Assembly (NCBI RefSeq): GCF_001720485.1
Contig: NZ_CP017114.1
Span: 4,030,001 to 4,094,000, forward strand
Direction of reading: 5' to 3'
Length of the DNA stretch: 64,000 nucleotides
From: Cobetia marina
Lineage (GTDB): Bacteria > Pseudomonadota > Gammaproteobacteria > Pseudomonadales > Halomonadaceae
Both the position numbers and the translations under genes were made by a program. Positions 1-64,000 of the stretch are shown in pieces. Position 1 is the stretch's first letter; the number at the start of each line of letters is the position of its first letter. Under the pieces are notes generated by a model. It had not been told where the DNA came from. It saw only the letters and a program-made list of their open reading frames with translations, and ran no database searches.

Positions 1-588
1 TTCGCCGCTGAAGCTGGCAAGGACTATCAGGTACTCGACGAACCGGTGAAGACCGATGCACCAGCCGGCAACGTCGAAGTGGTCGAGGCATTCTGGTATG
101 GCTGCCCGCACTGCTACGCACTGGAATCCAGCCTCGAGCCCTGGGTCGATGAGCTGCCCGGTGACGTGACCTTCCATCGTCTGCCGGCCACCATGGGGCA
201 GGACTGGGTCAAGCACGCCTATGCCTTCTATGCCGCCAAGGATCTGGGCATTCTCGATCAGACCCACAAGGCCTTCTTCGATGCCATCCACAAGGACCAC
301 CAGCGCCTCACCGACCCGGAAGACATCGCCGCCTTCTACAGCGACTACGGTGTCAGCGAAGAAGACGCCGAGAAGTCCCTGACCTCCTTCGGCGTGAAGA
401 GCCAGGTCAATCAGGCACACGCACAAATGCGCGCCTACAAGATCATGGGTGTCCCCGCACTGATCGTCGACGGTCGCTATGTCGTCTCTCCGAGCACGGC
501 TGGCTCGCTCAAGAACATGCTCAAGATCACCGATGAGCTGGTCGAGCAGGTGCGTGAAGAGAAGGCTGGCGACAAGGACGCCGCCTGA
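1..588 (+). CDS. dsbA: Thiol:disulfide interchange protein DsbA (5' end outside window)
   Basis: Periplasmic oxidase that puts disulfide bonds into secreted proteins and is itself reoxidised by DsbB. The frame is open from base 1, so the signal peptide and true start lie upstream. The active-site CPHC motif is at residues 35-38 of the visible part, inside the FWYGCPHCY context typical of DsbA. The cis-proline loop is seen as MGVPALIVDGRY near the C-terminus. The visible 195 residues fit a mature DsbA of about 190 residues. Its stop overlaps the next start by one base (TGATG), so the two are probably translationally coupled. Identification is firm; only the N-terminus is missing. Confidence 0.95.
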   Translation, partial: FAAEAGKDYQVLDEPVKTDAPAGNVEVVEAFWYGCPHCYALESSLEPWVDELPGDVTFHRLPATMGQDWVKHAYAFYAAKDLGILDQTHKAFFDAIHKDHQRLTDPEDIAAFYSDYGVSEEDAEKSLTSFGVKSQVNQAHAQMRAYKIMGVPALIVDGRYVVSPSTAGSLKNMLKITDELVEQVREEKAGDKDAA

Positions 589-1424
589 TGGCAGAGGCCG
601 CTGACGACTCCCCAGTGGCCGCCGACGCAGCGGATGATGCCGGGCATGGATTGTCGGGTTCGCCGCTGCGTCTGCTGACCTTCAACATGCAGGTCGGTAT
701 CCATACCGCGGCGTGGCATCACTATGTCACCCGCGGTTGGCAACATCTGCTGCCACATCCCAAGCGCCACCGCCGCCTGGAACTGATTGCCGGGGCCATC
801 ACGCCTTACGACATCGTCGGGCTGCAGGAAGTCGACGGCGGCAGCTTCCGCTCCGGCAACGTCAATCAGGTGGACGCGCTGGCCGAGACGGCTCACTTCC
901 CGCATCGCTATCAGCAGCTCAATCGCAACCTCGGCCGGCTGGCACAGCACAGCAACGGCCTGTTGTCGCGCCTGCCGATCAGCCATCTCGAAGAGCACAG
1001 CCTGCCCGGCACCCTGCCGGGGCGCGGCGCCATCCATGCTCGCTTCGGCGAGGGGGAGCATGCGCTGCATGTCTTCGTCACGCATCTGGCACTTGGCGCG
1101 CGAATCCAGCGCAAGCAGCTCGATTATCTCGGAGAGCTGATCGCACCGCTCAAGCACGTCATCGTGATGGGCGACCTGAACTGCACCCTGGCTCAACTGC
1201 GCCAGCACAAGGGATTCTGCGAGGCGCTCGACTCGCGGCCCAGCAAGGCGATCAACAGCTATCCTGCCTGGCAGCCACGGCGGGGTCTGGACCATATTCT
1301 GGCCTCCTCCACCCTGCACATCGAGCACCCCAGCACCTTGTCCCACCTCTTCTCAGACCATCTACCTCTTGCGGTGGAAGTGCACCTCCCCGTGGCCTGT
1401 CAGAAGGCGCTTGGCCTGGCCTGA
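588..1424 (+). CDS. Endonuclease/exonuclease/phosphatase (EEP) family protein
   Basis: A 278-residue member of the EEP metal-dependent hydrolase fold (DNase I-like). Family motifs are visible in order: LLTFNMQVG near the N-terminus, the metal-binding Glu in GLQEVDGG, VTHLALG in the middle, the VMGDLNC (GDxN) motif, and SDHLPL at the end. There is no signal peptide. Substrate cannot be told from sequence; family members cleave nucleic acids, phosphoinositides or other phosphodiesters. It follows dsbA with a one-base overlap, and I recall a similar neighbour downstream of dsbA in Pseudomonas. The start at 588 is chosen because of this coupling. No clear terminator follows. Confidence 0.85.
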   Translation: MAEAADDSPVAADAADDAGHGLSGSPLRLLTFNMQVGIHTAAWHHYVTRGWQHLLPHPKRHRRLELIAGAITPYDIVGLQEVDGGSFRSGNVNQVDALAETAHFPHRYQQLNRNLGRLAQHSNGLLSRLPISHLEEHSLPGTLPGRGAIHARFGEGEHALHVFVTHLALGARIQRKQLDYLGELIAPLKHVIVMGDLNCTLAQLRQHKGFCEALDSRPSKAINSYPAWQPRRGLDHILASSTLHIEHPSTLSHLFSDHLPLAVEVHLPVACQKALGLA

Positions 1425-1927
1425 CACGCCCTCACCTCAATTCTCAGTCCTCTCACGGGTGCCTGGATATCACCCTCGATATCCGCCGGGACCCGCCTGT
1501 CCGTCACCTTGATTGCCACCTTCCCGTTCCCGTCCTGCATGGATTTTTCAATCCAAGTGACTGAATCGAAAGATATATCTCGCCTGTCAGACCAATGATC
1601 CATTTGTCACTGGCCAGCCACTCGCTACTCTTGGCCTGTCCGAGGGCGTGGATTAATCGTGAAAGCAACGCTGATGACTGCCGAGAGCCTGCATGGCCTC
1701 ACTGGCATCTGCCATCCACCAGCGTGGAATAGCGTTGTCTGAAACGACGATTGCCGGATTGCCGACGTCTCATCAAAGCTACAACATGAGCAAAGCCTGA
1801 ACTGATGTGACGATCGTCAGCGTGCACACGAGATCGCCCCGACTACGATGACGGCACACGCAACGCCAGACTCGGCAACAACAACGCCAACAAATATCAC
1901 CTGCTACCCGCAGGCCAAGGGGATTCC
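1425..1927. other. Intergenic region upstream of TRAP operon
   Basis: A 503-base stretch without a convincing gene. It should carry the promoter of the TRAP operon that starts at 1928. The only clear structure is a perfect 12-base palindrome, TGACGATCGTCA, at 1808-1819, about 110 bases before the start codon; this could be an operator. I see no sigma-54 signature and no strong terminator for the upstream pair. Confidence 0.4.
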
Positions 1928-2497
1928 ATGTCTGCCACTGCCTCTACCCCCGGCTGGCTCACAGGGCTCGACCGCATGACCGAAGGGCTGGGACGCTGCG
2001 TGTCCTGGCTGGTCGTCATCATGATGCTGGTCGAATTCGCCATCGTGATGCTGCGCTACGCCTTCAACATCAACAGCATTCCGATGCAGGAATCCGTGAT
2101 GTACATGCACGCGACCGTCTTCCTGCTCGCCGCCAGCTACACGCTCAAGCATGACAACCATGTCCGCGTGGATATCTTCTACCAGCGCATGTCCCATCGC
2201 GGGAAGTCGTGGATCGACCTCGGCGGCACCCTGTTCCTGCTGTTCCCGGTGATGATCTTCATCCTGCTCTCGAGCCTGGGTTATGTCGGCGACTCATGGA
2301 GCATCAAGGAAGCCTCCCCCGAATCCGGTGGCCTGCCTGGCGTCTATCTGCTCAAGAGCCTGATCCCCGCGGTCGCCATCCTGATGATGCTGCAAGGTGT
2401 CGCTGAAGCTGGTCGCCACCTCCTGTTCCTGTGCGGGCGGCTGCCGTCGCCGCATGCGAGCGATGACACCCCTGATCACGATGAGGAGCTGGTGTAA
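1928..2497 (+). CDS. TRAP transporter small permease (DctQ type)
   Basis: Four-helix small membrane subunit of a tripartite ATP-independent periplasmic transporter. The 189-residue protein has hydrophobic segments at about residues 25-45, 58-73, 98-120 and 142-165. It also has the conserved small-permease region with Arg and Glu (MLRYAFNINS...MQESVMYMH). The acidic, hydrophilic C-terminal tail is ordinary. It overlaps the large permease gene by one base (TAATG), as expected of subunits made in equal amounts. The SPESGGLPG stretch between helices 3 and 4 is of the type seen in systems for alpha-keto or monocarboxylic acids, which agrees with the binding protein downstream. Confidence 0.9.
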   Translation: MSATASTPGWLTGLDRMTEGLGRCVSWLVVIMMLVEFAIVMLRYAFNINSIPMQESVMYMHATVFLLAASYTLKHDNHVRVDIFYQRMSHRGKSWIDLGGTLFLLFPVMIFILLSSLGYVGDSWSIKEASPESGGLPGVYLLKSLIPAVAILMMLQGVAEAGRHLLFLCGRLPSPHASDDTPDHDEELV

Positions 2498-3903
2498 TGC
2501 TCGAGATCATGCCGCTGCTGCTGTTCGTGTGTATCTGTGTCGTTCTCATGCTGGGCTATCCGGTGGCGCTGTCGCTTGCCGGTACCGCGCTGGCCTTCGC
2601 CGGGCTGGGCATGGGGCTGGACGCGCTGGGCATTACCCAGGGCGTATTCGATGCCAGCTTCCTGTCGGCGATGCCCAATCGCCTCTACGGCACCATGACC
2701 AATCAGACGTTGCTGGCCGTGCCATTGTTCGTGTTGATGGGCGTGCTGCTGGAAAAATCGAAGGTCGCCGAGACGCTGCTCGACGCCATGGCGCTGATGT
2801 TCGGCTCACTGCGTGGCGGCCTGGGCATCTCCGTGACCATCGTCGGCATGTTGCTGGCGGCCTCCACCGGTATCGTCGGCGCGACCGTCGTGACCATGGG
2901 CCTGCTGTCACTGCCCACCATGCTCAAGCGTGGCTATGACCCGTCGCTCGCCACTGGCGCCATCTGTGCCACCGGCACCCTGGGACAGATCATTCCGCCG
3001 TCCATCGCACTCGTTCTGCTGGGCGACGTACTGTCTTCCGCCTATCAGCAGGCGCAATTGTCGATGGGCATCTGGAGCCCGAAGACCGTCTCGGTGGGCG
3101 ACCTGTTCATCGGCGCCCTGGTGCCGGGCCTGATCCTGGTGGTCGCCTATATCGTCTACATCGCCATCATCGCCTGGCTCAAGCCCGAGAAGGCGCCGGC
3201 CGTGGACCGTGACGCGCTGATGAAGGAGCTGGGCCACACCGGTGGCATCGGCTGGCTGCTCCTCAAGGGACTGGTGCCGCCGATCGTGCTGATCGTCTGC
3301 GTGCTGGGCTCGATTCTCGGCGGACTGGCCACGCCGACAGAAGCCTCTGCCGTAGGTGCCTTCGGCGCGCTGATGCTGGCCGTCGCCAACCGCAAGCTGA
3401 GCTTCAAGACGCTGACGGAAGTCGTGCGCTCCACCACCAACGTCACCACGATGGTCTTCCTGATCCTGATCGGTGCGGCGCTGTTCTCGCTGGTGTTCCG
3501 TGGTTTCGGCGGCGAAGAGGTCGTCACCGAGATCTTCGAGAACATGCCCGGTGGCGTCATCGGTGCCACCCTGGTGGTGATGCTGGTGATCTTCCTGCTC
3601 GGCTTCATCCTCGACTTCATCGAGATCACCTTCGTGGTGGTGCCGATCGTCGGCCCGGTGCTGCTGGCCATGGGCCTCGACCCGATCTGGCTGGGCATCA
3701 TGATCGCCATCAACCTGCAGACTTCCTTCCTGACGCCGCCCTTCGGTTTCGCGCTGTTCTATCTGCGCGGCGTCGCGCCCAAGGAAGTCAGCACCAAGCA
3801 GATCTACAAGGGCGTCATTCCGTTCATCCTGATCCAGCTGTGCATGCTGGGGGCGCTGGCCGCCTTCCCGGGCCTGGCCACCTGGCTGCCGGCCCAGTTC
3901 TAG
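2497..3903 (+). CDS. TRAP transporter large permease (DctM type)
   Basis: Sodium-coupled channel subunit of the TRAP transporter, 468 residues with about 12 hydrophobic segments through the whole length. Typical DctM features are visible: the AASTGIVGATVVTMGLLSLP region, GTLGQIIPPSIALVLLGD, and the second-half repeat ending LQTSFLTPPFGFALFYLRG. It works with the small permease just upstream and the periplasmic binding protein just downstream. A GC-rich hairpin separates it from the binding-protein gene, and this may let the two parts of the mRNA decay at different rates. Confidence 0.93.
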   Translation: MLEIMPLLLFVCICVVLMLGYPVALSLAGTALAFAGLGMGLDALGITQGVFDASFLSAMPNRLYGTMTNQTLLAVPLFVLMGVLLEKSKVAETLLDAMALMFGSLRGGLGISVTIVGMLLAASTGIVGATVVTMGLLSLPTMLKRGYDPSLATGAICATGTLGQIIPPSIALVLLGDVLSSAYQQAQLSMGIWSPKTVSVGDLFIGALVPGLILVVAYIVYIAIIAWLKPEKAPAVDRDALMKELGHTGGIGWLLLKGLVPPIVLIVCVLGSILGGLATPTEASAVGAFGALMLAVANRKLSFKTLTEVVRSTTNVTTMVFLILIGAALFSLVFRGFGGEEVVTEIFENMPGGVIGATLVVMLVIFLLGFILDFIEITFVVVPIVGPVLLAMGLDPIWLGIMIAINLQTSFLTPPFGFALFYLRGVAPKEVSTKQIYKGVIPFILIQLCMLGALAAFPGLATWLPAQF

Positions 3904-3969
3904 GCCACGACTGACGAGACAGTACAAGAACAGAACACGGACAGAACAAATACAGAGCAGCAACTGAAT

Positions 3970-3989
3970 TGGCGGGGCTCGCCCCGCCA
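3970..3989 (+). other. Intercistronic hairpin between dctM-like and dctP-like genes
   Basis: A perfect 9-bp stem (TGGCGGGGC / GCCCCGCCA) with a 2-base loop and no T-run after it. It sits in the 209-base gap between the large permease gene and the binding-protein gene. Such stems often stabilise or partly terminate the transcript so that more binding protein than permease is made. That role is inferred. Confidence 0.55.
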
Positions 3990-4112
3990 GCTGATGGGAG
4001 AGCCGCCAGTCGGCTCATGCAGATGCACGGGAGCCGTTCGCGGCCCACCTCTTGCCCAGCGCCAGTCCCTGACCGGTGCACAACAACAATCGGGCACTTC
4101 AAGGAGCATGCC

Positions 4113-5201
4113 ATGCAACTCAACAAACTCGCCTTCGGCATCGCCGTCGGCACCATGACCGCCATGGGCACCCTGCCGGCCATCGCCAATGCCGCGGATA
4201 CCTACACCTGGAAGATGGTCACCTCGTGGCCGAAGAACTTCCCGGGCGTAGGCCAGGGGCCGGAACGCCTCGCGCGCCTCGTCGATGAGATGTCTGATGG
4301 ACGCCTCAAGATCAAGGTCTACGGCGCCGGACAGCTGGTGCCGGGCTTCGAGGTGCTCGATACCGTCTCTTCCGGTACGGCGCAGATCGGCCACTCAGCC
4401 TCCTACTACTGGAAAGGCAAGGCGCCGGAAGCCCAGTTCTTCGCCGCCGTCCCCTTCGGCATGACCGCACAGGAAATGAACGCCTGGCTGCATTACGGCG
4501 GGGGGCTGGAGCTCTGGAACGAGGTCTATGACAAGTTCGGTGTCGAAGTCATGGCCGGTGGTGCCTCGGGCGTGCAGATGGGCGGCTGGTTCAACAAGGA
4601 GATCAACTCGGTTGCCGATCTCGACGGCCTGAAGATGCGCATGCCGGGGCTGGGTGGCGATGTCATGCAGCAGATGGGCGTGGCGACCGTCAGCATGCCG
4701 GGCGGCGAGATCTTCACCTCGCTGCAGTCCGGCGCCATCGATGCCACCGAATGGATCGGGCCGTACAACGACCTGGCCTTCGGTCTCTATCAGGCCGCCA
4801 AGTACTACTACTATCCGGGCTGGCACGAGCCGACCGTCACCTTCGAGGCCATCGTCAATGACGACGCCATGGCCGAGCTGCCCAAGGACCTGCAGGCCAT
4901 CCTGCGCTCCGCGGTACGTGACGTGAACCAGGACATGCTCGACGAGTACACCGCGCGCAACAACGATGCCCTCGAGACACTGCTCAACGAGCACAAGGTC
5001 GAGCTGCGTCGCTATCCGCAGGACGTGCTCGACAAGGCACGCGAACTGTCAGGCGAAGTGGTCAAGAAACTCGGCGACTCCAATGAGCTGGCAGGCCGCA
5101 TCTACGAGTCCTACACCACCTTCGAAGGCAAGGTCGAGAAGTGGCACGAAGTCTCCGAACAGGCCTTCCTGAACGCCCGTAATCCGGAAGGCATTCAGTA
5201 A
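4113..5201 (+). CDS. TRAP substrate-binding protein, TakP-like (alpha-keto/monocarboxylate type)
   Basis: Periplasmic solute receptor of the upstream TRAP permease, 362 residues. The start at 4113 is preceded by AAGGAG with a 6-base spacer; an in-frame extension further upstream lacks a ribosome site. The signal peptide covers about residues 1-27 and is cut after the ANA motif. The mature N-terminus (YTWKMVTSWPKNFPGVGQG) and the region with GAIDATEWIGPYND resemble the TakP family, whose Arg/Gln/Trp pocket binds pyruvate-like acids or calcium-lactate. A pyruvate, lactate or keto-acid substrate is therefore likely but not proven. A strong terminator follows. Confidence 0.9.
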   Translation: MQLNKLAFGIAVGTMTAMGTLPAIANAADTYTWKMVTSWPKNFPGVGQGPERLARLVDEMSDGRLKIKVYGAGQLVPGFEVLDTVSSGTAQIGHSASYYWKGKAPEAQFFAAVPFGMTAQEMNAWLHYGGGLELWNEVYDKFGVEVMAGGASGVQMGGWFNKEINSVADLDGLKMRMPGLGGDVMQQMGVATVSMPGGEIFTSLQSGAIDATEWIGPYNDLAFGLYQAAKYYYYPGWHEPTVTFEAIVNDDAMAELPKDLQAILRSAVRDVNQDMLDEYTARNNDALETLLNEHKVELRRYPQDVLDKARELSGEVVKKLGDSNELAGRIYESYTTFEGKVEKWHEVSEQAFLNARNPEGIQ

Positions 5202-5269
5202 CGAGTCCCTGCTTTACCTGCGCCGCTCTCCCGCGCGAGACGGCGCAGGCCTGTCATCCAATGCTTGCG

Positions 5270-5296
5270 GCCGCTCCCTCGGGAGCGGCTTTTTTT
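5270..5296 (+). terminator. Rho-independent terminator of first TRAP operon
   Basis: A perfect 9-bp stem (GCCGCTCCC / GGGAGCGGC) with a 2-base loop, followed by seven T residues. It ends the QMP TRAP transcript. Confidence 0.9.
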
Positions 5297-5324
5297 GGGT
5301 CTGCAGAGTGCGTGAAGCGGTGGC

Positions 5325-5774
5325 TCAGCTCTCGAGCAGGAAGGTCACCGGCCCATCATTGAGCAGCGAGACCTGCATGTTGGCCCCGAAGCGTCCGGTC
5401 TCGATTCCCACACCAAGCTCCTCCCCGTGTTCACGCGCCTTGTCGACCAGATACGCGAACAGCCGCTCGCCTTCCGCCGGCGGCGCAGCCGAGGAGAAAC
5501 TGGGACGCATGCCACTGCCGGTGTCCGCCGCCAGCGTGAACTGCGAGACCAGCAGCAGACTGCCACCCGCCTGCTGGACGTTGAGATTCATCTTGTCGTT
5601 CTCGTCGCCAAAGACACGGTAGTGCAGCAGCTTGTGCAGCAGCTTGTCGGCGCGCGCCTCATCATCGCCCTTCTCGACACCCACCAGCACCAGCAGACCG
5701 CCCGCGATGGCGCCGACCGTCTCGTTCTCCACCACGACCTGTGCCTGGGTGACGCGCTGGATCAATGCTCGCAT
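5325..5774 (-). CDS. dtd: D-aminoacyl-tRNA deacylase
   Basis: Dimeric editing enzyme that removes D-amino acids (and glycine) wrongly attached to tRNA. The length of 149 residues is normal. The two family signatures are present: SQFTLAADT followed by GMRPSF, and the C-terminal NDGPVTFLL, whose Gly-cis-Pro pair enters the active site of the partner subunit. The start at 5774 is preceded by GGAG; a longer in-frame extension upstream lacks a ribosome site and runs into the neighbouring TRAP gene. It lies between two TRAP systems with no functional link to either. Confidence 0.96.
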
Positions 5775-5893
5775 GCCACTTGCTCCTTCAAGAGATGAAT
5801 GATGATGAGCAGGAGCATACCAGACGCGAACGCCCCGCAGACCGAGTCTGCGGGGCGTTCGTGATGCGCATGTCCAATGAGCCGTATCGGTGG

Positions 5894-7168
5894 CTAGCTG
5901 GCCAGGCCGGGCAGGAAGAGCGCGATCTGCGGGAACAGCATCAGCAGCACCGTCGCCAGCAACAGCAGGGCAATGAAGGGTGGCGTGCCACGGATGACCT
6001 CCATGTAAGGCTTTCGGAACACCGCCACCGCCGTGAAGATGTCGCAGCCGAAGGGTGGCGTCGCCGAACCGATCGCCGCCTGCAGGGTGACGAGGGTACC
6101 GACCAGCACCGGGTCCAGTCCGGCGGCATCGACGGCCGGGGCAAATACCGGCGCCAGAATCAGGATCACCACGATGGGATCGACGAACATGCAACCGACG
6201 AAATAGGCCACCGCGATCACCGCCAGCAGCGCCAGGGCGTGTTCTGACAGGTACGGGATGTACCCGCCGAGAATGGCATCCGGGATCTTGGCGAACGAGA
6301 TCATCCACGAGAAGCCGGCGCCCGCCGCCACCAGAATGAAGACCACCGCGGTGATCAGACCGGTGGAGAAGGCCACGCCGGGCAGGTCCTTGAGCGTGAC
6401 GCCACGGTAGATGAGCATCTCGAGAATCAGCGCATAGATCACCGAGACCGTGGCGGCCTCCGTCGGCGAGAACATCCCCGAGTAGATGCCGCCGATGATG
6501 ATAACCGGGAAGCCGGCGGGCAGACTGGCGCGCTTCAATGCCTTGAGGCGCGCAGGCCAGTCCGCCTTGGGCTGCGGCGCGATGCCCAGCTTCCACGACT
6601 TCCACATGCAGTAGAGCGAGAACAGCACCAGGATCATCAGCCCCGGACCGATACCGGCGATGAACAGATCCCCCACCGAGGTACCGGTCGCGACGCCATA
6701 GATGATCATGCCGATGGACGGCGGAATCAGCAGCGCGATGTCAGAGGCATTGATGATCAACGCGATGGTGAACTTGTCGCTGTAGCCGGCTTCCAGCAGC
6801 CGCGGGCGCAGCGGGCGCCCCATCGCCACCACCGTGGCCTGGGTGGAGCCGGACACCGCGCCGAACAGGGTACAGCCCAGCGCGGTGGTCACCGGCAGAC
6901 CGCCACGCCAGTGACCGACGAAACGCTCGACCACATCCAGCAGACGCTGGGCGGTGGAGCCCTTGAGCATGATATCGGCCGCCAGAATGAACATGGGGAC
7001 CGCCGTCAGTACCACCGGCTGCAGGCCACCGATCATCTGCTGGATCACCAGCTCTGGCTTGAGAAAAGGGAAATCGCTGAACAACAAGAAGAAGGTGCCG
7101 ACACTCAATGGCACCATCATGGGTACCCCAAGCAACAGCAGCCCCACCATCACGAGCAGAATCCACAT
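5894..7168 (-). CDS. TRAP transporter large permease (DctM type), second system
   Basis: Large membrane subunit of a second TRAP transporter, 424 residues with about 12 hydrophobic segments. Family landmarks are [15 protein letters not shown] (the GxxSGST motif), [34 protein letters not shown] and [16 protein letters not shown]. It is the last gene of a two-gene minus-strand operon with the small permease, from which it is separated by about 125 bases. The partner binding-protein gene is transcribed the other way from the shared intergenic region at 7956-8399. Confidence 0.93.
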
Positions 7169-7292
7169 CGCAGCTTCCGTCCCTGGGTCAATGTAGTGTG
7201 ATCAATCACGAGCCCTGCAACACGCATCAGCCAAGGCATCTCTTGCCTTCACTCCCGCGCTACAGGCTCGCATCCGAAGTGGAAGAGACGTG

Positions 7293-7955
7293 CTAGAGCG
7301 CACCGCTGCCGTCGACTTCCTCGTTCTCGTCTATCTCCGCCGTACGCCACGACAGCCAGGCACCTTGTGCCAGCAGATTGCGCAGAATCGCCATCAGATA
7401 CTGGAGGGCGCCCAGCGCCAGCCCCAGCGGGACCACGGCATAGAGTGCCGCCAGCGACCAGCGCAGCGACGGCGTGACACGCCCTGACCTGGCCAGGCTC
7501 TGCAGATAATCCACCGCCAGCCAGGCCAGGTAGGCCAGCAGCGCACAGGTGATGACCTGTCCGGCGATCAACAGCACCTTGCGCAACCACGGCGGCATGA
7601 AGTCCAGCAGTGCCGTCACGCGGATATGGCGTCCGGCGCGCGCGCCGTAGCTGATGCCGAGAAAGGTCAGCCACAGCTGCAGGATCTGCATCAGCTCTTC
7701 GGTGAACGGCAGGCTGTAGTTGAAGACGTTGCGCCCGATCACATTGGCGATACTGGCCGTCGCCATGCCCAGCACGCACAGCGCGATCAGCCAGCGCTCG
7801 ACGTGTGCCAGGCCCTGATCACCGCGTTCGAATATCGCCGCCAGGCGGCGCAGCGGTGCAGGCAGATGTGCGAGGGGATCCTGAGCGCCTTGCGCCTCGG
7901 CCGGGGTGGGCCGGGTCTCATCAGCGGGGGGAGACTTGGAGGGGGGCGAATTCAT
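7293..7955 (-). CDS. TRAP transporter small permease (DctQ type), second system
   Basis: Small membrane subunit of the second TRAP system, 220 residues from the chosen start at 7955, which has AGGAA eight bases upstream. A longer frame to 8033 exists but its first 26 codons look non-coding. The first 35 residues are hydrophilic and proline-rich (SPPSKSPPADETRPTP), an unusually long cytoplasmic extension. Four hydrophobic segments follow, with the conserved NVIGRNVFNYSLPFTEELMQ region. The C-terminal tail is acidic. Confidence 0.88.
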   Translation of the reverse strand: MNSPPSKSPPADETRPTPAEAQGAQDPLAHLPAPLRRLAAIFERGDQGLAHVERWLIALCVLGMATASIANVIGRNVFNYSLPFTEELMQILQLWLTFLGISYGARAGRHIRVTALLDFMPPWLRKVLLIAGQVITCALLAYLAWLAVDYLQSLARSGRVTPSLRWSLAALYAVVPLGLALGALQYLMAILRNLLAQGAWLSWRTAEIDENEEVDGSGAL

Positions 7956-8399
7956 GAAGCGGCTTCCTGTTGATGTGGCTTCCTGCCAGGCAGGCTTTCT
8001 GTCAGGCGACGCACGCACAGCGATTTGCGCCACGCCGTCTGCATTTGCCAGTACGATCCATTGAAGTTTTCCGAGACACCGCCGTGATTTTCACTTTGGT
8101 GAGTCATGATCTAGCTTTATTGACGGCATCCTTTATTAGCGACACTGTGGACCAGCACGCAGCCTGCCTCTACCGAGCCATCTGGCAGGGCAGGCCACCG
8201 ACCCGGAGCAGGGGTCATCGAGTACCAGAATCTCATGCGGACAGGCTCAGCCTATTCATAATAAATTCTAATCACACTATCCGATTTGGTAATTTTTTTA
8301 TTATATTAAGAATGGCAATATTATCTAAATGATGCAAGTTGCACGCCGGGTTCGCCCCATACCACCCGGCGCTGATGGAAATCACACAAGGAGAACAAG
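7956..8399. promoter_or_regulatory. Divergent regulatory region of the second TRAP system
   Basis: A 444-base region between the permease operon (minus) and the binding-protein gene (plus). Bases 8255-8335 are strikingly AT-rich for this genome, with T and A runs, and probably carry promoter elements. I cannot assign -35 and -10 boxes with confidence. The CAAGGAG ribosome site of the binding-protein gene is at the right-hand end. Confidence 0.5.
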
Positions 8400-9491
8400 A
8401 TGACGATGCAATGGAACCCGTCACCCGAGCAGAATCGCGAGACGCCCAGAACTCCTGTTCACCTTTCTCGTCTTGCCGCGCTCCTCAAGGGAGGCGCCCT
8501 CACGGCCGGCCTCGGCATGGCGGCACTGGCCTCCGCGGGCGTACAGGCTGACACCTGGCGTTTCGCGCTGGAGGAAGTCTCCGGCAGCGTGCAGGATGCC
8601 TACGCTCAGGAATTCAAGAAACGCATCGAAGAGGCCTCCGGCGGTGACATCGATGTCGAGATCTACCCCTACGGCGCGCTGGGTACCTCCTCACAGCTCA
8701 CCGAACTGGTGCAGAGCGATGCCATCCAGCTGACCTTTGCGTCACCGGGTCACCTGGCCTCGGTGATTCCTGAATCAGGCGTCTTCACGCTGCACTTCCT
8801 GTTCTCCGACGACAACGCCGTCAATGAAGAGGTGCTCGGCAACTCCAAGGCCATCGACATGCTGTCCGAGGCCTACACCGAGCAGAACCTTCAGCTGCTG
8901 GGCGTGATTCCGGAAGGCTGGATGGTCTGGACCGGCAACCGTGACATCGAGACGCCTGAGGACATGAAAGGCTTCAAGATTCGCACCATGACGTCACCGA
9001 TTCTGGTGGAGAGCTATCGGGCCTATGGCGCCAACCCGACGCCGCTGCCGTATTCGGAAGTCTATTCCGGCCTGCAGCTGGGGCAGATAGACGGCCAGGT
9101 GAACCCGGTGTTCGCCATTCAGGAAATGAGCTTCTATGAAGTTCAGGACTACATGATCCAGGCCAAGCAGGCGCAGTTCATCACCACGCTGGTGGCCTCC
9201 AGCGATTTCTATTCCGGTCTGGATGACGAGCAGCAGCAGATGCTCGACAAGGTCACCAACGAGATGCGCCCGTATATCTTCGAGAAGCAGGAGGAGTACA
9301 ACGCGGACCGTCTCGAGAAGATCAAGCAGGACAGCGACATCAAGATCATCACGCTGAACGACGAGCAGCGTGAAGCCTTCCGTCCGGTCGGCGAGAAAGG
9401 CTGGGAGGTCTTCCGGGAACAGGCCGGCGAGCGCGGCAGCAAGATCCTCGACACGCTGCAGGCTGACATCAAGGCGGCAGAAGCCAAGTAA
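8400..9491 (+). CDS. TRAP substrate-binding protein, TeaA-like (DctP family)
   Basis: Periplasmic receptor of the second TRAP system, 363 residues, with AAGGAG upstream of the ATG. A long hydrophilic n-region precedes the hydrophobic core at about residues 24-47; cleavage is likely after VQA near residue 50. Several segments of the mature protein look like the ectoine receptor TeaA of Halomonas as I recall it: EEVSGSVQDAYAQEFK, KIRTMTSPILVESY and PTPLPYSEVYSGLQLG. That suggests a compatible solute or related organic acid as substrate, but pocket residues were not compared. The gene is divergent from its permease genes, unlike the co-linear teaABC order, and a perfect-stem terminator follows. 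Confidence 0.88.
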   Translation: MTMQWNPSPEQNRETPRTPVHLSRLAALLKGGALTAGLGMAALASAGVQADTWRFALEEVSGSVQDAYAQEFKKRIEEASGGDIDVEIYPYGALGTSSQLTELVQSDAIQLTFASPGHLASVIPESGVFTLHFLFSDDNAVNEEVLGNSKAIDMLSEAYTEQNLQLLGVIPEGWMVWTGNRDIETPEDMKGFKIRTMTSPILVESYRAYGANPTPLPYSEVYSGLQLGQIDGQVNPVFAIQEMSFYEVQDYMIQAKQAQFITTLVASSDFYSGLDDEQQQMLDKVTNEMRPYIFEKQEEYNADRLEKIKQDSDIKIITLNDEQREAFRPVGEKGWEVFREQAGERGSKILDTLQADIKAAEAK

Positions 9492-9560
9492 GCCGCAGCA
9501 TTGGCCAGCGAGTTGCCGCGGAAGACCTTCCTGACAGCAACGATGGCCGTGTCAGATGAC

Positions 9561-9596
9561 AAGACGCCCCTGCCGGGTAACCGGCAGGGGCGTCTT
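9561..9596 (+). terminator. Strong hairpin terminator, possibly bidirectional
   Basis: A perfect 16-bp inverted repeat (AAGACGCCCCTGCCGG and its complement) around a GTAA loop, 70 bases after the TRAP receptor stop and facing the convergent gene at 9652. The T-run is short (CTTGAT), but the stem is very stable. Confidence 0.8.
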
Positions 9597-9651
9597 GATG
9601 AGGCAGGGCTCGCCATGGGCGCGAGTCGCCCGGAAGTTCAGAGGCTGACGG

Positions 9652-10269
9652 CTAACGCCCCAGCAGTTGTGAACGAAAATCGTCGCGCGCGGGGGAGTCG
9701 CCAAGCCAGATCGCGAACACCCCGTTGGCCAATGCCAGCGAAGCGCTCTCGAAGAGCAAGGTATCGTTGAGCGCCAGCGTCAGCCGTCCCTTGCCACTCT
9801 CCTCTGCCTGCCATTCCAGCGCATAGCGATCTCCCGGCGACACGTCCCGATAGGCTGCATTGAAGCGCGACAGCTCCGCCTCGATCGCCGCGAAATTCGC
9901 TTCGGAAAGATTCTGGCGCACGCCCCTGGTGGTCGCCTTGGCGAAGTCAGCCGCCTCGATGGCATGGAAATACTCCAGCACCAGACGTCGCGAGACATCG
10001 CTGAGTGGTGCAGGCCGCGGTCGCCGGGCATCCTGATAATAGCCACCGACGTAGGCGTCCCATACCAGATAGGTAAACAGCCCGGTACCGATCAGCTCAA
10101 GCGGCTGGCCGCCTTGCGTCTCGGCCTGATCCGCGAAGGTCACTCCCTTTATCTCGGCGGCAAACGCCCAGGAGGGAAGCATGGCAAGCACTCCAGCCAT
10201 CAGGCTGGTGCGCAACCATCGAGACGAGAAAGCCCTTGGCAAGGGCAGGCGAATCCGGGAGCGGGACAT
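9652..10269 (-). CDS. Chalcone isomerase-like periplasmic protein
   Basis: A 205-residue exported protein with a signal peptide at about residues 1-37, cut after AFA. The mature part has the bacterial chalcone-isomerase-like layout: GTGLFTYLVWDAYVGGYY early, then LEYFHAIEAADFAKATTRGV, and a C-terminal ALANGVFAIWLGDSP stretch. Bacterial members of this family mostly lack the plant catalytic residues and have no settled role. It is a single gene, convergent with the TRAP receptor. Enzymatic activity is not implied. Confidence 0.75.
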   Translation of the reverse strand: MSRSRIRLPLPRAFSSRWLRTSLMAGVLAMLPSWAFAAEIKGVTFADQAETQGGQPLELIGTGLFTYLVWDAYVGGYYQDARRPRPAPLSDVSRRLVLEYFHAIEAADFAKATTRGVRQNLSEANFAAIEAELSRFNAAYRDVSPGDRYALEWQAEESGKGRLTLALNDTLLFESASLALANGVFAIWLGDSPARDDFRSQLLGR

Positions 10270-10351
10270 GGCATCGACTCTTCAAGGAAGTGACAGGGAG
10301 GCGTTCCTCTCACGCGCGAGGGGTCAGCTCAGGCTCTCGCGACGCACGGTC

Positions 10352-11152
10352 TCACCAGAGTGCGTGAAAGTGGTGCACGGGGCCACGCCCCTTGCCGACA
10401 TTCAGCTGATCCGAGGCACGCAGCGCCCCCAGCAGCCATTCCCGCGATTCCTCCACGGCTCTCGTCAGTGACAGCCCCTGCGCCAGTCGCGCCGTGATCG
10501 CCGAGGACATCGAGCAGCCGGTGCCGTGCAGGTTGTCGGTCTCGATCCGTGGCGCGCACAGCCATTGCTCACCGGCATCACTGACCAGCAGGTCATCGCA
10601 GGCCTGGCCCTCCAGTGCGCCCCCCTTGATCAGGACAGCATTGGCACCGCGCGCGCGCAACTCACGCGCGACCTGAGGCATGTCCTCCCGCCCGATCAGA
10701 CGACGCTCGCCCAGCAGCACCGCCGCTTCATGCAGGTTGGGCGTGATGATGTCCGCCAATGGCACCAGATGCTCTGCCACCGCCTGGATGGCCGCGTCAT
10801 TGACCAGCGCATCGCCGCTCTTGGCCACCAGCACCGGGTCGAGCACGATCCAGCGCGGGCGACGCTGACGGAGCCTGTCCGCCAGCAGCTCCACGACAGC
10901 CGGGTCCGCGACCATGCCGATCTTGATGGCGATGATATCGAGATCATCCAGCACGGCATCCAGCTGTGCTCCGATGAAGGCGCACGACACCGGCTCGACG
11001 CTGCGCACGCCACAGGTATTCTGGGCGGTCAGTGCCGTGATCACGCTGGCTCCATACGCCCCCAGCGCGGAGAATGTCTTGAGATCCGCCTGAATGCCGG
11101 CCCCGCCCGATGGGTCTGAGCCGGCAATCGTCAGGACGCACGGAATATGCAT
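10352..11152 (-). CDS. thiD: Hydroxymethylpyrimidine/phosphomethylpyrimidine kinase
   Basis: Ribokinase-fold enzyme that phosphorylates HMP and then HMP-P to HMP-PP for thiamine synthesis. It has 266 residues, the standard length, from the start at 11152, which has GGGAG eight bases upstream. Visible motifs are AGSDPSGGAGIQADLKTF at the N-terminus, the mid-region LDPVLVAKSGDAL, VLIKGGALEG, and the anion-hole/catalytic DNLHGTGCSMSSAI. It stands alone here; thiS and thiG are about 12 kb away. No TPP riboswitch is visible upstream. Confidence 0.95.
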   Translation of the reverse strand: MHIPCVLTIAGSDPSGGAGIQADLKTFSALGAYGASVITALTAQNTCGVRSVEPVSCAFIGAQLDAVLDDLDIIAIKIGMVADPAVVELLADRLRQRRPRWIVLDPVLVAKSGDALVNDAAIQAVAEHLVPLADIITPNLHEAAVLLGERRLIGREDMPQVARELRARGANAVLIKGGALEGQACDDLLVSDAGEQWLCAPRIETDNLHGTGCSMSSAITARLAQGLSLTRAVEESREWLLGALRASDQLNVGKGRGPVHHFHALW

Positions 11153-11272
11153 GCACGAGACTCCCGGAAAATGACATGAATTTGCCAACAGCATACCCGA
11201 GCGGCGAGGGGAAGAAAGCCACCCAGCTGCCTCACCCTCGGCTCGGCCCCTGCGGATCAGGAAAATCGCGGC

Positions 11273-11722
11273 ATGGATGACGTGGTCGCCCTGCTGTCGC
11301 TGGGCCTGATAGCACTGGCCAGCGCCACGCTGCTGCCGGGCGGGTCGGAAGCCGCATTGGCGGGGCTGTGGTGCGAGGGGATCGCCCCATGGGCGCTATG
11401 GCTTGCCGCAACGCTTGGCAACACGCTGGGCAGCCTGATCAATGTCGCCCTGGGACGCGGTGCACGGCGTCTGCGGACTCGTCGCTGGTTCCCGGTCTCG
11501 CGGCGAGCGCTGGCGCGCGGCACGCTGTGGTATCGCCGCATCGGTGCCTGGAGCCTGCTGCTCAGCTGGGCACCCGTGATCGGTGACCCCTTGACGGTGC
11601 TGGCAGGCGTCTTCCGCCTGCCCTGGTGGAAGAGCGTGCTGTTGATCCTGGTCGCCAAGGGCGGCCGCTACGCCCTGCTGCTGGTGATCGCGGACCACTG
11701 GCTGACCCCCTGGTGTACGTGA
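11273..11722 (+). CDS. YqaA family membrane protein (SNARE-associated/DedA-related)
   Basis: A 149-residue inner-membrane protein with about four hydrophobic segments. The motifs LPGGSEAALAGL and GNTLGSLINVALGRG, and the C-terminal LLSWAPVIGDPLTVLAGVFRLP, are those of the YqaA branch of the VTT/DedA superfamily. Related proteins act in membrane lipid or undecaprenyl-phosphate handling, but the role of YqaA is unknown. It is a single gene, divergent from thiD with a 120-base gap. Confidence 0.8.
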   Translation: MDDVVALLSLGLIALASATLLPGGSEAALAGLWCEGIAPWALWLAATLGNTLGSLINVALGRGARRLRTRRWFPVSRRALARGTLWYRRIGAWSLLLSWAPVIGDPLTVLAGVFRLPWWKSVLLILVAKGGRYALLLVIADHWLTPWCT

Positions 11723-11760
11723 ATCACCCGTCAGGCCACGCGCACAGGCCGCCCATGCAC

Positions 11761-11809
11761 GAGCCACAGGAGCCACAGGAGCCACAGGAGCCACAGGAGC
11801 CACAGGAGC
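11761..11809 (+). repeat. 9-bp tandem repeat, five copies
   Basis: Five perfect head-to-tail copies of GAGCCACAG followed by a partial copy (GAGC). It lies between the yqaA-like gene and the patatin gene, outside any gene I support. It is a simple-sequence tract that could vary in copy number. Confidence 0.95.
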
Positions 11810-11945
11810 GTGCTATGCTGACAGCTGCTATGCTGCACTGCACAATTCGTGTTCGCTTTCATTGCCACAAGCCGATCACCTGCCAATCAGGTAGCCGAGG
11901 CCGTGCAGGCCATCAGCGTGGCGCTACCGGAAAGGAGAAGGTTTC

Positions 11946-13169
11946 ATGCGTGATACATCCTGCGACTTCTGCGCTGACGCGCTCAATATTCTGGTCCTGC
12001 AAGGCGGCGGTGCCCTTGGCGCCTACCAGATCGGCGTGTTCGAGGCACTGGCAGAGGCCGGCATCCAGCCCGATTGGGTCGTCGGGACCTCGGTCGGTGC
12101 CATCAATGGCGCACTGATCGCGGGCAATCCGGATGGCGAGCGCCTCAAGGCCCTCGAAGCGTTCTGGTATGGCATCGCGCAACCGGCCAACAGCCTCGGG
12201 CCGGCCTTCCACCCCTGGGAGCGCAGCGTCGCGCGCTCCTCCGCCATGCTGTGGGGCATCCCGGGCTTCTTCCGTCCGCGCCCCCTGTGGACAGTTCCCA
12301 TCTGGCAGAGCTTCTTCGGCGAACCGCCCAGTCTCTACGACACCGAACCGCTGGGAGACACCCTCAATCGCCTGGTGGACTTCGAGCGCCTCGACGCCCG
12401 TCACCCGGAGAACGTGCGGCTATCGGTCGGGGCGGTCAATATCGGCAGCGGCGCATTGCGTTACTTCGATTCGTCACAAGAGGCGCTGGATCACCGCCAC
12501 ATACTGGCCAGTGGTGCCCTGCCGCCGGCATTCCCGCCGGTGTGGATCGACGGTCAGGCCTACTGGGATGGCGGCCTCTACTCCAACACGCCGATCAGCT
12601 GGGTGCTGTCGGAGCGCGCGCACAGCGAGACGATCGTCAACTGCTACGTCATCGATCTGTGGAGCGCCTACGGGAAGGTGCCGGAAACCTTGCAGGAAGC
12701 CCAGCTACGCGAAAAGGACATCCAGTACTCCAGCCGCGCCGGTGAGCATCTGCATCTGATGGAAGAGAATCAGGCACTGCGCATGGGCCTGGAGCACCTG
12801 GCCGACCTGCTGCCGGAAGACCTGCGCCAGTCTCAGGAAATACACGACATCCTGGCCATGACCCAGCAACCGTCCATCAATGTCGTGCGTCTGCTGGCGG
12901 CGGCCCGCCCCGACGAGACCTCACTCAAGGATATCGATTTCTCGCGTGCGACCATCGATTCACGTCGTCGCAGCGGCTATGGGGACATGCATGAGGTGCT
13001 GAACCGCTGCGAGCAGTTCGATCCCCTGCCGCGCAACATCGGGGTCATCGTCCGCAACTTCACCCGCAACTCGCGGGGTGAGCTGATCAGCCTGTCAGCC
13101 CCGGATGTCCCCCCGACGGAGAGCGAAGAGGAGGATGAGGGTCTGCCGAGCCAGGCCAGCGGCCGCTGA
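11946..13169 (+). CDS. Patatin-like phospholipase / NTE family protein
   Basis: A 407-residue serine lipid hydrolase of the patatin fold. The oxyanion glycine loop GGGALGAYQIG is at about residues 20-30, the nucleophile Ser49 is in GTSVG, and the second catalytic residue is the Asp of WDGG near residue 208. There is no signal peptide, so it probably acts in the cytoplasm or at the inner membrane; a secreted ExoU-like role is not suggested. The extended C-terminal half (from about residue 300) is of the type annotated DUF3734. The start follows AAAGGAGAAG. Confidence 0.9.
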   Translation: MRDTSCDFCADALNILVLQGGGALGAYQIGVFEALAEAGIQPDWVVGTSVGAINGALIAGNPDGERLKALEAFWYGIAQPANSLGPAFHPWERSVARSSAMLWGIPGFFRPRPLWTVPIWQSFFGEPPSLYDTEPLGDTLNRLVDFERLDARHPENVRLSVGAVNIGSGALRYFDSSQEALDHRHILASGALPPAFPPVWIDGQAYWDGGLYSNTPISWVLSERAHSETIVNCYVIDLWSAYGKVPETLQEAQLREKDIQYSSRAGEHLHLMEENQALRMGLEHLADLLPEDLRQSQEIHDILAMTQQPSINVVRLLAAARPDETSLKDIDFSRATIDSRRRSGYGDMHEVLNRCEQFDPLPRNIGVIVRNFTRNSRGELISLSAPDVPPTESEEEDEGLPSQASGR

Positions 13170-13179
13170 GGCAGCGGCC

Positions 13180-13968
13180 TCACTCATGTGCCAGCGCCGC
13201 GCCGAGCCGCAGGCACTCGTCACGCGTCAGCTCCCGCCAGTCCCCCACCGCGAGCCCGGCGACACTCAGCCCCGCCACCGACTCGCGGTGCAGCCACACC
13301 ACGCGATTGCCCAGAGTGCGCCACAGTCGCTTGACGTGATGGTGGCGCCCTTCGTGCAGCGTCAGGCGCGCCTCGTCCGCGGCCAGAAACTCGAGCCGCG
13401 CGGGCAGCGTCGGCCGAGCGTCATTGGCGAGCAGGACGCCCTGCGCCACCCGCGAGATCGCCTCGGCCTGCGCCGCCTCCGACAGCGGTTGCTCCAATCC
13501 CATGCGGTAGCGCTTGGCGGGCCCATCCAGTCCGGCATCACTGATGCGTGACGAGACATCACCGTCGTTGGTCAGCAGCAAGGCACCGGTCGTGGCGCGA
13601 TCCAGTCGTCCGACGTGATGGATTTCCTCGAGCCAGCCGTCATTCTCTCCACGTGATTCAAGCGAATCGCGCAGCACATCGATGACGGTGGGATGTTCGG
13701 GGTCATGACAGGCCGTCACGACCCCGGCAGGCTTGTTGAGCAGCACATGGCGTGGACGACGTGGCGCCTGCAGGCGTATCTCGCCTGGCGTCGCGTCATT
13801 GTCCGCCAGCGTATCGGCTGTCAGCGCGATGGCATCGAAGGGACCGACCTCGTGCAGCGGATCGCGGACCGTCTGGCCATTGATCCGCACACGCCCCGCC
13901 GCCAGCGCACGCAACGCCAGGCGGCGATTGAGCTGCGGCTGGCGCGTCAGCCAGCGATCCAGCCGCAT
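13180..13968 (-). CDS. rRNA pseudouridine synthase, RsuA/RluB/E/F family
   Basis: Enzyme that isomerises a uridine of 16S or 23S rRNA. The 262-residue protein has an N-terminal S4 RNA-binding domain (about residues 1-50, MRLDRWLTRQP through VRINGQTV) and a catalytic domain with LLNKPAGVVTA and the active-site motif GRLDRATTGALLLTNDGD. The C-terminal EGRHHHVKRLWRTLGN is the family's conserved lysine/arginine stretch. The sequence does not decide which rRNA position is modified. It is four bases from the yheS stop in the same direction, so the two are probably co-transcribed. Confidence 0.9.
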   Translation of the reverse strand: MRLDRWLTRQPQLNRRLALRALAAGRVRINGQTVRDPLHEVGPFDAIALTADTLADNDATPGEIRLQAPRRPRHVLLNKPAGVVTACHDPEHPTVIDVLRDSLESRGENDGWLEEIHHVGRLDRATTGALLLTNDGDVSSRISDAGLDGPAKRYRMGLEQPLSEAAQAEAISRVAQGVLLANDARPTLPARLEFLAADEARLTLHEGRHHHVKRLWRTLGNRVVWLHRESVAGLSVAGLAVGDWRELTRDECLRLGAALAHE

Positions 13969-13971
13969 GCT

Positions 13972-15906
13972 TCAGTCCGCCGCCTTGAGCTGGGCTTCCA
14001 TCTCTTCCAGCGCTTCCTGCGCCTCGAACCATTCGGCTTCGGCGTCCTCGAGACGTCCCTTGATCTCGCCCTGACTGGCCAGCAGCCGGGTCAGTTCGCT
14101 CTTGCGGTCCGCCTCATAGAGCGTGGCATCGCCCAGCGCTTCCTCGACCTTGTCCAGCTCCCCCTGCGCCTTGCTCATCTTCTGCTCGGCCTTGTCGCTG
14201 AGCTTCTTGAGCGGGCGCAGCTTCTCGCGCAGCTCGGCGGCCTGACGACGCGCTTCCTTGCGGTCCGGCGTGCGCGTGCCCTCGCTGCCAGCCTCGGCAT
14301 CCTTCTGGGCGCGCGCCTCACGCCGCTCGCCCTCGACCCGCGCCTTGAGCCAGGCACGATAGTCGTCGAGATCGCCATCGAAGGGCGTCACGCGGCCATC
14401 GGCGATGCACCAGAATTCATCCACGCAGGCGCGCAGCAGGTGGCGGTCGTGGGAGACCAGAATCACGGTGCCCTCGAAGGTCGCCAGCGCATCGGTGAGC
14501 GCCTCGCGCATGTCGAGATCCAGGTGGTTGGTCGGCTCATCCAGCAGCAGCAGATTGGGCTTCTGCCACGCGATCAGCGACAGCGCCAGGCGTGCCTTCT
14601 CGCCACCGGAGAACGATTCCACCGAAGCGTACACTTCATCCCCATGGAAGCCGAAGCTGCCGAGGAAGGTGCGGATCTCCAGATCCCCGGCCCCCGGCGA
14701 GAGACGCAGCACATGATTGAAGGGAGTCGAGGTCAGGTCGAGCCCATCGACCTGGTGCTGGGCGAAGTAGCCGATGGCCAGATGCTCGCCGGCGGTGCGC
14801 TGGCCTTCGACCAGAGCCAGTTCACCGGTGAGCGCCTTGATCAGGGTCGACTTGCCCGCGCCGTTGGGGCCGAGCAGGCCGATGCGCTGGCCCGGCAGCA
14901 GCGAGAAGCGCACCCCGGAAAGCTGCGGCGGCTGACCGGGATAGCCGATCACCGCACGGTCCAGTCCCAGCAGCGGATGGGAGATCTTGTCGGAGCAGGG
15001 AATCGTGAAGTGGAACGGCGAATCGGCCTTCACCGCCGCCGTCTCCTCCATGCGCTCCAGCATCTTCAGGCGACTCTGGGCCTGGCGTGCCTTGGTGGCC
15101 TTGGCCTTGAAGCGACGCACGAAGTCCTCGATCTCGGCGCGACGCGCCATGGTCTTCTCGTGCTCGGCCTGCTCACGCACCAGGCGCTCGGAACGCGTTC
15201 GCTCGAAGCGGCTGTAGTTGCCCTTGTAGACCACCAGCTTGCGACGATCGAAGTGGATGATGTGATCACACACCGCATCGAGGAAGTCACGGTCATGGGA
15301 GATCAGCAGCAGCGCACCGGGGTAGCGTGCCAGCCATTGTTCCAGCCACAGCAGCGCATCGAGATCCAGGTGGTTGGTCGGCTCATCCAGCAGCAGCAGG
15401 TCAGACGGCGTGAAGAGGGTGCGCGCCAGATTGGCCCGCATCCGCCAGCCCCCCGAGAAGGCCGCCAGCGGCTGACTGAGCTGGGCCTGGCGGAAACCGA
15501 GCCCGACCAGCAGCTGCTCGGCACGCGCACGCGCGGTGTAGCCATCGAGGGTGTCGAAGTGAGCGTGCAGCTCGGCCTGACGCTGATGCTCGCCGCTTTC
15601 TTCGGCGGCGGCCAGAGCCCGCTCCGTCTCGCGCAGCGCGTGATCCCCGTCCATGACGTAGTCGACGATCGGGCGCTCCAGCGCATCGATTTCCTGTGCC
15701 ATGTGCGCGACCCGCACGCCACCGGCCAGCGAGACGCTGCCGCTGTCGGGGATCAGCTCACCGAGAATCAGCCCGAACAGGCTGGACTTGCCGGCCCCGT
15801 TGGGGCCGACGATGCCCGCCTTGTGACCGGCATGCAACGTCAGGTCCGCTTCGTCGATCAGCGGGGCTCCGCCGCGTTGCAGGGCGAGCTGGCGCAGTGC
15901 AATCAT
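13972..15906 (-). CDS. yheS: ABC-F family ATPase YheS
   Basis: Soluble ribosome-associated ATPase with two ABC domains on one chain. The chosen start (15906, GAGG five bases upstream, MIALRQLALQ) gives 644 residues, close to YheS; the in-frame extension to 16044 crosses a tandem repeat and is unlikely. Walker A motifs GPNGAGKSS and GPNGAGKST, two LDEPTNHLD Walker B motifs and two signature motifs (FSGGWRMRANLAR, FSGGEKARLAL) are present. Between the domains lies the basic linker typical of ABC-F proteins, and a charged coiled-coil tail follows the second domain. Its role is thought to be translation rescue or regulation. Confidence 0.93.
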   Translation of the reverse strand: MIALRQLALQRGGAPLIDEADLTLHAGHKAGIVGPNGAGKSSLFGLILGELIPDSGSVSLAGGVRVAHMAQEIDALERPIVDYVMDGDHALRETERALAAAEESGEHQRQAELHAHFDTLDGYTARARAEQLLVGLGFRQAQLSQPLAAFSGGWRMRANLARTLFTPSDLLLLDEPTNHLDLDALLWLEQWLARYPGALLLISHDRDFLDAVCDHIIHFDRRKLVVYKGNYSRFERTRSERLVREQAEHEKTMARRAEIEDFVRRFKAKATKARQAQSRLKMLERMEETAAVKADSPFHFTIPCSDKISHPLLGLDRAVIGYPGQPPQLSGVRFSLLPGQRIGLLGPNGAGKSTLIKALTGELALVEGQRTAGEHLAIGYFAQHQVDGLDLTSTPFNHVLRLSPGAGDLEIRTFLGSFGFHGDEVYASVESFSGGEKARLALSLIAWQKPNLLLLDEPTNHLDLDMREALTDALATFEGTVILVSHDRHLLRACVDEFWCIADGRVTPFDGDLDDYRAWLKARVEGERREARAQKDAEAGSEGTRTPDRKEARRQAAELREKLRPLKKLSDKAEQKMSKAQGELDKVEEALGDATLYEADRKSELTRLLASQGEIKGRLEDAEAEWFEAQEALEEMEAQLKAAD

Positions 15907-15959
15907 GACAACCTCGATCAGAAAATCCGGGGGCGTCGGCTCCCGCGCGCAGCATGCAT

Positions 15960-16022
15960 GACCGCCGTGAACCACAGGCTTGACCGCCATGAACCACAGG
16001 CTTGACCGCCATGAACCACAGG
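15960..16022 (+). repeat. 22-bp tandem repeat, about 2.9 copies
   Basis: Units GACCGCC(G/A)TGAACCACAGGCTT at 15960-15981, 15982-16003 and a partial copy at 16004-16022. It lies between the divergent yheS and TIGR02444 genes. Each unit after the first contains an ATG, which creates spurious start codons upstream of the plus-strand gene. One substitution separates copies 1 and 2. Confidence 0.93.
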
Positions 16023-16034
16023 AAAGCCGACTTG

Positions 16035-16640
16035 ATGGGCGCACATTCTACCGGATTGTGGGACTACGCGCTGTCCCTCTACGCACAGCCTGCTCCTCAG
16101 GGCCTGCCCTACGACCAGGAAGATGGCGCAGAGCCGACTGACGTGATGAGTGCCTGTCTGCTGTTGCAGGACGAGGCCGGTCTCGATGTCTGCGAGCTTC
16201 TATGGATTCACTGGCTGGCCGCACGCGGTGTGGCGCTGGGTGCCTCGCCGTGCCTGATGCTCGGTAAGGTGCGTGACTGGCAACGCGGGATGACCGTGAC
16301 ACTGCGCGAGCGTCGCCGACAGCTCAAGCAGCACCTGACGGAGCCAACCGACACGCGAAGCGCGGCCACCACACGCCGGCTGGAAACGCTGTATCAGCAA
16401 TTGAAGGCCTGTGAACTGTCGGCGGAGCAGGAAGCGCTGGCACGCCTGGAAGCCCTCAGCCCTCCGGCCCATGCTCCCACGTCACCTTTCATGTCATGCC
16501 ATGACCCCCGACGCGCCTTCCTGCAGTCGCTGCGACAGCTTACCGGTCAGGTGGCGCTCGACGAGGGCGACGACAGCATCGCACGTGCCCTGCACCTGCT
16601 GGCTACGAGCCGCGCCGGGCGAAGCTCGTCTCAACCCTAA
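16035..16640 (+). CDS. TIGR02444 family protein (DUF2390)
   Basis: A 201-residue cytoplasmic protein of unknown function found in gammaproteobacteria. Recognisable features are the N-terminal LWDYALSLYAQP, then ACLLLQDEAGLDVCELLWIHWLA, and the DWQRGMTVTLRERRRQLK helix. The start at 16035 has AGGAAAG eight bases upstream; ATGs at 16002 and 16011 lie within the tandem repeat and have no ribosome site. It is divergent from yheS, a neighbour arrangement I recall from other gammaproteobacteria. Confidence 0.8.
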   Translation: MGAHSTGLWDYALSLYAQPAPQGLPYDQEDGAEPTDVMSACLLLQDEAGLDVCELLWIHWLAARGVALGASPCLMLGKVRDWQRGMTVTLRERRRQLKQHLTEPTDTRSAATTRRLETLYQQLKACELSAEQEALARLEALSPPAHAPTSPFMSCHDPRRAFLQSLRQLTGQVALDEGDDSIARALHLLATSRAGRSSSQP

Positions 16641-16773
16641 TGGCAGATGCGGAACTTGTACGCGACTGTTAGAGTCCCAGTAGCACCGGAGCATCAGCAT
16701 GGTCATGCCACGCTGCGTGCCGCATATGCGTTTCGGGCCCGTCTCAGGCCCATCCCATCCTGAAGGAGTTTTC

Positions 16774-17481
16774 ATGAAACAGCTGGTTAGTGCCGTCGCG
16801 CTCGGCGCCCTCCTGGTTACCCCGTTCAGCTTTGCCGCCGACGACAGCCTCTCTGACGACCAGGCACAGCTCAGCTACGGCATCGGTGCGACACTGGGCA
16901 AGAGCCTGTCTCAGGACATCACTGATCTTGACCTGGATGCCTTCACGCAAGCCGTGCGTGACGTCTATGCCAAGGGCGACATGAAGATGAGCGATCAGGA
17001 AATTGCCGATGCGCTCTCGAAGTTCCAGCAGAAGAAGATGGAAGAGCAGCAGCAGATGGCCGAACAGCAGGCGGCCGACAACAAGGCGGCCGGTGACAAG
17101 TTCCTCGCCGAGAACGCCAAGCAGGATGGCGTGAAGACCCTGGATTCCGGCCTGCAGTACAAGGTGCTGAAATCCGGTGACGGCGAGAGCCCGGACGCGG
17201 AAGACACCGTCAAGGTGAACTATGAAGGCAAGCTGCTGGACGGCACCGTCTTCGACAGCTCCTATCAGCGTGGCGAGCCGGTCAGCTTCAAGGTCAACCA
17301 GGTCATCAAGGGCTGGCAGGAAGCGCTGCAGGAAATGAGCGTCGGGGATACCTGGATGCTCTACATCCCGGCCGACCTCGCCTACGGCAAGGCTGGCACT
17401 GGCGGCCCGATCGGCCCGAACGAGACGCTGACCTTCAAGGTCGAGCTGCTCGACGTGACCAAGGCAGATGCCGCGAAGTAA
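16774..17481 (+). CDS. FKBP-type peptidyl-prolyl cis-trans isomerase (Mip/FklB type)
   Basis: Exported prolyl isomerase, 235 residues. The signal peptide spans about residues 1-21 (FSFA cut). It is followed by the dimerising N-terminal helical domain rich in Gln/Met (KMEEQQQMAEQQ) and the C-terminal FKBP domain. The FKBP core shows VKVNYEGKLLDGTVFDSSY, VIKGWQEALQEMSVG and IPADLAYG, the residues that form the macrolide/proline pocket. The start at 16774 has GAAGGAG five bases upstream. A strong terminator follows. Confidence 0.93.
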   Translation: MKQLVSAVALGALLVTPFSFAADDSLSDDQAQLSYGIGATLGKSLSQDITDLDLDAFTQAVRDVYAKGDMKMSDQEIADALSKFQQKKMEEQQQMAEQQAADNKAAGDKFLAENAKQDGVKTLDSGLQYKVLKSGDGESPDAEDTVKVNYEGKLLDGTVFDSSYQRGEPVSFKVNQVIKGWQEALQEMSVGDTWMLYIPADLAYGKAGTGGPIGPNETLTFKVELLDVTKADAAK

Positions 17482-17514
17482 TTCCTGACGCGCGAATGCG
17501 CACCGTCAGCCAGG

Positions 17515-17542
17515 AAAAAGCCGCCCTCAGGGGCGGCTTTTT
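17515..17542 (+). terminator. Terminator of the FKBP gene
   Basis: A 12-bp stem (AAAAAGCCGCCC / GGGCGGCTTTTT) with a TCAG loop; the 3' arm is itself the T-run. It can act in both directions. Confidence 0.9.
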
Positions 17543-17610
17543 CATTGTGCAGGAGGCATCCCGCGACGGGACAGGCAGCGTGAAACGGGCCTTCAGGTGA
17601 GCGATCTGCC

Positions 17611-17853
17611 TGTGGATAATTCTGTGGGGAAGCTATTGACCACAGGTTGACAACCGGCCGTGATACATGGCAACTCAGCGGCCGTCAGGGGTGGCGGCAA
17701 AGTGAACACTGACTCCCGAAATCGGCAATGCACGCCTTAACTTGTTGATTTTGTTGAAATACAAAGTCTGCCTTCAAAAACAGCAGGTTGCTGAAAGATG
17801 GCGGAATGATTATCCACAATTCTCGTCACAGGCTCTTGCCAACTTGTGGACAA
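17611..17853. other. DnaA-box cluster, candidate replication origin (oriC-like)
   Basis: A non-coding region of about 360 bases (17543-17904) with clustered DnaA boxes. There are perfect TTATCCACA boxes at 17611-17619 (minus) and 17810-17818 (plus), and a one-mismatch TTGTCCACA at 17845-17853 (minus). Weaker matches are TTCCCCACA at 17623-17631 (minus) and TTGACCACA at 17636-17644 (plus). An AT-rich stretch with TTGTTGATT / TTGTTGAAAT direct repeats (about 17736-17782) lies between the outer boxes, like a duplex-unwinding element. Bases 17611-17634 closely resemble the R4-box end of the E. coli oriC as I recall it. dnaA and gidA are not in the window, and only one GATC (17603) lies just outside, so the origin call is inferred. 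Confidence 0.55.
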
Positions 17854-17904
17854 TGTGTATTTCCCTCGTGTCCGAGACGCACATGACAGCACGACAAGGA
17901 GACG

Positions 17905-18564
17905 TCAGGGAGCGGTCTCGTTCAGCACGCGAGTCAGGCCGGCCCGAATGCCGGCCGCGCCTGGCGTGAAGGGAATGCGATCGTAGATGCGCCCCTGCGC
18001 GGAGACGAGATACAGCGCCGCACCATGATCCACGGTATAGCCCAGCGCGGAATCCGGGGCATCGACACGCCGATGACTGACCCCGTAGCGACGCGCGATC
18101 TCGGCCAGTTCGGTATCGCTGCCCGTGACCCCGATGAAACGCGGACCAAAGTGCCCGGCATAGGTGGCAAGACGTGCTGGCGTATCACGCTCAGGGTCCA
18201 GAGAGACAAGCACCGGTACCACGCGAGCGGCCGCCGACGCCGGCAACTCGGTCAGCACCTGGCGCAGGGCCGCCAGCGTCATCGGGCAGACATCCGGACA
18301 TTGGGTATAGCCGAAATAGAGTGCCACCACCGGCGTGGCATCCGGTGGTGCGGCCTCCCCCATGCTGACCTCGGCGAGCCGGAAGTCGCCCCGTGCCGAT
18401 GTCAACTGGATGGGCCCGCCAAGGCTCGCCCACGCCTGCATGCCGGACACCGGCGCCGACGGTCGGTGAAGGGCCTGCCATGTCACCCCCGCGCCCACCA
18501 GTGCCACGACACCCACCACGCCCAGCATCAGCCAGCGCAGGGCCTGCCTGTTCTCCTCCTGCAT
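17905..18564 (-). CDS. SCO1/SenC family copper chaperone
   Basis: Membrane-anchored periplasmic thioredoxin-fold protein that delivers copper to the CuA site of cytochrome c oxidase. From the start at 18564 (AAGGAG eight bases upstream) it has 219 residues, with one N-terminal membrane helix at about 11-28. The copper ligands are all present: Cys89 and Cys93 in CPDVC and His180 in VDHGAALYL. A longer frame upstream is rejected because it lacks a ribosome site. It follows a minus-strand gene for another membrane-anchored protein; oxidase structural genes are not in the window. Confidence 0.93.
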   Translation of the reverse strand: MQEENRQALRWLMLGVVGVVALVGAGVTWQALHRPSAPVSGMQAWASLGGPIQLTSARGDFRLAEVSMGEAAPPDATPVVALYFGYTQCPDVCPMTLAALRQVLTELPASAAARVVPVLVSLDPERDTPARLATYAGHFGPRFIGVTGSDTELAEIARRYGVSHRRVDAPDSALGYTVDHGAALYLVSAQGRIYDRIPFTPGAAGIRAGLTRVLNETAP

Positions 18565-18622
18565 GCCTGGACTCCTTGTCAGTGGTGGCCTGCCGGTCAG
18601 ACGCCCCACGCCTCGCCGCGCG

Positions 18623-19216
18623 CTAGCTGTCTCGTCGGACGCTTCTTTCGTCAGGGGAGAACAGCTGGTTGACCGAGCTTTCGAGCTGCTCCGCCGTGGA
18701 GGCAGGCGGATGGCTGTCAAAGTCGAACCAGCTGCCCAGGCGGCCACGTTCAGTGGTCACGATCACCTGTGCTCGCCATGCCATGGTGGCACTGCTGCAG
18801 AAACCGAGCTGTCCTTCCCCCGACCAGTGCTGACGTGCCTGCGTCGGCGCATCCCGGGTGGTCAGCAGACTGCGCTTGACCCCCATGTCCATGTGGCGAC
18901 CGATGAAATCGACCTCCACGCCCTCGGGTGCCACATCTTCCGTGATCACCCGGATACCCAGCGGCGTCAGCGGGCTGATGTCACCATCGAGTGCGAGCGT
19001 GATACGCCCGAAGCGTCCCAGCTCGGCACTGCAGGGCGCATGGCTGAGCTCACAGGACTGGTTGGGGGCGAACCAGGTGACCTTGCCGTTGCTGCCGTCA
19101 CGTACAAGGTAGTAGTCGATCAGGTAATAGAGCGATACGACGATGGTGAGCAGCGTCACCATGATCAGCAGGTTGAGCAAGGGCGGGCGGGCATTTTCTT
19201 CTTCGGCGCGATACAT
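18623..19216 (-). CDS. Membrane-anchored periplasmic protein of unknown function, next to SCO1
   Basis: I do not recognise a named family. The 197-residue protein has one membrane helix at about residues 14-36 after a short charged N-terminus, so most of it should face the periplasm. The outer part has three cysteines (CELSHAPC and GFCSS) and an HMDM motif in GRHMDMG. Cys, His and Met in this context could bind copper or form disulfides. It lies 58 bases upstream of the SCO1 gene in the same direction, so a part in oxidase copper-site assembly is plausible but inferred. Confidence 0.7.
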   Translation of the reverse strand: MYRAEEENARPPLLNLLIMVTLLTIVVSLYYLIDYYLVRDGSNGKVTWFAPNQSCELSHAPCSAELGRFGRITLALDGDISPLTPLGIRVITEDVAPEGVEVDFIGRHMDMGVKRSLLTTRDAPTQARQHWSGEGQLGFCSSATMAWRAQVIVTTERGRLGSWFDFDSHPPASTAEQLESSVNQLFSPDERSVRRDS

Positions 19217-19444
19217 GGCGGTTCCGATGACAATCCGGCAGCACGCCGGAACAGGAGGAGACAGTCGCGTGGCAAACAGGTCGACAGGTTAAGACACATG
19301 AATGAATGCGCAGGTGAGCCACTCATGACAAGCTTATCAGGCCCCCCGGTGGGCGCAGCCGCCGAGACATCGTGTCACGTCGAGGCACGAGACGTTCTTG
19401 GCCACGACGCCCCATCCGCACCGTGAGCACGCCCAGGAGACAGA

Positions 19445-20374
19445 ATGGCAAGTGTACAACAGGCGCTCGGTCCTCTCTTCCTGCTCATCGTCGCGGGCGC
19501 CTTGCTGGGCTGGAAGCGCTTCCCGGGCGAGGGGTTCTGGAGCGAGCTGGAACGCCTCATCTATTACGTGCTGTTCCCTGCCATGCTGATGTCCACCCTG
19601 GCGCGCGCTGACATGGCCAGCGTCCCGGTCATCCCTCTGGCCTGCGTGATGCTGGGCTCGATGCTGCTGTTCGCTGCCGCGCTGTGGCTGGGGTGGCGTC
19701 ATGCCCCCGACTGGCTGAGCCGCCAGCTGGGCGATGCCGCGTCCTTCACCTCACTCTTCCAGGGCAGCATCCGCTTCAACAGCTACGTCGGCGTGGCCGG
19801 CGCGGCAGCGCTGCATGGCAGTGCCGGTGCGACCGTCGCGGCGGTGGCGCTGGCCCTGATGGTGCCAGCGGCCAACCTGCTGTGCGTATTGGCGTTCATC
19901 GGCGCCGGCACTCTGGGTGACGGCGGACTGCTGCGCTCACTCAAGGCGCTGACCCGCAACCCTCTGGTGCTGGCCTGTCTGGCGGGAACGGCGCTCAATC
20001 TCAGCGGCATCGGCCTGCCGGGCTGGAGCGGCGATGCGCTGACATTGCTGGGGCGCGCGGCGTTGCCACTGGGATTGGTGGCGGTAGGCGTGGCGCTGCG
20101 ACCACGAGTACTGATGAACAGTGGCAGCGTGGCATGGCTGGCGAGTCTGCTGAAGCTGCTGGCGATGCCGGCATTGGTGGTGGGGCTGTGCGCCGGCGTT
20201 GGCCTGACTGGTGTGGCACGCGATGTCGCCATCCTGTTTGCCGCGCTGCCCACGGCTACCTCAGCCTACATCCTGGCGCGCCAGCTGGGTGGCAATGCCG
20301 AACTGATGGCGGCGCTGATCACCGCGCAGACGCTGCTGGCGATGTTGACCCTGCCCCTGTGGCTGGCGACCTGA
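19445..20374 (+). CDS. AEC family transporter (auxin efflux carrier-like)
   Basis: A 309-residue inner-membrane permease with about ten hydrophobic segments. The family pattern is visible in LYKxxx-like LGWKRFPGEGFWSELERLIYYVLFPAMLM at the start, the central FNSYVGVAGAAALHG and the C-terminal half ending ALPTATSAYILARQLGG. Bacterial members move small organic acids such as malate or malonate out of the cell; the substrate here is unknown. It is a single gene, divergent from the SCO1-linked pair. No terminator is obvious on the plus strand apart from the hairpin that serves the small RNA. Confidence 0.85.
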   Translation: MASVQQALGPLFLLIVAGALLGWKRFPGEGFWSELERLIYYVLFPAMLMSTLARADMASVPVIPLACVMLGSMLLFAAALWLGWRHAPDWLSRQLGDAASFTSLFQGSIRFNSYVGVAGAAALHGSAGATVAAVALALMVPAANLLCVLAFIGAGTLGDGGLLRSLKALTRNPLVLACLAGTALNLSGIGLPGWSGDALTLLGRAALPLGLVAVGVALRPRVLMNSGSVAWLASLLKLLAMPALVVGLCAGVGLTGVARDVAILFAALPTATSAYILARQLGGNAELMAALITAQTLLAMLTLPLWLAT

Positions 20375-20430
20375 CGGAGGCTCCGTCGCGGCTCGCGACC
20401 TGAGGGCTCTCGGCATGAACCGCACACAAG

Positions 20431-20458
20431 AAAAAGGGCATCCCAAATGAGGATGCCC
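20431..20458 (-). terminator. Terminator of the candidate small RNA
   Basis: An 8-bp stem (GGGCATCC / GGATGCCC) with a 7-base loop. On the minus strand it is followed by five T residues. Confidence 0.85.
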
Positions 20459-20557
20459 AAGACCGTGACTAGCTTGATGAGGAGAAACTCCGCAGCGGGG
20501 GCCTGACTCCGCCGCCGCGGATGGGCTTGCGCCCTGCGATGTCTGCCCGGACACCGC
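20431..20557 (-). ncRNA. Candidate Fur-controlled small RNA (about 127 nt)
   Basis: A minus-strand transcription unit with no credible gene in it. It has a sigma-70 promoter overlapped by a Fur box (separate entry) and ends at a Rho-independent terminator. In RNA sense the order is: a short 5' part; a stem of nine pairs made by CCGCGGCGG and CCGCTGCGG, with one G-U; a single-stranded pyrimidine-rich stretch (TTTCTCCTCATCAAGC); and the terminator. The CTCCTCAT part is complementary to a Shine-Dalgarno plus start-codon region, a common seed type. Layout and control match the RyhB/PrrF class, but I see no clear identity to those RNAs. The 5' end is predicted, not measured. Confidence 0.6.
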
Positions 20558-20563
20558 ACAGAC

Positions 20564-20592
20564 AAGATAATCATTCTCATTTGCTTTTGCAA
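20564..20592 (-). promoter_or_regulatory. Sigma-70 promoter with overlapping Fur box
   Basis: On the minus strand, a -35 TTGCAA (20587-20592) and -10 TATCTT (20564-20569) are separated by exactly 17 bases. The 19-base stretch at 20566-20584 (minus-strand GCAAATGAGAATGATTATC) matches the Fur consensus GATAATGATAATCATTATC at 15 of 19 positions. It covers the spacer and most of the -10 box, where bound Fur would block RNA polymerase. The rlmA gene ends 23 bases upstream on the same strand. Confidence 0.75.
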
Positions 20593-20614
20593 GCCAAATG
20601 CGAAGAATTTCTAT

Positions 20615-21529
20615 TTACGCCGCGCCTTGTGCCTCCTCTCGCGTGAACACCCTCAGTTCCGCGTGCAGCTCGACCGCCAAGGCCGTCATAGCTTCGGCTC
20701 GTGCCAGACCATCACGCTCGGCACGATACAGATGCGGGGTCATGGTCAGCAGATCCCGGATCTGCTCATTGCTGGTCAATGAAAGCCCTGCATGCAGATG
20801 CTCGACCTCCCCCTCCACCACGAAACCTGCAGCTTCGGCGGCCATCACCCCGGCCTCGCCACGCGCGGGCTTCAGCTCCCGGTAGAGAATTCTGCGCAAC
20901 GCCAGCAGGTGCTCGGCTCCCGCCTCCAGCAGCACCACATGGCCCCCGGGCTTGAGCACACGCGCGAACTCCTGCCAGACGGGGAAGCCGAAGGCGCAGA
21001 TCACCACATCCACACAGGCGTCTTCCAACGGCAGTGCCGCGTTGGTGCCCACCAACCAGGCGGCATCGCGTGACTGCTTCGCTGCCGCCAGCACCGCGTG
21101 CTTGGAGATATCCAGTCCCGCCGCCGTCAGCGAGCGCTGCTGCTCATCGGCAGCGCCTGCCAGCTGACGCAGATAGAAGCCTTCCCCACAGCCGGCATCC
21201 AGCACGGCCAGCGCACTTGCCTGCCCTGCCAGCGCCAGCACACGTCGTGCCAGCGCCGAGGCGAGAGGCTGATAGCCACCGAGGGCGAACAGCCGCTGGC
21301 GAGCGCTGACCATCGCCTTGCTGTCGCCGGGGTCTAGACTGCGCTTGCGCTGCACCGGCAGCAGATTGACGTGCCCCTGACGCGCGATATCGAAGCGATG
21401 GCCATCGGCGCAGCACCAGCTCTGGCCATCTCGCATCAGCCGCTGGGCATCCAGTGGACAGGTCAGGGTCGTCAGTGGCGTCATGGTCGGCCGGTCAGCC
21501 GGCTCAGGGGTGGGCGTCGTCATGGTCAT
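20615..21529 (-). CDS. rlmA: 23S rRNA (guanine-N1)-methyltransferase, RlmA family
   Basis: SAM-dependent enzyme that methylates G745/G748 in helix 35 of 23S rRNA. The Zn-finger-like N-terminus CPLD...CCADGHRFDIARQGHVNLLPVQ and the SAM motif LDAGCGEGFYLR fit RlmA. The start is uncertain: ATG at 21529 gives 304 residues, 21523 gives 302 and 21484 gives 289; E. coli RlmA has about 269. Using 21529, the expected zinc ligands are Cys24, Cys40 and His44, but position 27, normally Cys, is Asp. This change may weaken or alter metal binding. It lies downstream of trmB in the same direction. Confidence 0.85.
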   Translation of the reverse strand: MTMTTPTPEPADRPTMTPLTTLTCPLDAQRLMRDGQSWCCADGHRFDIARQGHVNLLPVQRKRSLDPGDSKAMVSARQRLFALGGYQPLASALARRVLALAGQASALAVLDAGCGEGFYLRQLAGAADEQQRSLTAAGLDISKHAVLAAAKQSRDAAWLVGTNAALPLEDACVDVVICAFGFPVWQEFARVLKPGGHVVLLEAGAEHLLALRRILYRELKPARGEAGVMAAEAAGFVVEGEVEHLHAGLSLTSNEQIRDLLTMTPHLYRAERDGLARAEAMTALAVELHAELRVFTREEAQGAA

Positions 21530-21651
21530 CAGCTCTCGGGACGAGGTGGGAAGAGAAAGGCAAAAGCGGCGGGTCTCAGACGCAAGCGGCCACCCGAAGG
21601 CGGCCGCGATGCAGCATCGTGATGATGCCGCCACTGCGCACGAGGCGCGAA

Positions 21652-22476
21652 TCAGTCCTGCTTGACGAAGATCAGATCCCACACGCCGTGACCGAGACGC
21701 TCGCCGCGCTGCTCGAACTTGGTCAGCGGACGGAAATCCGGACGCGGCACATAGGGGGCGCTCTCGGCCGGAGCCGTGTTGACGAAGCCCGGTGCCTCGG
21801 CCATCTCTTCGGCCATGGCCTCGGCGTAGTTCTCCCAGTCGGTGGCCATATGGAAGTGACCGCCCGGCTTGAGCACACGACGCACCAGCTCGACGAAGGC
21901 TGGCTGCACGATGCGACGCTTGTGGTGTTTCTTCTTCGGCCACGGGTCCGGGAAGAACAGCTGGAAGGTGTCGGCACACCCTGCCGGCACGCAGTCAGCC
22001 AGCACTTCCAATGCATCGTGACGATAGACGCGCAGATTGGTCAGACCCAGCTTGTCGACATCATCCAGCAGCTTGCCGACACCCGGGGCATGCACCTCGA
22101 TCCCGATGAAGTCGGTGCCCGGATTGGCCTGAGCCTGCTCGCACAGCGACTTGCCCATGCCGAAGCCGACCTCGATCACCAGCGGCGCACGGCGACCGAA
22201 CAGCGCCTCGAGGTCCAGCTCGCCCTGCTCGTGACGCAGTCCAAGGCGCGGGAAGACCTCTTCGAGCCCGCGGGTCTGGGCCTGTGTCATGCGCCCACCG
22301 CGGATCACGTAGCTCTTGATGCCACGCTTGCGGGCGACGGCTTCATCCGCCACGGAAGGGATCGCTTGCGCGCTTTCGTTCTGCACGCTCTCGTTCTGCA
22401 CGCTCTCTTGCTGCGCATCGTCAGCAGGAGCAGAAGTGGACGTGTCGTCCTGCGGCTTGGAAGTCTCGTCAGTCAT
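21652..22476 (-). CDS. trmB: tRNA (guanine-N7-)-methyltransferase
   Basis: Makes m7G46 in the variable loop of tRNA. The core motifs are clear: IEVGFGMGKSL (SAM), FIGIEVHAPGVGKLL, and FFPDPWPKKKHHKRRI (catalytic and tRNA-binding). The chosen start at 22476 gives 274 residues. The first 50 are low-complexity and acidic, with a short internal repeat (SVQNESVQNES), and vary in related proteins. A start at 22515 is possible but has no better ribosome site. It follows thiG on the same strand, a linkage I recall from Pseudomonas. Confidence 0.95.
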   Translation of the reverse strand: MTDETSKPQDDTSTSAPADDAQQESVQNESVQNESAQAIPSVADEAVARKRGIKSYVIRGGRMTQAQTRGLEEVFPRLGLRHEQGELDLEALFGRRAPLVIEVGFGMGKSLCEQAQANPGTDFIGIEVHAPGVGKLLDDVDKLGLTNLRVYRHDALEVLADCVPAGCADTFQLFFPDPWPKKKHHKRRIVQPAFVELVRRVLKPGGHFHMATDWENYAEAMAEEMAEAPGFVNTAPAESAPYVPRPDFRPLTKFEQRGERLGHGVWDLIFVKQD

Positions 22477-22537
22477 GGGGTCGTCTTGGTCTTTGCATGA
22501 GCGATGCGCGAGCATCGGATTCGAATGATTCAGGAGG

Positions 22538-23371
22538 TCAGCCGGTGATCAGGCCGGCCCCCGGCGAGGAAGCGCGCGCCGTCAGGCGAGTCGGCATGCG
22601 TCCCGCCAGGAAGGCACCACGGCCGGAGATCACGGCCTGGCGCATGGCGTCCGCCATCAGCAGCGGTTGGCGAGCATGGGCAATGGCGCTGTTCATCAGC
22701 ACGCCATCACAGCCGAGCTCCATCGCGAAGGCCGCCTCGGACGCCGTGCCCAGCCCGGCATCCACCAGCACCGGCACGTTGGCGCGCTCGATGATCAGCG
22801 ACAGGGTATGCGGGTTGAGGATGCCGAGGCCGGAGCCGATCAGAGAGCCCAGCGGCATGATGGCGCAGCAGCCGATCTCCTCGAGCTGACGGGCGACGAT
22901 GGGGTCGTCGGAGGTATACACCATCACGTCGAAGCCATCGGCGACCAGCTCCTCGGCGGCCTTGAGGGTCTCGACGATATTGGGATACAGCGTGTCCTGA
23001 TCGCCCAGCACTTCCAGCTTGACCAGATTGTGGCCATCCAGCAGTTCACGCGCCAGCTTGCAGGTACGCACCGCGTCACGCGCGTTGTAGCAACCGGCGG
23101 TATTGGGCAGGAAGGTATAGCGACTGGGCGACAGCACGTCGAGCAGATTCGGCTCATCGGCATTCTGGCCCAGATTGGTGCGACGCACCGCGAAGGTGAC
23201 CACTTCCGCGCCGGAGGTCTCGATGGCGGAACGGGTCTCATCCATGTCCTTGTACTTGCCGGTGCCGACCAGCAGGCGCGAGGAGAACTCGCGACCGGCG
23301 ACGACCAGCGGACTGTCACCGGCGACCTGGGTGACGGGGGCGTTAAGCGTCTGGGCAGAACTGTCTGTCAT
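22538..23371 (-). CDS. thiG: Thiazole synthase
   Basis: TIM-barrel enzyme that assembles the thiamine thiazole phosphate from DXP, ThiS-thiocarboxylate and a glycine imine. From the start at 23371 (GAGG five bases upstream) it has 277 residues. Motifs are [18 protein letters not shown], the Schiff-base lysine region [20 protein letters not shown] and [18 protein letters not shown]. The first 20 residues are an unconserved extension. thiS is 67 bases upstream. The substrate DXP is made by dxs at 53 kb. Confidence 0.96.
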
Positions 23372-23438
23372 GATGACCTCATCGAGCTGGACGTGAGCGA
23401 GCGTGAAGTGAAAGCTATCGACCCTGGCAGCGGGACGT

Positions 23439-23639
23439 TCAACCACCACCGATGGCGTGGACGATCTCGATGCGATCACCGGCCTGCAGAAGGGTGTCGG
23501 CGTGAGCGCTACGTGGCACGATGTCCTCGTTGCGCTCGACTGCCAGGCGGCGGCCCTGAAGTCCGAGACTCTCGACCAGAGCGGCGACTGTCATGGCATC
23601 CGCCACCACATGATCTTCACCGTTTAGCTGTATCTGCAT
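23439..23639 (-). CDS. thiS: Sulfur carrier protein ThiS
   Basis: A 66-residue ubiquitin-like protein that carries sulfur as a C-terminal thiocarboxylate to ThiG. It ends in GGG, so the required C-terminal Gly-Gly is present, and begins [12 protein letters not shown], the usual first strand. It is the first gene of the likely thiS-thiG-trmB operon. Confidence 0.94.
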
Positions 23640-23754
23640 GCTGTCCTCCCGCGAAAAGAGGCCGCCATTGTAGCGGCTTTACGTGGACAGGCGTAGGCAC
23701 AACATCGTCGGTACGATATGCCCTCGCCACCTGCCCTCAAGGAATTTTCTCTCT

Positions 23755-24174
23755 ATGCGTCACAACGACTCCCACTCCCGCCACTGGTGGCTGGCCATGG
23801 GCCTGGCCGGCATGTCCACCATCGCGCTGGGCGCCTTCGCCAGTCATGGCCTGCGCGGCACTCTGAGCGCGGACATGCTGCGCGTCTTCGAGACCGGCGT
23901 GCGCTATCAGATGTGGCACGTGCTGGCGGCGGTCGGCGTGCTGGCCTGGCGCTCGGTGCAGCCCCTGCGCGGGCAGATGCTGACGCTGGGGCTGTGGGCG
24001 GCCGGGATGCTGCTGTTTTCCGGTTCACTGTATGCGCTGGCCACCACGGCGCGCACCCAGCTGGGCATCATCACGCCCATCGGTGGCTTGCTGCTGATCG
24101 CAGGCTGGCTGAGCCTGGCCGTCACCGGCTGGCGTCAGCGCGGCAGCGAGGAAAAGGATGCCAACAAGCTGTAG
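23755..24174 (+). CDS. DUF423 family membrane protein
   Basis: A 139-residue inner-membrane protein with four hydrophobic segments. The family signature GAFASHGLRG is near residue 30, followed by FETGVRYQMWHVLA and LLFSGSLYALA. The function of DUF423 proteins (YgdD in E. coli) is not established. The start at 23755 has AAGGAA about ten bases upstream; an upstream in-frame start at 23683 would overlap the thiS promoter region. It is divergent from thiS. Confidence 0.88.
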   Translation: MRHNDSHSRHWWLAMGLAGMSTIALGAFASHGLRGTLSADMLRVFETGVRYQMWHVLAAVGVLAWRSVQPLRGQMLTLGLWAAGMLLFSGSLYALATTARTQLGIITPIGGLLLIAGWLSLAVTGWRQRGSEEKDANKL

Positions 24175-24203
24175 CGGGGCGATCCCCCCACCACCACCTG
24201 CCG

Positions 24204-24620
24204 CTAGTCATCGCGATCCGGCAAGGCATAGGTTGCGGTCACGAGAGCGACCGGGTCCGTGTCGCCATGGCTGAACAGCTCGATCTCGCCCACGGCGAGA
24301 CGCCGCCCGAGCTTGCGGAGGCGTGCGGTGGCCATCAGATCCCGGTCACCGCGGGCACGGCGCAGGAAATGGATGTTGAGATCACTGGTCACGGCCATCG
24401 GCTCCGGGCCGATCTCCCCCAGGATCGCGACATACAGACAGACATCGGCCAACGCCATCATCGCCGGACCGGAGACGCTGCCTCCGGGACGCAGATGCTC
24501 GTCCTCGATGGCCAGTCCCATGGTGGCCCAGCCATCCCCCACGGCTTCTATGGTGCCCAGGCGCTGGGGGAAGACATCATCGAGAAAGTCCTCGATGGCA
24601 GCAGCGTGCATGACGGGCAT
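24204..24620 (-). CDS. PaaI-like hotdog-fold thioesterase
   Basis: A 138-residue hotdog-fold protein. The PaaI-type core is visible: HLRPGGSVSGPAMMALADVCLYVA, where the Asp of LAD sits near the acyl thioester, then SDLNIHFLRRA and the C-terminal strand LVTATYALP. The likely activity is hydrolysis of a small acyl-CoA, but the substrate is unknown. The start at 24620 has GAGGAGA upstream. It is convergent with the DUF423 gene. Confidence 0.85.
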   Translation of the reverse strand: MPVMHAAAIEDFLDDVFPQRLGTIEAVGDGWATMGLAIEDEHLRPGGSVSGPAMMALADVCLYVAILGEIGPEPMAVTSDLNIHFLRRARGDRDLMATARLRKLGRRLAVGEIELFSHGDTDPVALVTATYALPDRDD

Positions 24621-24810
24621 GACGTTCTCCTCGACAGGATGACTACGACAGATTGGTGGCACCGACACGCACAGGCGTGGTGACCAGGGATCGCCACACC
24701 ATCGCGTTTCAGGCGCTGCAGTGGCTGAGCGGGCGCTGATCGTACGGTTGCGCGCTACTGGGGGCAAGGCTAGCGTCAAATGCCGCCTCGGGAAATATGG
24801 CATCGCCAGA

Positions 24811-24846
24811 AAGCACGACGACGGCTCGAGAGCCGCCGTCGTGCTT
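24811..24846 (-). terminator. Hairpin downstream of malate synthase, probable terminator
   Basis: A 16-bp stem with one G-T pair around a CGAG loop, 54 bases after the glcB stop. The T-run on the minus strand is poor (GCTTTCT), so termination strength is uncertain. Confidence 0.6.
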
Positions 24847-24899
24847 GTCCGAGATCCGCATCCGCAGTGCCACGCTCATGGCGCAGCGCCGACGCTGCC

Positions 24900-27080
24900 T
24901 CAGTGAGCCTGCTGCTTCTTCTCGAGGCGGCGGCGATGCAGTACCGGCTCGGTATAGCCACTCGGCTGCACTCGTCCCTGGAACACCAGCTCGCAGGCTG
25001 CCTGGAAGGCGATGGAGCCCTCGAGATCCGCCGTCATCGCCTGATAGCTGGGGTCCGCAGCGTTCTGACGATCCACCACGCCCGCCATGCGCTCCAGCGT
25101 GTCCTGCACCTGGGCGTTGTCGACGATGCCATGATGCAGCCAGTTGGCGATGTGCTGGCTGGAGATGCGCAGCGTGGCGCGGTCTTCCATCAGGCCGACA
25201 TCGTGGATGTCCGGCACCTTGGAACAACCGGTGCCGTGATCGATCCAGCGCACCACATAGCCGAGAATCCCCTGGGCGTTGTTGTCCAGCTCGGCCTGGA
25301 TCTCCTCGGCACTCCACTGGGGATCGAGCTCCAGCGGAATGGTCAGCAGGTCATCGAGACTGGCGCGCGGGCGGCTGAGCAGGTCATGCTGCACGTCCTT
25401 CACCGAGACCTGGTGATAATGCAGCGCATGCAGCACGGCCGCGGTCGGTGACGGGACCCAGGCGGTATTGGCACCGGCGCGGGGATGGCCGATCTTCTGC
25501 TCCAGCATCGCCGCCATCAGGTCCGGCATCGCCCACATGCCCTTGCCGATCTGGGCGCGACCCCGCAGACCGCATTCCAGCCCGATATCCACGTTCCACT
25601 TCTCATAGGCCTGAATCCAGGCCGCCCCCTTCATGTCGCCCTTGCGCAGCATCGGACCAGCTTCCATCGAGGTGTGCATCTCGTCACCAGTGCGATCCAG
25701 GAAGCCGGTATTGATGAAGGCCACACGGGAACTGGCCGCGGCGATGCAGGCCTTGAGGTTGACGGTGGTACGACGCTCCTCGTCCATGATGCCCATCTTG
25801 AGCGTGGCATTCGGCAGGCCCAGCAGCTGCTCGACACGCGAGAACAGCTCGTCAGCGAAGGCGACCTCGGACGGACCGTGCATCTTGGGCTTGACGATGT
25901 AGACGGAGCCGGTGCGCGAGTTGCAGATACCGCCACGGCTGTCCTTGTCACCCTTGAGATCATGCAGCGCGATCAGACTGGTGAAGATGGCATCCATGAT
26001 GCCTTCCGGCGCCTCGCTGCCATCTTCCAGCAGGATGGCCGGGTTGGTCATCAGATGGCCCACGTTGCGGATCAGCATCAGCGAGCGACCATGCAGCACG
26101 CGGGTGGTGCCATCGGCGCCGGTGTATTCACGGTCCGCGTTCAGCCTGCGCGTCATCTGGCGACCCTTCTTCTCCAGCGTCTCGGTCAGATCGCCCTTCA
26201 TCAGGCCCAGCCAGTTGCGATAGACGGCCACCTTGTCGTCGGCATCCACCGCGGCCACCGAGTCCTCGCAGTCCATGATGGTGGAGAGCGCAGCCTCCAT
26301 GATCAGGTCACTGACGTTGGCGGGGTCGGTCTTGCCGATGGGGTGCTCGGCATCGATCACGAGCTCCGCGTGCAGCCCGTTGTGCGCGAAGATGATCGCG
26401 CTTGGCGCGCTTTCGTCGCCGCGATAGCCGAGGAAGCGTTCCGGCGACTTGAGGCTCAGGTCACGCCCGCCGACCCGCACCAGCAGGTGGCCGTCACGAA
26501 TGGAGTACCCCTCGCTGTCATGGTGCGTACCGCCAGCCAGCGGCGCGATGGTATCCAGCACCTGGCGTGCGTAGGCCACCACCTTGGCACCCCGCACCGG
26601 GTTGTAGTCCTTGCCGCGCTCGGCGCCATCGTCATCACTGATCGCGTCGGTGCCGTAGAGGGCGTCATAGAGTGAGCCCCAGCGCGCATTGGCGGCGTTC
26701 AGGGCGTAACGGGCATTCATCACCGGCACGACCAGCTGCGGTCCTGCCTGCTGGCAGATCTCGCTGTCCACGTTGGCGGTGGTGGCCTCGACACTGGCCG
26801 GCTCGTCTTCCAGGTAGCCGATCTCCTTCAGGAAGGCCTTGTAGGCGGGCAGTTCGACCTTGCCGGGATGCTCACGGTGCCACTGGTCGATGCTGGCCTG
26901 AAGCTGTTCGCGCGTTTCCAGCAGCTCGCGATTGCGTGGCGCCAGCTCGTGCAGCAACGCATCGACGCCGGACCAGAAGTCGGCCGAGGCGATACCGGAA
27001 CCGGGCAACGCTTCCTCCTCGATGAAGCGGTGCAGTCCGGCATCAATGGCCAGACGTTCAAGTTGAATGCGATCGGTCAT
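24900..27080 (-). CDS. glcB: Malate synthase G
   Basis: Condenses glyoxylate with acetyl-CoA to malate, the second step of the glyoxylate shunt and the route for glycolate use. It has 726 residues, the full length of isoform G, from the start at 27080 (GGGAGAG upstream). Family motifs are [62 protein letters not shown], the Mg-site region GIMDEERRT, and [19 protein letters not shown]. Isocitrate lyase is not in the window. It is divergent from the alpha/beta hydrolase gene. Confidence 0.97.
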
Positions 27081-27362
27081 GCGTGTGCTCTCCCTGGAAA
27101 CGAATATCAACTGACGAACCGTACGTGGAATGAATCATCTGCCGGGCGGTTGTGGATCACTTCACCATACCCGATGCCGTGGCTGGCGGAAGCGGGGCTT
27201 TGACCAATGAACAAGAGGCTGAAACCGGATTACCGTGTTCTGGAAATGGCATGACGAATGCTGGCAGTTCGCGACACGCAGCCCTTGTATGAAGAAACAC
27301 TGTTTTTTCCTATGGCTCACGACAGCTCCAGCCGCTAGCATGGCAGCATTATGGAGATCACC

Positions 27363-28373
27363 ATGCCCGACTTCAGCGCACTGCTCGATTATGGCCCTTT
27401 CATTCGTCTGCCTGAGTGTCTGCCCGGTCAGACGACCAGCCCGCTGGCCTGTTACCTGAGCCACTATGGCCTGGATGAACTGCGCAGCGCACATGTCACC
27501 GTACATGCCGGACACCTCGATGCTGGCGATTTTCGCCTGTGGGCACAGCTGTGGACTCCGCCGAGTCCGCGCGGCACCATCTTCGTGGTGCATGGATATT
27601 TCGATCACCTCGCGCTGTATCGGCACCTGCTGGCCCACCTGCTGAAACAGGGCTGGCAGGTCGCGCTGTGGGACCTGCCGGGGCATGGCCTGTCCTCCGG
27701 CGAGCCGGCTTCCATCGATGACTTCGGTGACTATGTCGGCTGCCTGCAGGCGTTTCAGGAGTACCTGGAAGTCCACGACCTGGCGCCGCATCCCTGGTTC
27801 GGGATCGGTCAGAGCACCGGCGGCTCCGTGCTGGCCACCGACGCCCTGATGCGTGGCAGTGACTCGCGCTGGCAGGGAATCGCGCTGCTCGCCCCGCTGG
27901 TCCGCCCCTGGGGGTGGCCGCAGTCCCGCTGGCTGCATAGCATGGCGCGCCCCTTCATCGACTCCATTCCGCGCAAGTACCGCGCGAATACCAATGACGC
28001 GGCGTTCTACGAGTTCCTGAGCACCAACGACCCGCTTCAGGCGGATCGACTCGCCGTGAAGTGGGTCTCGGCCATGCGCGCCTGGATTCCACGCCTGCAG
28101 GCCCTCCCGCCCTGCTCGCTACCCACCCTGATACTGCAGGGCGAACAGGACACCACGGTGGACTGGCAGTGGAATCTCGACGTGCTGGCCAGCAAGTTCC
28201 CCAACGCGCGGATTCATCGCCACCCCGAGGCGCAGCATCATCTGGTCAATGAGGCCGAGCCGATTCGCACGGCCTTGTTCGCCGAGCTGGATGCCTTCCT
28301 CGATGCGCTGTCGCCGCGCCCGGAACTTGAGGCCCCTGATGGCAGGGGAGGCGCCCCGGCATGTCACGAATGA
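27363..28373 (+). CDS. Alpha/beta hydrolase (serine esterase/lysophospholipase-like)
   Basis: A 336-residue cytoplasmic alpha/beta hydrolase. The nucleophile is Ser151 in GQSTGG. The oxyanion region is VVHGYFDHLALY, WDLPGHGLSSGEP is the usual strand-4 motif, and the acid and His of the triad are likely in LILQGEQDTTVDW and HPEAQHHLVNEA. It resembles monoacylglycerol lipase or lysophospholipase L2-type enzymes. The ATG at 27363 has GGAG six bases before it, whereas the ATG at 27351 has none. It overlaps the next gene by 13 bases and heads a four-gene run to 31173. Confidence 0.85.
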   Translation: MPDFSALLDYGPFIRLPECLPGQTTSPLACYLSHYGLDELRSAHVTVHAGHLDAGDFRLWAQLWTPPSPRGTIFVVHGYFDHLALYRHLLAHLLKQGWQVALWDLPGHGLSSGEPASIDDFGDYVGCLQAFQEYLEVHDLAPHPWFGIGQSTGGSVLATDALMRGSDSRWQGIALLAPLVRPWGWPQSRWLHSMARPFIDSIPRKYRANTNDAAFYEFLSTNDPLQADRLAVKWVSAMRAWIPRLQALPPCSLPTLILQGEQDTTVDWQWNLDVLASKFPNARIHRHPEAQHHLVNEAEPIRTALFAELDAFLDALSPRPELEAPDGRGGAPACHE

Positions 28374-28891
28374 GTCGCGGGCTGCGAACACTGGCGAGCC
28401 TGATGTTGATCACCGGTCTGACCGGCTGCATGGGACTGGATCAGGTGCCACGCGCGGAGCGCGACCCCATCTATGGCCTGGGCCAGAGTGCTGCCCGCCT
28501 GCTGGATGAGCAGAGCTGGACCCCGCCACTGGGCGAGCAGGTCCTGCTGCTGGCACCTCCTGAAGTGGATACCAGTCTCGAGGTGCAGCCCGGCGCACTC
28601 AATGAAGCGCTGACACGTGCCCTGCTGGCGCTCAAGGATGGCCCGCAGGTGCTCAACTGGAGCAACGATCGCCCCGGCATCGACAGTCTGCAATGGCGCC
28701 TCGTGGCACGCCTGGATACCAGCGGTGGCCCCCTGAGGCTCTCCGACCGCACCCTGCAGCCCTACCAGCTGACACTGGAGCTGGTGCGCCGTCTCAGCGC
28801 GGAGCGCCAGCAGACCCGGACATTCACGCTCAGCGGCGCCTTCGATCAGGCGGCGCTTGACGCCCTTGCCAGTGCGCGACCTGCCTCCTGA
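28361..28891 (+). CDS. Lipoprotein of unknown function
   Basis: A 176-residue protein with a lipoprotein signal: basic start, hydrophobic core, and the lipobox LTGC with Cys23 to be lipidated. The residue after the Cys is Met, so sorting to the outer membrane is likely. The mature part has a region (VLLLAPPEVDTSLEVQPGALNEALTRAL) in which two strands flank a helix, a little like FlgO/LpoB-type domains, but I would not assign it to them. It overlaps the hydrolase gene upstream by 13 bases, with GGGGAGG as ribosome site. Confidence 0.75.
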   Translation: MSRMSRGLRTLASLMLITGLTGCMGLDQVPRAERDPIYGLGQSAARLLDEQSWTPPLGEQVLLLAPPEVDTSLEVQPGALNEALTRALLALKDGPQVLNWSNDRPGIDSLQWRLVARLDTSGGPLRLSDRTLQPYQLTLELVRRLSAERQQTRTFTLSGAFDQAALDALASARPAS

Positions 28892-28979
28892 GCGCCCACT
28901 GTCTCCTCGACTCACTCTCTGACGCCGCATGGCCACCTCCTGCCTCCCGGCGTCATCCGTTACCGCCTCTGGAGCCAAG

Positions 28980-30131
28980 ATGACTACCGCCACTCCCCGC
29001 CGTTTCCTGGCCCACCTTTATCAGGAGGGACCGCACAACCCGTTCCCCGGCATCAAGGCGCTGGAACGCAGACTGGGGCATGCGCTGCCGCATCAGTACG
29101 GCTCCAATGAAGGGCTCGACATGCCCCACGCGGTACTCGGCGGCGAGCTGGGCCATGCCCTGGCAGACCTGAGCCGCAGCTACGCGGACGCCGATGCCTG
29201 GCAACTGCGCCATCAACTGGCCGAGCGCCTGGGCGTCGCCTACGAGACGCTGCTGGTCGACGCCGGCGCCGACAGCCTGCTGGCGCTGGTGATGCGCGCC
29301 ACCATCTGTGCGGGAGAGCGCGTGATCACCAGTGCCGGCACCTACCCCACACTGGCGTACTTTGCGCGCGGTCTCGGTGCTGAGGTCATTGAAGTGCCAT
29401 ATACCGAAGCCCATGCCTCTGATGATGCCCTCCATTTCGCCCAGCTGGCACCGGATCTCGCCGCACTCGCCGCGGCGGCAAGTCAGCATGCGGCCCGTGT
29501 CGTCTATCTCGCCAACCCGGACAACCCCAGCGGGCACCTGCACTCGGATGAAGATGTCCGAGCACTGCGTGATGCGCTCCCAGCGGACTGCAGCCTGCTG
29601 CTGGACGAGGCCTATCACGACTTCCGCCCCGATGCGGCGCAGGCCGACAATGCCCCGATGGCTCGTACCTTCCGGCTGCGCACCTTCTCCAAGGCTTATG
29701 GACTGGCGGGCCTGCGTCTCGGCTTCATGATCGCCGAGCGTGAGGATCTCGCCCTTCTGACCAAGGTTCGGATCCACTATGCCGTCAGCGCGCCGGCACT
29801 GGCAGCCGGCGAGCTGCTGCTGAAGCATCCCGAAGAAGCCGCGACTCACGTTGCCGCGGTCATCCAGTCTCGTGATCAGCTTGCCGAGCACCTGCGCTCG
29901 CTGGGGGCTGACGTCCTCCCCAGTGCCACCAACTTCCTCTGCGTGCGCCTCAAGAGCGCCGAGCGGGCTGCTCAGGTTCAGCAGCAACTGATGGCGCAGG
30001 GCGTGCTGATCACCCGCTCCCCTCACCCGGCGCTCGGCCATATCCTGCGCATCTCGACCCTGGAGGACAGCCTGGTACCGGGTCGACTGGCGCGTCTCGA
30101 GCAGGCCATCGTCGAAGAGAATCGCTCATGA
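28980..30131 (+). CDS. PLP-dependent aminotransferase, histidinol-phosphate aminotransferase type
   Basis: A class I/II fold-type I aminotransferase, 383 residues, with GGAG six bases before the ATG at 28980. The PLP lysine is Lys238 in TFSKAYGLAGLRLGF. The cofactor contacts NPDNPSGHL and LLLDEAYHDF are clear, and the C-terminal arginine that binds the substrate carboxylate is in HILRIS. This fits HisC, which converts imidazole-acetol phosphate to histidinol phosphate. No other his gene is nearby, so an aromatic or other amino acid substrate (HisC2-like) is possible. Confidence 0.85.
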   Translation: MTTATPRRFLAHLYQEGPHNPFPGIKALERRLGHALPHQYGSNEGLDMPHAVLGGELGHALADLSRSYADADAWQLRHQLAERLGVAYETLLVDAGADSLLALVMRATICAGERVITSAGTYPTLAYFARGLGAEVIEVPYTEAHASDDALHFAQLAPDLAALAAAASQHAARVVYLANPDNPSGHLHSDEDVRALRDALPADCSLLLDEAYHDFRPDAAQADNAPMARTFRLRTFSKAYGLAGLRLGFMIAEREDLALLTKVRIHYAVSAPALAAGELLLKHPEEAATHVAAVIQSRDQLAEHLRSLGADVLPSATNFLCVRLKSAERAAQVQQQLMAQGVLITRSPHPALGHILRISTLEDSLVPGRLARLEQAIVEENRS

Positions 30132-30141
30132 GTGCCGGCCG

Positions 30142-31173
30142 ATGAGCCTGACCAGCATCGTGCTCCGCAGCGTCGCCAGCCTTGCCTTGCTGGGGGCGAG
30201 CCTGTGGCTGATGCCTGCCCTGTGGTTCCGCCTGCCGGGACCGGAGGGGCTTCGCACGACACTGGCCGTCCTCGCGGGTGCGCTGAGCCTCATCTGTGTC
30301 ATTGCGCTGTGGTGGCCGCAACTCCATGCGATTCGCTGGCGACTGGCGGGCAGCTACCTGATGCTGTTGGTCGCCAGCCTCGGCTGGTGGAACAGCATCA
30401 CCCCGCGGGCGGACCGCGACTGGGCGCCGGAGGTCGAACATCTGGTCGAGGGGAGCCTCAGCCAAGATGACATCCTGCACCTCGAACAGGTGCGCAACTT
30501 CGAGTGGCGCACGCCTGAGGATTACACGCCGCGCTGGGAGAGTCGGGACTATCCTCTGGATCAACTGACCTCGGTGGATCTGTTGACCAGTCACTGGATG
30601 GGGCCGCAGATCGCTCATACGCTGGTCAGCTTCGGTTTCGCCGATGGACGCCATCTGGCCTTCTCGGTGGAAATCCGCAAGGAGCGTGACGAGGCCTTCT
30701 CGACACTGGGCGGGATGTTCAAGGAGTACGAACTGGCGGTGATCGCCGCTGACGAGCGCGACATCATCCGCGTGCGCAGCAACGTGCGCGGGGAGCAGGT
30801 GCATCTCTATCGGGTGCAGATGCCGCGCGAACTGATCCGCGAATTGCTGCTGGCCTACGTCGACGAAGCCGAGACATTGCGCACTCAGCCACGCTTCTAC
30901 AACACCGCCACCAGCAACTGCACCACCCTCGTCTACGCAATGATGACGCGCCTCACCGACGGCCTGCCGCTGGACTATCGACTGCTGCTCTCCGGCTATC
31001 TGCCGGAATATGTCGCGGACCAGGATGCGCTCAGTGGCGCCGCACCCTTCGACGAGCTCAAGGCCAGAAGCCTGATCAACCCTGCCGCCATCGCCGCCGA
31101 CGAGCACCCGGACGGCGACTTCTCGCGCCTGATCCGTGAGGGCATCCCCGGCGCGGACAGCCCGTCCTTCTGA
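30142..31173 (+). CDS. DUF4105 (Lnb-type) membrane protein
   Basis: A 343-residue protein with three N-terminal hydrophobic segments (about residues 5-30, 38-58, 66-84) and a large periplasmic DUF4105 domain. The domain shows the conserved pattern HWMGPQIAHTLVSFGF and FYNTATSNCTTLVYAMM; the His and Cys in these are candidate catalytic residues of a papain-like fold. The function is unknown. It starts ten bases after the aminotransferase stop, so it is probably co-transcribed although its own ribosome site is weak. It is convergent with comM. Confidence 0.8.
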   Translation: MSLTSIVLRSVASLALLGASLWLMPALWFRLPGPEGLRTTLAVLAGALSLICVIALWWPQLHAIRWRLAGSYLMLLVASLGWWNSITPRADRDWAPEVEHLVEGSLSQDDILHLEQVRNFEWRTPEDYTPRWESRDYPLDQLTSVDLLTSHWMGPQIAHTLVSFGFADGRHLAFSVEIRKERDEAFSTLGGMFKEYELAVIAADERDIIRVRSNVRGEQVHLYRVQMPRELIRELLLAYVDEAETLRTQPRFYNTATSNCTTLVYAMMTRLTDGLPLDYRLLLSGYLPEYVADQDALSGAAPFDELKARSLINPAAIAADEHPDGDFSRLIREGIPGADSPSF

Positions 31174-31201
31174 ACGGGCGACGCGGCCCGACAGGCAGTG
31201 C

Positions 31202-32740
31202 TCAGGCGCTGCGTTGTTCCGCTCCCGGGCGGGCCGGGTCTCTCCCCATCATGCGGTCCAGCTGACGATAGCCGATGGCTTCCATCAGCTGGGGCCGCTG
31301 CACGCCATCCTGCGCAATGAGATCGCTCAACGTCAGCGCGACACGCAATACCCGGTGATAGGCACGCGCCGAGAGATTGAGACGCGACAGCACGCCGGCC
31401 AGCCACTGACGCTCGCCGTCCTCCAGCTGGCAGGCGGCTTCCAGGGCATGGGTGTCGAGATGGGCATTGAGCCCGCCGCGGGCCAATTGACGAGCGCGGG
31501 CTGCCAGCACCCGTTCGCGCACTGCGTCCGAGGCCTCACCGGGGGTCGCGGACGTCAGCTCCTCAGCAGGCAGTCCCGGTACCTCGACCTGCAGATCGAT
31601 ACGGTCCAGCAGCGGGCCAGATAGGCGCGCCTGATAGCGCTGGATCTGGGCCGGCGTGCAACTGCAGTTGCGACGGCTGTCACCAAGATAGCCGCACGGG
31701 CAGGGGTTCATCGCCGCCACCAGCTGGAAACGTGCCGGAAAGCGCCGCTGATGGCTGGCACGCGAGATGAGGATGCGACCGCTCTCCAGCGGCTCACGCA
31801 TCACTTCCAGTACACCACGATCAAATTCCGCCAGCTCGTCCAGAAACAGCACGCCATGATGGGCCAGCGACACCTCTCCCGGACGCGGCCTGGAGCCACC
31901 CCCGACCAGCGCGACACCACTGGCGGTATGATGCGGCGCCCGGAAGGGCCGCTGGCCCCAGCGCTCCATGATCGGCATCCCGCAGACCGAGCGTACCGCC
32001 GCGACTTCCAGGGCCTCGGCTTCTCCCAGCGGCGGCAGAATGCCGGAGAGGCGACTGGCCAGCATCGTCTTGCCCGTACCCGGCGGCCCCGCGAACAGCA
32101 GGTTGTGGCCTCCCGCAGCGGCAATCTCCAGCGCACGCCGCGCCTGATGCTGGCCACGCACCTCGCTCAGGTCCGGCTCCGGGAGTCGCGCCTGAGGAGT
32201 GACGGAACAGACATGCGGCATGATCCTCTCACGCCCGAGAAGGTGCGCCACCAACTCCAGCAGATGGCCCACGGACAGCACATCCAGCTGTTCCGCCAGC
32301 GCGGCCTCATCGGCATTGCCACGCGGCACCACCAGGGTGCGCCCGGCCTTGCGACAGCAGAGCGCAGCAGGCAGCACGCCCGTAACGGAGCGAATGCTGC
32401 CATCGAGTGCCAACTCGCCCAGACACTCGATCTGCGCCACGGCCTCTTCCGGCACCTGACCGGATGCCACCAGGATGCCCAGTGCGATCGGCAGATCAAA
32501 GCGCCCACCCTCCTTGGGCAGGTCAGCCGGGGCCAGATTGAGGGTGATTCGGCGCGCTGGAAACTCGAAGCCTGCATTGAGCAATGCGCTGCGCACTCGC
32601 TCACGACTTTCCTTCACCGCCGCTTCCGGCAAGCCAACGATGGAGAGCCCCGGCAGCCCGTTGGAGAGGTGTACCTCTACCTGCACCTCCGGAGCTTCAA
32701 GACCAAGAGATGCGCGCGTGCGCAACATTGCCAATGACAT
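31202..32740 (-). CDS. comM: ComM/YifB family AAA+ ATPase
   Basis: Mg-chelatase-like AAA+ helicase that promotes branch migration during natural transformation in relatives. From the ATG at 32740 (AGGGAAG upstream) it has 512 residues, the standard length. The N-terminal LonC-like domain begins MSLAMLRTRASLGLEAPEV; the ATPase core has Walker A AGPPGTGKTM and the GVLFLDELAEF Walker B. A four-Cys zinc-finger insert typical of ComM is seen as NPCPCGYLGDSRRNCSCT. The C-terminal SARAYHRVLRVALTLSDL is conserved. It lies close to ubiK and glnK-amtB, an order I recall from Pseudomonas. Confidence 0.95.
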   Translation of the reverse strand: MSLAMLRTRASLGLEAPEVQVEVHLSNGLPGLSIVGLPEAAVKESRERVRSALLNAGFEFPARRITLNLAPADLPKEGGRFDLPIALGILVASGQVPEEAVAQIECLGELALDGSIRSVTGVLPAALCCRKAGRTLVVPRGNADEAALAEQLDVLSVGHLLELVAHLLGRERIMPHVCSVTPQARLPEPDLSEVRGQHQARRALEIAAAGGHNLLFAGPPGTGKTMLASRLSGILPPLGEAEALEVAAVRSVCGMPIMERWGQRPFRAPHHTASGVALVGGGSRPRPGEVSLAHHGVLFLDELAEFDRGVLEVMREPLESGRILISRASHQRRFPARFQLVAAMNPCPCGYLGDSRRNCSCTPAQIQRYQARLSGPLLDRIDLQVEVPGLPAEELTSATPGEASDAVRERVLAARARQLARGGLNAHLDTHALEAACQLEDGERQWLAGVLSRLNLSARAYHRVLRVALTLSDLIAQDGVQRPQLMEAIGYRQLDRMMGRDPARPGAEQRSA

Positions 32741-33888
32741 GAGTCTTCCCTGCGTGATGCCGCCTCTCTGCTGCACGGCGCAATCGGAGCAGGCACCCGC
32801 CTGCCATGAGCGCGAGGGCACGATACCGGTGCCATCTCCTCCAGCATGGCAAATCTCATACCTGCCAGCGTGCACACGACTCAACGCTTGGCGATACGGC
32901 ACTCCTCAAATGTCACTCGCGCTGCCGGACACGGCATGTCCTCACTGCACCGCAACGGTATTATCAGCAATTCCAGCCACCCGTTTCATAATTTTCATTA
33001 CGCCACCAACCCCTAGAATTACTGGATACGTAAGGAAAATACCGACTGTGGATAACATTACATAACCCCCTCGACAGGGCATTTCCCAGCGCTCAAATAT
33101 CCATCATCTGGCAACGCCAAACCCTATCGATATGGACACCGAGCCGCACCACCTCATCGAAGCGTGACGCATTACACTCTGAATCAACATTTGAGGGCGA
33201 CATCAGCCCTCCTCCAGCACCCGGCCAGACCGGCGAAACAGGCGGCAGAGAGGCAATATCGTCACCCGGAACGGGCAAGGCACCCGCACGATGAACCAAC
33301 GGCAGCGTTTCCCGTCGACATCGCGGCATGAACTTCATGAAGAGCTTCACGAAGTAGTTCACGGAGATGTTCATGAAGAAGTGAATGGAGAAACGCCCTG
33401 GCATGACTCAGGAGGCTGGGCTCAAGAGAAGAGGCGCGAGGGAAGGGAGTGCCTTTCCCGAGAGTCACGCAGGCCCCACCCAATGCCAGCCTCCTTCGAT
33501 GCGCCGGACTGGCTGCCGTGTCTGTTCAGCTCGAGACATTCATGCGGACTGAACGTTGAAAATAGCCCATCAACCGGCTTTTTCCATGAAATAACGCGCG
33601 TTCTAGCAGATATTTCACGAAGTTGGCGACATGGAGCACCTGACGGATCGCCAGCCCTCGGGCCTGCACCAGAAGAGTGCTCATGGAACATGCAAGGCGG
33701 TGCTCCAGGCGCTACAGGAGTGCCTCAAGAGGGGGACTGCTGGTATATTTGATCGGTTGTCTCGGCCCTGCTGATACAACCGCCAAGCTGTCTCAAGGAG
33801 GCCACCCAAGGGTGGCAGAGAATCGTCCAACCCACGGAAAGGGCCAGCCATTCAGGACGACTTCGGCTTGTTTCAGGAGTAACACCCC
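32741..33888. other. 1.15 kb region without a supported gene
   Basis: The longest gap in the window. Possible frames on both strands (for example plus 33291-33752, minus 33093-33404) have no ribosome site, no recognisable family and odd composition. The region carries a 12-bp-periodic repeat (33327-33386), one isolated perfect DnaA-box match (TGTGGATAA, about 33047-33055) and, at the right end, the promoter area of the small membrane protein gene. It could hold a small RNA or a decayed gene, but nothing more can be supported. Confidence 0.4.
33327..33386 (+). repeat. 12-bp-periodic imperfect tandem repeat
   Basis: Five diverged 12-base units (CATGAACTTCAT, GAAGAGCTTCAC, GAAGTAGTTCAC, GGAGATGTTCAT, GAAGAAGTGAAT) in a row. 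Read on the plus strand in one frame they give HELH/EELH/EVVH-like repeats. No start with a ribosome site supports translation. Confidence 0.8.
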
Positions 33889-34167
33889 ATGCAAGACATG
33901 CTTGCCTCGCTGGCACCCATGGCGGACATCATCGGCATGCTCGGCACCTCTCTGGTGGTCGGTGCCTTCTTTCTGCTGCAGATTGGCAGACTCGATGCAC
34001 GTAGCCTGACCTACAACCTCATGAATCTGAGCGGGGCGATCCTCTTGTTGATCAGCCTGTGCATCAACTTCAATCTCGCCAGCTTCGTGATCGAGGTGTT
34101 CTGGATCGTGGCATCTCTGGTGGGCCTGGTTCGCTGGTTGATGGGGTCTCGTCCACAGACGGTCTGA
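33889..34167 (+). CDS. CBU_0592-family small membrane protein
   Basis: A 92-residue inner-membrane protein with three hydrophobic segments (about residues 10-32, 44-60 and 64-84). The pattern IGMLGTSLVVGAFFLLQIGRLD and SLTYNLMNLSGAILLLISL is that of a small widespread family named after CBU_0592, of unknown function. The ATG at 33889 has CAGGAG nine bases upstream. It is convergent with ubiK, with a shared terminator between. Confidence 0.8.
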   Translation: MQDMLASLAPMADIIGMLGTSLVVGAFFLLQIGRLDARSLTYNLMNLSGAILLLISLCINFNLASFVIEVFWIVASLVGLVRWLMGSRPQTV

Positions 34168-34200
34168 CCTGCCCGGCACCCGCCTCATGCGACGGACACA

Positions 34201-34238
34201 AAAAAACCGCCACACCTCGACGGGTGTGGCGGTTTTTT
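34201..34238. terminator. Bidirectional terminator between the small membrane protein gene and ubiK
   Basis: A 10-bp GC-rich stem (CCGCCACACC / GGTGTGGCGG) with a 6-base loop, flanked by A6 on the left and T7 on the right. It can terminate both converging transcripts. Confidence 0.92.
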
Positions 34239-34252
34239 TGGCAGCATGCCAT

Positions 34253-34627
34253 TCAGGCGTCGCGTTGACGCTCGATCTCCTCGGCGTGGCTGGCGGCTTC
34301 CCGCTTTGCCAGCGCGGTCTCTCCCTCATCGTCCACCGCCACGGCAGGCTCGGTGGTCGACGCAGCACCCGCCACCAGTCCCTGCTTCTCCAGCAGCGCC
34401 TCAAGTGCGATGACCTGCTTCTCCAGCGACTCCACACGCCCGCGAGTCCGCGTCAGCACATCCATCATGATGTCGAAGTCCTCGCGCGACACCAGTTCCA
34501 TGCGATCAAAGGCGCTGCGCATCACGCCCTGTACGGACTTCTGCAGCTCTTCCGGGCCGTGCGAGGCGTCCTGGAGGCGCTCACCGATCTGCTGGGCCAT
34601 ACGCCCGATGACGTCGTTCTTGAACAT
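34253..34627 (-). CDS. ubiK: Ubiquinone biosynthesis accessory factor UbiK (YqiC/BMFP)
   Basis: A 124-residue coiled-coil protein of the membrane fusogenic/BMFP family. In E. coli it binds UbiJ and supports aerobic ubiquinone synthesis. The N-terminal helix (MFKNDVIGRMAQQIGERL) is amphipathic. The conserved FDRMELVSREDFDIMMDVLTRTR and following heptads (LEKQVIALEALLE) form the trimeric coiled coil. The last 30 residues are acidic and unconserved. The ATG at 34627 has GAGG upstream; the frame's upstream start at 34648 is less likely. It is divergent from glnK. Confidence 0.9.
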   Translation of the reverse strand: MFKNDVIGRMAQQIGERLQDASHGPEELQKSVQGVMRSAFDRMELVSREDFDIMMDVLTRTRGRVESLEKQVIALEALLEKQGLVAGAASTTEPAVAVDDEGETALAKREAASHAEEIERQRDA

Positions 34628-34802
34628 GCTCCACCTCAGCCATTGCAAGCCGACGGGCCCATCATGGGGCTGTCGGTCAGAGAAAAGGATCTCCCCGAAA
34701 CGTGGGGGACATCATGTCATGTTGCAAGGATACGCAACCCGCTGGCCTGACGCATGTCCCGACCCCGAATCTCTCGCCACTGACGGCAGGCACCGGCCCT
34801 TG

Positions 34803-34819
34803 TGCACCATATTAGCGCT
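34803..34819 (+). promoter_or_regulatory. Probable NtrC binding site 1
   Basis: TGCACCATATTAGCGCT: the left half site TGCACCA is perfect, while the right half matches at 4 of 7 positions of the TGCACC-N5-GGTGCA consensus. Its centre is 44 bases upstream of site 2, i.e. on the same face of the helix. Confidence 0.55.
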
Positions 34820-34846
34820 ATCTCCTACCTCGAAAGCCGCAATTCA

Positions 34847-34863
34847 GGCACCAAAGCGGTGCA
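34847..34863 (+). promoter_or_regulatory. NtrC binding site 2
   Basis: GGCACCAAAGCGGTGCA matches the NtrC dyad TGCACCAAAATGGTGCA at 14 of 17 positions. It lies about 130 bases before the predicted sigma-54 start point, a normal enhancer distance. Confidence 0.8.
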
Positions 34864-34960
34864 TCGCCATGGCGTTCTTCTTGCCGTCATTTTTGGCCTT
34901 GCTGCGGAGCTGCTTTTTCCTTCAGCACAACTAGATGAATTTAAAGATTTTTTAACCTCA

Positions 34961-34975
34961 TGGCATACCTCGTGC
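34961..34975 (+). promoter_or_regulatory. Sigma-54 promoter of glnK-amtB
   Basis: TGGCATACCTCGTGC has the invariant GG (34962-34963) and GC (34974-34975) exactly ten bases apart, and matches TGGCAC-N5-TTGC well. Transcription should start near 34987, giving a leader of about 78 bases before glnK. With the NtrC sites upstream this is a classic nitrogen-starvation promoter. Confidence 0.8.
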
Positions 34976-35013
34976 GATGCACTTGTCAGGAACAGGCCAC
35001 CAGCAGTGTCTGA

Positions 35014-35403
<390 letters not shown>

Positions 35404-35435
35404 GCCCCGCGCACAATAATAAAGGAGAATCCCGC

Positions 35436-36683
35436 ATGAACGAGATCATCGAGGTCAAGTACGCACTTGATACCTTCTATTTCCTGGTCTGTGGCGCCCT
35501 GGTGCTGTGGATGGCTGCCGGCTTTGCCATGCTGGAAGCTGGCCTGGTACGCGCCAAGAACACTACCGAGATCCTGACCAAGAACGTGGCGCTGTTCGCC
35601 ATCGCCTGCACCATGTACATGGTGGTCGGTTACCACATCATGTACTCAAGCGCCGAAGGCGGCTTCCTGCCGAGCCTGGGCTTCTTGATCGGCGCCGAGA
35701 ATACCGCTGAGGAAGCGCTCGCTTCCGGTGGCGACATCTACTACAGCGCGCGTTCCGACTTCTTCTTCCAGGTGGTGTTCGTGGCGACCGCCATGTCCAT
35801 CGTCTCCGGTGCAGTCGCCGAGCGCATGAAGCTGTGGGCCTTCCTGGCCTTCGCCGTGGTCATGACGGGCGTCATCTACCCGGTCCAGGGCTACTGGACC
35901 TGGGGTGGCGGCTTCCTGAGCGAAGCGGGCTTCAGTGACTTCGCCGGCTCCGGCATCGTGCACATGGCAGGCGCTTCCGCCGCACTGGCTGGCGTGCTGC
36001 TGCTGGGGGCTCGCAAGGGCAAGTACGGCAAGAACGGTGAGATCAACGCCATCCCGGGCTCCAATCTGCCGCTGGCGACCCTGGGCACCTTCATCCTGTG
36101 GCTGGGATGGCTGGGCTTCAACGGCGGCTCCGAGCTGGTGCTGTCCAACATCGATGAAGCCAACGCGGTCGCTCAGGTCTTCGTCAACACCAACGCCGCT
36201 GCCTGCGGGGGTGTCATCGCTGCCCTGATCCTCGCCCGCCTGTGGTTCCGCAAGGCTGACCTGACCATGGCCCTCAACGGCGCCCTGGCTGGCCTGGTCG
36301 CCATCACCGCTGGTCCGCTGGCACCGAGTGTCGGTGCTGCCACCCTGATCGGCGCCGTCGGTGGCCTGCTGGTGGTGTTCTCCATCGTCGGCCTCGACAA
36401 GCTCAAGCTCGATGACCCGGTCGGTGCCATCTCCGTCCACGGTGTAGTCGGTCTCTGGGGCCTGATGGCAGTGCCGCTGACCAATGACGATGCCACCTTC
36501 TCCGCACAGCTGCTGGGCGCCGTGTCCATCTTCGCCTGGGTATTCATCGCAAGCTTCGTGGTCTGGCTGGTCATCAAGACCATCATGGGACTGCGCGTCA
36601 GCGAAGAGGAAGAGTACGAAGGCGTCGATCTGGCGGAATGTGGCATGGAGGCGTATCCGGAATTCACCTCCAGCCGCAAGTAA
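35436..36683 (+). CDS. amtB: Ammonium transporter AmtB
   Basis: Trimeric inner-membrane ammonium channel, 415 residues with 11 hydrophobic segments. The twin pore histidines are in SGIVHMAGASAALAG and GAISVHGVVGLWG; the Amt signature begins DFAGSGIVH. AGFAMLEAGLVRAKNT is the first helix and shows no separate signal peptide. It has AAAGGAG upstream and follows glnK closely. A terminator separates it from the second PII gene. Confidence 0.97.
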   Translation: MNEIIEVKYALDTFYFLVCGALVLWMAAGFAMLEAGLVRAKNTTEILTKNVALFAIACTMYMVVGYHIMYSSAEGGFLPSLGFLIGAENTAEEALASGGDIYYSARSDFFFQVVFVATAMSIVSGAVAERMKLWAFLAFAVVMTGVIYPVQGYWTWGGGFLSEAGFSDFAGSGIVHMAGASAALAGVLLLGARKGKYGKNGEINAIPGSNLPLATLGTFILWLGWLGFNGGSELVLSNIDEANAVAQVFVNTNAAACGGVIAALILARLWFRKADLTMALNGALAGLVAITAGPLAPSVGAATLIGAVGGLLVVFSIVGLDKLKLDDPVGAISVHGVVGLWGLMAVPLTNDDATFSAQLLGAVSIFAWVFIASFVVWLVIKTIMGLRVSEEEEYEGVDLAECGMEAYPEFTSSRK

Positions 36684-37172
<489 letters not shown>

Positions 37173-37229
37173 GCCCCTGGTGCAAGCCCTGGCGATGACG
37201 TGCTGCCCCGACGGGTGACATGAGCACAC

Positions 37230-37262
37230 AAAAAACCGCAGGCCATTGGTCTGCGGTTTTTT
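37230..37262 (+). terminator. Terminator of the second PII gene
   Basis: A 9-bp stem with one G-T pair (CCGCAGGCC / GGTCTGCGG) and a 3-base loop, flanked by A6 and T6. It may also serve fpr, which converges from the right. Confidence 0.88.
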
Positions 37263-37315
37263 CGTTTCAGCACGTGCCGTTCATGCGTGATGCTCGTGGT
37301 TCATGCTCAGGGCAT

Positions 37316-37391
37316 CACTTCTCGACATGCTTACGTCTCGACACGCTCACTTCTCAACACGCTCACTTCTCAACACGCTCACTTCTCAACA
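37316..37391 (+). repeat. 16-bp tandem repeat, 4.75 copies, overlapping the fpr stop
   Basis: Units of CACTTCTCAACACGCT: two near-perfect copies at 37348-37379, a partial at 37380-37391, and two diverged copies at 37316-37347. The last units run into the 3' end of fpr, so the final codons and stop of fpr (minus strand GTT GAG AAG TGA) are part of a repeat unit. Expansion would therefore not change the protein. The repeat probably arose by duplication of the gene end. Confidence 0.9.
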
Positions 37392-38155
37392 AAGGCACGC
37401 TCGATCACATAGTCACCCGGCACACCCATCTTCGGCGAGATGGCGAAGCCACGGGCATCCAGCATGGCGCTGATATCGTCGAGCATCGCCGGCGAGCCGC
37501 AGATCATCGCGCGGTCACGCTTCGGGTCCAGCGGCGGCAGGCCGATGTCCTCGAACAGCTTGCCATTCTCGACCAGATCCGTGATGCGGCCCTGATTGCG
37601 GAACTCCTCGCGCGTCACGGTCGGGTAGTAGATCAGCTTCTCGGCGATCTCTTCCCCAAGATACTCGTGCTTGGGCAGCTCTTCCGCGATCATGTCGGCA
37701 TAGGCCAGCTCTGAGACATGGCGCACACCGTGCATCAGGACGATCTTGTCATAGCGCTCATAGGTCTCCGGGTCCTGAATCACGCTCAGGAAGGGCGCCA
37801 GGCCAGTTCCGGTGGAGAACAGGTAAAGATTCTCGCCCGGCAGCAGATCGTCCAGCACCAGCGTTCCGGTGGGCTTGCGCGAGACCATGATCTGGTCACC
37901 CGGCTTGAGGTGCTGAAGGCGTGAGGTCAGCGGGCCGTCCTGCACCTTGATGGAAAAGAACTCCAGATGCTCTTCGTAGTTCGGGCTGGCGATCGAGTAG
38001 GCGCGCATCAGCGGCTTGCCTTCGACTTCCAGGCCGATCATCACGAACTGGCCATTCTTGAAGCGCAGGCTGTCTTCCCGCTGGGTGCGGAAGCTGAACA
38101 GCGAGTCGTTCCAATGATGGACGTCGATGACTTCGGTAGTGGTCAGACTGCTCAC
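37379..38155 (-). CDS. fpr: Ferredoxin/flavodoxin-NADP+ reductase
   Basis: FAD enzyme that passes electrons between NADPH and ferredoxin or flavodoxin, important under oxidative stress and for Fe-S work. Using the GTG at 38155, which has GGGAGG seven bases upstream, it has 258 residues, the usual bacterial FPR length. The FAD motif MRAYSIASP (RxYS), the NADP motif STGTGLAPFLS and the C-terminal VIERAFVEK are present. A longer frame from 38233 lacks a ribosome site. It is divergent from a LysR gene that is probably its regulator. Confidence 0.95.
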   Translation of the reverse strand: MSSLTTTEVIDVHHWNDSLFSFRTQREDSLRFKNGQFVMIGLEVEGKPLMRAYSIASPNYEEHLEFFSIKVQDGPLTSRLQHLKPGDQIMVSRKPTGTLVLDDLLPGENLYLFSTGTGLAPFLSVIQDPETYERYDKIVLMHGVRHVSELAYADMIAEELPKHEYLGEEIAEKLIYYPTVTREEFRNQGRITDLVENGKLFEDIGLPPLDPKRDRAMICGSPAMLDDISAMLDARGFAISPKMGVPGDYVIERAFVEK

Positions 38156-38206
38156 CTGGTGGCCTCCCGGGGTCGCGCCCCTTGAAATCAAGCATTCTAT
38201 TATGGA

Positions 38207-38226
38207 ATAAGCAAATAACAGCTTAT
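38207..38226. promoter_or_regulatory. Inverted repeat in the fpr-LysR intergenic region (1)
   Basis: ATAAGC - 8 bases - GCTTAT, a perfect 6-bp dyad about 55 bases before the fpr start. Its geometry fits a LysR-type operator (T-N11-A class) or fpr promoter element. Assignment is inferred. Confidence 0.5.
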
Positions 38227-38284
38227 GACCCAATGAACTATGCAGCGATTGTAGTCACTGTTGGGTTATGCGTTAAATGGTTTA

Positions 38285-38305
38285 TCTGGATATAGGTTAT
38301 CCAGA
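38285..38305. promoter_or_regulatory. Inverted repeat in the fpr-LysR intergenic region (2)
   Basis: TCTGGATA - 5 bases - TATCCAGA, a perfect 8-bp dyad in an AT-rich stretch near the middle of the divergent region. It could be the regulator's high-affinity site. Confidence 0.55.
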
Positions 38306-38436
38306 CTATCAATATTGATTGCGAATGAATCGCATTACAAGCCCGGCAATGGCCTGCTTCACATTGCAGCGCGAACCGGGTGTTGCGCTGGCCAGCGAGC
38401 TCCTCTCGACACTGCCTGCATGCACAAGGAGGCGGA

Positions 38437-39384
38437 ATGCGTTACAGCCTGCGACAACTGGCGGTCTTCGTTGCCGTGGCACGCCACGACAACGTCTCGC
38501 TGGCAGCCGAAAGCCTCGCGATGTCACAGTCCGCCGCCAGCACGGCCCTGGCCGAACTGGAGCGCCAGTTCGACTGCCGCCTGTTCGACCGGCATGGCAA
38601 ACGCCTGCGCCTCAATGGCCTTGGCCGCGAACTGCTTCCCAAGGCCATCGCCTTGCTGGATCAGGCGGAAGAACTCGAGCAGCTGCTCGGCCAGCAGGAT
38701 GCCACCGGTTCACTGGAAATCGGCGCCACCCTGACCATCGGCAACTACCTGGCGCCCCAGATCGTCGGCAGCTTCCTCGAGCATCATCCGGCCAGCCGTG
38801 TGGAGCTGCATGTCCTCAACACCCACCAGCTGATCGAGAAGCTAGCGCATTTCGAGCTCGATATCGGGCTGGTGGAAGGCGAGGTGGAGCACCCATTGCT
38901 GGAAGCCACGCACTGGGTAAGTGATCGCCTGAGCATCTTCTGCGCTCCCTCGCATCCTCTGGCCCGAGGAGAGTTGACGCTCGCACGTCTGCTGGAGGCG
39001 CGCTGGATCATGCGTGAACGGGGCTCTGGCACCCGCAGCACCTTCGAACAGGCACTGCGCCCACACCTCGAGAGCCCCTCGGACAGCGTGGCCCAGCGAC
39101 TCGACATCATGATGGAACTGGAGCACACCGAGGGGATAAAGCGCGCGGTGGAGGCCGGCCTGGGGATCGGCTGCGTTTCACGACTGGCGCTACGAGACGC
39201 CTTCCGGCGCGGTAGCCTGGTCGAGCTGCCTACCCCATGGCTGGAACTGACTCGCGCCTATCGATTCGTCCATCATCGCGACCGCTTCATTACCCAGGCC
39301 ATGCGCGAGTTCGTGACGAGCTGCCGCACCCTGAGTGGCTCTGCCTCACGCAGCGACGAGATCGAGATGCATCAGGTACCGTGA
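38437..39384 (+). CDS. LysR family regulator, FinR-like
   Basis: A 315-residue LysR-type regulator. The N-terminal winged helix-turn-helix is at about residues 3-62 (LRQLAVFVAVARHDNVSLAAESL, QSAASTALAELERQFDCRLF). The effector domain begins with GSLEIGATLTIGNYLAPQI and has the usual ELDIGLVEGEV. The ATG at 38437 has AAGGAGG upstream. In Pseudomonas the LysR regulator FinR is divergent from fpr and activates it under superoxide stress; the same arrangement here suggests the same role. The assignment rests on family and position. Confidence 0.85.
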   Translation: MRYSLRQLAVFVAVARHDNVSLAAESLAMSQSAASTALAELERQFDCRLFDRHGKRLRLNGLGRELLPKAIALLDQAEELEQLLGQQDATGSLEIGATLTIGNYLAPQIVGSFLEHHPASRVELHVLNTHQLIEKLAHFELDIGLVEGEVEHPLLEATHWVSDRLSIFCAPSHPLARGELTLARLLEARWIMRERGSGTRSTFEQALRPHLESPSDSVAQRLDIMMELEHTEGIKRAVEAGLGIGCVSRLALRDAFRRGSLVELPTPWLELTRAYRFVHHRDRFITQAMREFVTSCRTLSGSASRSDEIEMHQVP

Positions 39385-39454
39385 CCATCAAGCAGCATGG
39401 CTGCAGGTACGCAAGCACTCACTTACCCTCCATATTGCATGACGCCAACGCACA

Positions 39455-39485
39455 AGCACCGCCAGCGAGTCCGCTGACGGTGCTT
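39455..39485 (+). terminator. Terminator between the LysR gene and the host-attachment-like gene
   Basis: A 13-bp stem with one mismatch around an AGTC loop, followed by CTTTC. It lies between the convergent genes ending at 39384 and 39532. The T-run is short. Confidence 0.65.
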
Positions 39486-39531
39486 TCAGATTCAGCAGGC
39501 CGTGTAACGCCCTGCCGTCATGTCACCGACT

Positions 39532-39960
39532 TCAGTGATTCAGGCCAGTGAAGCGCTGCTTGATGTCGTCGGCACTCTCATGGGAGAGATCCTTGTCGAC
39601 GGTCTCGCTGACCAGCTTGGCCACCGGCTTGTCGAGCTTGTCACGCAGCGCACCGAGGAACTTGGGTGCGGCAGCGATGATCAGCTGATCAAACTTGCCG
39701 TCGTTGGCCGCCTGCTTGAGATATTGCGCCACTTCCTTGGCGAAGAAGTCCTGATGCTTGTCCGAGGTCGCGCCATCATCTCCCGTCTGATGCAGGCTAC
39801 CGTGCCCGCCACTGGACTCGCCCTTGCCACCGGTTCTCAAGTCACCGGTATGCTGACGGCTTTCAGGATGTACGAGGCTGTCCACTTCAGTGACCTTGCC
39901 GGCAGCACGGGCAAAGATACGAGCGCGGGCGGCATCAGCAGCAACGATGTAAGTAACCAT
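39532..39960 (-). CDS. Host attachment family protein
   Basis: A 142-residue cytoplasmic protein of the family named for a plant-attachment protein (AtsE type), also related to archaeal peptide-release-factor-like folds. Visible are YIVAADAARARIFA at the start, the variable hydrophilic Gly/His-rich middle (GGHGSLHQTGDDG), then FDQLIIAAAPKFLGALR and the C-terminal VDKDLSHESADDI. The function is poorly known and may be stress-related. It is a single gene. Confidence 0.82.
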   Translation of the reverse strand: MVTYIVAADAARARIFARAAGKVTEVDSLVHPESRQHTGDLRTGGKGESSGGHGSLHQTGDDGATSDKHQDFFAKEVAQYLKQAANDGKFDQLIIAAAPKFLGALRDKLDKPVAKLVSETVDKDLSHESADDIKQRFTGLNH

Positions 39961-40250
39961 TTACACACTCCCTGTCTCTCGTGAGGCGTCGTTGATCAGA
40001 TATTGACGATCATCTTCTGCGTTCATCAGAGGACATGCTGGCAGCGGAGTGAACATTCAACCCTTGCCGGACTGTGGGGGTAATTTTTCCACACCCAAGC
40101 TAGGAGAATTGCCGACATGACGACATGGCCGTCGCCACTCCCGGACATGACGCGGCTGGCGAAGTGCGTGCTAACATCCGCTGCACACAGGGCCCGCTCT
40201 GTCCTCTTTCTCGCCCTCTCACTCTTTTGCTCTGTTCCGGAGATGTCTCG

Positions 40251-40784
40251 ATGCGCGATCTGCTCCTGATGCGCCGCCCACTGCCCCGCCGTGTGCTGGT
40301 CACCGCTCACCTGTCGATTCAGCTGGGCCTTCTGGTCGCGGCTACCGGTTGGACGCTGCAGCACCTGACGCCCATCGGGCCGGACAATTCACTGCTGGCA
40401 CAATGGCCAGTCCTGTCTCAGGGTGTCGGCGGCTTCCTGCTGGCCTCCGTTCTCACGCGTCTGCTGTTCGAGCTGTTGATGGCACCGCATCACGTGATGA
40501 GCGTACGTGGCGCCAACCACTCGTTGGATGCAGCCGCACTTGTCACGCGCTCCATCTCACGTCGCCCTGCCGTGCATGACGATGACGACAGCTGGGTCGG
40601 CAAGCCGCGTAGTGTCACCTGGCCGCGCGAGGGCGAGGCATCAGCTGCCACACCGGCGGCAACGACGCCTGCCGAAGCATCGTCCAAGGCCGCCGCCAAG
40701 CCGCAGGAACCGAGCCTGGGCGGCGACGATGAGCTTCCGGACACCAGCAGCACCGAGGCACGCAGGACGGAGCCTAGCCTCTGA
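40251..40784 (+). CDS. Hypothetical membrane protein with low-complexity tail
   Basis: I do not recognise a family. From the ATG at 40251 (GGAG eight bases upstream) the protein has 177 residues. It has two hydrophobic segments at about residues 16-36 and 51-71, and a region resembling a short membrane-interaction motif (LLFELLMAPHHVM). The C-terminal 70 residues are rich in Ala, Pro, Glu, Thr and Ser, and probably disordered. A longer frame from 40125 has no ribosome site. Confidence 0.6.
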   Translation: MRDLLLMRRPLPRRVLVTAHLSIQLGLLVAATGWTLQHLTPIGPDNSLLAQWPVLSQGVGGFLLASVLTRLLFELLMAPHHVMSVRGANHSLDAAALVTRSISRRPAVHDDDDSWVGKPRSVTWPREGEASAATPAATTPAEASSKAAAKPQEPSLGGDDELPDTSSTEARRTEPSL

Positions 40785-40854
40785 TGACACGTCACGATGA
40801 GTGACGCTCGGACGAAGCAAGCACTCACTGACGTCCTTGTGGAAGACATACGAA

Positions 40855-40888
40855 AACGCCCTGTGTGATTGTCATCACGCAGGGCGTT
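40855..40888. terminator. Terminator between the 40.25 kb membrane-protein gene and aapP
   Basis: A 15-bp stem with one G-T pair (AACGCCCTGTGTGAT and its near complement) and a 4-base loop. It is flanked by an A-run (GAAAA) on the left and TCTTTT on the right, and probably works for both converging units. Confidence 0.8.
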
Positions 40889-40928
40889 GTCTTTTCTGCG
40901 GCTCACATCATCCGATCAGTCCGTGGCC

Positions 40929-41711
40929 TCAATGCCCCAGTATCTGGCTGAGGAACAGCTGGGTCCGCTCGGACTGCGGATTGTTGAAGAACGGCTCCGG
41001 CGCGTTCTCTTCGATGATCTGCCCCTGATCCATGAAGATGACACGATCCGCCACCGTCTTGGCGAAGCCCATCTCGTGGGTCACGCACAGCATGGTCATG
41101 CCTTCATTGGCCAGTTCGACCATGACATCCAGCACTTCCTTGATCATCTCCGGGTCCAGCGCCGACGTCGGCTCATCGAACAGCATCACCTCCGGGCTCA
41201 GACACAGCGAGCGTGCGATCGCGACACGCTGCTGCTGGCCGCCGGACAGCTGCCCCGGGAACTTGTGGGCCTGATCGGCGATGCGCACCCGCTCCAGGTA
41301 CTTCATGGCTTCGGCTTCCGCCTCGCGGCGTGGCCGCTTCTGTACCCAGATCGGCGCCAGACAGCAGTTCTCCAGCACCGTCAGATGCGGGAACAGATTG
41401 AAGTGCTGGAAGACCATGCCGACGTTGCGACGGATCGCCTCGATCTGCTTGATGTCCTGGGTCAGCGGCATGCCGTTGACCACGATATCGCCTTCCTGAT
41501 GCTCCTCGAGATGATTGATGCAGCGGATCATCGTCGACTTGCCGGACCCTGAAGGCCCGCAGATGACGATACGTTCGCCCTTGCGCACGCTCAGGTTGAT
41601 GTCACGCAGCACGTGGAAGTCGCCGTACCACTTGTTGAGGCCCTTGAGCTCGATCATCGGGCGCTCATCGGCACCGGTTTTGCCCTGCGAGGCGGATGTT
41701 GTCGTTGTCAT
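40929..41711 (-). CDS. aapP: General amino-acid ABC transporter ATP-binding protein AapP
   Basis: Cytoplasmic ATPase of a polar amino-acid importer, 260 residues. All ABC motifs are in place: Walker [11 protein letters not shown]-loop [10 protein letters not shown], signature LSGGQQQR, Walker [13 protein letters not shown] and the H-loop CVTHEM. The first 18 residues are an unconserved extension before [12 protein letters not shown]. It is the last gene of the four-gene aapJQMP operon (24 bases after aapM); the operon reads right to left. Confidence 0.94.
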
Positions 41712-41735
41712 GATGAAGATTCCTTGGCGCCGTGA

Positions 41736-42860
41736 TCAGCGCTTCTTGTGACCGGTATGCAGCAGGCGCTCGAGATACTGGCTGTAGCGCGACATGCTGA
41801 AGCAGAAGACCCAGAAGACCAGTGCTACGAAGGCATAGCCCTCGATGGAGTAGCCCAGCCATTTGGGGTCGGCGAGACCGGCCTGCACGATGGCGAGCAG
41901 ATCGAAGAGCCCGATGATCAGTACCAGCGAGGTGTCCTTGAACAGGGCGATGAAGGTGTTGACGATGCCGGGGATCATCATCTTGAGCGCCTGGGGCAGC
42001 ACGATCAGCCCCATGTTGCGCCAGTAGCCCAGCCCCAGCGCCATGCCGGCCTCGGTCTGCCCTTTCGGGATCGCCTGCAGGCCACCACGCACCACCTCCG
42101 CCATGTAGGCACTCTGGAACAGGGTGATGCCGATCAGCGCACGCACCAGCTTGTCCAGATTGACCTCACCGGGCACGAACAGCGGCAACATCACCGAGGC
42201 CATGAACAGCACGGTGATCAACGGTACCCCGCGCCAGAACTCGATGAACACGACGCAGATGCTCTTCACGATCGGCATCTCGGAACGCCGTCCCAGCGCC
42301 AGCAGGATCCCCAGCGGCAATGCCGCCACGATGCCCACCACCGCCAGCACCAGAGTCAGCATCAGGCCGCCCCACTCGTGGGTGCCGACGACCTCGAGCC
42401 CGAAGCTGCCACCATGCAGCAGGAAGTAGGCGATGAAGGGGAAGACCGCCAGCGTGACGATGGCGACCCAGCCCTTTGCCGGCAGTTTCGGAATCGCCAG
42501 CCAGGCGATCAGCACGGCAAAGATGGCGAACACGATATCGACCCGCCAGGTCTCCTCACTCGGATAGAAGCCATAGATGAACTGATCGAGGCGGGCGCTG
42601 ATGAAGACCCAGCACGCCCCCTCACCCGTGCAATCAGCACGCGATGTGCCACTCCAGTCGGCATCGATCAGCGCCCATTGCAGGCTGGGCACCACCAGCA
42701 GGTAGACCAGATACAGCGCGAACAGCGTGAACAGCGTATTGATCGGTCCGGCGAACAGATTGGCTCGCAGCCAGGCCACCGCACCGATGCTGTCGCTTGG
42801 CGCCGGGCGGGAATCGATCATCTTCTCGGTAACCCGTGACAGGGTCTTTTCAATCGACAT
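41736..42860 (-). CDS. aapM: General amino-acid ABC transporter permease AapM
   Basis: A 374-residue permease with about eight hydrophobic segments. The EAA loop is seen around VVRGGLQAIPKGQTEAGMALGLGYW. The long N-terminal half, with extra helices and a periplasmic segment containing two Cys (DCTGEGACW), is typical of the Aap/BztC type and longer than HisM-like permeases. It pairs with AapQ, ten bases upstream. The family takes up a broad range of L-amino acids, mainly glutamate and aspartate. Confidence 0.92.
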   Translation of the reverse strand: MSIEKTLSRVTEKMIDSRPAPSDSIGAVAWLRANLFAGPINTLFTLFALYLVYLLVVPSLQWALIDADWSGTSRADCTGEGACWVFISARLDQFIYGFYPSEETWRVDIVFAIFAVLIAWLAIPKLPAKGWVAIVTLAVFPFIAYFLLHGGSFGLEVVGTHEWGGLMLTLVLAVVGIVAALPLGILLALGRRSEMPIVKSICVVFIEFWRGVPLITVLFMASVMLPLFVPGEVNLDKLVRALIGITLFQSAYMAEVVRGGLQAIPKGQTEAGMALGLGYWRNMGLIVLPQALKMMIPGIVNTFIALFKDTSLVLIIGLFDLLAIVQAGLADPKWLGYSIEGYAFVALVFWVFCFSMSRYSQYLERLLHTGHKKR

Positions 42861-42870
42861 GGGCAGACCC

Positions 42871-44061
42871 TCAGCGCTCGACCAACGCCATGCGGGCGTT
42901 GAACCAGTTCATGAACATGGAGACCAGCAGACTGATGGTCAGATACACCAGCATCGTCATGGCGATCACCTCGATGGCCTGACCCGTCTGGTTGAGCGTG
43001 GTACCCGCGAAGACCGAGACCAGATCGGGATAGCCGATGGCCGTGGCCAGCGACGAGTTCTTGATCAGGTTCAGGTACTGGCTGGTCAGCGGCGGGATGA
43101 TGACGCGCAGTGCCTGCGGCACCACCACGAGGCGCAGCGTCATGCCACCTGACAGCGACAGCGCCCGTGAGGCCTCCGTCTGGCCGTGCGGTACCGCCTC
43201 GATGCCGGAACGCACGATCTCGGCGATGAACGCCGCGGTGTACACCGACAGCGCGACCCACAGGGCGAGGAACTCGGGAACGACCGTGATGCCGCCACGG
43301 AAGTTGAAGCCCTTGAGTTCCGGCAGCTCCCAGCTCAGCGGCATGCCCATCGCGAAGTAGGCCAGCAGCGGCGCCACGATGATCAGGCCGAGCGAGATCC
43401 AGCCCGCCGGCAAGCGCTGACCGGTACGGGCCTGACGCTGGCGGTTCCAGTAGCTGAAGATGCCGCTGGCGACGACGGCCAGCACGAACACGGCAATCAC
43501 CACCGAGAAGCCGCTGGAGGTGATCGGTGCCGGCACGAACAGACCGCGCACGTTGAGGAAGAAGGCCTCGCCCAGCGACAGCGAACCTCGCGGACTCGGC
43601 AGAGTGCGAAGAACGGCGAAGTACCAGAAGAAGATCTGCAGCAGCAGGGGAATGTTGCGGAAGACTTCGATATAGACCGCCGCCAGCCGCGAGATCAGCC
43701 AGTTGGGGGAGAGACGGGCGATCCCCATGATGAAGCCGATCACGGTGGCCGCGATGACGCCCAGTGCGGATACCAGCAGGGTGTTGAGCAGACCGACGAT
43801 GAAGGTATCGCCATAGGTGGACTGCTCGGAATAGTCGATCAGACTTTGCAGAATGCCAAAGCCTGCGGTGTTGTCCAGGAAGGCAAAGCCGGTGGTGATG
43901 CCACGGCTTTCGAGGTTGGTCAGGGTATTGCTGACGATGATCGCCAACACGCCGAACACGCCTGCCAGCATCAGAAGTTGGAAGATCAGTGCTCGCTTGG
44001 CCGGGTCACGCCAGAATGGCGGCTTGACCGTGGCCGGCGGGCGAGAAGCAGGTTGTGTCAT
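42871..44061 (-). CDS. aapQ: General amino-acid ABC transporter permease AapQ
   Basis: A 396-residue permease, partner of AapM. The EAA-type loop is EIVRSGIEAVPHGQTEASRALSL. The N-terminal half has the long Aap-specific insert (LDNTAGFGILQSLIDYSEQSTYGDTF) before the transport domain. It lies between the binding-protein gene aapJ (229-base gap with a hairpin) and aapM. Confidence 0.92.
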   Translation of the reverse strand: MTQPASRPPATVKPPFWRDPAKRALIFQLLMLAGVFGVLAIIVSNTLTNLESRGITTGFAFLDNTAGFGILQSLIDYSEQSTYGDTFIVGLLNTLLVSALGVIAATVIGFIMGIARLSPNWLISRLAAVYIEVFRNIPLLLQIFFWYFAVLRTLPSPRGSLSLGEAFFLNVRGLFVPAPITSSGFSVVIAVFVLAVVASGIFSYWNRQRQARTGQRLPAGWISLGLIIVAPLLAYFAMGMPLSWELPELKGFNFRGGITVVPEFLALWVALSVYTAAFIAEIVRSGIEAVPHGQTEASRALSLSGGMTLRLVVVPQALRVIIPPLTSQYLNLIKNSSLATAIGYPDLVSVFAGTTLNQTGQAIEVIAMTMLVYLTISLLVSMFMNWFNARMALVER

Positions 44062-44180
44062 ACAGGCAATCTCCGCCGGAAAGCTATGCGACTTCCGCCT
44101 GCCGCCCTATCGAACGGCAGATCAGTTATCTCTCGGCACTCGAGGAAAGGATCACGGGGAACAGACCAAGCCCCTCACGA

Positions 44181-44227
44181 CGCTGGCCAGGGGAAATGAC
44201 CGTATGGCCACTTCTCCCTGGCCAGCG
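44181..44227 (-). other. Intercistronic stem between aapJ and aapQ
   Basis: A perfect 12-bp inverted repeat (CGCTGGCCAGGG / CCCTGGCCAGCG) with a 23-base spacer, in the gap after aapJ. It has no T-run. Such structures after the binding-protein gene commonly hold back decay of that mRNA segment, giving more receptor than permease. Confidence 0.6.
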
Positions 44228-44290
44228 TCCTTGCTCAGCCTGCGTCACGGTTCACCCGGCTCGCGCTGGACCTCCAGGCGAGCCGAGGCA

Positions 44291-45316
44291 TCAGCGAACG
44301 GGCGGTGCGTACTGGACGCCGCCGTCGGTCCACAGCGCGTTCAGACCACGCTCGATCCCCAGAGCGGAACCAGTGCCGACATTGCGCTCGAACATCTGCC
44401 CGTAGTTGCCCACCTGCTTGATGACCTGATAGGCCCAGTCAGCCGGGAGCCCCATGGCTTCGCCGTAGTTGCCATCGGCACCGACCAGACGCGCGACATT
44501 GGGATTGGTATCCGACTTCTTGGCTTCGATGTTGTCGGAGGTCAGACCCATCTCTTCGGCGTTGATCTGAGCGAACAGGGTCCATTTGACGATGTTGAAC
44601 CACTGGTCATCGCCCTGACGGACGACGGGGCCCAGCGGCTCCTTGGAGATGACTTCCGGCAGTACCATGGCGGAGGCCGGATCGGAGAGCTTGATGCGCA
44701 GGGCGTAGAGCTGGGACTGGTCGGAGGTCAGGACGTCACAGCGGCCCGCTTCGAAGCCCTTGACGGTCTGGTCGGAGGTGTCGAAGACGACCGGCTCGAA
44801 GGACATCTCGTTGAGGCGGAAATAATCCGCCAGGTTCAACTCGGTGGTGGTACCGGACTGGATACAGACCGCCGCGCCATCCAGCTCCTTGGCACTGGAG
44901 ACCCCCAGGTCCTTGCTGACCATGAAGCCCTGGCCGTCGTAATAGTTCACGCCGGCGAAGTTGAGGCCCAGAGACGTGTCACGCGTGGCGGTCCAGGTGG
45001 TATTGCGCGACAGGACATCGATTTCACCGGACTGCAGCGCGGTGAAGCGTTCCTTGGCCGTCAGCGGGACGTAGCGCACCTTGCTGGCATCACCCAGCAC
45101 AGCCGCCGCGACACCACGGCAGACATCGACATCCAGGCCCTGCCAGTTGCCGGCGTCATCCGGCGCCGAGAAGCCCGGCAGACCGGTGCTGACACCACAC
45201 TGGACAAAGCCCTTTTCCTTGACGCTATCCAGAGTCGCGGCACTGGCACCACTGGCTACCGAGGCAGCCAGGAGGGCGGCGCTAGCGATCAGCAGTGGCT
45301 TCTTGTTGTTATGCAT
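44291..45316 (-). CDS. aapJ: General amino-acid ABC transporter substrate-binding protein AapJ
   Basis: Periplasmic receptor, 341 residues, with signal peptide at about 1-26 (cut after ASA). The start at 45316 has GAGGGA six bases upstream; a longer frame to 45706 covers non-coding DNA. Features are the mature N-terminus (VKEKGFVQCGVSTGLPGF), the ligand region RNTTWTATRDTSLGLNFAG, AVCIQSGTTTELNLADYF, and the C-terminal NVGTGSALGIERGLNALW. It is the first gene of the operon. Confidence 0.94.
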   Translation of the reverse strand: MHNNKKPLLIASAALLAASVASGASAATLDSVKEKGFVQCGVSTGLPGFSAPDDAGNWQGLDVDVCRGVAAAVLGDASKVRYVPLTAKERFTALQSGEIDVLSRNTTWTATRDTSLGLNFAGVNYYDGQGFMVSKDLGVSSAKELDGAAVCIQSGTTTELNLADYFRLNEMSFEPVVFDTSDQTVKGFEAGRCDVLTSDQSQLYALRIKLSDPASAMVLPEVISKEPLGPVVRQGDDQWFNIVKWTLFAQINAEEMGLTSDNIEAKKSDTNPNVARLVGADGNYGEAMGLPADWAYQVIKQVGNYGQMFERNVGTGSALGIERGLNALWTDGGVQYAPPVR

Positions 45317-45729
45317 CTTGAATCCCTCGCGTATGTCTGGAATCCGCTCGGAAACACCCCGAGACGGTGATGGTGCAATGCTGTGCATGGCACCCCTCGA
45401 CAATAGCAAGCTCCGTTCCAATTTCCGCCTATCGTGTGATCCGCTGCGTTCAACGCTGAAAAAACAGCCGAACGGCAGTGAAAACGGCCAAACCTCCCGA
45501 TGCCGACCGTCGATCATATGGCGAGACAAGCGTGCAGATAGTGGCGTCTGACGCCTCGTTCGCTTCATATCGGTGCAAAATAAAAACGGCCGTTTCATGA
45601 CGAAACGGCCGTTCTTGAACTTCCCTGCGCTCCGGTCTGGGGAGTTGCGACCAATGTCGCAGCCCCCCTGACTCAACGCTACCGCGCACTGAAACGCATT
45701 CTTCACGCCCCGATGCGCTTCTGGATGAC
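45317..45729. other. Intergenic region upstream of aapJ
   Basis: A 413-base non-coding stretch holding the aap promoter region and the speE terminator (45582-45613). Imperfect GGTGC...GCACC dyads near 45371-45394 could be a regulator site, but I cannot assign one. I find no sigma-54 spacing on the minus strand. Confidence 0.35.
45582..45613 (-). terminator. Terminator downstream of speE
   Basis: A perfect 12-bp stem (AACGGCCGTTTC and its complement) with a 5-base loop. On the minus strand it ends in T6 (complement of 45582-45586 and beyond), about 115 bases after the speE stop. Confidence 0.8.
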
Positions 45730-46591
45730 TCAGTCTTCCAGCAGACGCTGCATGAAGGGAGGCAGTACCAGGGCGGCACGATGGCCTTCCACGGTATAGA
45801 AATCGCGCGCGAAGCTGGCCGCAGCCGCGTCTTCCTCACGGAAGGACTTCACGTCACATCCCTTGCCCGCCAGGGTGCAGCTCCACCAGCCGGACGGGTA
45901 TACCGGCTGCGGGAACGGCAGGGTCGCGACGCTGTCGAAGCCCGCTTCGCCCATGTCGTTGCGCAGGTCCTTGATGATGGAGTCGGTGTGATACAGCGGC
46001 GACTCGCTTTGCTGCACCATCACCCCCCCTGCTTGAGGATACGGTGGCAGCGCTTGAGGAAGTCGGTCTTGAACAGACCTTCCGCCGGACCGACCGGATC
46101 CGTGGAATCGACGATCAGCACGTCGATGCTCTCGTCCGGGCAGTTGTCGACCCACTTGACGCCATCCTCGAACAGCAGCTCGGCACGCGGGTCATCATTG
46201 GACTCGACCAGTGCCGGGAAGAACTGCTCGGAAGCCCGCGTGACCGCCGGATCGATGTCGATCTGGGTGACCTTCTCCACGCCCGGGTGCTTGAGCACCT
46301 CACGCAGGGTGCCACAGTCGCCCCCCCGATGATGACGACACGCTTGGGGGCCGCGTGGGTGAACAGCGCCGGATGCGACATCATCTCGTGATAGAGGAAG
46401 TTGTCGCGGTCGGTCAGCATCACGCAGCCATCCAGCACCATCAGATTGCCGTAGGTCTCGGTGGCATAGACCTCAAGGTGCTGATAAGGCGTCTGCTCGT
46501 CATGCAGCTTGTGGCTGACCTTGAGCGAGAAGGCGCTGCCGTGGCGGTCGAAGATTTCGGTGAACCAGGAGCCATCGAGATGTTCGGTCAT
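45730..46591 (-). pseudogene. speE: Spermidine synthase, disrupted by two -1 frameshifts
   Basis: Aminopropyltransferase that makes spermidine from putrescine and decarboxylated SAM. The start at 46591 (GAGGG upstream, MTEHLDGSWFTEIFDRHG) and the frame are good until VVIIGG, where a run of seven G (C7 at 46321-46327) should be eight to give GGGDCGTLREVL. The frame then continues through the LKHPGVEKVTQIDID and VDSTDPVGPAEGLF motifs to KQGG, where a second G7 (C7 at 46023-46029) again lacks one base before VMVQQSESPLYH. With both restored, the length is 287 residues, normal for SpeE. As both losses are in homopolymers, sequencing error is more likely than true decay. Confidence 0.88.
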
Positions 46592-46862
46592 GAGAACCCT
46601 CACAAGGGATATCGGAGTCGGATATCAAGGTATGAATAAGAGGACGGGACATCAGACCCTCAAGGCCTGAATCATCGACGCACGCGTCATCGGGCGATGC
46701 AGTCCTGATCAATCAACAGGACTCAGGCGCAGCACCATAGCCAAAGACACGCGGAGTGGAAAGAGCTTGTGCACGATCTCGAGGCACTGGGGTTGACGCG
46801 CGATGACCAACGACTCACCCGCCAGGCCTCTTCTGGCGGGTAGAGGCCTGGCACACGGCCCG

Positions 46863-47234
46863 TCACAGGCGGCTCAGGCGCACCATCAGACGTCCGCCCA
46901 GGTGGCAGCCAAGCCCGGCAAGAATGCCGAGGAAATCCGCCAGCGCATCCAGCACTTCTGCCCCGCGATAGGGAATCACCAGCTGCAGCCCCTCGATGCC
47001 AACGCCCAGCAGCAGCAAGGCGGGCAGGATGACCAGACTGCTCAACCCGGCCAGCCGCGTGGTCAGTGCCAGCAAGGCGAAGGCGGAGAAATGCTGCAGC
47101 TTGTCCCAGGGGAAGGTCTGCTCCGGGTGAGGCTCGCCCGGCGTGAGCGTGCCGAACAGGATCAGCAGCAGACAGAACAGTGCCACGCACGCCCAGCCTC
47201 GCCTTGGCGCGAGGCGCTGCTCCAGCGGCGTCAT
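46863..47234 (-). CDS. VanZ family membrane protein
   Basis: A 123-residue inner-membrane protein with three to four hydrophobic segments. The VanZ-like pattern is visible: GTLTPGEPHPEQTFPWDKLQHFSAFALLAL with the conserved Asp-Lys-x-x-His, then GIEGLQLVIPYRGAEVLDALADFLGILAG. VanZ proteins in this context have no known link to glycopeptide resistance, and the function is unknown. It is a single gene 56 bases after hemE, perhaps co-transcribed. Confidence 0.82.
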   Translation of the reverse strand: MTPLEQRLAPRRGWACVALFCLLLILFGTLTPGEPHPEQTFPWDKLQHFSAFALLALTTRLAGLSSLVILPALLLLGVGIEGLQLVIPYRGAEVLDALADFLGILAGLGCHLGGRLMVRLSRL

Positions 47235-47290
47235 GCGTGATACCCCGCCATGAAAGACACGGCGGGGCTGTCAGCCATCAGTGACATGGT

Positions 47291-48388
47291 TCAATCGCGC
47301 GCCAGCGGCGTGGCGTTGGCGGTGTCATCCTGATGATAGGCGGGGCTCAGCTCATGCAGAGCGTCCATCAGAGCATTGACGTTGCCCGGGTCAGTGAACT
47401 GGCTGATGCCATGCCCCAGGTTGAAGATGTGGCCAGGCCCCTGACCGTAGCTATCGAGAATGCGGCCGACTTCGGCACGAATCGCGGCGGGAGTGCCGAA
47501 CAGCGCATTCGGGTCCAGATTGCCCTGCAAGGCCACGCGATGGCCGACGCGCGCGCGCGCATCCGACATCTCGGTGGTCCAGTCCAGCCCGACACCGTCA
47601 CAACCGCTGGCGGCGATGTGCTCGAGCCACTGGCCGCCATTCTTGGTGAACAGGATCACCGGCACGCGATTGCCTTCGCTGTCAGGCTTGAGGCCAGCGA
47701 CGATCTGCTCCATGTAACGCAGCGAGAACTCGAGATAGGCCGGTGTGGACAGGGTGCCGCCCCAGGTATCGAAGATCTGCACTGCCTGGGCACCCGCCGC
47801 GATCTGGGCGTTCAGGTAATCGGTGACGGCCTGAGCGAGGGTGTCGAGCAACTGATGCATGGCTTCCGGGCTGGAATACATCAGGCCTTTCACGTGGCGG
47901 AAGTCCTTGCTGGAACCGCCCTCGACCATATAGGTCGCCAGCGTCCAGGGACTGCCGGAGAAACCGATCAGCGGTACGCGACCGTTCAGCTCGCGGCGGA
48001 TGGTCGAGACGGCACGCATGACGTAATCGAGATCACGCTCGACGTTCGGAACGCTCAGCGCCTCGATTTCCGCGGCGGTGCGCACCGTCTTGCGGAATTT
48101 CGGACCTTCACCTGTCTCGAAGTAAAGCCCGAGGCCCATGGCATCCGGGATGGTCAGGATGTCGGAGAACAGAATGGCGGCATCGAGCGGGAAACGCTCC
48201 AGCGGCTGCAGCGTCACCTCGCAGGCACGCGCGGTGTCCATGCACAGGTCCATGAAGCCACCGGCCTGACCGCGGATTTCACGGTATTCCGGCAGATAAC
48301 GGCCCGCCTGGCGCATCATCCAGACAGGGGTACGGTCAACCGGCTGACGGGCCAGCGCGCGCAGGAAGCGATCATTCTTCAGGGTCAT
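47291..48388 (-). CDS. hemE: Uroporphyrinogen decarboxylase
   Basis: Removes the four acetate carboxyls of uroporphyrinogen III to give coproporphyrinogen III in heme synthesis. The N-terminal signature [32 protein letters not shown] is complete, with the catalytic Asp region [14 protein letters not shown] and the mid-barrel [17 protein letters not shown]. From 48388 (MTLKNDRFL) it has 365 residues; a GTG at 48397 is an alternative start with a slightly better ribosome site. Confidence 0.97.
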
Positions 48389-48727
48389 CGGAATCACACA
48401 TCAGCTCGGGAATGTCCCGGCATTCTATCAGAGCCTGAGCAAAATCCCGCCCATCGCGACGATGCAACAAATGCATTGGCTTTCCCCTCGCTTTCCGCCC
48501 AGACACCCGCCCGGCCTCTCCTCCTGAAGTGCTTCCACGGATTGTGGTGGTGTCGGCAACAACGCTTTTCCATCGCAGGCGATGAGTCGCACGCTTCAGA
48601 CTGGTAAACTCGCCTGATGATTGCATGCTGGCCGCCAATGACGTGAATCACTCATCGAGACATTGCCGAGTCCCCGCATGCCCGTGCTTTTTCAGCCCGG
48701 CGATTGTTCGGGCGTTCGAGGTGAACA
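48389..48727. other. Divergent promoter region of hemE and ribA
   Basis: A 339-base region with the promoters of both genes. I looked for the FMN riboswitch often found before rib genes and do not see its conserved elements. No repeat or strong dyad is present. Confidence 0.4.
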
Positions 48728-49363
48728 GTGACCATTCGATTCATCGCCGCCTCGCGGCTGCCAACCCCCTGGGCGACCTTCACCATGCACGGTTTCGAGG
48801 ACGAAACCACCGGCAAGGACCACATCGCTCTGACCCTGGGCGACATCGATGACGGTGCCCCGGTGCTGGGCCGTGTGCATTCCGAGTGCCTGACCGGCGA
48901 CGCCCTCTTCTCCATGCGCTGTGACTGCGGCTATCAGCTGCAGGAAGCGCTCAAGCGCATTGCCGCCGAAGGGCGTGGCGTGCTGCTCTACCTGCGTCAG
49001 GAAGGGCGCGGCATCGGCCTGCTCAACAAGATTCGCGCCTATGAGCTGCAGGATGGCGGTGCCGATACCGTCGAAGCCAATGAGCGCCTGGGCTTCGGCG
49101 CTGACATGCGCCGCTACGATATCTGCGTCCCGATGCTGGAGCATCTCGGGGTCAGCACCCTCAAGCTGATGACCAACAACCCGCGCAAGGTCGATGCGCT
49201 CACCCGCGATGGCGTCACCATCAGCGAGCGTCAGCCGATCACCACCGGTCTGAACCCGCACAACGAGCAATACCTCTCGACCAAGGCCGGCAAGCTTGGC
49301 CACATGATGGCACTCGATGACTTCACCCACGCCAGCGACGTGGATATCGAGCGCAGCGAGTAG
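48728..49363 (+). CDS. ribA: GTP cyclohydrolase II
   Basis: First step of riboflavin synthesis from GTP. It has 211 residues and starts with GTG at 48728, with GAGG seven bases upstream. The zinc ligands are Cys54, Cys65 and Cys67 ([19 protein letters not shown]). Other motifs are [20 protein letters not shown] with the catalytic Arg, and [12 protein letters not shown]. It is a monofunctional RibA, since the ribB domain is absent. Confidence 0.96.
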
Positions 49364-49498
49364 AGATCGAGATGCGGGAGGGGGGCACTGATGTGCTCCC
49401 GCCCATCGAGAGCCCATGAAGGCGGCGAAAGAGCGTGACATGACGGCGTCATCCTATAGAGAGTAGGCTTGAGAGGAATCCGCGCCGGAGACATCACC

Positions 49499-50203
49499 AT
49501 GCGCAAGCCCTCACCCTCTCCCTCACCGACATCGTCATCCGAGACATCGTCACGTCCCGCTCTCTATACCCGGTTTGAAGAATGGCTACATAGTGCCAGC
49601 CACGGTCTCGGCGCTGTCATGGGACTCATCGGCACCGTGGTGCTGATCGTGATGGCCTGTCTGGCGGCAGAGGCCGATCCCTGGAAGATCATCAGCATCA
49701 GCCTCTATGGCATCACCCTGGTCGCGCTCTACGCTGCCTCGACGCTCTATCATGGCATCCGCCACCCACGCCTCAAGTCCGCTTTCCAGTTGATGGACCA
49801 CTGCGCCATCTATCTGCTCATCGCTGGCACCTATACCCCCTTTCTGCTGGTCAATCTGCGGGGTCCGACAGGCTGGACACTGTTTGCCATCATCTGGTCC
49901 CTCGCGCTGGGCGGCATCTTTCTCAAGCTGCGCTGGCCAGCGCGTTTCAGTGCGCTGCGCGTCACCGTCTATCTATTGATGGGCTGGCTGATCGTGTTCG
50001 CGTCACCCCTGCTGGTCGAGCAGCTCTCCGAGACGGGGCTCATCCTGCTGGTGGCCGGAGGCATCACCTATACTCTGGGCGTCATCTTCTTCCTGATGAC
50101 ACGCCTGCGCTATCACCACGCCATCTGGCATCTGTTCGTGCTCGGCGGCAGCACCTGCCACTTCTTCGCGATCTACACAGGTGTGCTGCCGTATGAGGTC
50201 TGA
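49499..50203 (+). CDS. Hemolysin III family membrane protein (PAQR/YqfA type)
   Basis: A 234-residue, seven-helix membrane protein of the progestin/adipoQ receptor-hemolysin III superfamily. The conserved residues are HSASHGLGAVMGL early, STLYHG, LMDHCAIYLLIAGTYTPF and the C-terminal HHAIWHLFVLGGSTCHFFAI, whose His, Asp and Ser positions form the putative metal site. The name does not imply toxicity; the bacterial role is membrane-related and unclear. The start at 49499 has GGAG eight bases upstream. A bidirectional terminator follows. Confidence 0.88.
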   Translation: MRKPSPSPSPTSSSETSSRPALYTRFEEWLHSASHGLGAVMGLIGTVVLIVMACLAAEADPWKIISISLYGITLVALYAASTLYHGIRHPRLKSAFQLMDHCAIYLLIAGTYTPFLLVNLRGPTGWTLFAIIWSLALGGIFLKLRWPARFSALRVTVYLLMGWLIVFASPLLVEQLSETGLILLVAGGITYTLGVIFFLMTRLRYHHAIWHLFVLGGSTCHFFAIYTGVLPYEV

Positions 50204-50226
50204 CACGAGGCCGGCTCTCTTGAGCA

Positions 50227-50260
50227 CACTGGCTTGAGAGCACTGACTTGAGAGCACTGG
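50227..50260 (+). repeat. 14-bp tandem repeat, 2.4 copies
   Basis: Units CACTGGCTTGAGAG and CACTGACTTGAGAG, then a partial CACTGGC. A short simple repeat between the hemolysin III stop and its terminator. Confidence 0.7.
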
Positions 50261-50271
50261 CAAGCCAGATG

Positions 50272-50314
50272 AAAAAAAGCGGGAAAGGTCGTCATGACCC
50301 TTCCCGCTTTTTTT
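50272..50314. terminator. Bidirectional terminator between hemolysin III and Fic-like genes
   Basis: A long stem with one bulge (AAAAAAAGCGGGAAAGG / CCCTTCCCGCTTTTTTT). It has A7 on the left and T7 on the right, so it can end both converging transcripts. Confidence 0.88.
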
Positions 50315-50344
50315 CGCGATGTTTCCGCTTTCAAGGCGCGCTTT

Positions 50345-51649
50345 TCAGGACTCGTTTCTCACGGCGCTGTCTTCCTGCGGCGCGAAGACCGGCAGCCGAT
50401 AGCGCGTGCCGCGCCCGACACCATAGCTTTCCAGCACCTGCTTGGCGGTCAGATCGGCGAGATCTCGCGCTGCCGTCGGGTCTGAGGTCTCGACAAGCGC
50501 GCGATACTCCGCACGCCCGATACCCTCGTCGTCATCACGCTCCAGCAGGGTCAGCACCAGTTCGCGCTGACGGGAATTCAGTGGCGTTCTGGCATGTTCC
50601 ATCCACAGACGCTCGGCACGCTGCACTCTCAGGTAGTGGGATGCCGTCCGTCGTCCGCCATCGCGCAGCTGTCTCAGCCACCACGCGACCCAGGCATTCA
50701 TGTCGCCCGGCAGCACCTCATCGGCCGCATCGCCATTCAAGGCACGGTTGAGCTCAGGTGGAAGCGCTTGCCCACTCGGCGAGGTGCCCGGCGTACCAAG
50801 ACAATGCTGTTCGAGCTCACGCAGCTCCTCCTGACGCTCCGCCACCACCGTGAACAATGTCTGGCGACGCCAGCAGAGCTGCTCCAACGCCTCTGCTTCC
50901 CAGTGTTTCGCCACCTGCCCCGTCCACTCTCCCTGCTGCTGCAATGCCGCCAGCGTATCGACGCGCGTCAACCAGCGAGTCAGCAGCAAGCGTCCGATCA
51001 ACCCGTTGCCCAGCGCCAGTGGTGAGAGCGCCTGCCAGTGGGCATGCAGCCTGAGGGCGTTGATCACTCCGGGATTGCCAGCCTCCGGCTCCTCCTCTTC
51101 CAGACGCTGCCAGAAACGCTCCAGCTCATCCGCAAGTTCATCACCGGTCATGCCAGGCGCTCGGTAGCGCAATCGCTTGAGGCCATAACGTCCGCTGACC
51201 GCTTCATGGGGCCCATCACGCCATTCACCGAGACGCTGACCACTGCTGCGCGGCAGGAAGGGGCCCACCCGGCGATGCCATTCCAGTACCTGCTCACGCG
51301 CCAGCGGCTGGAAGGCCGTCCGCACCACTTCGAGCATGACATCCACGAAGACATCAATCCCCGGCACCTGCCCACGAGGCGCTTCCAGCTGTCCGGATTC
51401 CAGCCCCAATGCCTGGTAAAGGGCATCGCGCAATGCGGCCCTGCCAAATACCACGCCGGACAGGCGGGCACAGGCCTCCATCTCTTCACTGAGCAAGGTG
51501 GCTTCGAGGCGCAGACGTTGGCGAGCCTTCAATTGCTGCCCTTGCGCCACCAACGGTGACATCACCGCCTGCGTTGCGCTCATCTCGCTCAACAGAGGCG
51601 TGATCGCCAGTCGTCCCTGCGGCCAGTCAGGCTGCTGCCAGATCCACAT
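50345..51649 (-). CDS. Fic/DUF4172-like protein with degenerate active site
   Basis: A 434-residue protein with the layout of DUF4172-Fic proteins: the N-terminal MWIWQQPDWP domain, a central Fic fold and a C-terminal winged helix (SDPTAARDLADLTAKQVLESYG, GRGTRYRLP). The AMP-transfer motif HPFxxGNGRxGR reads SPLALGNGLIGR at residues 209-220: the catalytic His is Ser and the ATP-binding Arg is Leu. The N-terminal inhibitory motif, normally with a Glu as in SxxxEG, is also changed (ARLSGVVF). It is therefore probably catalytically dead, perhaps acting as a DNA-binding regulator through the winged helix. The frame is intact and full length, so it is not simply decaying. Confidence 0.8.
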   Translation of the reverse strand: MWIWQQPDWPQGRLAITPLLSEMSATQAVMSPLVAQGQQLKARQRLRLEATLLSEEMEACARLSGVVFGRAALRDALYQALGLESGQLEAPRGQVPGIDVFVDVMLEVVRTAFQPLAREQVLEWHRRVGPFLPRSSGQRLGEWRDGPHEAVSGRYGLKRLRYRAPGMTGDELADELERFWQRLEEEEPEAGNPGVINALRLHAHWQALSPLALGNGLIGRLLLTRWLTRVDTLAALQQQGEWTGQVAKHWEAEALEQLCWRRQTLFTVVAERQEELRELEQHCLGTPGTSPSGQALPPELNRALNGDAADEVLPGDMNAWVAWWLRQLRDGGRRTASHYLRVQRAERLWMEHARTPLNSRQRELVLTLLERDDDEGIGRAEYRALVETSDPTAARDLADLTAKQVLESYGVGRGTRYRLPVFAPQEDSAVRNES

Positions 51650-52122
51650 AAGTCGTTATCCCCATTGAGGTTTCTGTGCAAATCATACCACGAGGATTCG
51701 CAATTAACGATATATCGAATCAATAAATGATGCGAAAGAATCATTTATTGCGATATCCGATCAACTTTTACTCAAATCCATGTCTGACAATCGCCACGTC
51801 ATAGGCAAGCGACTGATTCACATGGCGTTTTAGCGGCTGCACCGGACTCCCTGGCCCTCTCAGACCTCACGACCGATCAATAACCAATCAACTCAATGTT
51901 ATATTGATGATTACGCATCACATTTAGATACGAAAAGCGCTCAAGATCGGATCAGCCGCCACTCCGGCAGCGCGGATGACGCCTGACAGGTCTCGGACGC
52001 CGCGACCTCGCCTGCAGCCCCACCCGCTGTACGTGGCCCGCCCCGCTGTCGTGAGGCTTCGCCTGGCCCCATGATTTTGGACGCAACAGAACGCCCGGAG
52101 AGCCCGCCTGAGGCCTGGAAAC
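51650..52122. other. AT-rich regulatory region upstream of the Fic-like gene
   Basis: A non-coding stretch of about 470 bases, clearly richer in A and T than its surroundings (51690-51920). It contains the perfect inverted repeat described in its own entry and further CGATAT half sites. The lower GC content and an orphan Fic-like gene together hint at acquired DNA. No gene is supported here. Confidence 0.45.
51721..51750. promoter_or_regulatory. Perfect 11-bp inverted repeat, likely operator
   Basis: CAATAAATGAT - 8 bases - ATCATTTATTG, 72 bases upstream of the Fic-like gene start and flanked by CGATAT repeats on both sides. The position and symmetry suggest an autoregulatory site, perhaps for the winged-helix domain of the Fic-like protein. 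Confidence 0.6.
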
Positions 52123-52126
52123 AAAA

Positions 52127-52158
52127 AAGGCGCCACCCTGATATCAGGGTGGCGCCTT
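52127..52158 (-). terminator. Terminator of the GST gene
   Basis: A perfect 16-bp palindromic stem (AAGGCGCCACCCTGAT and its complement) without a loop spacer. On the minus strand it is followed by T6. Confidence 0.88.
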
Positions 52159-52256
52159 GGCGCTTGTGCGAGCTTTCAGAGGCCTTGTCTCACGCGCCTC
52201 ATTTCATGGCTGTGACAGAGCGAGAGGCATCTCTCGATGTAGATGTCTCATATGTG

Positions 52257-52880
52257 TCAGGGGCGATTGGCGGCAGCCTGGGCCTCACGCTCACGCGCCC
52301 GTGCGCAGGCCGGGCGCGCAAGAGCTTCCTGCATCCAGCGCGCAAGCGACGAGGGGATCGGCTGCTGCGCCTTGTGGGCCCAGCCCAATACCTGAGCGAG
52401 GAAAAGATCAGCGAGGGTGAAGTCGTCGCCCAACAACCAGCCCTGTCCCTCGAAGCGGCGCTGGAGCGCTCCCAATGCACGCTGGAATTCCCACTGCGCG
52501 GTCTGCTTCACGTCTCCACAGCGTCGTTCTTCCGGCAATGCGAAGGTGTGCTTGGCCAGCGTCCACAGCGGCTGCTCAAGTTCGGTGGTCAGAAAGCTAA
52601 GCCACTGGTCTAGCTGCGCCTGACCTTCCAGCGAAGACGGTATCAGGCGGCCTTCACGGGCGGCGAGATAGCGACAGATGGCACTGGATTCAAACAGTAC
52701 CAATTCCCCCTCGACGATGGCGGGCGCCTTGCCGTCGGGATGAATGGCCAGATACTCGGGGCTGCGTCCTTCTCCCGCCTTGAGATCGAGGCTGTGGATC
52801 CGATAGTCGAGTTCCAGCTCTTCCAGCGTCCAGGCGACGCGCAGTGAGCGGGAATTGGGGTAGCTGTAGAGAGTCAGCAT
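52257..52880 (-). CDS. Glutathione S-transferase family protein
   Basis: A 207-residue GST with an N-terminal thioredoxin-like domain (MLTLYSYPNSRSLRVAWTLEEL, the cis-Pro and glutathione contacts in DGKAPAIVEGELVLFESSAICRYLA) and an all-helical C-terminal domain (WLLGDDFTLADLFLAQVLGWA, the N-capping box). Tyr and Ser near the N-terminus are candidate catalytic residues. The start at 52880 is set by homology; the frame extends far upstream without support. The substrate is unknown. Confidence 0.88.
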   Translation of the reverse strand: MLTLYSYPNSRSLRVAWTLEELELDYRIHSLDLKAGEGRSPEYLAIHPDGKAPAIVEGELVLFESSAICRYLAAREGRLIPSSLEGQAQLDQWLSFLTTELEQPLWTLAKHTFALPEERRCGDVKQTAQWEFQRALGALQRRFEGQGWLLGDDFTLADLFLAQVLGWAHKAQQPIPSSLARWMQEALARPACARAREREAQAAANRP

Positions 52881-53003
52881 CGTGGCGGGCGTTCCTTGGC
52901 AACATTGCGAAAAGGGGATCGGCAGTCCGTCCCAGCATGGCGCGCCAGCGTCGATCATGCCAGCAGAGTGCGGCGCATCAGGCGCGTTTTTCACGCAAGA
53001 AAA

Positions 53004-53047
53004 AACGCCTGTGGACAACTCGAATGTTCGAATCATCCACAGGCGTT
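53004..53047 (-). terminator. Terminator of xseB-ispA-dxs
   Basis: A 12-bp outer stem (AACGCCTGTGGA / TCCACAGGCGTT) with an inner palindrome (CGAATGTTCG). On the minus strand it is followed by T6. It is about 20 bases after the dxs stop. Confidence 0.88.
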
Positions 53048-53068
53048 CCTGTGAGCCAGGTGGCAACT

Positions 53069-54991
53069 TCAGCGTGCGAGACGCCCTTCGATACTGGCGC
53101 GAATGCCAGCCGCATCCAGCCCGCAATCACGCAGCAGCTCTGCCGGCTTGCCATGCTCGACGAAGTCATCCGGCAGTCCCAGCAGCAGCATCGGCTGCGC
53201 GAGACCAGCATTCAGGTAGAGCTCTGCCACGCCGGCACCCGCACCGCCTGCCACGGCATTCTCTTCCACCGTGACGACCAGATCATGCTCGTCGGCAATC
53301 TCCAGCAGGGCCTCGCGATCCAGCGGCTTGATGGAGCGCAGATTGAAGTGGGTCGCGTCCAGTGCCTCGGCGACCTCCGCCACCGGCGTGTTCATGCTGC
53401 CTACGGCAACGATGGCAATACGCACGTCGGGACTGGCACTGATGCGACGACGATATTCGCCCTTGCCGATCGTCAATGGCGTCAGGTCATGGCCCGTGGC
53501 GACGCCGGGTCCGGTGCCACGCGGATAACGCACGGCCGCCGGACCGGGATGTGCCAGCGCCGCACTCAACATGCCACGACACTCGCTCTCGTCCGCCGGC
53601 GCCATCACCACCAGCTCCGGCACGCAACGCAGGAAGGACATGTCGAGGCTGCCGTGGTGGGTCGGTCCATCCTCACCCACCAGTCCCGCGCGATCGATGG
53701 CAAAGGTGACATCCAGCTTCTGTACCGCGACATCATGGATCAACTGATCATAGCCACGCTGCAGGAAGGTGGAATAGATCGCCACCACCGGCTTCATGCC
53801 TTCACAGGCCATGCCGGCCGCCACCGTCACGGCATGCTGCTCCGCGATGGCGACATCGTAGTAGCGATCAGGATATTCCTTCGAGAAACGCACCAGATCC
53901 GAGCCTTCCCGCATGGCAGGCGTGACACCGATGACACGAGGGTCAGCCGCGGCGGCATCACAGATCCAGTTGCCGAAGACGCTGCAGTACTTCTGCGGCC
54001 TGGGTGCCGGTGCATCCGTCACGGAAGGCGCCTGCCGTGCCTGCTCCGACGAGGCCTTCTCCAGCTTGGTGATCGCGTGGTAGCCGATGGGGTCGCGCTC
54101 GGCCGGCAGGAAGCCCTTGCCCTTGCGCGTCACCACATGCAGGAACTGCGGGCCCTCGAGATCGCGCATGTTGCGCAGTGTCTGGACCAGCGTCGGCAGA
54201 TCATGCCCATCGATGGGACCGATGTAATTGAAGCCCATCTCCTCGAACAACGTCGCCGGACTGATGAAGCCCTTCATGTGCTCTTCGGTACGCTTGGCAA
54301 GCTCCAGCGCCCCCGGGAGCGGCGACAGCAGCTTCTTGCCGTTGGCGCGCATCTGGGTATAGGGCTTGCTGGCCAGGATACGCGCCAGATAGCTCGCCAG
54401 ACCGCCGACATTTTCCGAGATCGACATCTCGTTGTCGTTGAGCACGACCAGCAGGTTGGCCTTGACGTGCCCGGCATGCGCCAGCGCCTCGAAGGCCATG
54501 CCGGCCGTCAGGGCGCCATCACCGATCACCGCACAGGCGCGACGGGATTCTCCCGCGGTACGCGCGCCCAGTGCCATGCCCAGCGCGGCGCTGATCGAGG
54601 TGCTGGAATGTCCCACCCCGAAGGTGTCGTAGTCACTCTCGGCGCGCTTGGGGAAGGCAGACAGGCCGTTGTATTGACGCATGCTGTGCATGGCGTCGCG
54701 CCGGCCGGTCAGGATCTTGTGGGGATAGGCCTGATGACCGACATCCCATACCAGGCGATCACGCGGGGTTTCCAGCGCATGATGCAGGGCAACCGTCAGC
54801 TCGACGACACCGAGGCCGGCACCGAAGTGCCCCCCGGTGCAGCCGACGCTGTAAAGCAGGAAGGCGCGCAATTCATCGGCCAGCTGGCGCAGCTGTGCCG
54901 GACTCATGGCCCGCAGTGCGTCTGGTGTCTCGACCGCATCGAGCAATGGCGTCGCGGGGCGCGCCTCAGGTATCTCGTCAAACAGCTTCAT
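53069..54991 (-). CDS. dxs: 1-deoxy-D-xylulose-5-phosphate synthase
   Basis: Thiamine-diphosphate enzyme that joins pyruvate and glyceraldehyde 3-phosphate, the first step of the MEP isoprenoid route and the source of DXP for thiazole and pyridoxal. It has 640 residues, full length. ThDP motifs are [16 protein letters not shown] and [51 protein letters not shown] and the transketolase C-terminal domain [15 protein letters not shown] are also present. It starts 12 bases after ispA, in an operon with it and xseB. Confidence 0.97.
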
Positions 54992-55003
54992 AGGCGTCAG
55001 GAA

Positions 55004-55930
55004 TCAGTGGTCTCGCTCGATCATGTAGCGCGCCAGCACCGCGAGAGGCTCTGCGGCCTCTCCCAGCGGTGCCAGGGCATCCAGGGCCTCGTCCAATAAC
55101 TGACCTGCCCGGGTTCGGGCTCCTTCCAGGCCAAGCAATGACGGGTAGGTCGGCTTGTCGCGTGCAGCATCCGCACCGGCAGTCTTGCCCAGCGTGGCGG
55201 TATCGCCGGTCACATCCAGGATGTCATCCTGAATCTGGAAAGCCAGGCCGATGGCAGAAGCGTAGCGCTCGAGAGCCTCAAGACGCGAATCCGATTCCTC
55301 GACCGCCACCAGCCCGCCAAGACGAACAGCCGAGCGAATCAGCGCGCCAGTCTTGTAGGCGTGCATGCGTGACAGCGCCTCGACCTCTCGGAACTGCCCC
55401 ACCGCCTCGAGATCCAGCGCCTGCCCCGCCACCATGCCACGTCGACCGGAAGCCTCCGCGAGGGTGCGTATCAGGGCTGGCGTTCTCGCATGTGCGGTAT
55501 CGGCAATGACCTCGAAGGCCAGGCTCAGCAGGGCATCGCCCGCCAGAATCGCGGTCGCCTCATCGAAGGCGCGATGGACGGTGGGCTGGCCACGGCGCAG
55601 GTCGTCGTCATCCATCGCCGGCAGGTCATCGTGAACCAGTGAATAGGCATGGACAAGCTCCAGAGCGGCCGCAGTGGCATCCAGCGCTGCACGCCCTGCC
55701 TCGTCCTCATCGCCTCCCAGCGCACGTCCGGCAGCGTACAGCAGGACAGGCCGCAGTCGCTTGCCACCTCCCAGCACGCTGTAACGCATGGCCTCTTCCA
55801 GCCGATCACTGACCGCCCCCGCTGGACTGAGCAATGCCTCGAGCACGGCCTCGCTACGCGCCTGCCCACCACGAATCAATTCGCTTGCCTGCGCGGACGG
55901 CATGGCTTGCGTCGTCGATGCACCTGACAT
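55004..55930 (-). CDS. ispA: Farnesyl diphosphate synthase
   Basis: Makes farnesyl diphosphate by adding isopentenyl diphosphate units. It has 308 residues, with both Asp-rich motifs (HDDLPAMDDDDLRRG and QIQDDILDVTGD), the FARM-proximal GGGKRLRPVL and the KTGALIRSAV helix. The ATG at 55930 overlaps the xseB stop by one base (TGATG), so the two are coupled. It is the middle gene of xseB-ispA-dxs, the common gammaproteobacterial order. Confidence 0.96.
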   Translation of the reverse strand: MSGASTTQAMPSAQASELIRGGQARSEAVLEALLSPAGAVSDRLEEAMRYSVLGGGKRLRPVLLYAAGRALGGDEDEAGRAALDATAAALELVHAYSLVHDDLPAMDDDDLRRGQPTVHRAFDEATAILAGDALLSLAFEVIADTAHARTPALIRTLAEASGRRGMVAGQALDLEAVGQFREVEALSRMHAYKTGALIRSAVRLGGLVAVEESDSRLEALERYASAIGLAFQIQDDILDVTGDTATLGKTAGADAARDKPTYPSLLGLEGARTRAGQLLDEALDALAPLGEAAEPLAVLARYMIERDH

Positions 55931-56214
55931 CACCAATCGTTCTCCTCATCCCCTGCGCCGACGGAACTGCCGGGCATCTCGGGCGCTTCGAATGCAGTGG
56001 ACACCAGCGTGCCATCAGGCCCTTCGACCAAGGCCTGCAGACGCAGCTCGGCGTCGTCGAGCCGTCGTTGTGCTTCACGCGCCAGACGCACTCCCTCCTC
56101 GAAAGCGCCCAATGACGCTTCCAGCGACATGTCGCCGGCTTCCAGTTGCGTCACCAATCCCTCGAGACGCGCAAGGGTGGCGGCGAAATCCTGCGGCGCT
56201 TCCTGTTCGGCCAT
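55930..56214 (-). CDS. xseB: Exodeoxyribonuclease VII small subunit
   Basis: A 94-residue helical subunit that forms the shell around XseA. The family core DFAATLARLEGLVTQLEAGDMSLEASLGAFEEGVRLAREAQRRLDDAE is the full domain. The acidic C-terminal tail is variable. It leads the operon, with GAGAG upstream of the ATG. Confidence 0.94.
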   Translation of the reverse strand: MAEQEAPQDFAATLARLEGLVTQLEAGDMSLEASLGAFEEGVRLAREAQRRLDDAELRLQALVEGPDGTLVSTAFEAPEMPGSSVGAGDEENDW

Positions 56215-56526
56215 GAGTGCTCTCGCTGATCAGACCGGGCTGAACCCGGGATGTCCATGTGATATGCCAGTATAACCTGATGGGCCCTGTGACGCTGCCC
56301 ACCCGACACCGGCGTGACCACTCGTTTCAAGCTGTGCATTTTTCATGCTGACCGATTGGACATTTCAACCGGGGCCCGCACCAGCTGTGATATTCTTTGC
56401 CCCCCTGTTGACAGCACGCCCCGCTGTTTTTCTGGCATTTTCTAAAGGCGTGACACGCCAGCAGGACATGAAAAAGACCAAACGAACAGAAACGTCGGCA
56501 TGACCGGCGAGAGGGTTGATTCGACA
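56215..56526. other. Divergent promoter region of xseB and serA
   Basis: A 312-base non-coding stretch with the promoters of both units. I see no riboswitch or strong dyad. The serA ribosome site GAGAGGG is at its right end. Confidence 0.4.
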
Positions 56527-57777
56527 ATGGCCAAGACGTCCCTGGACAAGAGCAAGATCAAGATTCTATTGCTCGAGGGTGTCCACCAATCCGCCGTGGA
56601 TAACTTCCTCAACGCGGGTTACACCAACATCGAGCTGCTTCAGACCTCGCTCGCCGAGGACGAACTGATCGAGAAGATCCGTGATGTGCACTTCATCGGC
56701 ATCCGCTCCCGCACCCAGCTCAACGAGCGCGTGATCAGCGCTGCCGAGAAGCTCACCGCCATCGGCTGCTTCTGCATCGGCACCAATCAGGTCGATCTGG
56801 AAGCTGCACTCAAGCGCGGCATCCCGGTCTTCAATGCGCCCTACTCCAATACCCGCTCCGTCGCCGAGCTGGTACTGGCAGAAGCGATCATGCTGATGCG
56901 TGGCGTGCCGGAAAAGAGCGCCAAGGCGCACCGTGGCCAGTGGATGAAAACTGCCAAGAACAGCCATGAAGTCCGGGGCAAGACACTGGGCATCGTCGGC
57001 TACGGCAGCATCGGCTCGCAGCTGTCCGTACTGAGCGAATCTCTCGGTCTGGATGTCATCTACTATGATGCGGTCACCAAGCTGGGCATGGGCAATGCCC
57101 GCCAGGTGGCAAGCCTGGAAGAACTGCTGGCGCGCGCTGACATCGTCACCCTGCACGTCCCGGAAATCCCCTCCACCAAGTGGATGATGGGCAAGCAGCA
57201 GTTCGCGCTGATGAAGCAGAACAGTGTCTTCATCAACGCCGCTCGCGGTACCACCGTGGTGATTGAGGACCTCGCCGAAGCCCTCTCCAGCGGCAAGCTG
57301 CTGGGCGCGGCCATCGACGTCTTCCCGGTCGAACCGAAAGGCAATGGTGAAGAGTTCGTCTCCCCGCTTCGCGAGTTCGACAATGTCATTCTGACGCCGC
57401 ACGTGGGTGGTTCCACCATGGAAGCTCAGGAAAACATTGGCGTGGAAGTGGCGGAGAAGCTGGTGACCTACTCCGACAACGGCACCACCATCGGCTCCGT
57501 CAACTTCCCGGAGGTCGCGCTGCCGGCCCACCCGGAGAAGCACCGTCTGCTGCACATCCACGACAACGTGCCGGGCGTGATGTCTCACATCAACCGCGTA
57601 CTGTCCGAGGAAGGCATCAACATTTCCGGCCAGTACCTGCAGACCAACAATACCGTCGGTTATGTGGTCATCGATGTCGACAAGGCCTACGGCAAGAAGG
57701 CACTCGAGGCCCTCAAGACCGTCGACCATACGCTGCGCATTCGTACTCTCTACTCGGAAGCTGATTTCGAAGGGTGA
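56527..57777 (+). CDS. serA: D-3-phosphoglycerate dehydrogenase
   Basis: First step of serine synthesis, oxidising 3-phosphoglycerate with NAD. It has 416 residues from MAKTSLDKSKIKILLLEG. The NAD-binding fold has LGIVGYGSIGSQLSVLSE, the catalytic Arg region is FINAARGTTVVIEDL, and HVGGSTMEAQENIG contains the catalytic His. A C-terminal ACT domain (about residues 342-416, HIHDNVPGVMSHINRVLSEEGINI) gives serine feedback control, as in the E. coli type. A start at 56500 is possible but less like homologues. Confidence 0.97.
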   Translation: MAKTSLDKSKIKILLLEGVHQSAVDNFLNAGYTNIELLQTSLAEDELIEKIRDVHFIGIRSRTQLNERVISAAEKLTAIGCFCIGTNQVDLEAALKRGIPVFNAPYSNTRSVAELVLAEAIMLMRGVPEKSAKAHRGQWMKTAKNSHEVRGKTLGIVGYGSIGSQLSVLSESLGLDVIYYDAVTKLGMGNARQVASLEELLARADIVTLHVPEIPSTKWMMGKQQFALMKQNSVFINAARGTTVVIEDLAEALSSGKLLGAAIDVFPVEPKGNGEEFVSPLREFDNVILTPHVGGSTMEAQENIGVEVAEKLVTYSDNGTTIGSVNFPEVALPAHPEKHRLLHIHDNVPGVMSHINRVLSEEGINISGQYLQTNNTVGYVVIDVDKAYGKKALEALKTVDHTLRIRTLYSEADFEG

Positions 57778-57836
57778 ATCCGACAGTGCACGTCACAGTG
57801 ACGGAACCATGGCCGTGGGGATGTCGCTGATACAAG

Positions 57837-57869
57837 AACGCCGCAGCCATCAGGCTGCGGCGTTTTTTT
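57837..57869 (+). terminator. Terminator of serA
   Basis: A perfect 12-bp stem (AACGCCGCAGCC and its complement) with a 4-base loop, ending in a T7 run. Confidence 0.92.
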
Positions 57870-57907
57870 CAATACGACTCGGAACAGAGAGGCGATGACG
57901 CACTGAC

Positions 57908-57923
57908 TGTTTCACGTGGAACA
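57908..57923. other. parS centromere site 1
   Basis: TGTTTCACGTGGAACA matches the conserved bacterial parS palindrome TGTTYCACGTGRAACA at all 16 positions. It is bound by ParB for chromosome segregation and sits in the gap after the serA terminator. Confidence 0.92.
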
Positions 57924-58014
57924 TCTTCGATTTTTTGGTAAAATCAAATATATTCAATCACTTGTATCACGACACGACGCTTGTGAACAGCAGTGACCAT
58001 CGCGCCCATTGCAC

Positions 58015-58200
58015 TCAGCGGTCTGACAATGGCGTACCCGCAACCGCCCAGTTTTCCGGCTCGACTTCCTGCAGTACGATCCATACCGACTCCTTGCGCA
58101 CCTCCAGTACGCGAGCTGTCTCACAGGTCAAGGCTTCGACCAGTTCCCGTTTCTGTGCCTCTGTCTTGCCACTGATGAATTCCGCACGAATCATGGGCAT
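58015..58200 (-). CDS. 4-oxalocrotonate tautomerase-like protein
   Basis: A 61-residue tautomerase monomer. After loss of Met the protein begins with Pro (MPMIRAEFISGK), the catalytic base of this superfamily, so the start at 58200 with AAGGAAG upstream is secure. The rest (KRELVEALTCETARVLEVRKESVWIVLQEVEPENWAV) has the usual beta-alpha-beta pattern and the conserved Trp near the C-terminus. Its substrate is unknown. It lies between parS sites 1 and 2. Confidence 0.88.
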   Translation of the reverse strand: MPMIRAEFISGKTEAQKRELVEALTCETARVLEVRKESVWIVLQEVEPENWAVAGTPLSDR

Positions 58201-58296
58201 GCTTTCGACTTCCTTATATGTTCCAACATTCTCTTTCCCAGCACTCGAGGCTCGCGCAACGACATGCTGGCCATGTGCCGTGATGCCGGGCATCGA

Positions 58297-58312
58297 TGTT
58301 CCACGTGAAACA
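58297..58312. other. parS centromere site 2
   Basis: TGTTCCACGTGAAACA, a perfect match to the parS consensus, upstream of the tautomerase gene. Flanking bases extend the palindrome to 20 positions (GA...TC). Confidence 0.93.
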
Positions 58313-58478
58313 TCTGCTGATCGTGGCGGACATGTTGCCCAGGTCGGCACTGGCTTCTCTGCGAAGCAACCAACAGCTCCCAAGCACCACAAGCCATGAA
58401 ATCACAGACTTATCAGCAAGTTGTAACCAGCCACCCGGAGACTGACCTCAAGAGACCGGCCTCCTGGTGAAGCATGGA

Positions 58479-58494
58479 TGTTCCACGTGAAACA
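58479..58494. other. parS centromere site 3
   Basis: TGTTCCACGTGAAACA, identical to site 2 and 182 bases from it, ending four bases before the pyrC' stop codon. It completes a cluster of three sites in 587 bases. Confidence 0.93.
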
Positions 58495-58498
58495 TCTT

Positions 58499-59764
58499 TC
58501 AAGCGTAGCGCGTATCGCCCAACAGCACGCGTTCGACACGCCCGGTCAACTGCATGCCGAGCAGTGGCGTATTATGTCCAGCACTTGCCAGCGTCTCGCT
58601 GGAGACACGCCATTTCTGCTCCATATCAATCACCGCGAGATCACAATACTCACCTTCCTTCAGCATGCCCCCCTTGAGCCCGAAGCGCCGGGCGCTGAAC
58701 GTCAGGGTCTCGATCAGGCGCGGCAGCTTGATCATCTCGGCCTTGACCAGCGCCAGCCCAAGCGGCAGCACGGTTTCCAGACTGGTCATGCCGGGCTCGG
58801 AGACCGCGAAAGGCGCACATTTCGCGGCCGCCTCATGTGGCAGGTGGTCACTGACGATCGCATCGATGGTGCCATCGGCGACAGCGGCACGAAGTGCCTC
58901 ACGATCGTCGGCACTGCGCAGAGGCGGCTGAAGATGGAAGTTGGCATCAAAGCCTTCCAGCTGCTCATCGGTCCAATGCAACTGGGCGATCGAGACATCC
59001 GCGGTGATATCCAGCCCTCGGGCCTTGGCATCACGCACCAGCTCCACCGCGCGAGCACTGGAAAGCAGCGAGACATGCGCCCTCACGCCGGTCTGCTCGA
59101 TCAGCAGCAGCCATTGGGTCAGCGCGATGGTCTCTGCCGATTCGGGAATTCCTGCCAATCCGAGGCGTGACGCGATGGCCCCCTCGTGCGCGCACCCCTG
59201 CCCCGCCAAGGTGGCTTCCTGTGCCTGGAAGACCACCGTGATATCGAAGGTGCGTGCATATTCCAGACAACGTCGCAGCACACCAAGATCACGGATCGGC
59301 CTGCGCAGGTTGGTCAAGGCGACACAACCGGCGGACTTGAGTGCGGCCATGTTGGCGAGCAGCTCCCCTTCCAGCCCCTGGGTCAGCGCTCCCAGGGGGG
59401 CCACCCTGACACCTGCCACATCGCGAGCGCGATCAAGCAGGGTGCGCACGTGAGAGGCACTGTCGAGCACCGGACTGGTATCCGGACGAGGCAGGATGAC
59501 GCTGTATCCCCCTGCCAGTGCCGCGGCCGATTCACTGGCCAGGCTGCCCTTGTAGCGCGGTCCGGGATCACGCAGATGGGCCCCCAGGTCAGCGAAGGCC
59601 GGCACGACAAGCTTGCCCGAGAGGTCCTGCTGCTCATCCGCGACGAAGCCACGCGGTGGCGCACCGATCGCGACCAGACGCCCCTCTTCGAGGTGCAGGT
59701 CATACTGGCCATCGCGGCCACTGGAGGGGTCGATGACCCGAGCATTGATGAGGCTGAGTTTCAT
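58499..59764 (-). CDS. pyrC': Dihydroorotase-like protein PyrC' (PyrX), probably non-catalytic
   Basis: A 421-residue amidohydrolase-fold protein of the dihydroorotase family. The metal motif, normally DxHxHxR, reads [10 protein letters not shown]: the first His is Gly61 while His63 and Arg65 remain. This matches the inactive PyrC' subunit known from Pseudomonas, which is needed for assembly of aspartate transcarbamoylase rather than for dihydroorotase activity. [13 protein letters not shown] (the late Asp-His region) is kept. It follows pyrB with a four-base overlap, which supports a stoichiometric complex. The active dihydroorotase must be elsewhere. Confidence 0.88.
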
Positions 59765-60813
59765 GCTCCAGCTCCTCGAGAACGTTCATTTCTGCGCTCA
59801 GCGCGCGCCTTCATCTGGCCTGATACCGCCATCGACAGCACCGCCATCCGGACGGCGATGCCATTGGTGACCTGATCGAGGATCAGCGAGCGCGGACCAT
59901 CCGCGACGGCGGACTCGATCTCGACACCTCGATTGATGGGTCCCGGATGCATCACTACCGCCTCAGGATGCGCGTGGGCGAGGCTTTCGCGGGTCAGGCC
60001 GTAGCGACGATAGTATTCCGACTCCGAGGGCAGCAGCGCGCCATCCATGCGCTCCTTCTGCAGACGCAACATGATGACGACATCGACATCCTTGAGCCCG
60101 GCTTCAAGCTCGGTGAACACCTGGCAGCCCAATGTCTCGACGCCCACGGGCAGCAGTGTCCTGGGGGCCACGACACGCACCTCGGCTGCCCCCAGGGTGT
60201 TGAGTGCCAGAATCTGCGAGCGCGCGACTCTCGAATGCAGGATGTCACCGACGATGGCGACGCGCAGGTTGGCAAAATCACCCTTGTGGCGACGAATGGT
60301 CAGCATGTCGAGCATCGCCTGGGTCGGGTGGGCATGACGCCCGTCACCGGCGTTGATGATCGCCACATGGGGCGTGATCTGGCTGGCGATAAAGTGCGCC
60401 GCGCCCGAGTCACCATGGCGCACCACGAAGGCATCCGCCTGCATGGCCTCGAGATTGACCAGCGTGTCCATCAGTGACTCGCCCTTGGCTGCGGAAGACG
60501 TCTTGATGTCCAGGTTGAGCACATCCGCCGACAGGCGCTTGGCGGCGAGCTCGAAGGTGGCCCGGGTACGCGTGGAGTTCTCGAAGAACAGATTGGCCAC
60601 CGTACGCCCCCGCAGCAGAGGCACCTTCTTGACCTCGGCATCACCGATGCCGCGGAAGTGATCCGCCGTGTCGAGAATCTCGGTCAGGACTGCACGCGGC
60701 AAGCCTTCGATATCCAGGAAGTGGCGCATACGCCCCTGCTCGTCAAGCTGGACCTGGGACGGGGAGGCCGCACGCACCTCTGCGCTGGCCTGGGTGAGAT
60801 CGAACAGGTTCAT
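59761..60813 (-). CDS. pyrB: Aspartate carbamoyltransferase catalytic subunit
   Basis: Makes carbamoyl aspartate, the committed step of pyrimidine synthesis. It has 350 residues. Motifs are the carbamoyl-phosphate loop [19 protein letters not shown], the [15 protein letters not shown] loop with the essential Lys, and HPGPINRG. The N-terminus is about 30 residues longer than E. coli PyrB, as in other ATCases that pair with PyrC'. It overlaps pyrR upstream and pyrC' downstream by four bases each (ATGA), so the three form one coupled operon. Confidence 0.96.
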
Positions 60814-61358
60814 GCCGCACTCTCCCCGGTATCCACCAACGTCAGACGCAAGGCATCCGGCCCTTCCAGCTTGATGCGCTTGCCGGGCGCCAGGGCCAGA
60901 CTGGCGCCCAGCGCATCCGGCTGAACCGGCAGTTCACGCCCCGGCAGCTCCAGCAGACAGGCCAGCAATACGCGTCGTGGACGCCCGTAATCGAACAGTT
61001 CATTGAGCGCAGCACGCACGGTGCGACCACTCATCAACACATCGTCGACCAGCAGAAGATCGCGATTCTCGATATCCGGCAGCTGTGAGCCCTTGCCGGC
61101 GTCCGGCAACCCCTTGTGCCCGAAATCATCTCGCCAGAAACCGATGTCCAGCGTCGCCAACGCTTCGCTGAGCCCCAGACGCTCACGCAGTGCCTGGGCA
61201 ATCCATACCCCGCCGGTATGAATGCCGACAGGAATCAGCCGCTCACGCTCGATCTCACGACGCTCGAACAACAACTCGAGCTCTTCGGTCATCGCCTCGA
61301 GAAGCGCTTCCACATCGGGCAGCGTCTCGTGGTCGTCGTGTACCTCGGAATGTTGCAT
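60810..61358 (-). CDS. pyrR: Bifunctional PyrR regulator/uracil phosphoribosyltransferase
   Basis: A 182-residue phosphoribosyltransferase-fold protein. The PRPP motif is [19 protein letters not shown], and [16 protein letters not shown] and [13 protein letters not shown] are also conserved. In Bacillus PyrR binds pyr mRNA; in gammaproteobacteria its regulatory role is less clear. The start at 61358 has GAGG about 11 bases upstream; a longer frame to 61481 crosses a terminator and is unlikely. It heads pyrR-pyrB-pyrC'. Confidence 0.93.
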
Positions 61359-61401
61359 GGGTATCGCATCCTCATACTTCCGCCAGCGGCGGCAGACAGA
61401 C

Positions 61402-61433
61402 AAAAAAAACCCGCTTCCGTGAAGGAAGCGGGT
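61402..61433 (-). terminator. Terminator after ruvX, possible attenuator of pyrRBC'
   Basis: A perfect 10-bp stem (ACCCGCTTCC and its complement) with a 5-base loop, followed on the minus strand by T8. It ends only about 44 bases before the pyrR start codon, which leaves little room for a separate promoter. Besides ending gshB-tonB-yqgE-ruvX transcripts, it could act as an attenuator. Confidence 0.85.
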
Positions 61434-61440
61434 GGGGTAT

Positions 61441-61896
61441 TCAGTAACCGACAAGGTCGCCCTCGCCTCGCTGGCTTGCAAACCAGCTCTCGAGTATCAG
61501 CTGAGCGGCGAGGCCATCCACGCCATCATCACGATAGTTGCCGCGGTGACCGCGTTCACGTGCCAGCCCCTTGGCCGCCTTGGTGGAACCACGCTCATCC
61601 CACATCTCCAGCGGCTTGCCATATCGGCCGTACAGACGCTTGCCAAACTTGCGGGCACGGCTGCACATCAGGCTTTCGGTGCCGTCCAGCTCCAGTGGCA
61701 ATCCCACCACGAACAGATCCGGCTGCCACTCCTCGATCAGACGAGTGACCACATTCCAGTCCGGGATACCGTCACGCACGTGCAGAGGCACCAGCGGTGA
61801 GGCCGTGCCCAGCATCTCGGTGCCCACTGCCACCCCGATACGGCGCGTACCGAAATCGAAGGCCAGTACCGTCCGGCTGACGACCCGCTCAGCCAT
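61441..61896 (-). CDS. ruvX: Holliday junction resolvase-like protein RuvX (YqgF)
   Basis: A 151-residue RNase H-fold nuclease needed for 16S rRNA 5' processing and linked to Holliday-junction resolution. The metal-binding motif AFDFGTRRIGVAVG is intact, followed by FVVGLPLELDG and DERGSTKAAKG, where the usual Leu of DERLTT is Gly. The C-terminal DDGVDGLAAQLILESWF carries the last Asp. It overlaps yqgE by eight bases. Confidence 0.94.
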   Translation of the reverse strand: MAERVVSRTVLAFDFGTRRIGVAVGTEMLGTASPLVPLHVRDGIPDWNVVTRLIEEWQPDLFVVGLPLELDGTESLMCSRARKFGKRLYGRYGKPLEMWDERGSTKAAKGLARERGHRGNYRDDGVDGLAAQLILESWFASQRGEGDLVGY

Positions 61897-62446
61897 GCCC
61901 GATCTCCCGTGACATCAGGCTCATGTTGACACCCAGCTTGCGGGCCGCTGCATCAAGGCGCGACTCGCTGTCGGCATCAAAGAGAATGCCGCTGTCGCCT
62001 TCGACGATCAGCCAACTGTTCTCCTTGAGCTCATTCGTCAGCTGGTCAGGCTCCCAGCCAGCACAGCCGAGGCAGACCATGAAATCTTCCGGCCCCTTGT
62101 TGTCGGCGATCGCCTTGAGAATATCCAGCGAGGTCGTAAGGGCCAGCTCATCCGTCACCTGCAGGCTGGAATCCCATTCCGCGGACTGGCCACGGTGCAG
62201 GATGAAGCCGCGGTCCTTGTGCACGGGGCCGCCATAATAGACGACGTCTTCCAGGCACTCGCAGCTGTCCGCCGCGATCTCGAGCTGCTCGAACAGACCA
62301 CGCATGGTCAGCTTGATGGGCTTGTTGACGATGACACCCAAGGTGCCCTTTTCATCGTGATCACAGAGGTAACTCAGCGAGCCGGAAAAGTTGTCATCAT
62401 CGAGATGAGGCATCGCCAGCAGGAAATGGTCTCGCAGACTTTGCAT
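61889..62446 (-). CDS. YqgE/AlgH family protein
   Basis: A 185-residue cytoplasmic protein of the AlgH/YqgE (DUF179) family. Family landmarks: HFLLAMPHLDD, GTLGVIVNKPIKLTMRGLFEQL, YYGGPVHKDRGFILH, and MVCLGCAGWEPDQLTNELKENSWLIVEGD. The role is uncertain; it was linked to alginate regulation in Pseudomonas. It is coupled to ruvX by overlap. Confidence 0.93.
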   Translation of the reverse strand: MQSLRDHFLLAMPHLDDDNFSGSLSYLCDHDEKGTLGVIVNKPIKLTMRGLFEQLEIAADSCECLEDVVYYGGPVHKDRGFILHRGQSAEWDSSLQVTDELALTTSLDILKAIADNKGPEDFMVCLGCAGWEPDQLTNELKENSWLIVEGDSGILFDADSESRLDAAARKLGVNMSLMSREIGHG

Positions 62447-62461
62447 GGTCCTCCCGAGGCG

Positions 62462-63367
62462 TCAGGGCGCGCCAGAATCGTTGCCGGGGCCGAATCGCCA
62501 GATGCGGGTGATGGTCAGTTGGCTCATGCCCCTGAGACTCTCATCGAAGGGAGCATAGGGGGCCGCGCCATAGACCGTATCCAGAGCCGCCTGGTCGAGC
62601 TCGGCATGTCCCGAGGATTGTAACACTTCCGCGTACTCAAGCTGACCGCTGGGCAACACGACGGCACGAATGCGCAGCTCCCCGCTCAGATTGGCGGGCG
62701 CGGGATAGTGGAGATTGCCGAAGGACTGCACCGTGCCGGTCCAGTCATTGATGTAGCGAGCCCGCGCCGAGGCGCGGGCCGCCTTGCGCGAGGCCACATC
62801 ACCGGCCACCTCGCGGGTCTGGCCCGAGGCCTGGATCGCCCCGACATCCTGCTCGATGGCTTCCTGCTCATTGTCCGGCGTATCCGGCAGGATCTCGGAA
62901 TGCGAGACCTGCTGTGGCGAATCATTGCGGGTCGCGATGACCTCCGGGATGCGCTCCGGCAACACCAGGGGCACGGCAGCTGCCTCGGGCACCGGGGCCT
63001 CGCCGCTGACGGGAGCTCTCTGCTCACCCGCCCGGGGGGGCGTCTGACTGGCTGGCCCGGCTTGCACCGCCGCCTCACGCCCGCTTCCACTGGCCTGCTG
63101 ATCCTGCTCGGCGACGACATCCGATGTGACGGCACGTGAGCTGGCCTGGCTGACCAGCGTGACGTCGAGCATCACCGGGTCAGGCAATGGCGGCACCTGA
63201 GGAGGCACCATCAGGCCACTCCCCAGCAGCCACCAGCCGACCACCGCATGCACCCCCAGTGCCGCGCCCCAGGCCACCACGCGACGATGCATCCGGGTCA
63301 CCGGCACGTAGGTGATCGGATCGGTCACGCTATGGTTGACTCCCCACCACTCGACGGGTGCTGCCAT
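62462..63367 (-). CDS. tonB: TonB family energy transducer
   Basis: A 301-residue inner-membrane protein that passes proton-motive energy to outer-membrane receptors. It has an unusually long cytoplasmic N-terminus (about 27 residues), a membrane helix at 28-50 followed by MVPPQVPPLPDP, a Gln/Pro/Ala-rich periplasmic linker (about 80-190) and a C-terminal TonB domain (about 205-301: YINDWTGTVQSFGNLHYP, ALDTVYGAAPYAPF). No exbB/exbD is near. It sits between gshB and yqgE, a gene order I recall from Pseudomonas, where it is tonB3. Confidence 0.88.
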   Translation of the reverse strand: MAAPVEWWGVNHSVTDPITYVPVTRMHRRVVAWGAALGVHAVVGWWLLGSGLMVPPQVPPLPDPVMLDVTLVSQASSRAVTSDVVAEQDQQASGSGREAAVQAGPASQTPPRAGEQRAPVSGEAPVPEAAAVPLVLPERIPEVIATRNDSPQQVSHSEILPDTPDNEQEAIEQDVGAIQASGQTREVAGDVASRKAARASARARYINDWTGTVQSFGNLHYPAPANLSGELRIRAVVLPSGQLEYAEVLQSSGHAELDQAALDTVYGAAPYAPFDESLRGMSQLTITRIWRFGPGNDSGAP

Positions 63368-63478
63368 GCCCCACTCCCTGTCTGCGAAACCGCTGTCGTG
63401 TCAGCTTCGGCATCCCTGCCGTTTACTGCGAACTTGCTGGCCGCCATCTGACGCCACCGACGCCATTGACGACGGCAA

Positions 63479-64000
63479 TCAAGCGGACTGCTGCGCCGTG
63501 AGGCGTGCCTCGATGGCATCCATCAGCAGCCCGGCGATGTCCGTACCGCGCTGGTCATCGATTTCACGCACGCAGGTCGGGCTGGTGACGTTGATCTCGG
63601 TGATGTAATCCCCGATCACGTCCAGACCGACGAACATCAGTCCCAGCGACTTCACCACCGGCTTGACCTGCTCGACCAGCCAGTAATCGCGATCCGTCAG
63701 CTCACGCGACTCACCACGTCCTCCAGCCGCCAGATTGCCACGCGTTTCTCCGGCGCTGGGAATGCGCGCCAGACCGAACGGCACCGGCTCACCATCGACC
63801 AGCAGGATGCGGGTATCGCCGGCACTGATCTCCGGCACGTAACGCTGTGCCATGATCTGACGCTGGCCACGCAGGGTCAGCTGCTCGATTACCGATCCCA
63901 GATTGCGACCATCTTCGGCGACGTGGAAGATACCGCTGCCGCCCATGCCATCGAGCGGCTTGAAGATGACATTGCCATGCTCCGCGTGGAAGGCGCGCAA
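63479..64000 (-). CDS. gshB: Glutathione synthetase (5' end outside window)
   Basis: ATP-grasp enzyme that joins gamma-glutamylcysteine and glycine. Only the C-terminal 173 residues are in the window; the frame is open at base 64000. Visible motifs are [16 protein letters not shown] (ATP lysine and glycine loop), [36 protein letters not shown], and [18 protein letters not shown] with the metal ligands Glu and Asn. Identification is firm. Confidence 0.96.

Follow-up and report, generated by a model that had tools for sequence, protein, structure and literature searches.

What are three perfect parS sites doing between serA and pyrC' in the chromosome of Cobetia marina, tens of kilobases from a second pair of sites at recF? 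The window analyzed here is a stretch of 64,000 nucleotides, positions 4030001–4094000 of a genome that consists of one contig of 4,176,400 bp. We hold it highly likely, with a probability of about 0.93, that the host's own ParABS system uses the three as chromosomal parS sites. The serA–pyrC' cluster very probably functions in ParB loading, because its sites stand out as conserved within diverged intergenic DNA across six Cobetia genomes.

All three sites are intergenic, read on the plus strand, and together span 587 bp of the serA–pyrC' interval. Site 1 (TGTTTCACGTGGAACA) is found at 57908–57923, and sites 2 and 3, both TGTTCCACGTGAAACA, are at 58297–58312 and 58479–58494. The initial annotation had reported three perfect matches here, and each indeed shows 0 mismatches to the consensus TGTTYCACGTGRAACA, a 16-bp palindrome. 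On one side lies serA (56500–57777, plus strand), an open reading frame for a D-3-phosphoglycerate dehydrogenase-like protein with the Pfam domains 2-Hacid_dh and 2-Hacid_dh_C and an ACT-type domain. It is followed by an intrinsic terminator that is not a parS site (57840–57870, plus strand), a GC hairpin with a T run whose stem is kept in six genomes. Site 1 falls between this terminator and the end of a gene encoding a 61-aa 4-oxalocrotonate tautomerase-like protein (58015–58200, minus strand; Pfam Tautomerase PF01361, E 2e-12, residues 2–61). The gene had been placed in the middle of the cluster, which is right in outline; it occupies the space between sites 1 and 2, with site 2 positioned 96 bp upstream of its start as chosen here. 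Site 3 is 4 bp past the stop of pyrC' (58499–59764, minus strand), an open reading frame for a dihydroorotase-like protein with the Pfam domain Amidohydro_1, in series with a pyrB open reading frame (59761–60813, minus strand).

The contig reads serA, terminator, parS, tautomerase (minus), parS, parS, pyrC'–pyrB–pyrR (minus), yqgE, gshB, secB, and gpmI, then ilvA, rpiA, waa-type genes, glyQ–glyS, gmhB, gyrB–recF–dnaN–dnaA, rnpA, yidC, and mnmE, and further on gidA, rsmG, parA, parB, and the atp operon. Most of these neighbor names were read from translations, with Pfam covering SerA, PyrC', the tautomerase, ParA, and ParB. The tautomerase is 82–84% identical at other Cobetia loci, and a scan of named genomes found PyrC' identities of 88% in Cobetia amphilecti N-80, 86% in Cobetia crustatorum JO1, and 37% in one distant match.

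Across the whole chromosome, the motif is rare and tightly confined. The 4.18 Mb contain five perfect sites, at 4087908, 4088297, 4088479, 4134348, and 4134978, all within 47.1 kb (4087908–4134993). One further site at 4122708 has one mismatch, and none are added at two mismatches; the control motif (reversed, uncomplemented) has three matches at two mismatches or fewer. Within the window, four matches occur at three mismatches or fewer, the fourth being at 33869 with three mismatches from TGTTYCACGTGRAACA. Shuffled sequence gives a mean of 0.41 (n = 100), with at least four matches in 1 of 100 shuffles. The second group comprises two sites 630 bp apart near dnaA, one in recF and one at the recF–gyrB overlap. 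The window cluster is 46 kb from this pair, ~48 kb from dnaA, 84 kb (2% of the chromosome) from the skew minimum, and 86 kb from parB. Mapping the 16-mer against GC skew, as the initial annotation had advised, places the perfect sites 37–85 kb from the skew minimum, within the origin-proximal fifth of the chromosome. This bears out the expectation that they lie near the replication origin. A chromosome with many equal clusters spread evenly, the picture that would undo the centromeric reading, is excluded, as perfect sites are found at two places only, both near the origin.

The position of the origin itself merits some attention. The cumulative GC-skew minimum is at 4172385, inside gidA, within the 158 kb examined. 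Sampled 5-kb stretches show positive skew in 9 of 10 cases up to 2.0 Mb and negative skew in 9 of 10 from 2.2 Mb on, so that 18 of 20 have the expected sign. In Cobetia, ~34 kb separates the minimum from dnaA. In two relatives, G027 and G017, the minimum of the 75–80 kb examined is in gidA or rsmG and not at dnaA, at distances of ~18 and 24 kb from the latter. All three minima suggest that the origin lies next to gidA and not at dnaA. Candidate groups of DnaA boxes occur upstream of both genes, with two perfect boxes and up to six with one mismatch or fewer per 500 bp upstream of dnaA, and no perfect box, up to five with one mismatch or fewer per 500 bp, and an AT-rich stretch upstream of gidA. 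In Cobetia, oriC is probably at gidA. The stretches that bear on this question, 4169704–4171043 and 4138376–4139362, are both outside the window.

The machinery that would use these sites is encoded in the same genome. The genes parA (4173753–4174577; Pfam AAA_31) and parB (4174596–4175561; Pfam ParB_N, HTH_ParB, and ParB_C; TIGR00180 over cut-off) are absent from the window, as had been noted, and lie 85–86 kb away. Among solved structures, the best relatives of the ParB protein are chains of ParB, Spo0J, and Noc; the GERR stretch is aligned. One of 12 SMC matches is above cut-off, at 1045 bits, and a MukB search that did find the E. coli control gave no match in this genome.

Conservation within Cobetia is part of the evidence for the parS reading. 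The cluster and the tautomerase gene are present in 6/6 Cobetia genomes, including the window's own, and 17 of the 18 cluster sites are perfect. Sites 1 and 3, each with 16/16 alignment columns invariant, are more strictly conserved than site 2, which is perfect in five genomes (in G002 with a consensus-compatible change) and has one mismatch in G004. In the serA–pyrC' interval, 46/48 parS columns are invariant across the six genomes versus 58/490 other noncoding columns (Fisher p 7e-35, with columns treated as independent, which they strictly are not). Invariant noncoding runs of at least eight columns are limited to the three parS sites (17, 16, and 10) and both serA terminator arms (8 each). 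The recF pair is likewise kept in 6/6 Cobetia genomes. The stretch from glyS to gyrB holds no parS match in the window's genome even at three mismatches or fewer, and no site at one mismatch or fewer is listed around glyS–gmhB–gyrB in the other five.

A palindrome can also be the stem of a terminator. This was considered for the window sites and rejected, as their fold z-scores (−0.70, 0.17, and 0.12) are about those of shuffles versus −5.10 for the serA terminator (57840–57885, −21 kcal/mol). The one-mismatch site at 4122708 (TGTTTCATGTGAAACA) is a different case. It carries the identical mismatch in 6/6 Cobetia genomes and was a candidate for a sixth, weakened parS, but it contributes to the stem of a strong hairpin of terminator type (fold z −10.8) between two convergent predicted genes. 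Its conservation is thus explained without ParB, and it was therefore not counted.

Related arrangements are found in another genus of the family. In G034 (L161:1228) and G048 (L166:1477), a perfect parS is itself the stem of a terminator-like hairpin, which has 13 further paired bases outside the 16-mer, ends in A/T runs, and adjoins a homologue of c4121464 (fold z −6.87 for L161). Both genomes have a second parS alongside with eight more paired bases and no T run. G011 (L171), from the same genus, has a one-mismatch version, and the Cobetia hairpin site at 4122708 is in the corresponding gap. Among 195 distinct 96-base parS contexts, with related genomes counted apart and sites near locus ends dropped, 10 have at least five further perfectly paired bases, where ~0.2 would be expected if each further base paired with a chance of one in four, as we estimate. 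Terminator palindromes may give rise to new parS sites, or parS sites to terminator palindromes.

How widely is the serA–pyrC' location shared? Among the 77 genomes from the family and order, 70 have a perfect parS site, as do 38 of the 43 family genomes outside Cobetia. With each site labeled by the nearest matched gene within 1.6 kb, the 156 perfect sites of these 38 genomes are found at recF in 29, around glyS–gmhB–gyrB in 30 (a class that includes the rearranged genomes G011, G034, and G048 and also G021, with a single site 335 bp from gmhB), and at serA–pyrC' in none. G019, G022, G026, and G039 have a perfect parS at none of recF, glyS–gmhB–gyrB, serA, or pyrC'. Beyond the family, 26 genomes of the order have a perfect site, and a recF parS was present in 7/7 loci examined. 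A cluster common to the family at serA–pyrC' was therefore rejected: the nearest matched gene within 1.6 kb on either side was serA, pyrC', or the tautomerase at 0/156 sites, in a mapping where some sites have no matched neighbor and a small protein like the tautomerase could escape matching.

Searches for the flanking genes agree. A pyrC' search covering 28 of 48 family relatives matched 12 at the threshold used, seven of them outside Cobetia, and the 1.5-kb flanks of these seven loci contain no serA and no parS at two mismatches or fewer. The junction and the cluster thus appear specific to Cobetia in this sample. A serA search covering 16 of the 48 relatives matched all 16; in G017, serA is separated from pyrC' by ~38 kb and from recF by 84 kb.

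The glyS–gmhB–gyrB sites of other genera resemble the Cobetia cluster, with an identical 16-mer, short intergenic groups, and proximity to recF. They differ in distance: in the 25 genomes that have both, ~2.5–3.4 kb separates the nearest such site from its closest recF site, while Cobetia has no sites there. Other arrangements exist. Single parS sites in G019, G039, and G021 are scattered over ~215, 218, and 82 kb and are not clustered. Five family genomes (G007, G030, G045, G028, and G046) have kept ParB with no perfect parS; in the recF sites of the first four and the one-contig group of G046, one or both outermost bases are changed, as in GGTTTCACGTGGAACA and CGTTTCACGTGAAACA. Only recF or grouped sites are meant here, as the control motif also matches at two mismatches in these genomes.

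ParB is described as loading at parS as a CTP clamp that slides, is acted on by ParA, and in several species recruits SMC (PMC7022226). Taking the observed sites, genes, positions, and conservation together with the known family, ParB binding, clamp sliding, ParA traction, and SMC loading would all be expected at the Cobetia cluster. Produced 86 kb away, next to gidA and the presumed origin, ParB would be loaded on each 16-mer as a CTP clamp and slide into the flanks toward serA, the tautomerase gene, and the pyr operon. The cluster would seed one of two ParB domains, with the other at recF–gyrB, and ParA would use both to move the newly copied origin region while ParB would load SMC–ScpAB at them. 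The ParB domain of Pseudomonas aeruginosa is put at over 30 kb in one account (PMC10419367) and at 50 kb in another (PMC7022226), and a domain of tens of kilobases would by analogy cover serA, the tautomerase gene, and the pyr operon. The tautomerase gene is thus likely to be inside a ParB-covered domain, and ParB repression of its promoter next to site 2 is a possible side effect, comparable to parS3 and parS4 of P. aeruginosa. From the distribution across genera, the cluster would stand in for the glyS–gmhB–gyrB sites of related genera. Our tentative proposal, which we rate below even odds, is that the secondary centromere moved in Cobetia. The glyS–gmhB–gyrB sites would have been lost and a three-site cluster would have arisen 46 kb away at serA–pyrC', leaving a two-part centromere whose parts are kept tens of kilobases apart by selection.

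Other readings concern the weight and the purpose of the cluster. The initial annotation saw here the likely main centromere of the chromosome, which would make the recF pair minor. That refines the ParABS reading without excluding it. The number of sites speaks for it, as three of the five perfect sites are here within 587 bp, and so does the retention of the cluster in 6/6 Cobetia genomes. The recF pair is equally well retained, however, and is nearer both dnaA and the skew minimum (37 versus 84 kb). Its location is also more widely shared (29/38 other family genomes and 7/7 other-family loci examined), and a single one of the four sites of P. aeruginosa is reported to suffice (PMC7022226). 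The cluster leads in the count of sites and the recF pair in position and distribution, and primacy of the cluster seems to us possible but somewhat doubtful. Because of the 46-kb gap, the serA–pyrC' and recF locations may each carry a ParB domain of its own, and these may differ in weight.

It is improbable that the sites are mainly ParB operators silencing the tautomerase gene with segregation secondary. Site 2 is just upstream of the tautomerase start, and P. aeruginosa ParB is reported to repress PA0011 and PA0013 via the intergenic parS3 and parS4 (PMC5521831). But sites 1 and 3 are beyond gene ends and are the more strictly conserved, and in Bacillus subtilis the loss of Spo0J is reported to have left the genes adjoining its parS unaffected (PMC7022226). 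The idea that the sites are palindromes arisen by chance, or belong to a repeat bearing CACGTG, deserves almost no credence; the simple palindromic form of the motif is all that favors it. The reversed control has no match at one mismatch or fewer, the flanks of the three sites are mutually unlike by eye, and the conservation of the sites amid diverged flanks in our view refutes such an origin. The sites are best read as parS serving the host's ParABS system.

Little is known of how bacterial centromeres come to change position, and the question of how a centromere region expands has been raised (PMC5815017). Cobetia and its relatives offer a natural series: the recF sites mostly keep their place, and the second group is found at glyS–gmhB–gyrB, at serA–pyrC', or scattered over up to 218 kb (G039). 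This series allows one to ask what purpose a second ParB loading zone serves and how far from the first it may be. In the open-licence literature, nothing was found on a serA–pyrC' parS locus; by title, none of the matches listed concerned chromosomal parS in Halomonas, and those for Cobetia ParB were polymer work only.

The cluster is ordinary in kind. In Caulobacter, an added parS cluster is described as having a permissive zone centered on the native cluster, with insertions near the terminus found as well (PMC5815017), and the second Cobetia cluster, less than 50 kb from the first, fits such a zone. The closest parallel is parS1 of Vibrio cholerae chromosome I, where three natural sites are reported ~65 kb from oriC1 (PMC4091711); the three Cobetia sites are 84 kb from the skew minimum, or ~48 kb from dnaA. 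Unlike V. cholerae parS1, Cobetia has a second group, the two sites at recF. In this it is like P. aeruginosa, in which recF contains parS1 and parS2, and the sites parS3 and parS4 lie between genes (PMC5521831), as Cobetia also combines a recF pair with intergenic sites. The intergenic sites of P. aeruginosa are upstream of PA0011 and PA0013 and form one cluster with parS1 and parS2, whereas those of Cobetia are 46 kb from recF, between serA and pyrC'. What is less ordinary about the Cobetia cluster is its place, which is lineage-specific.
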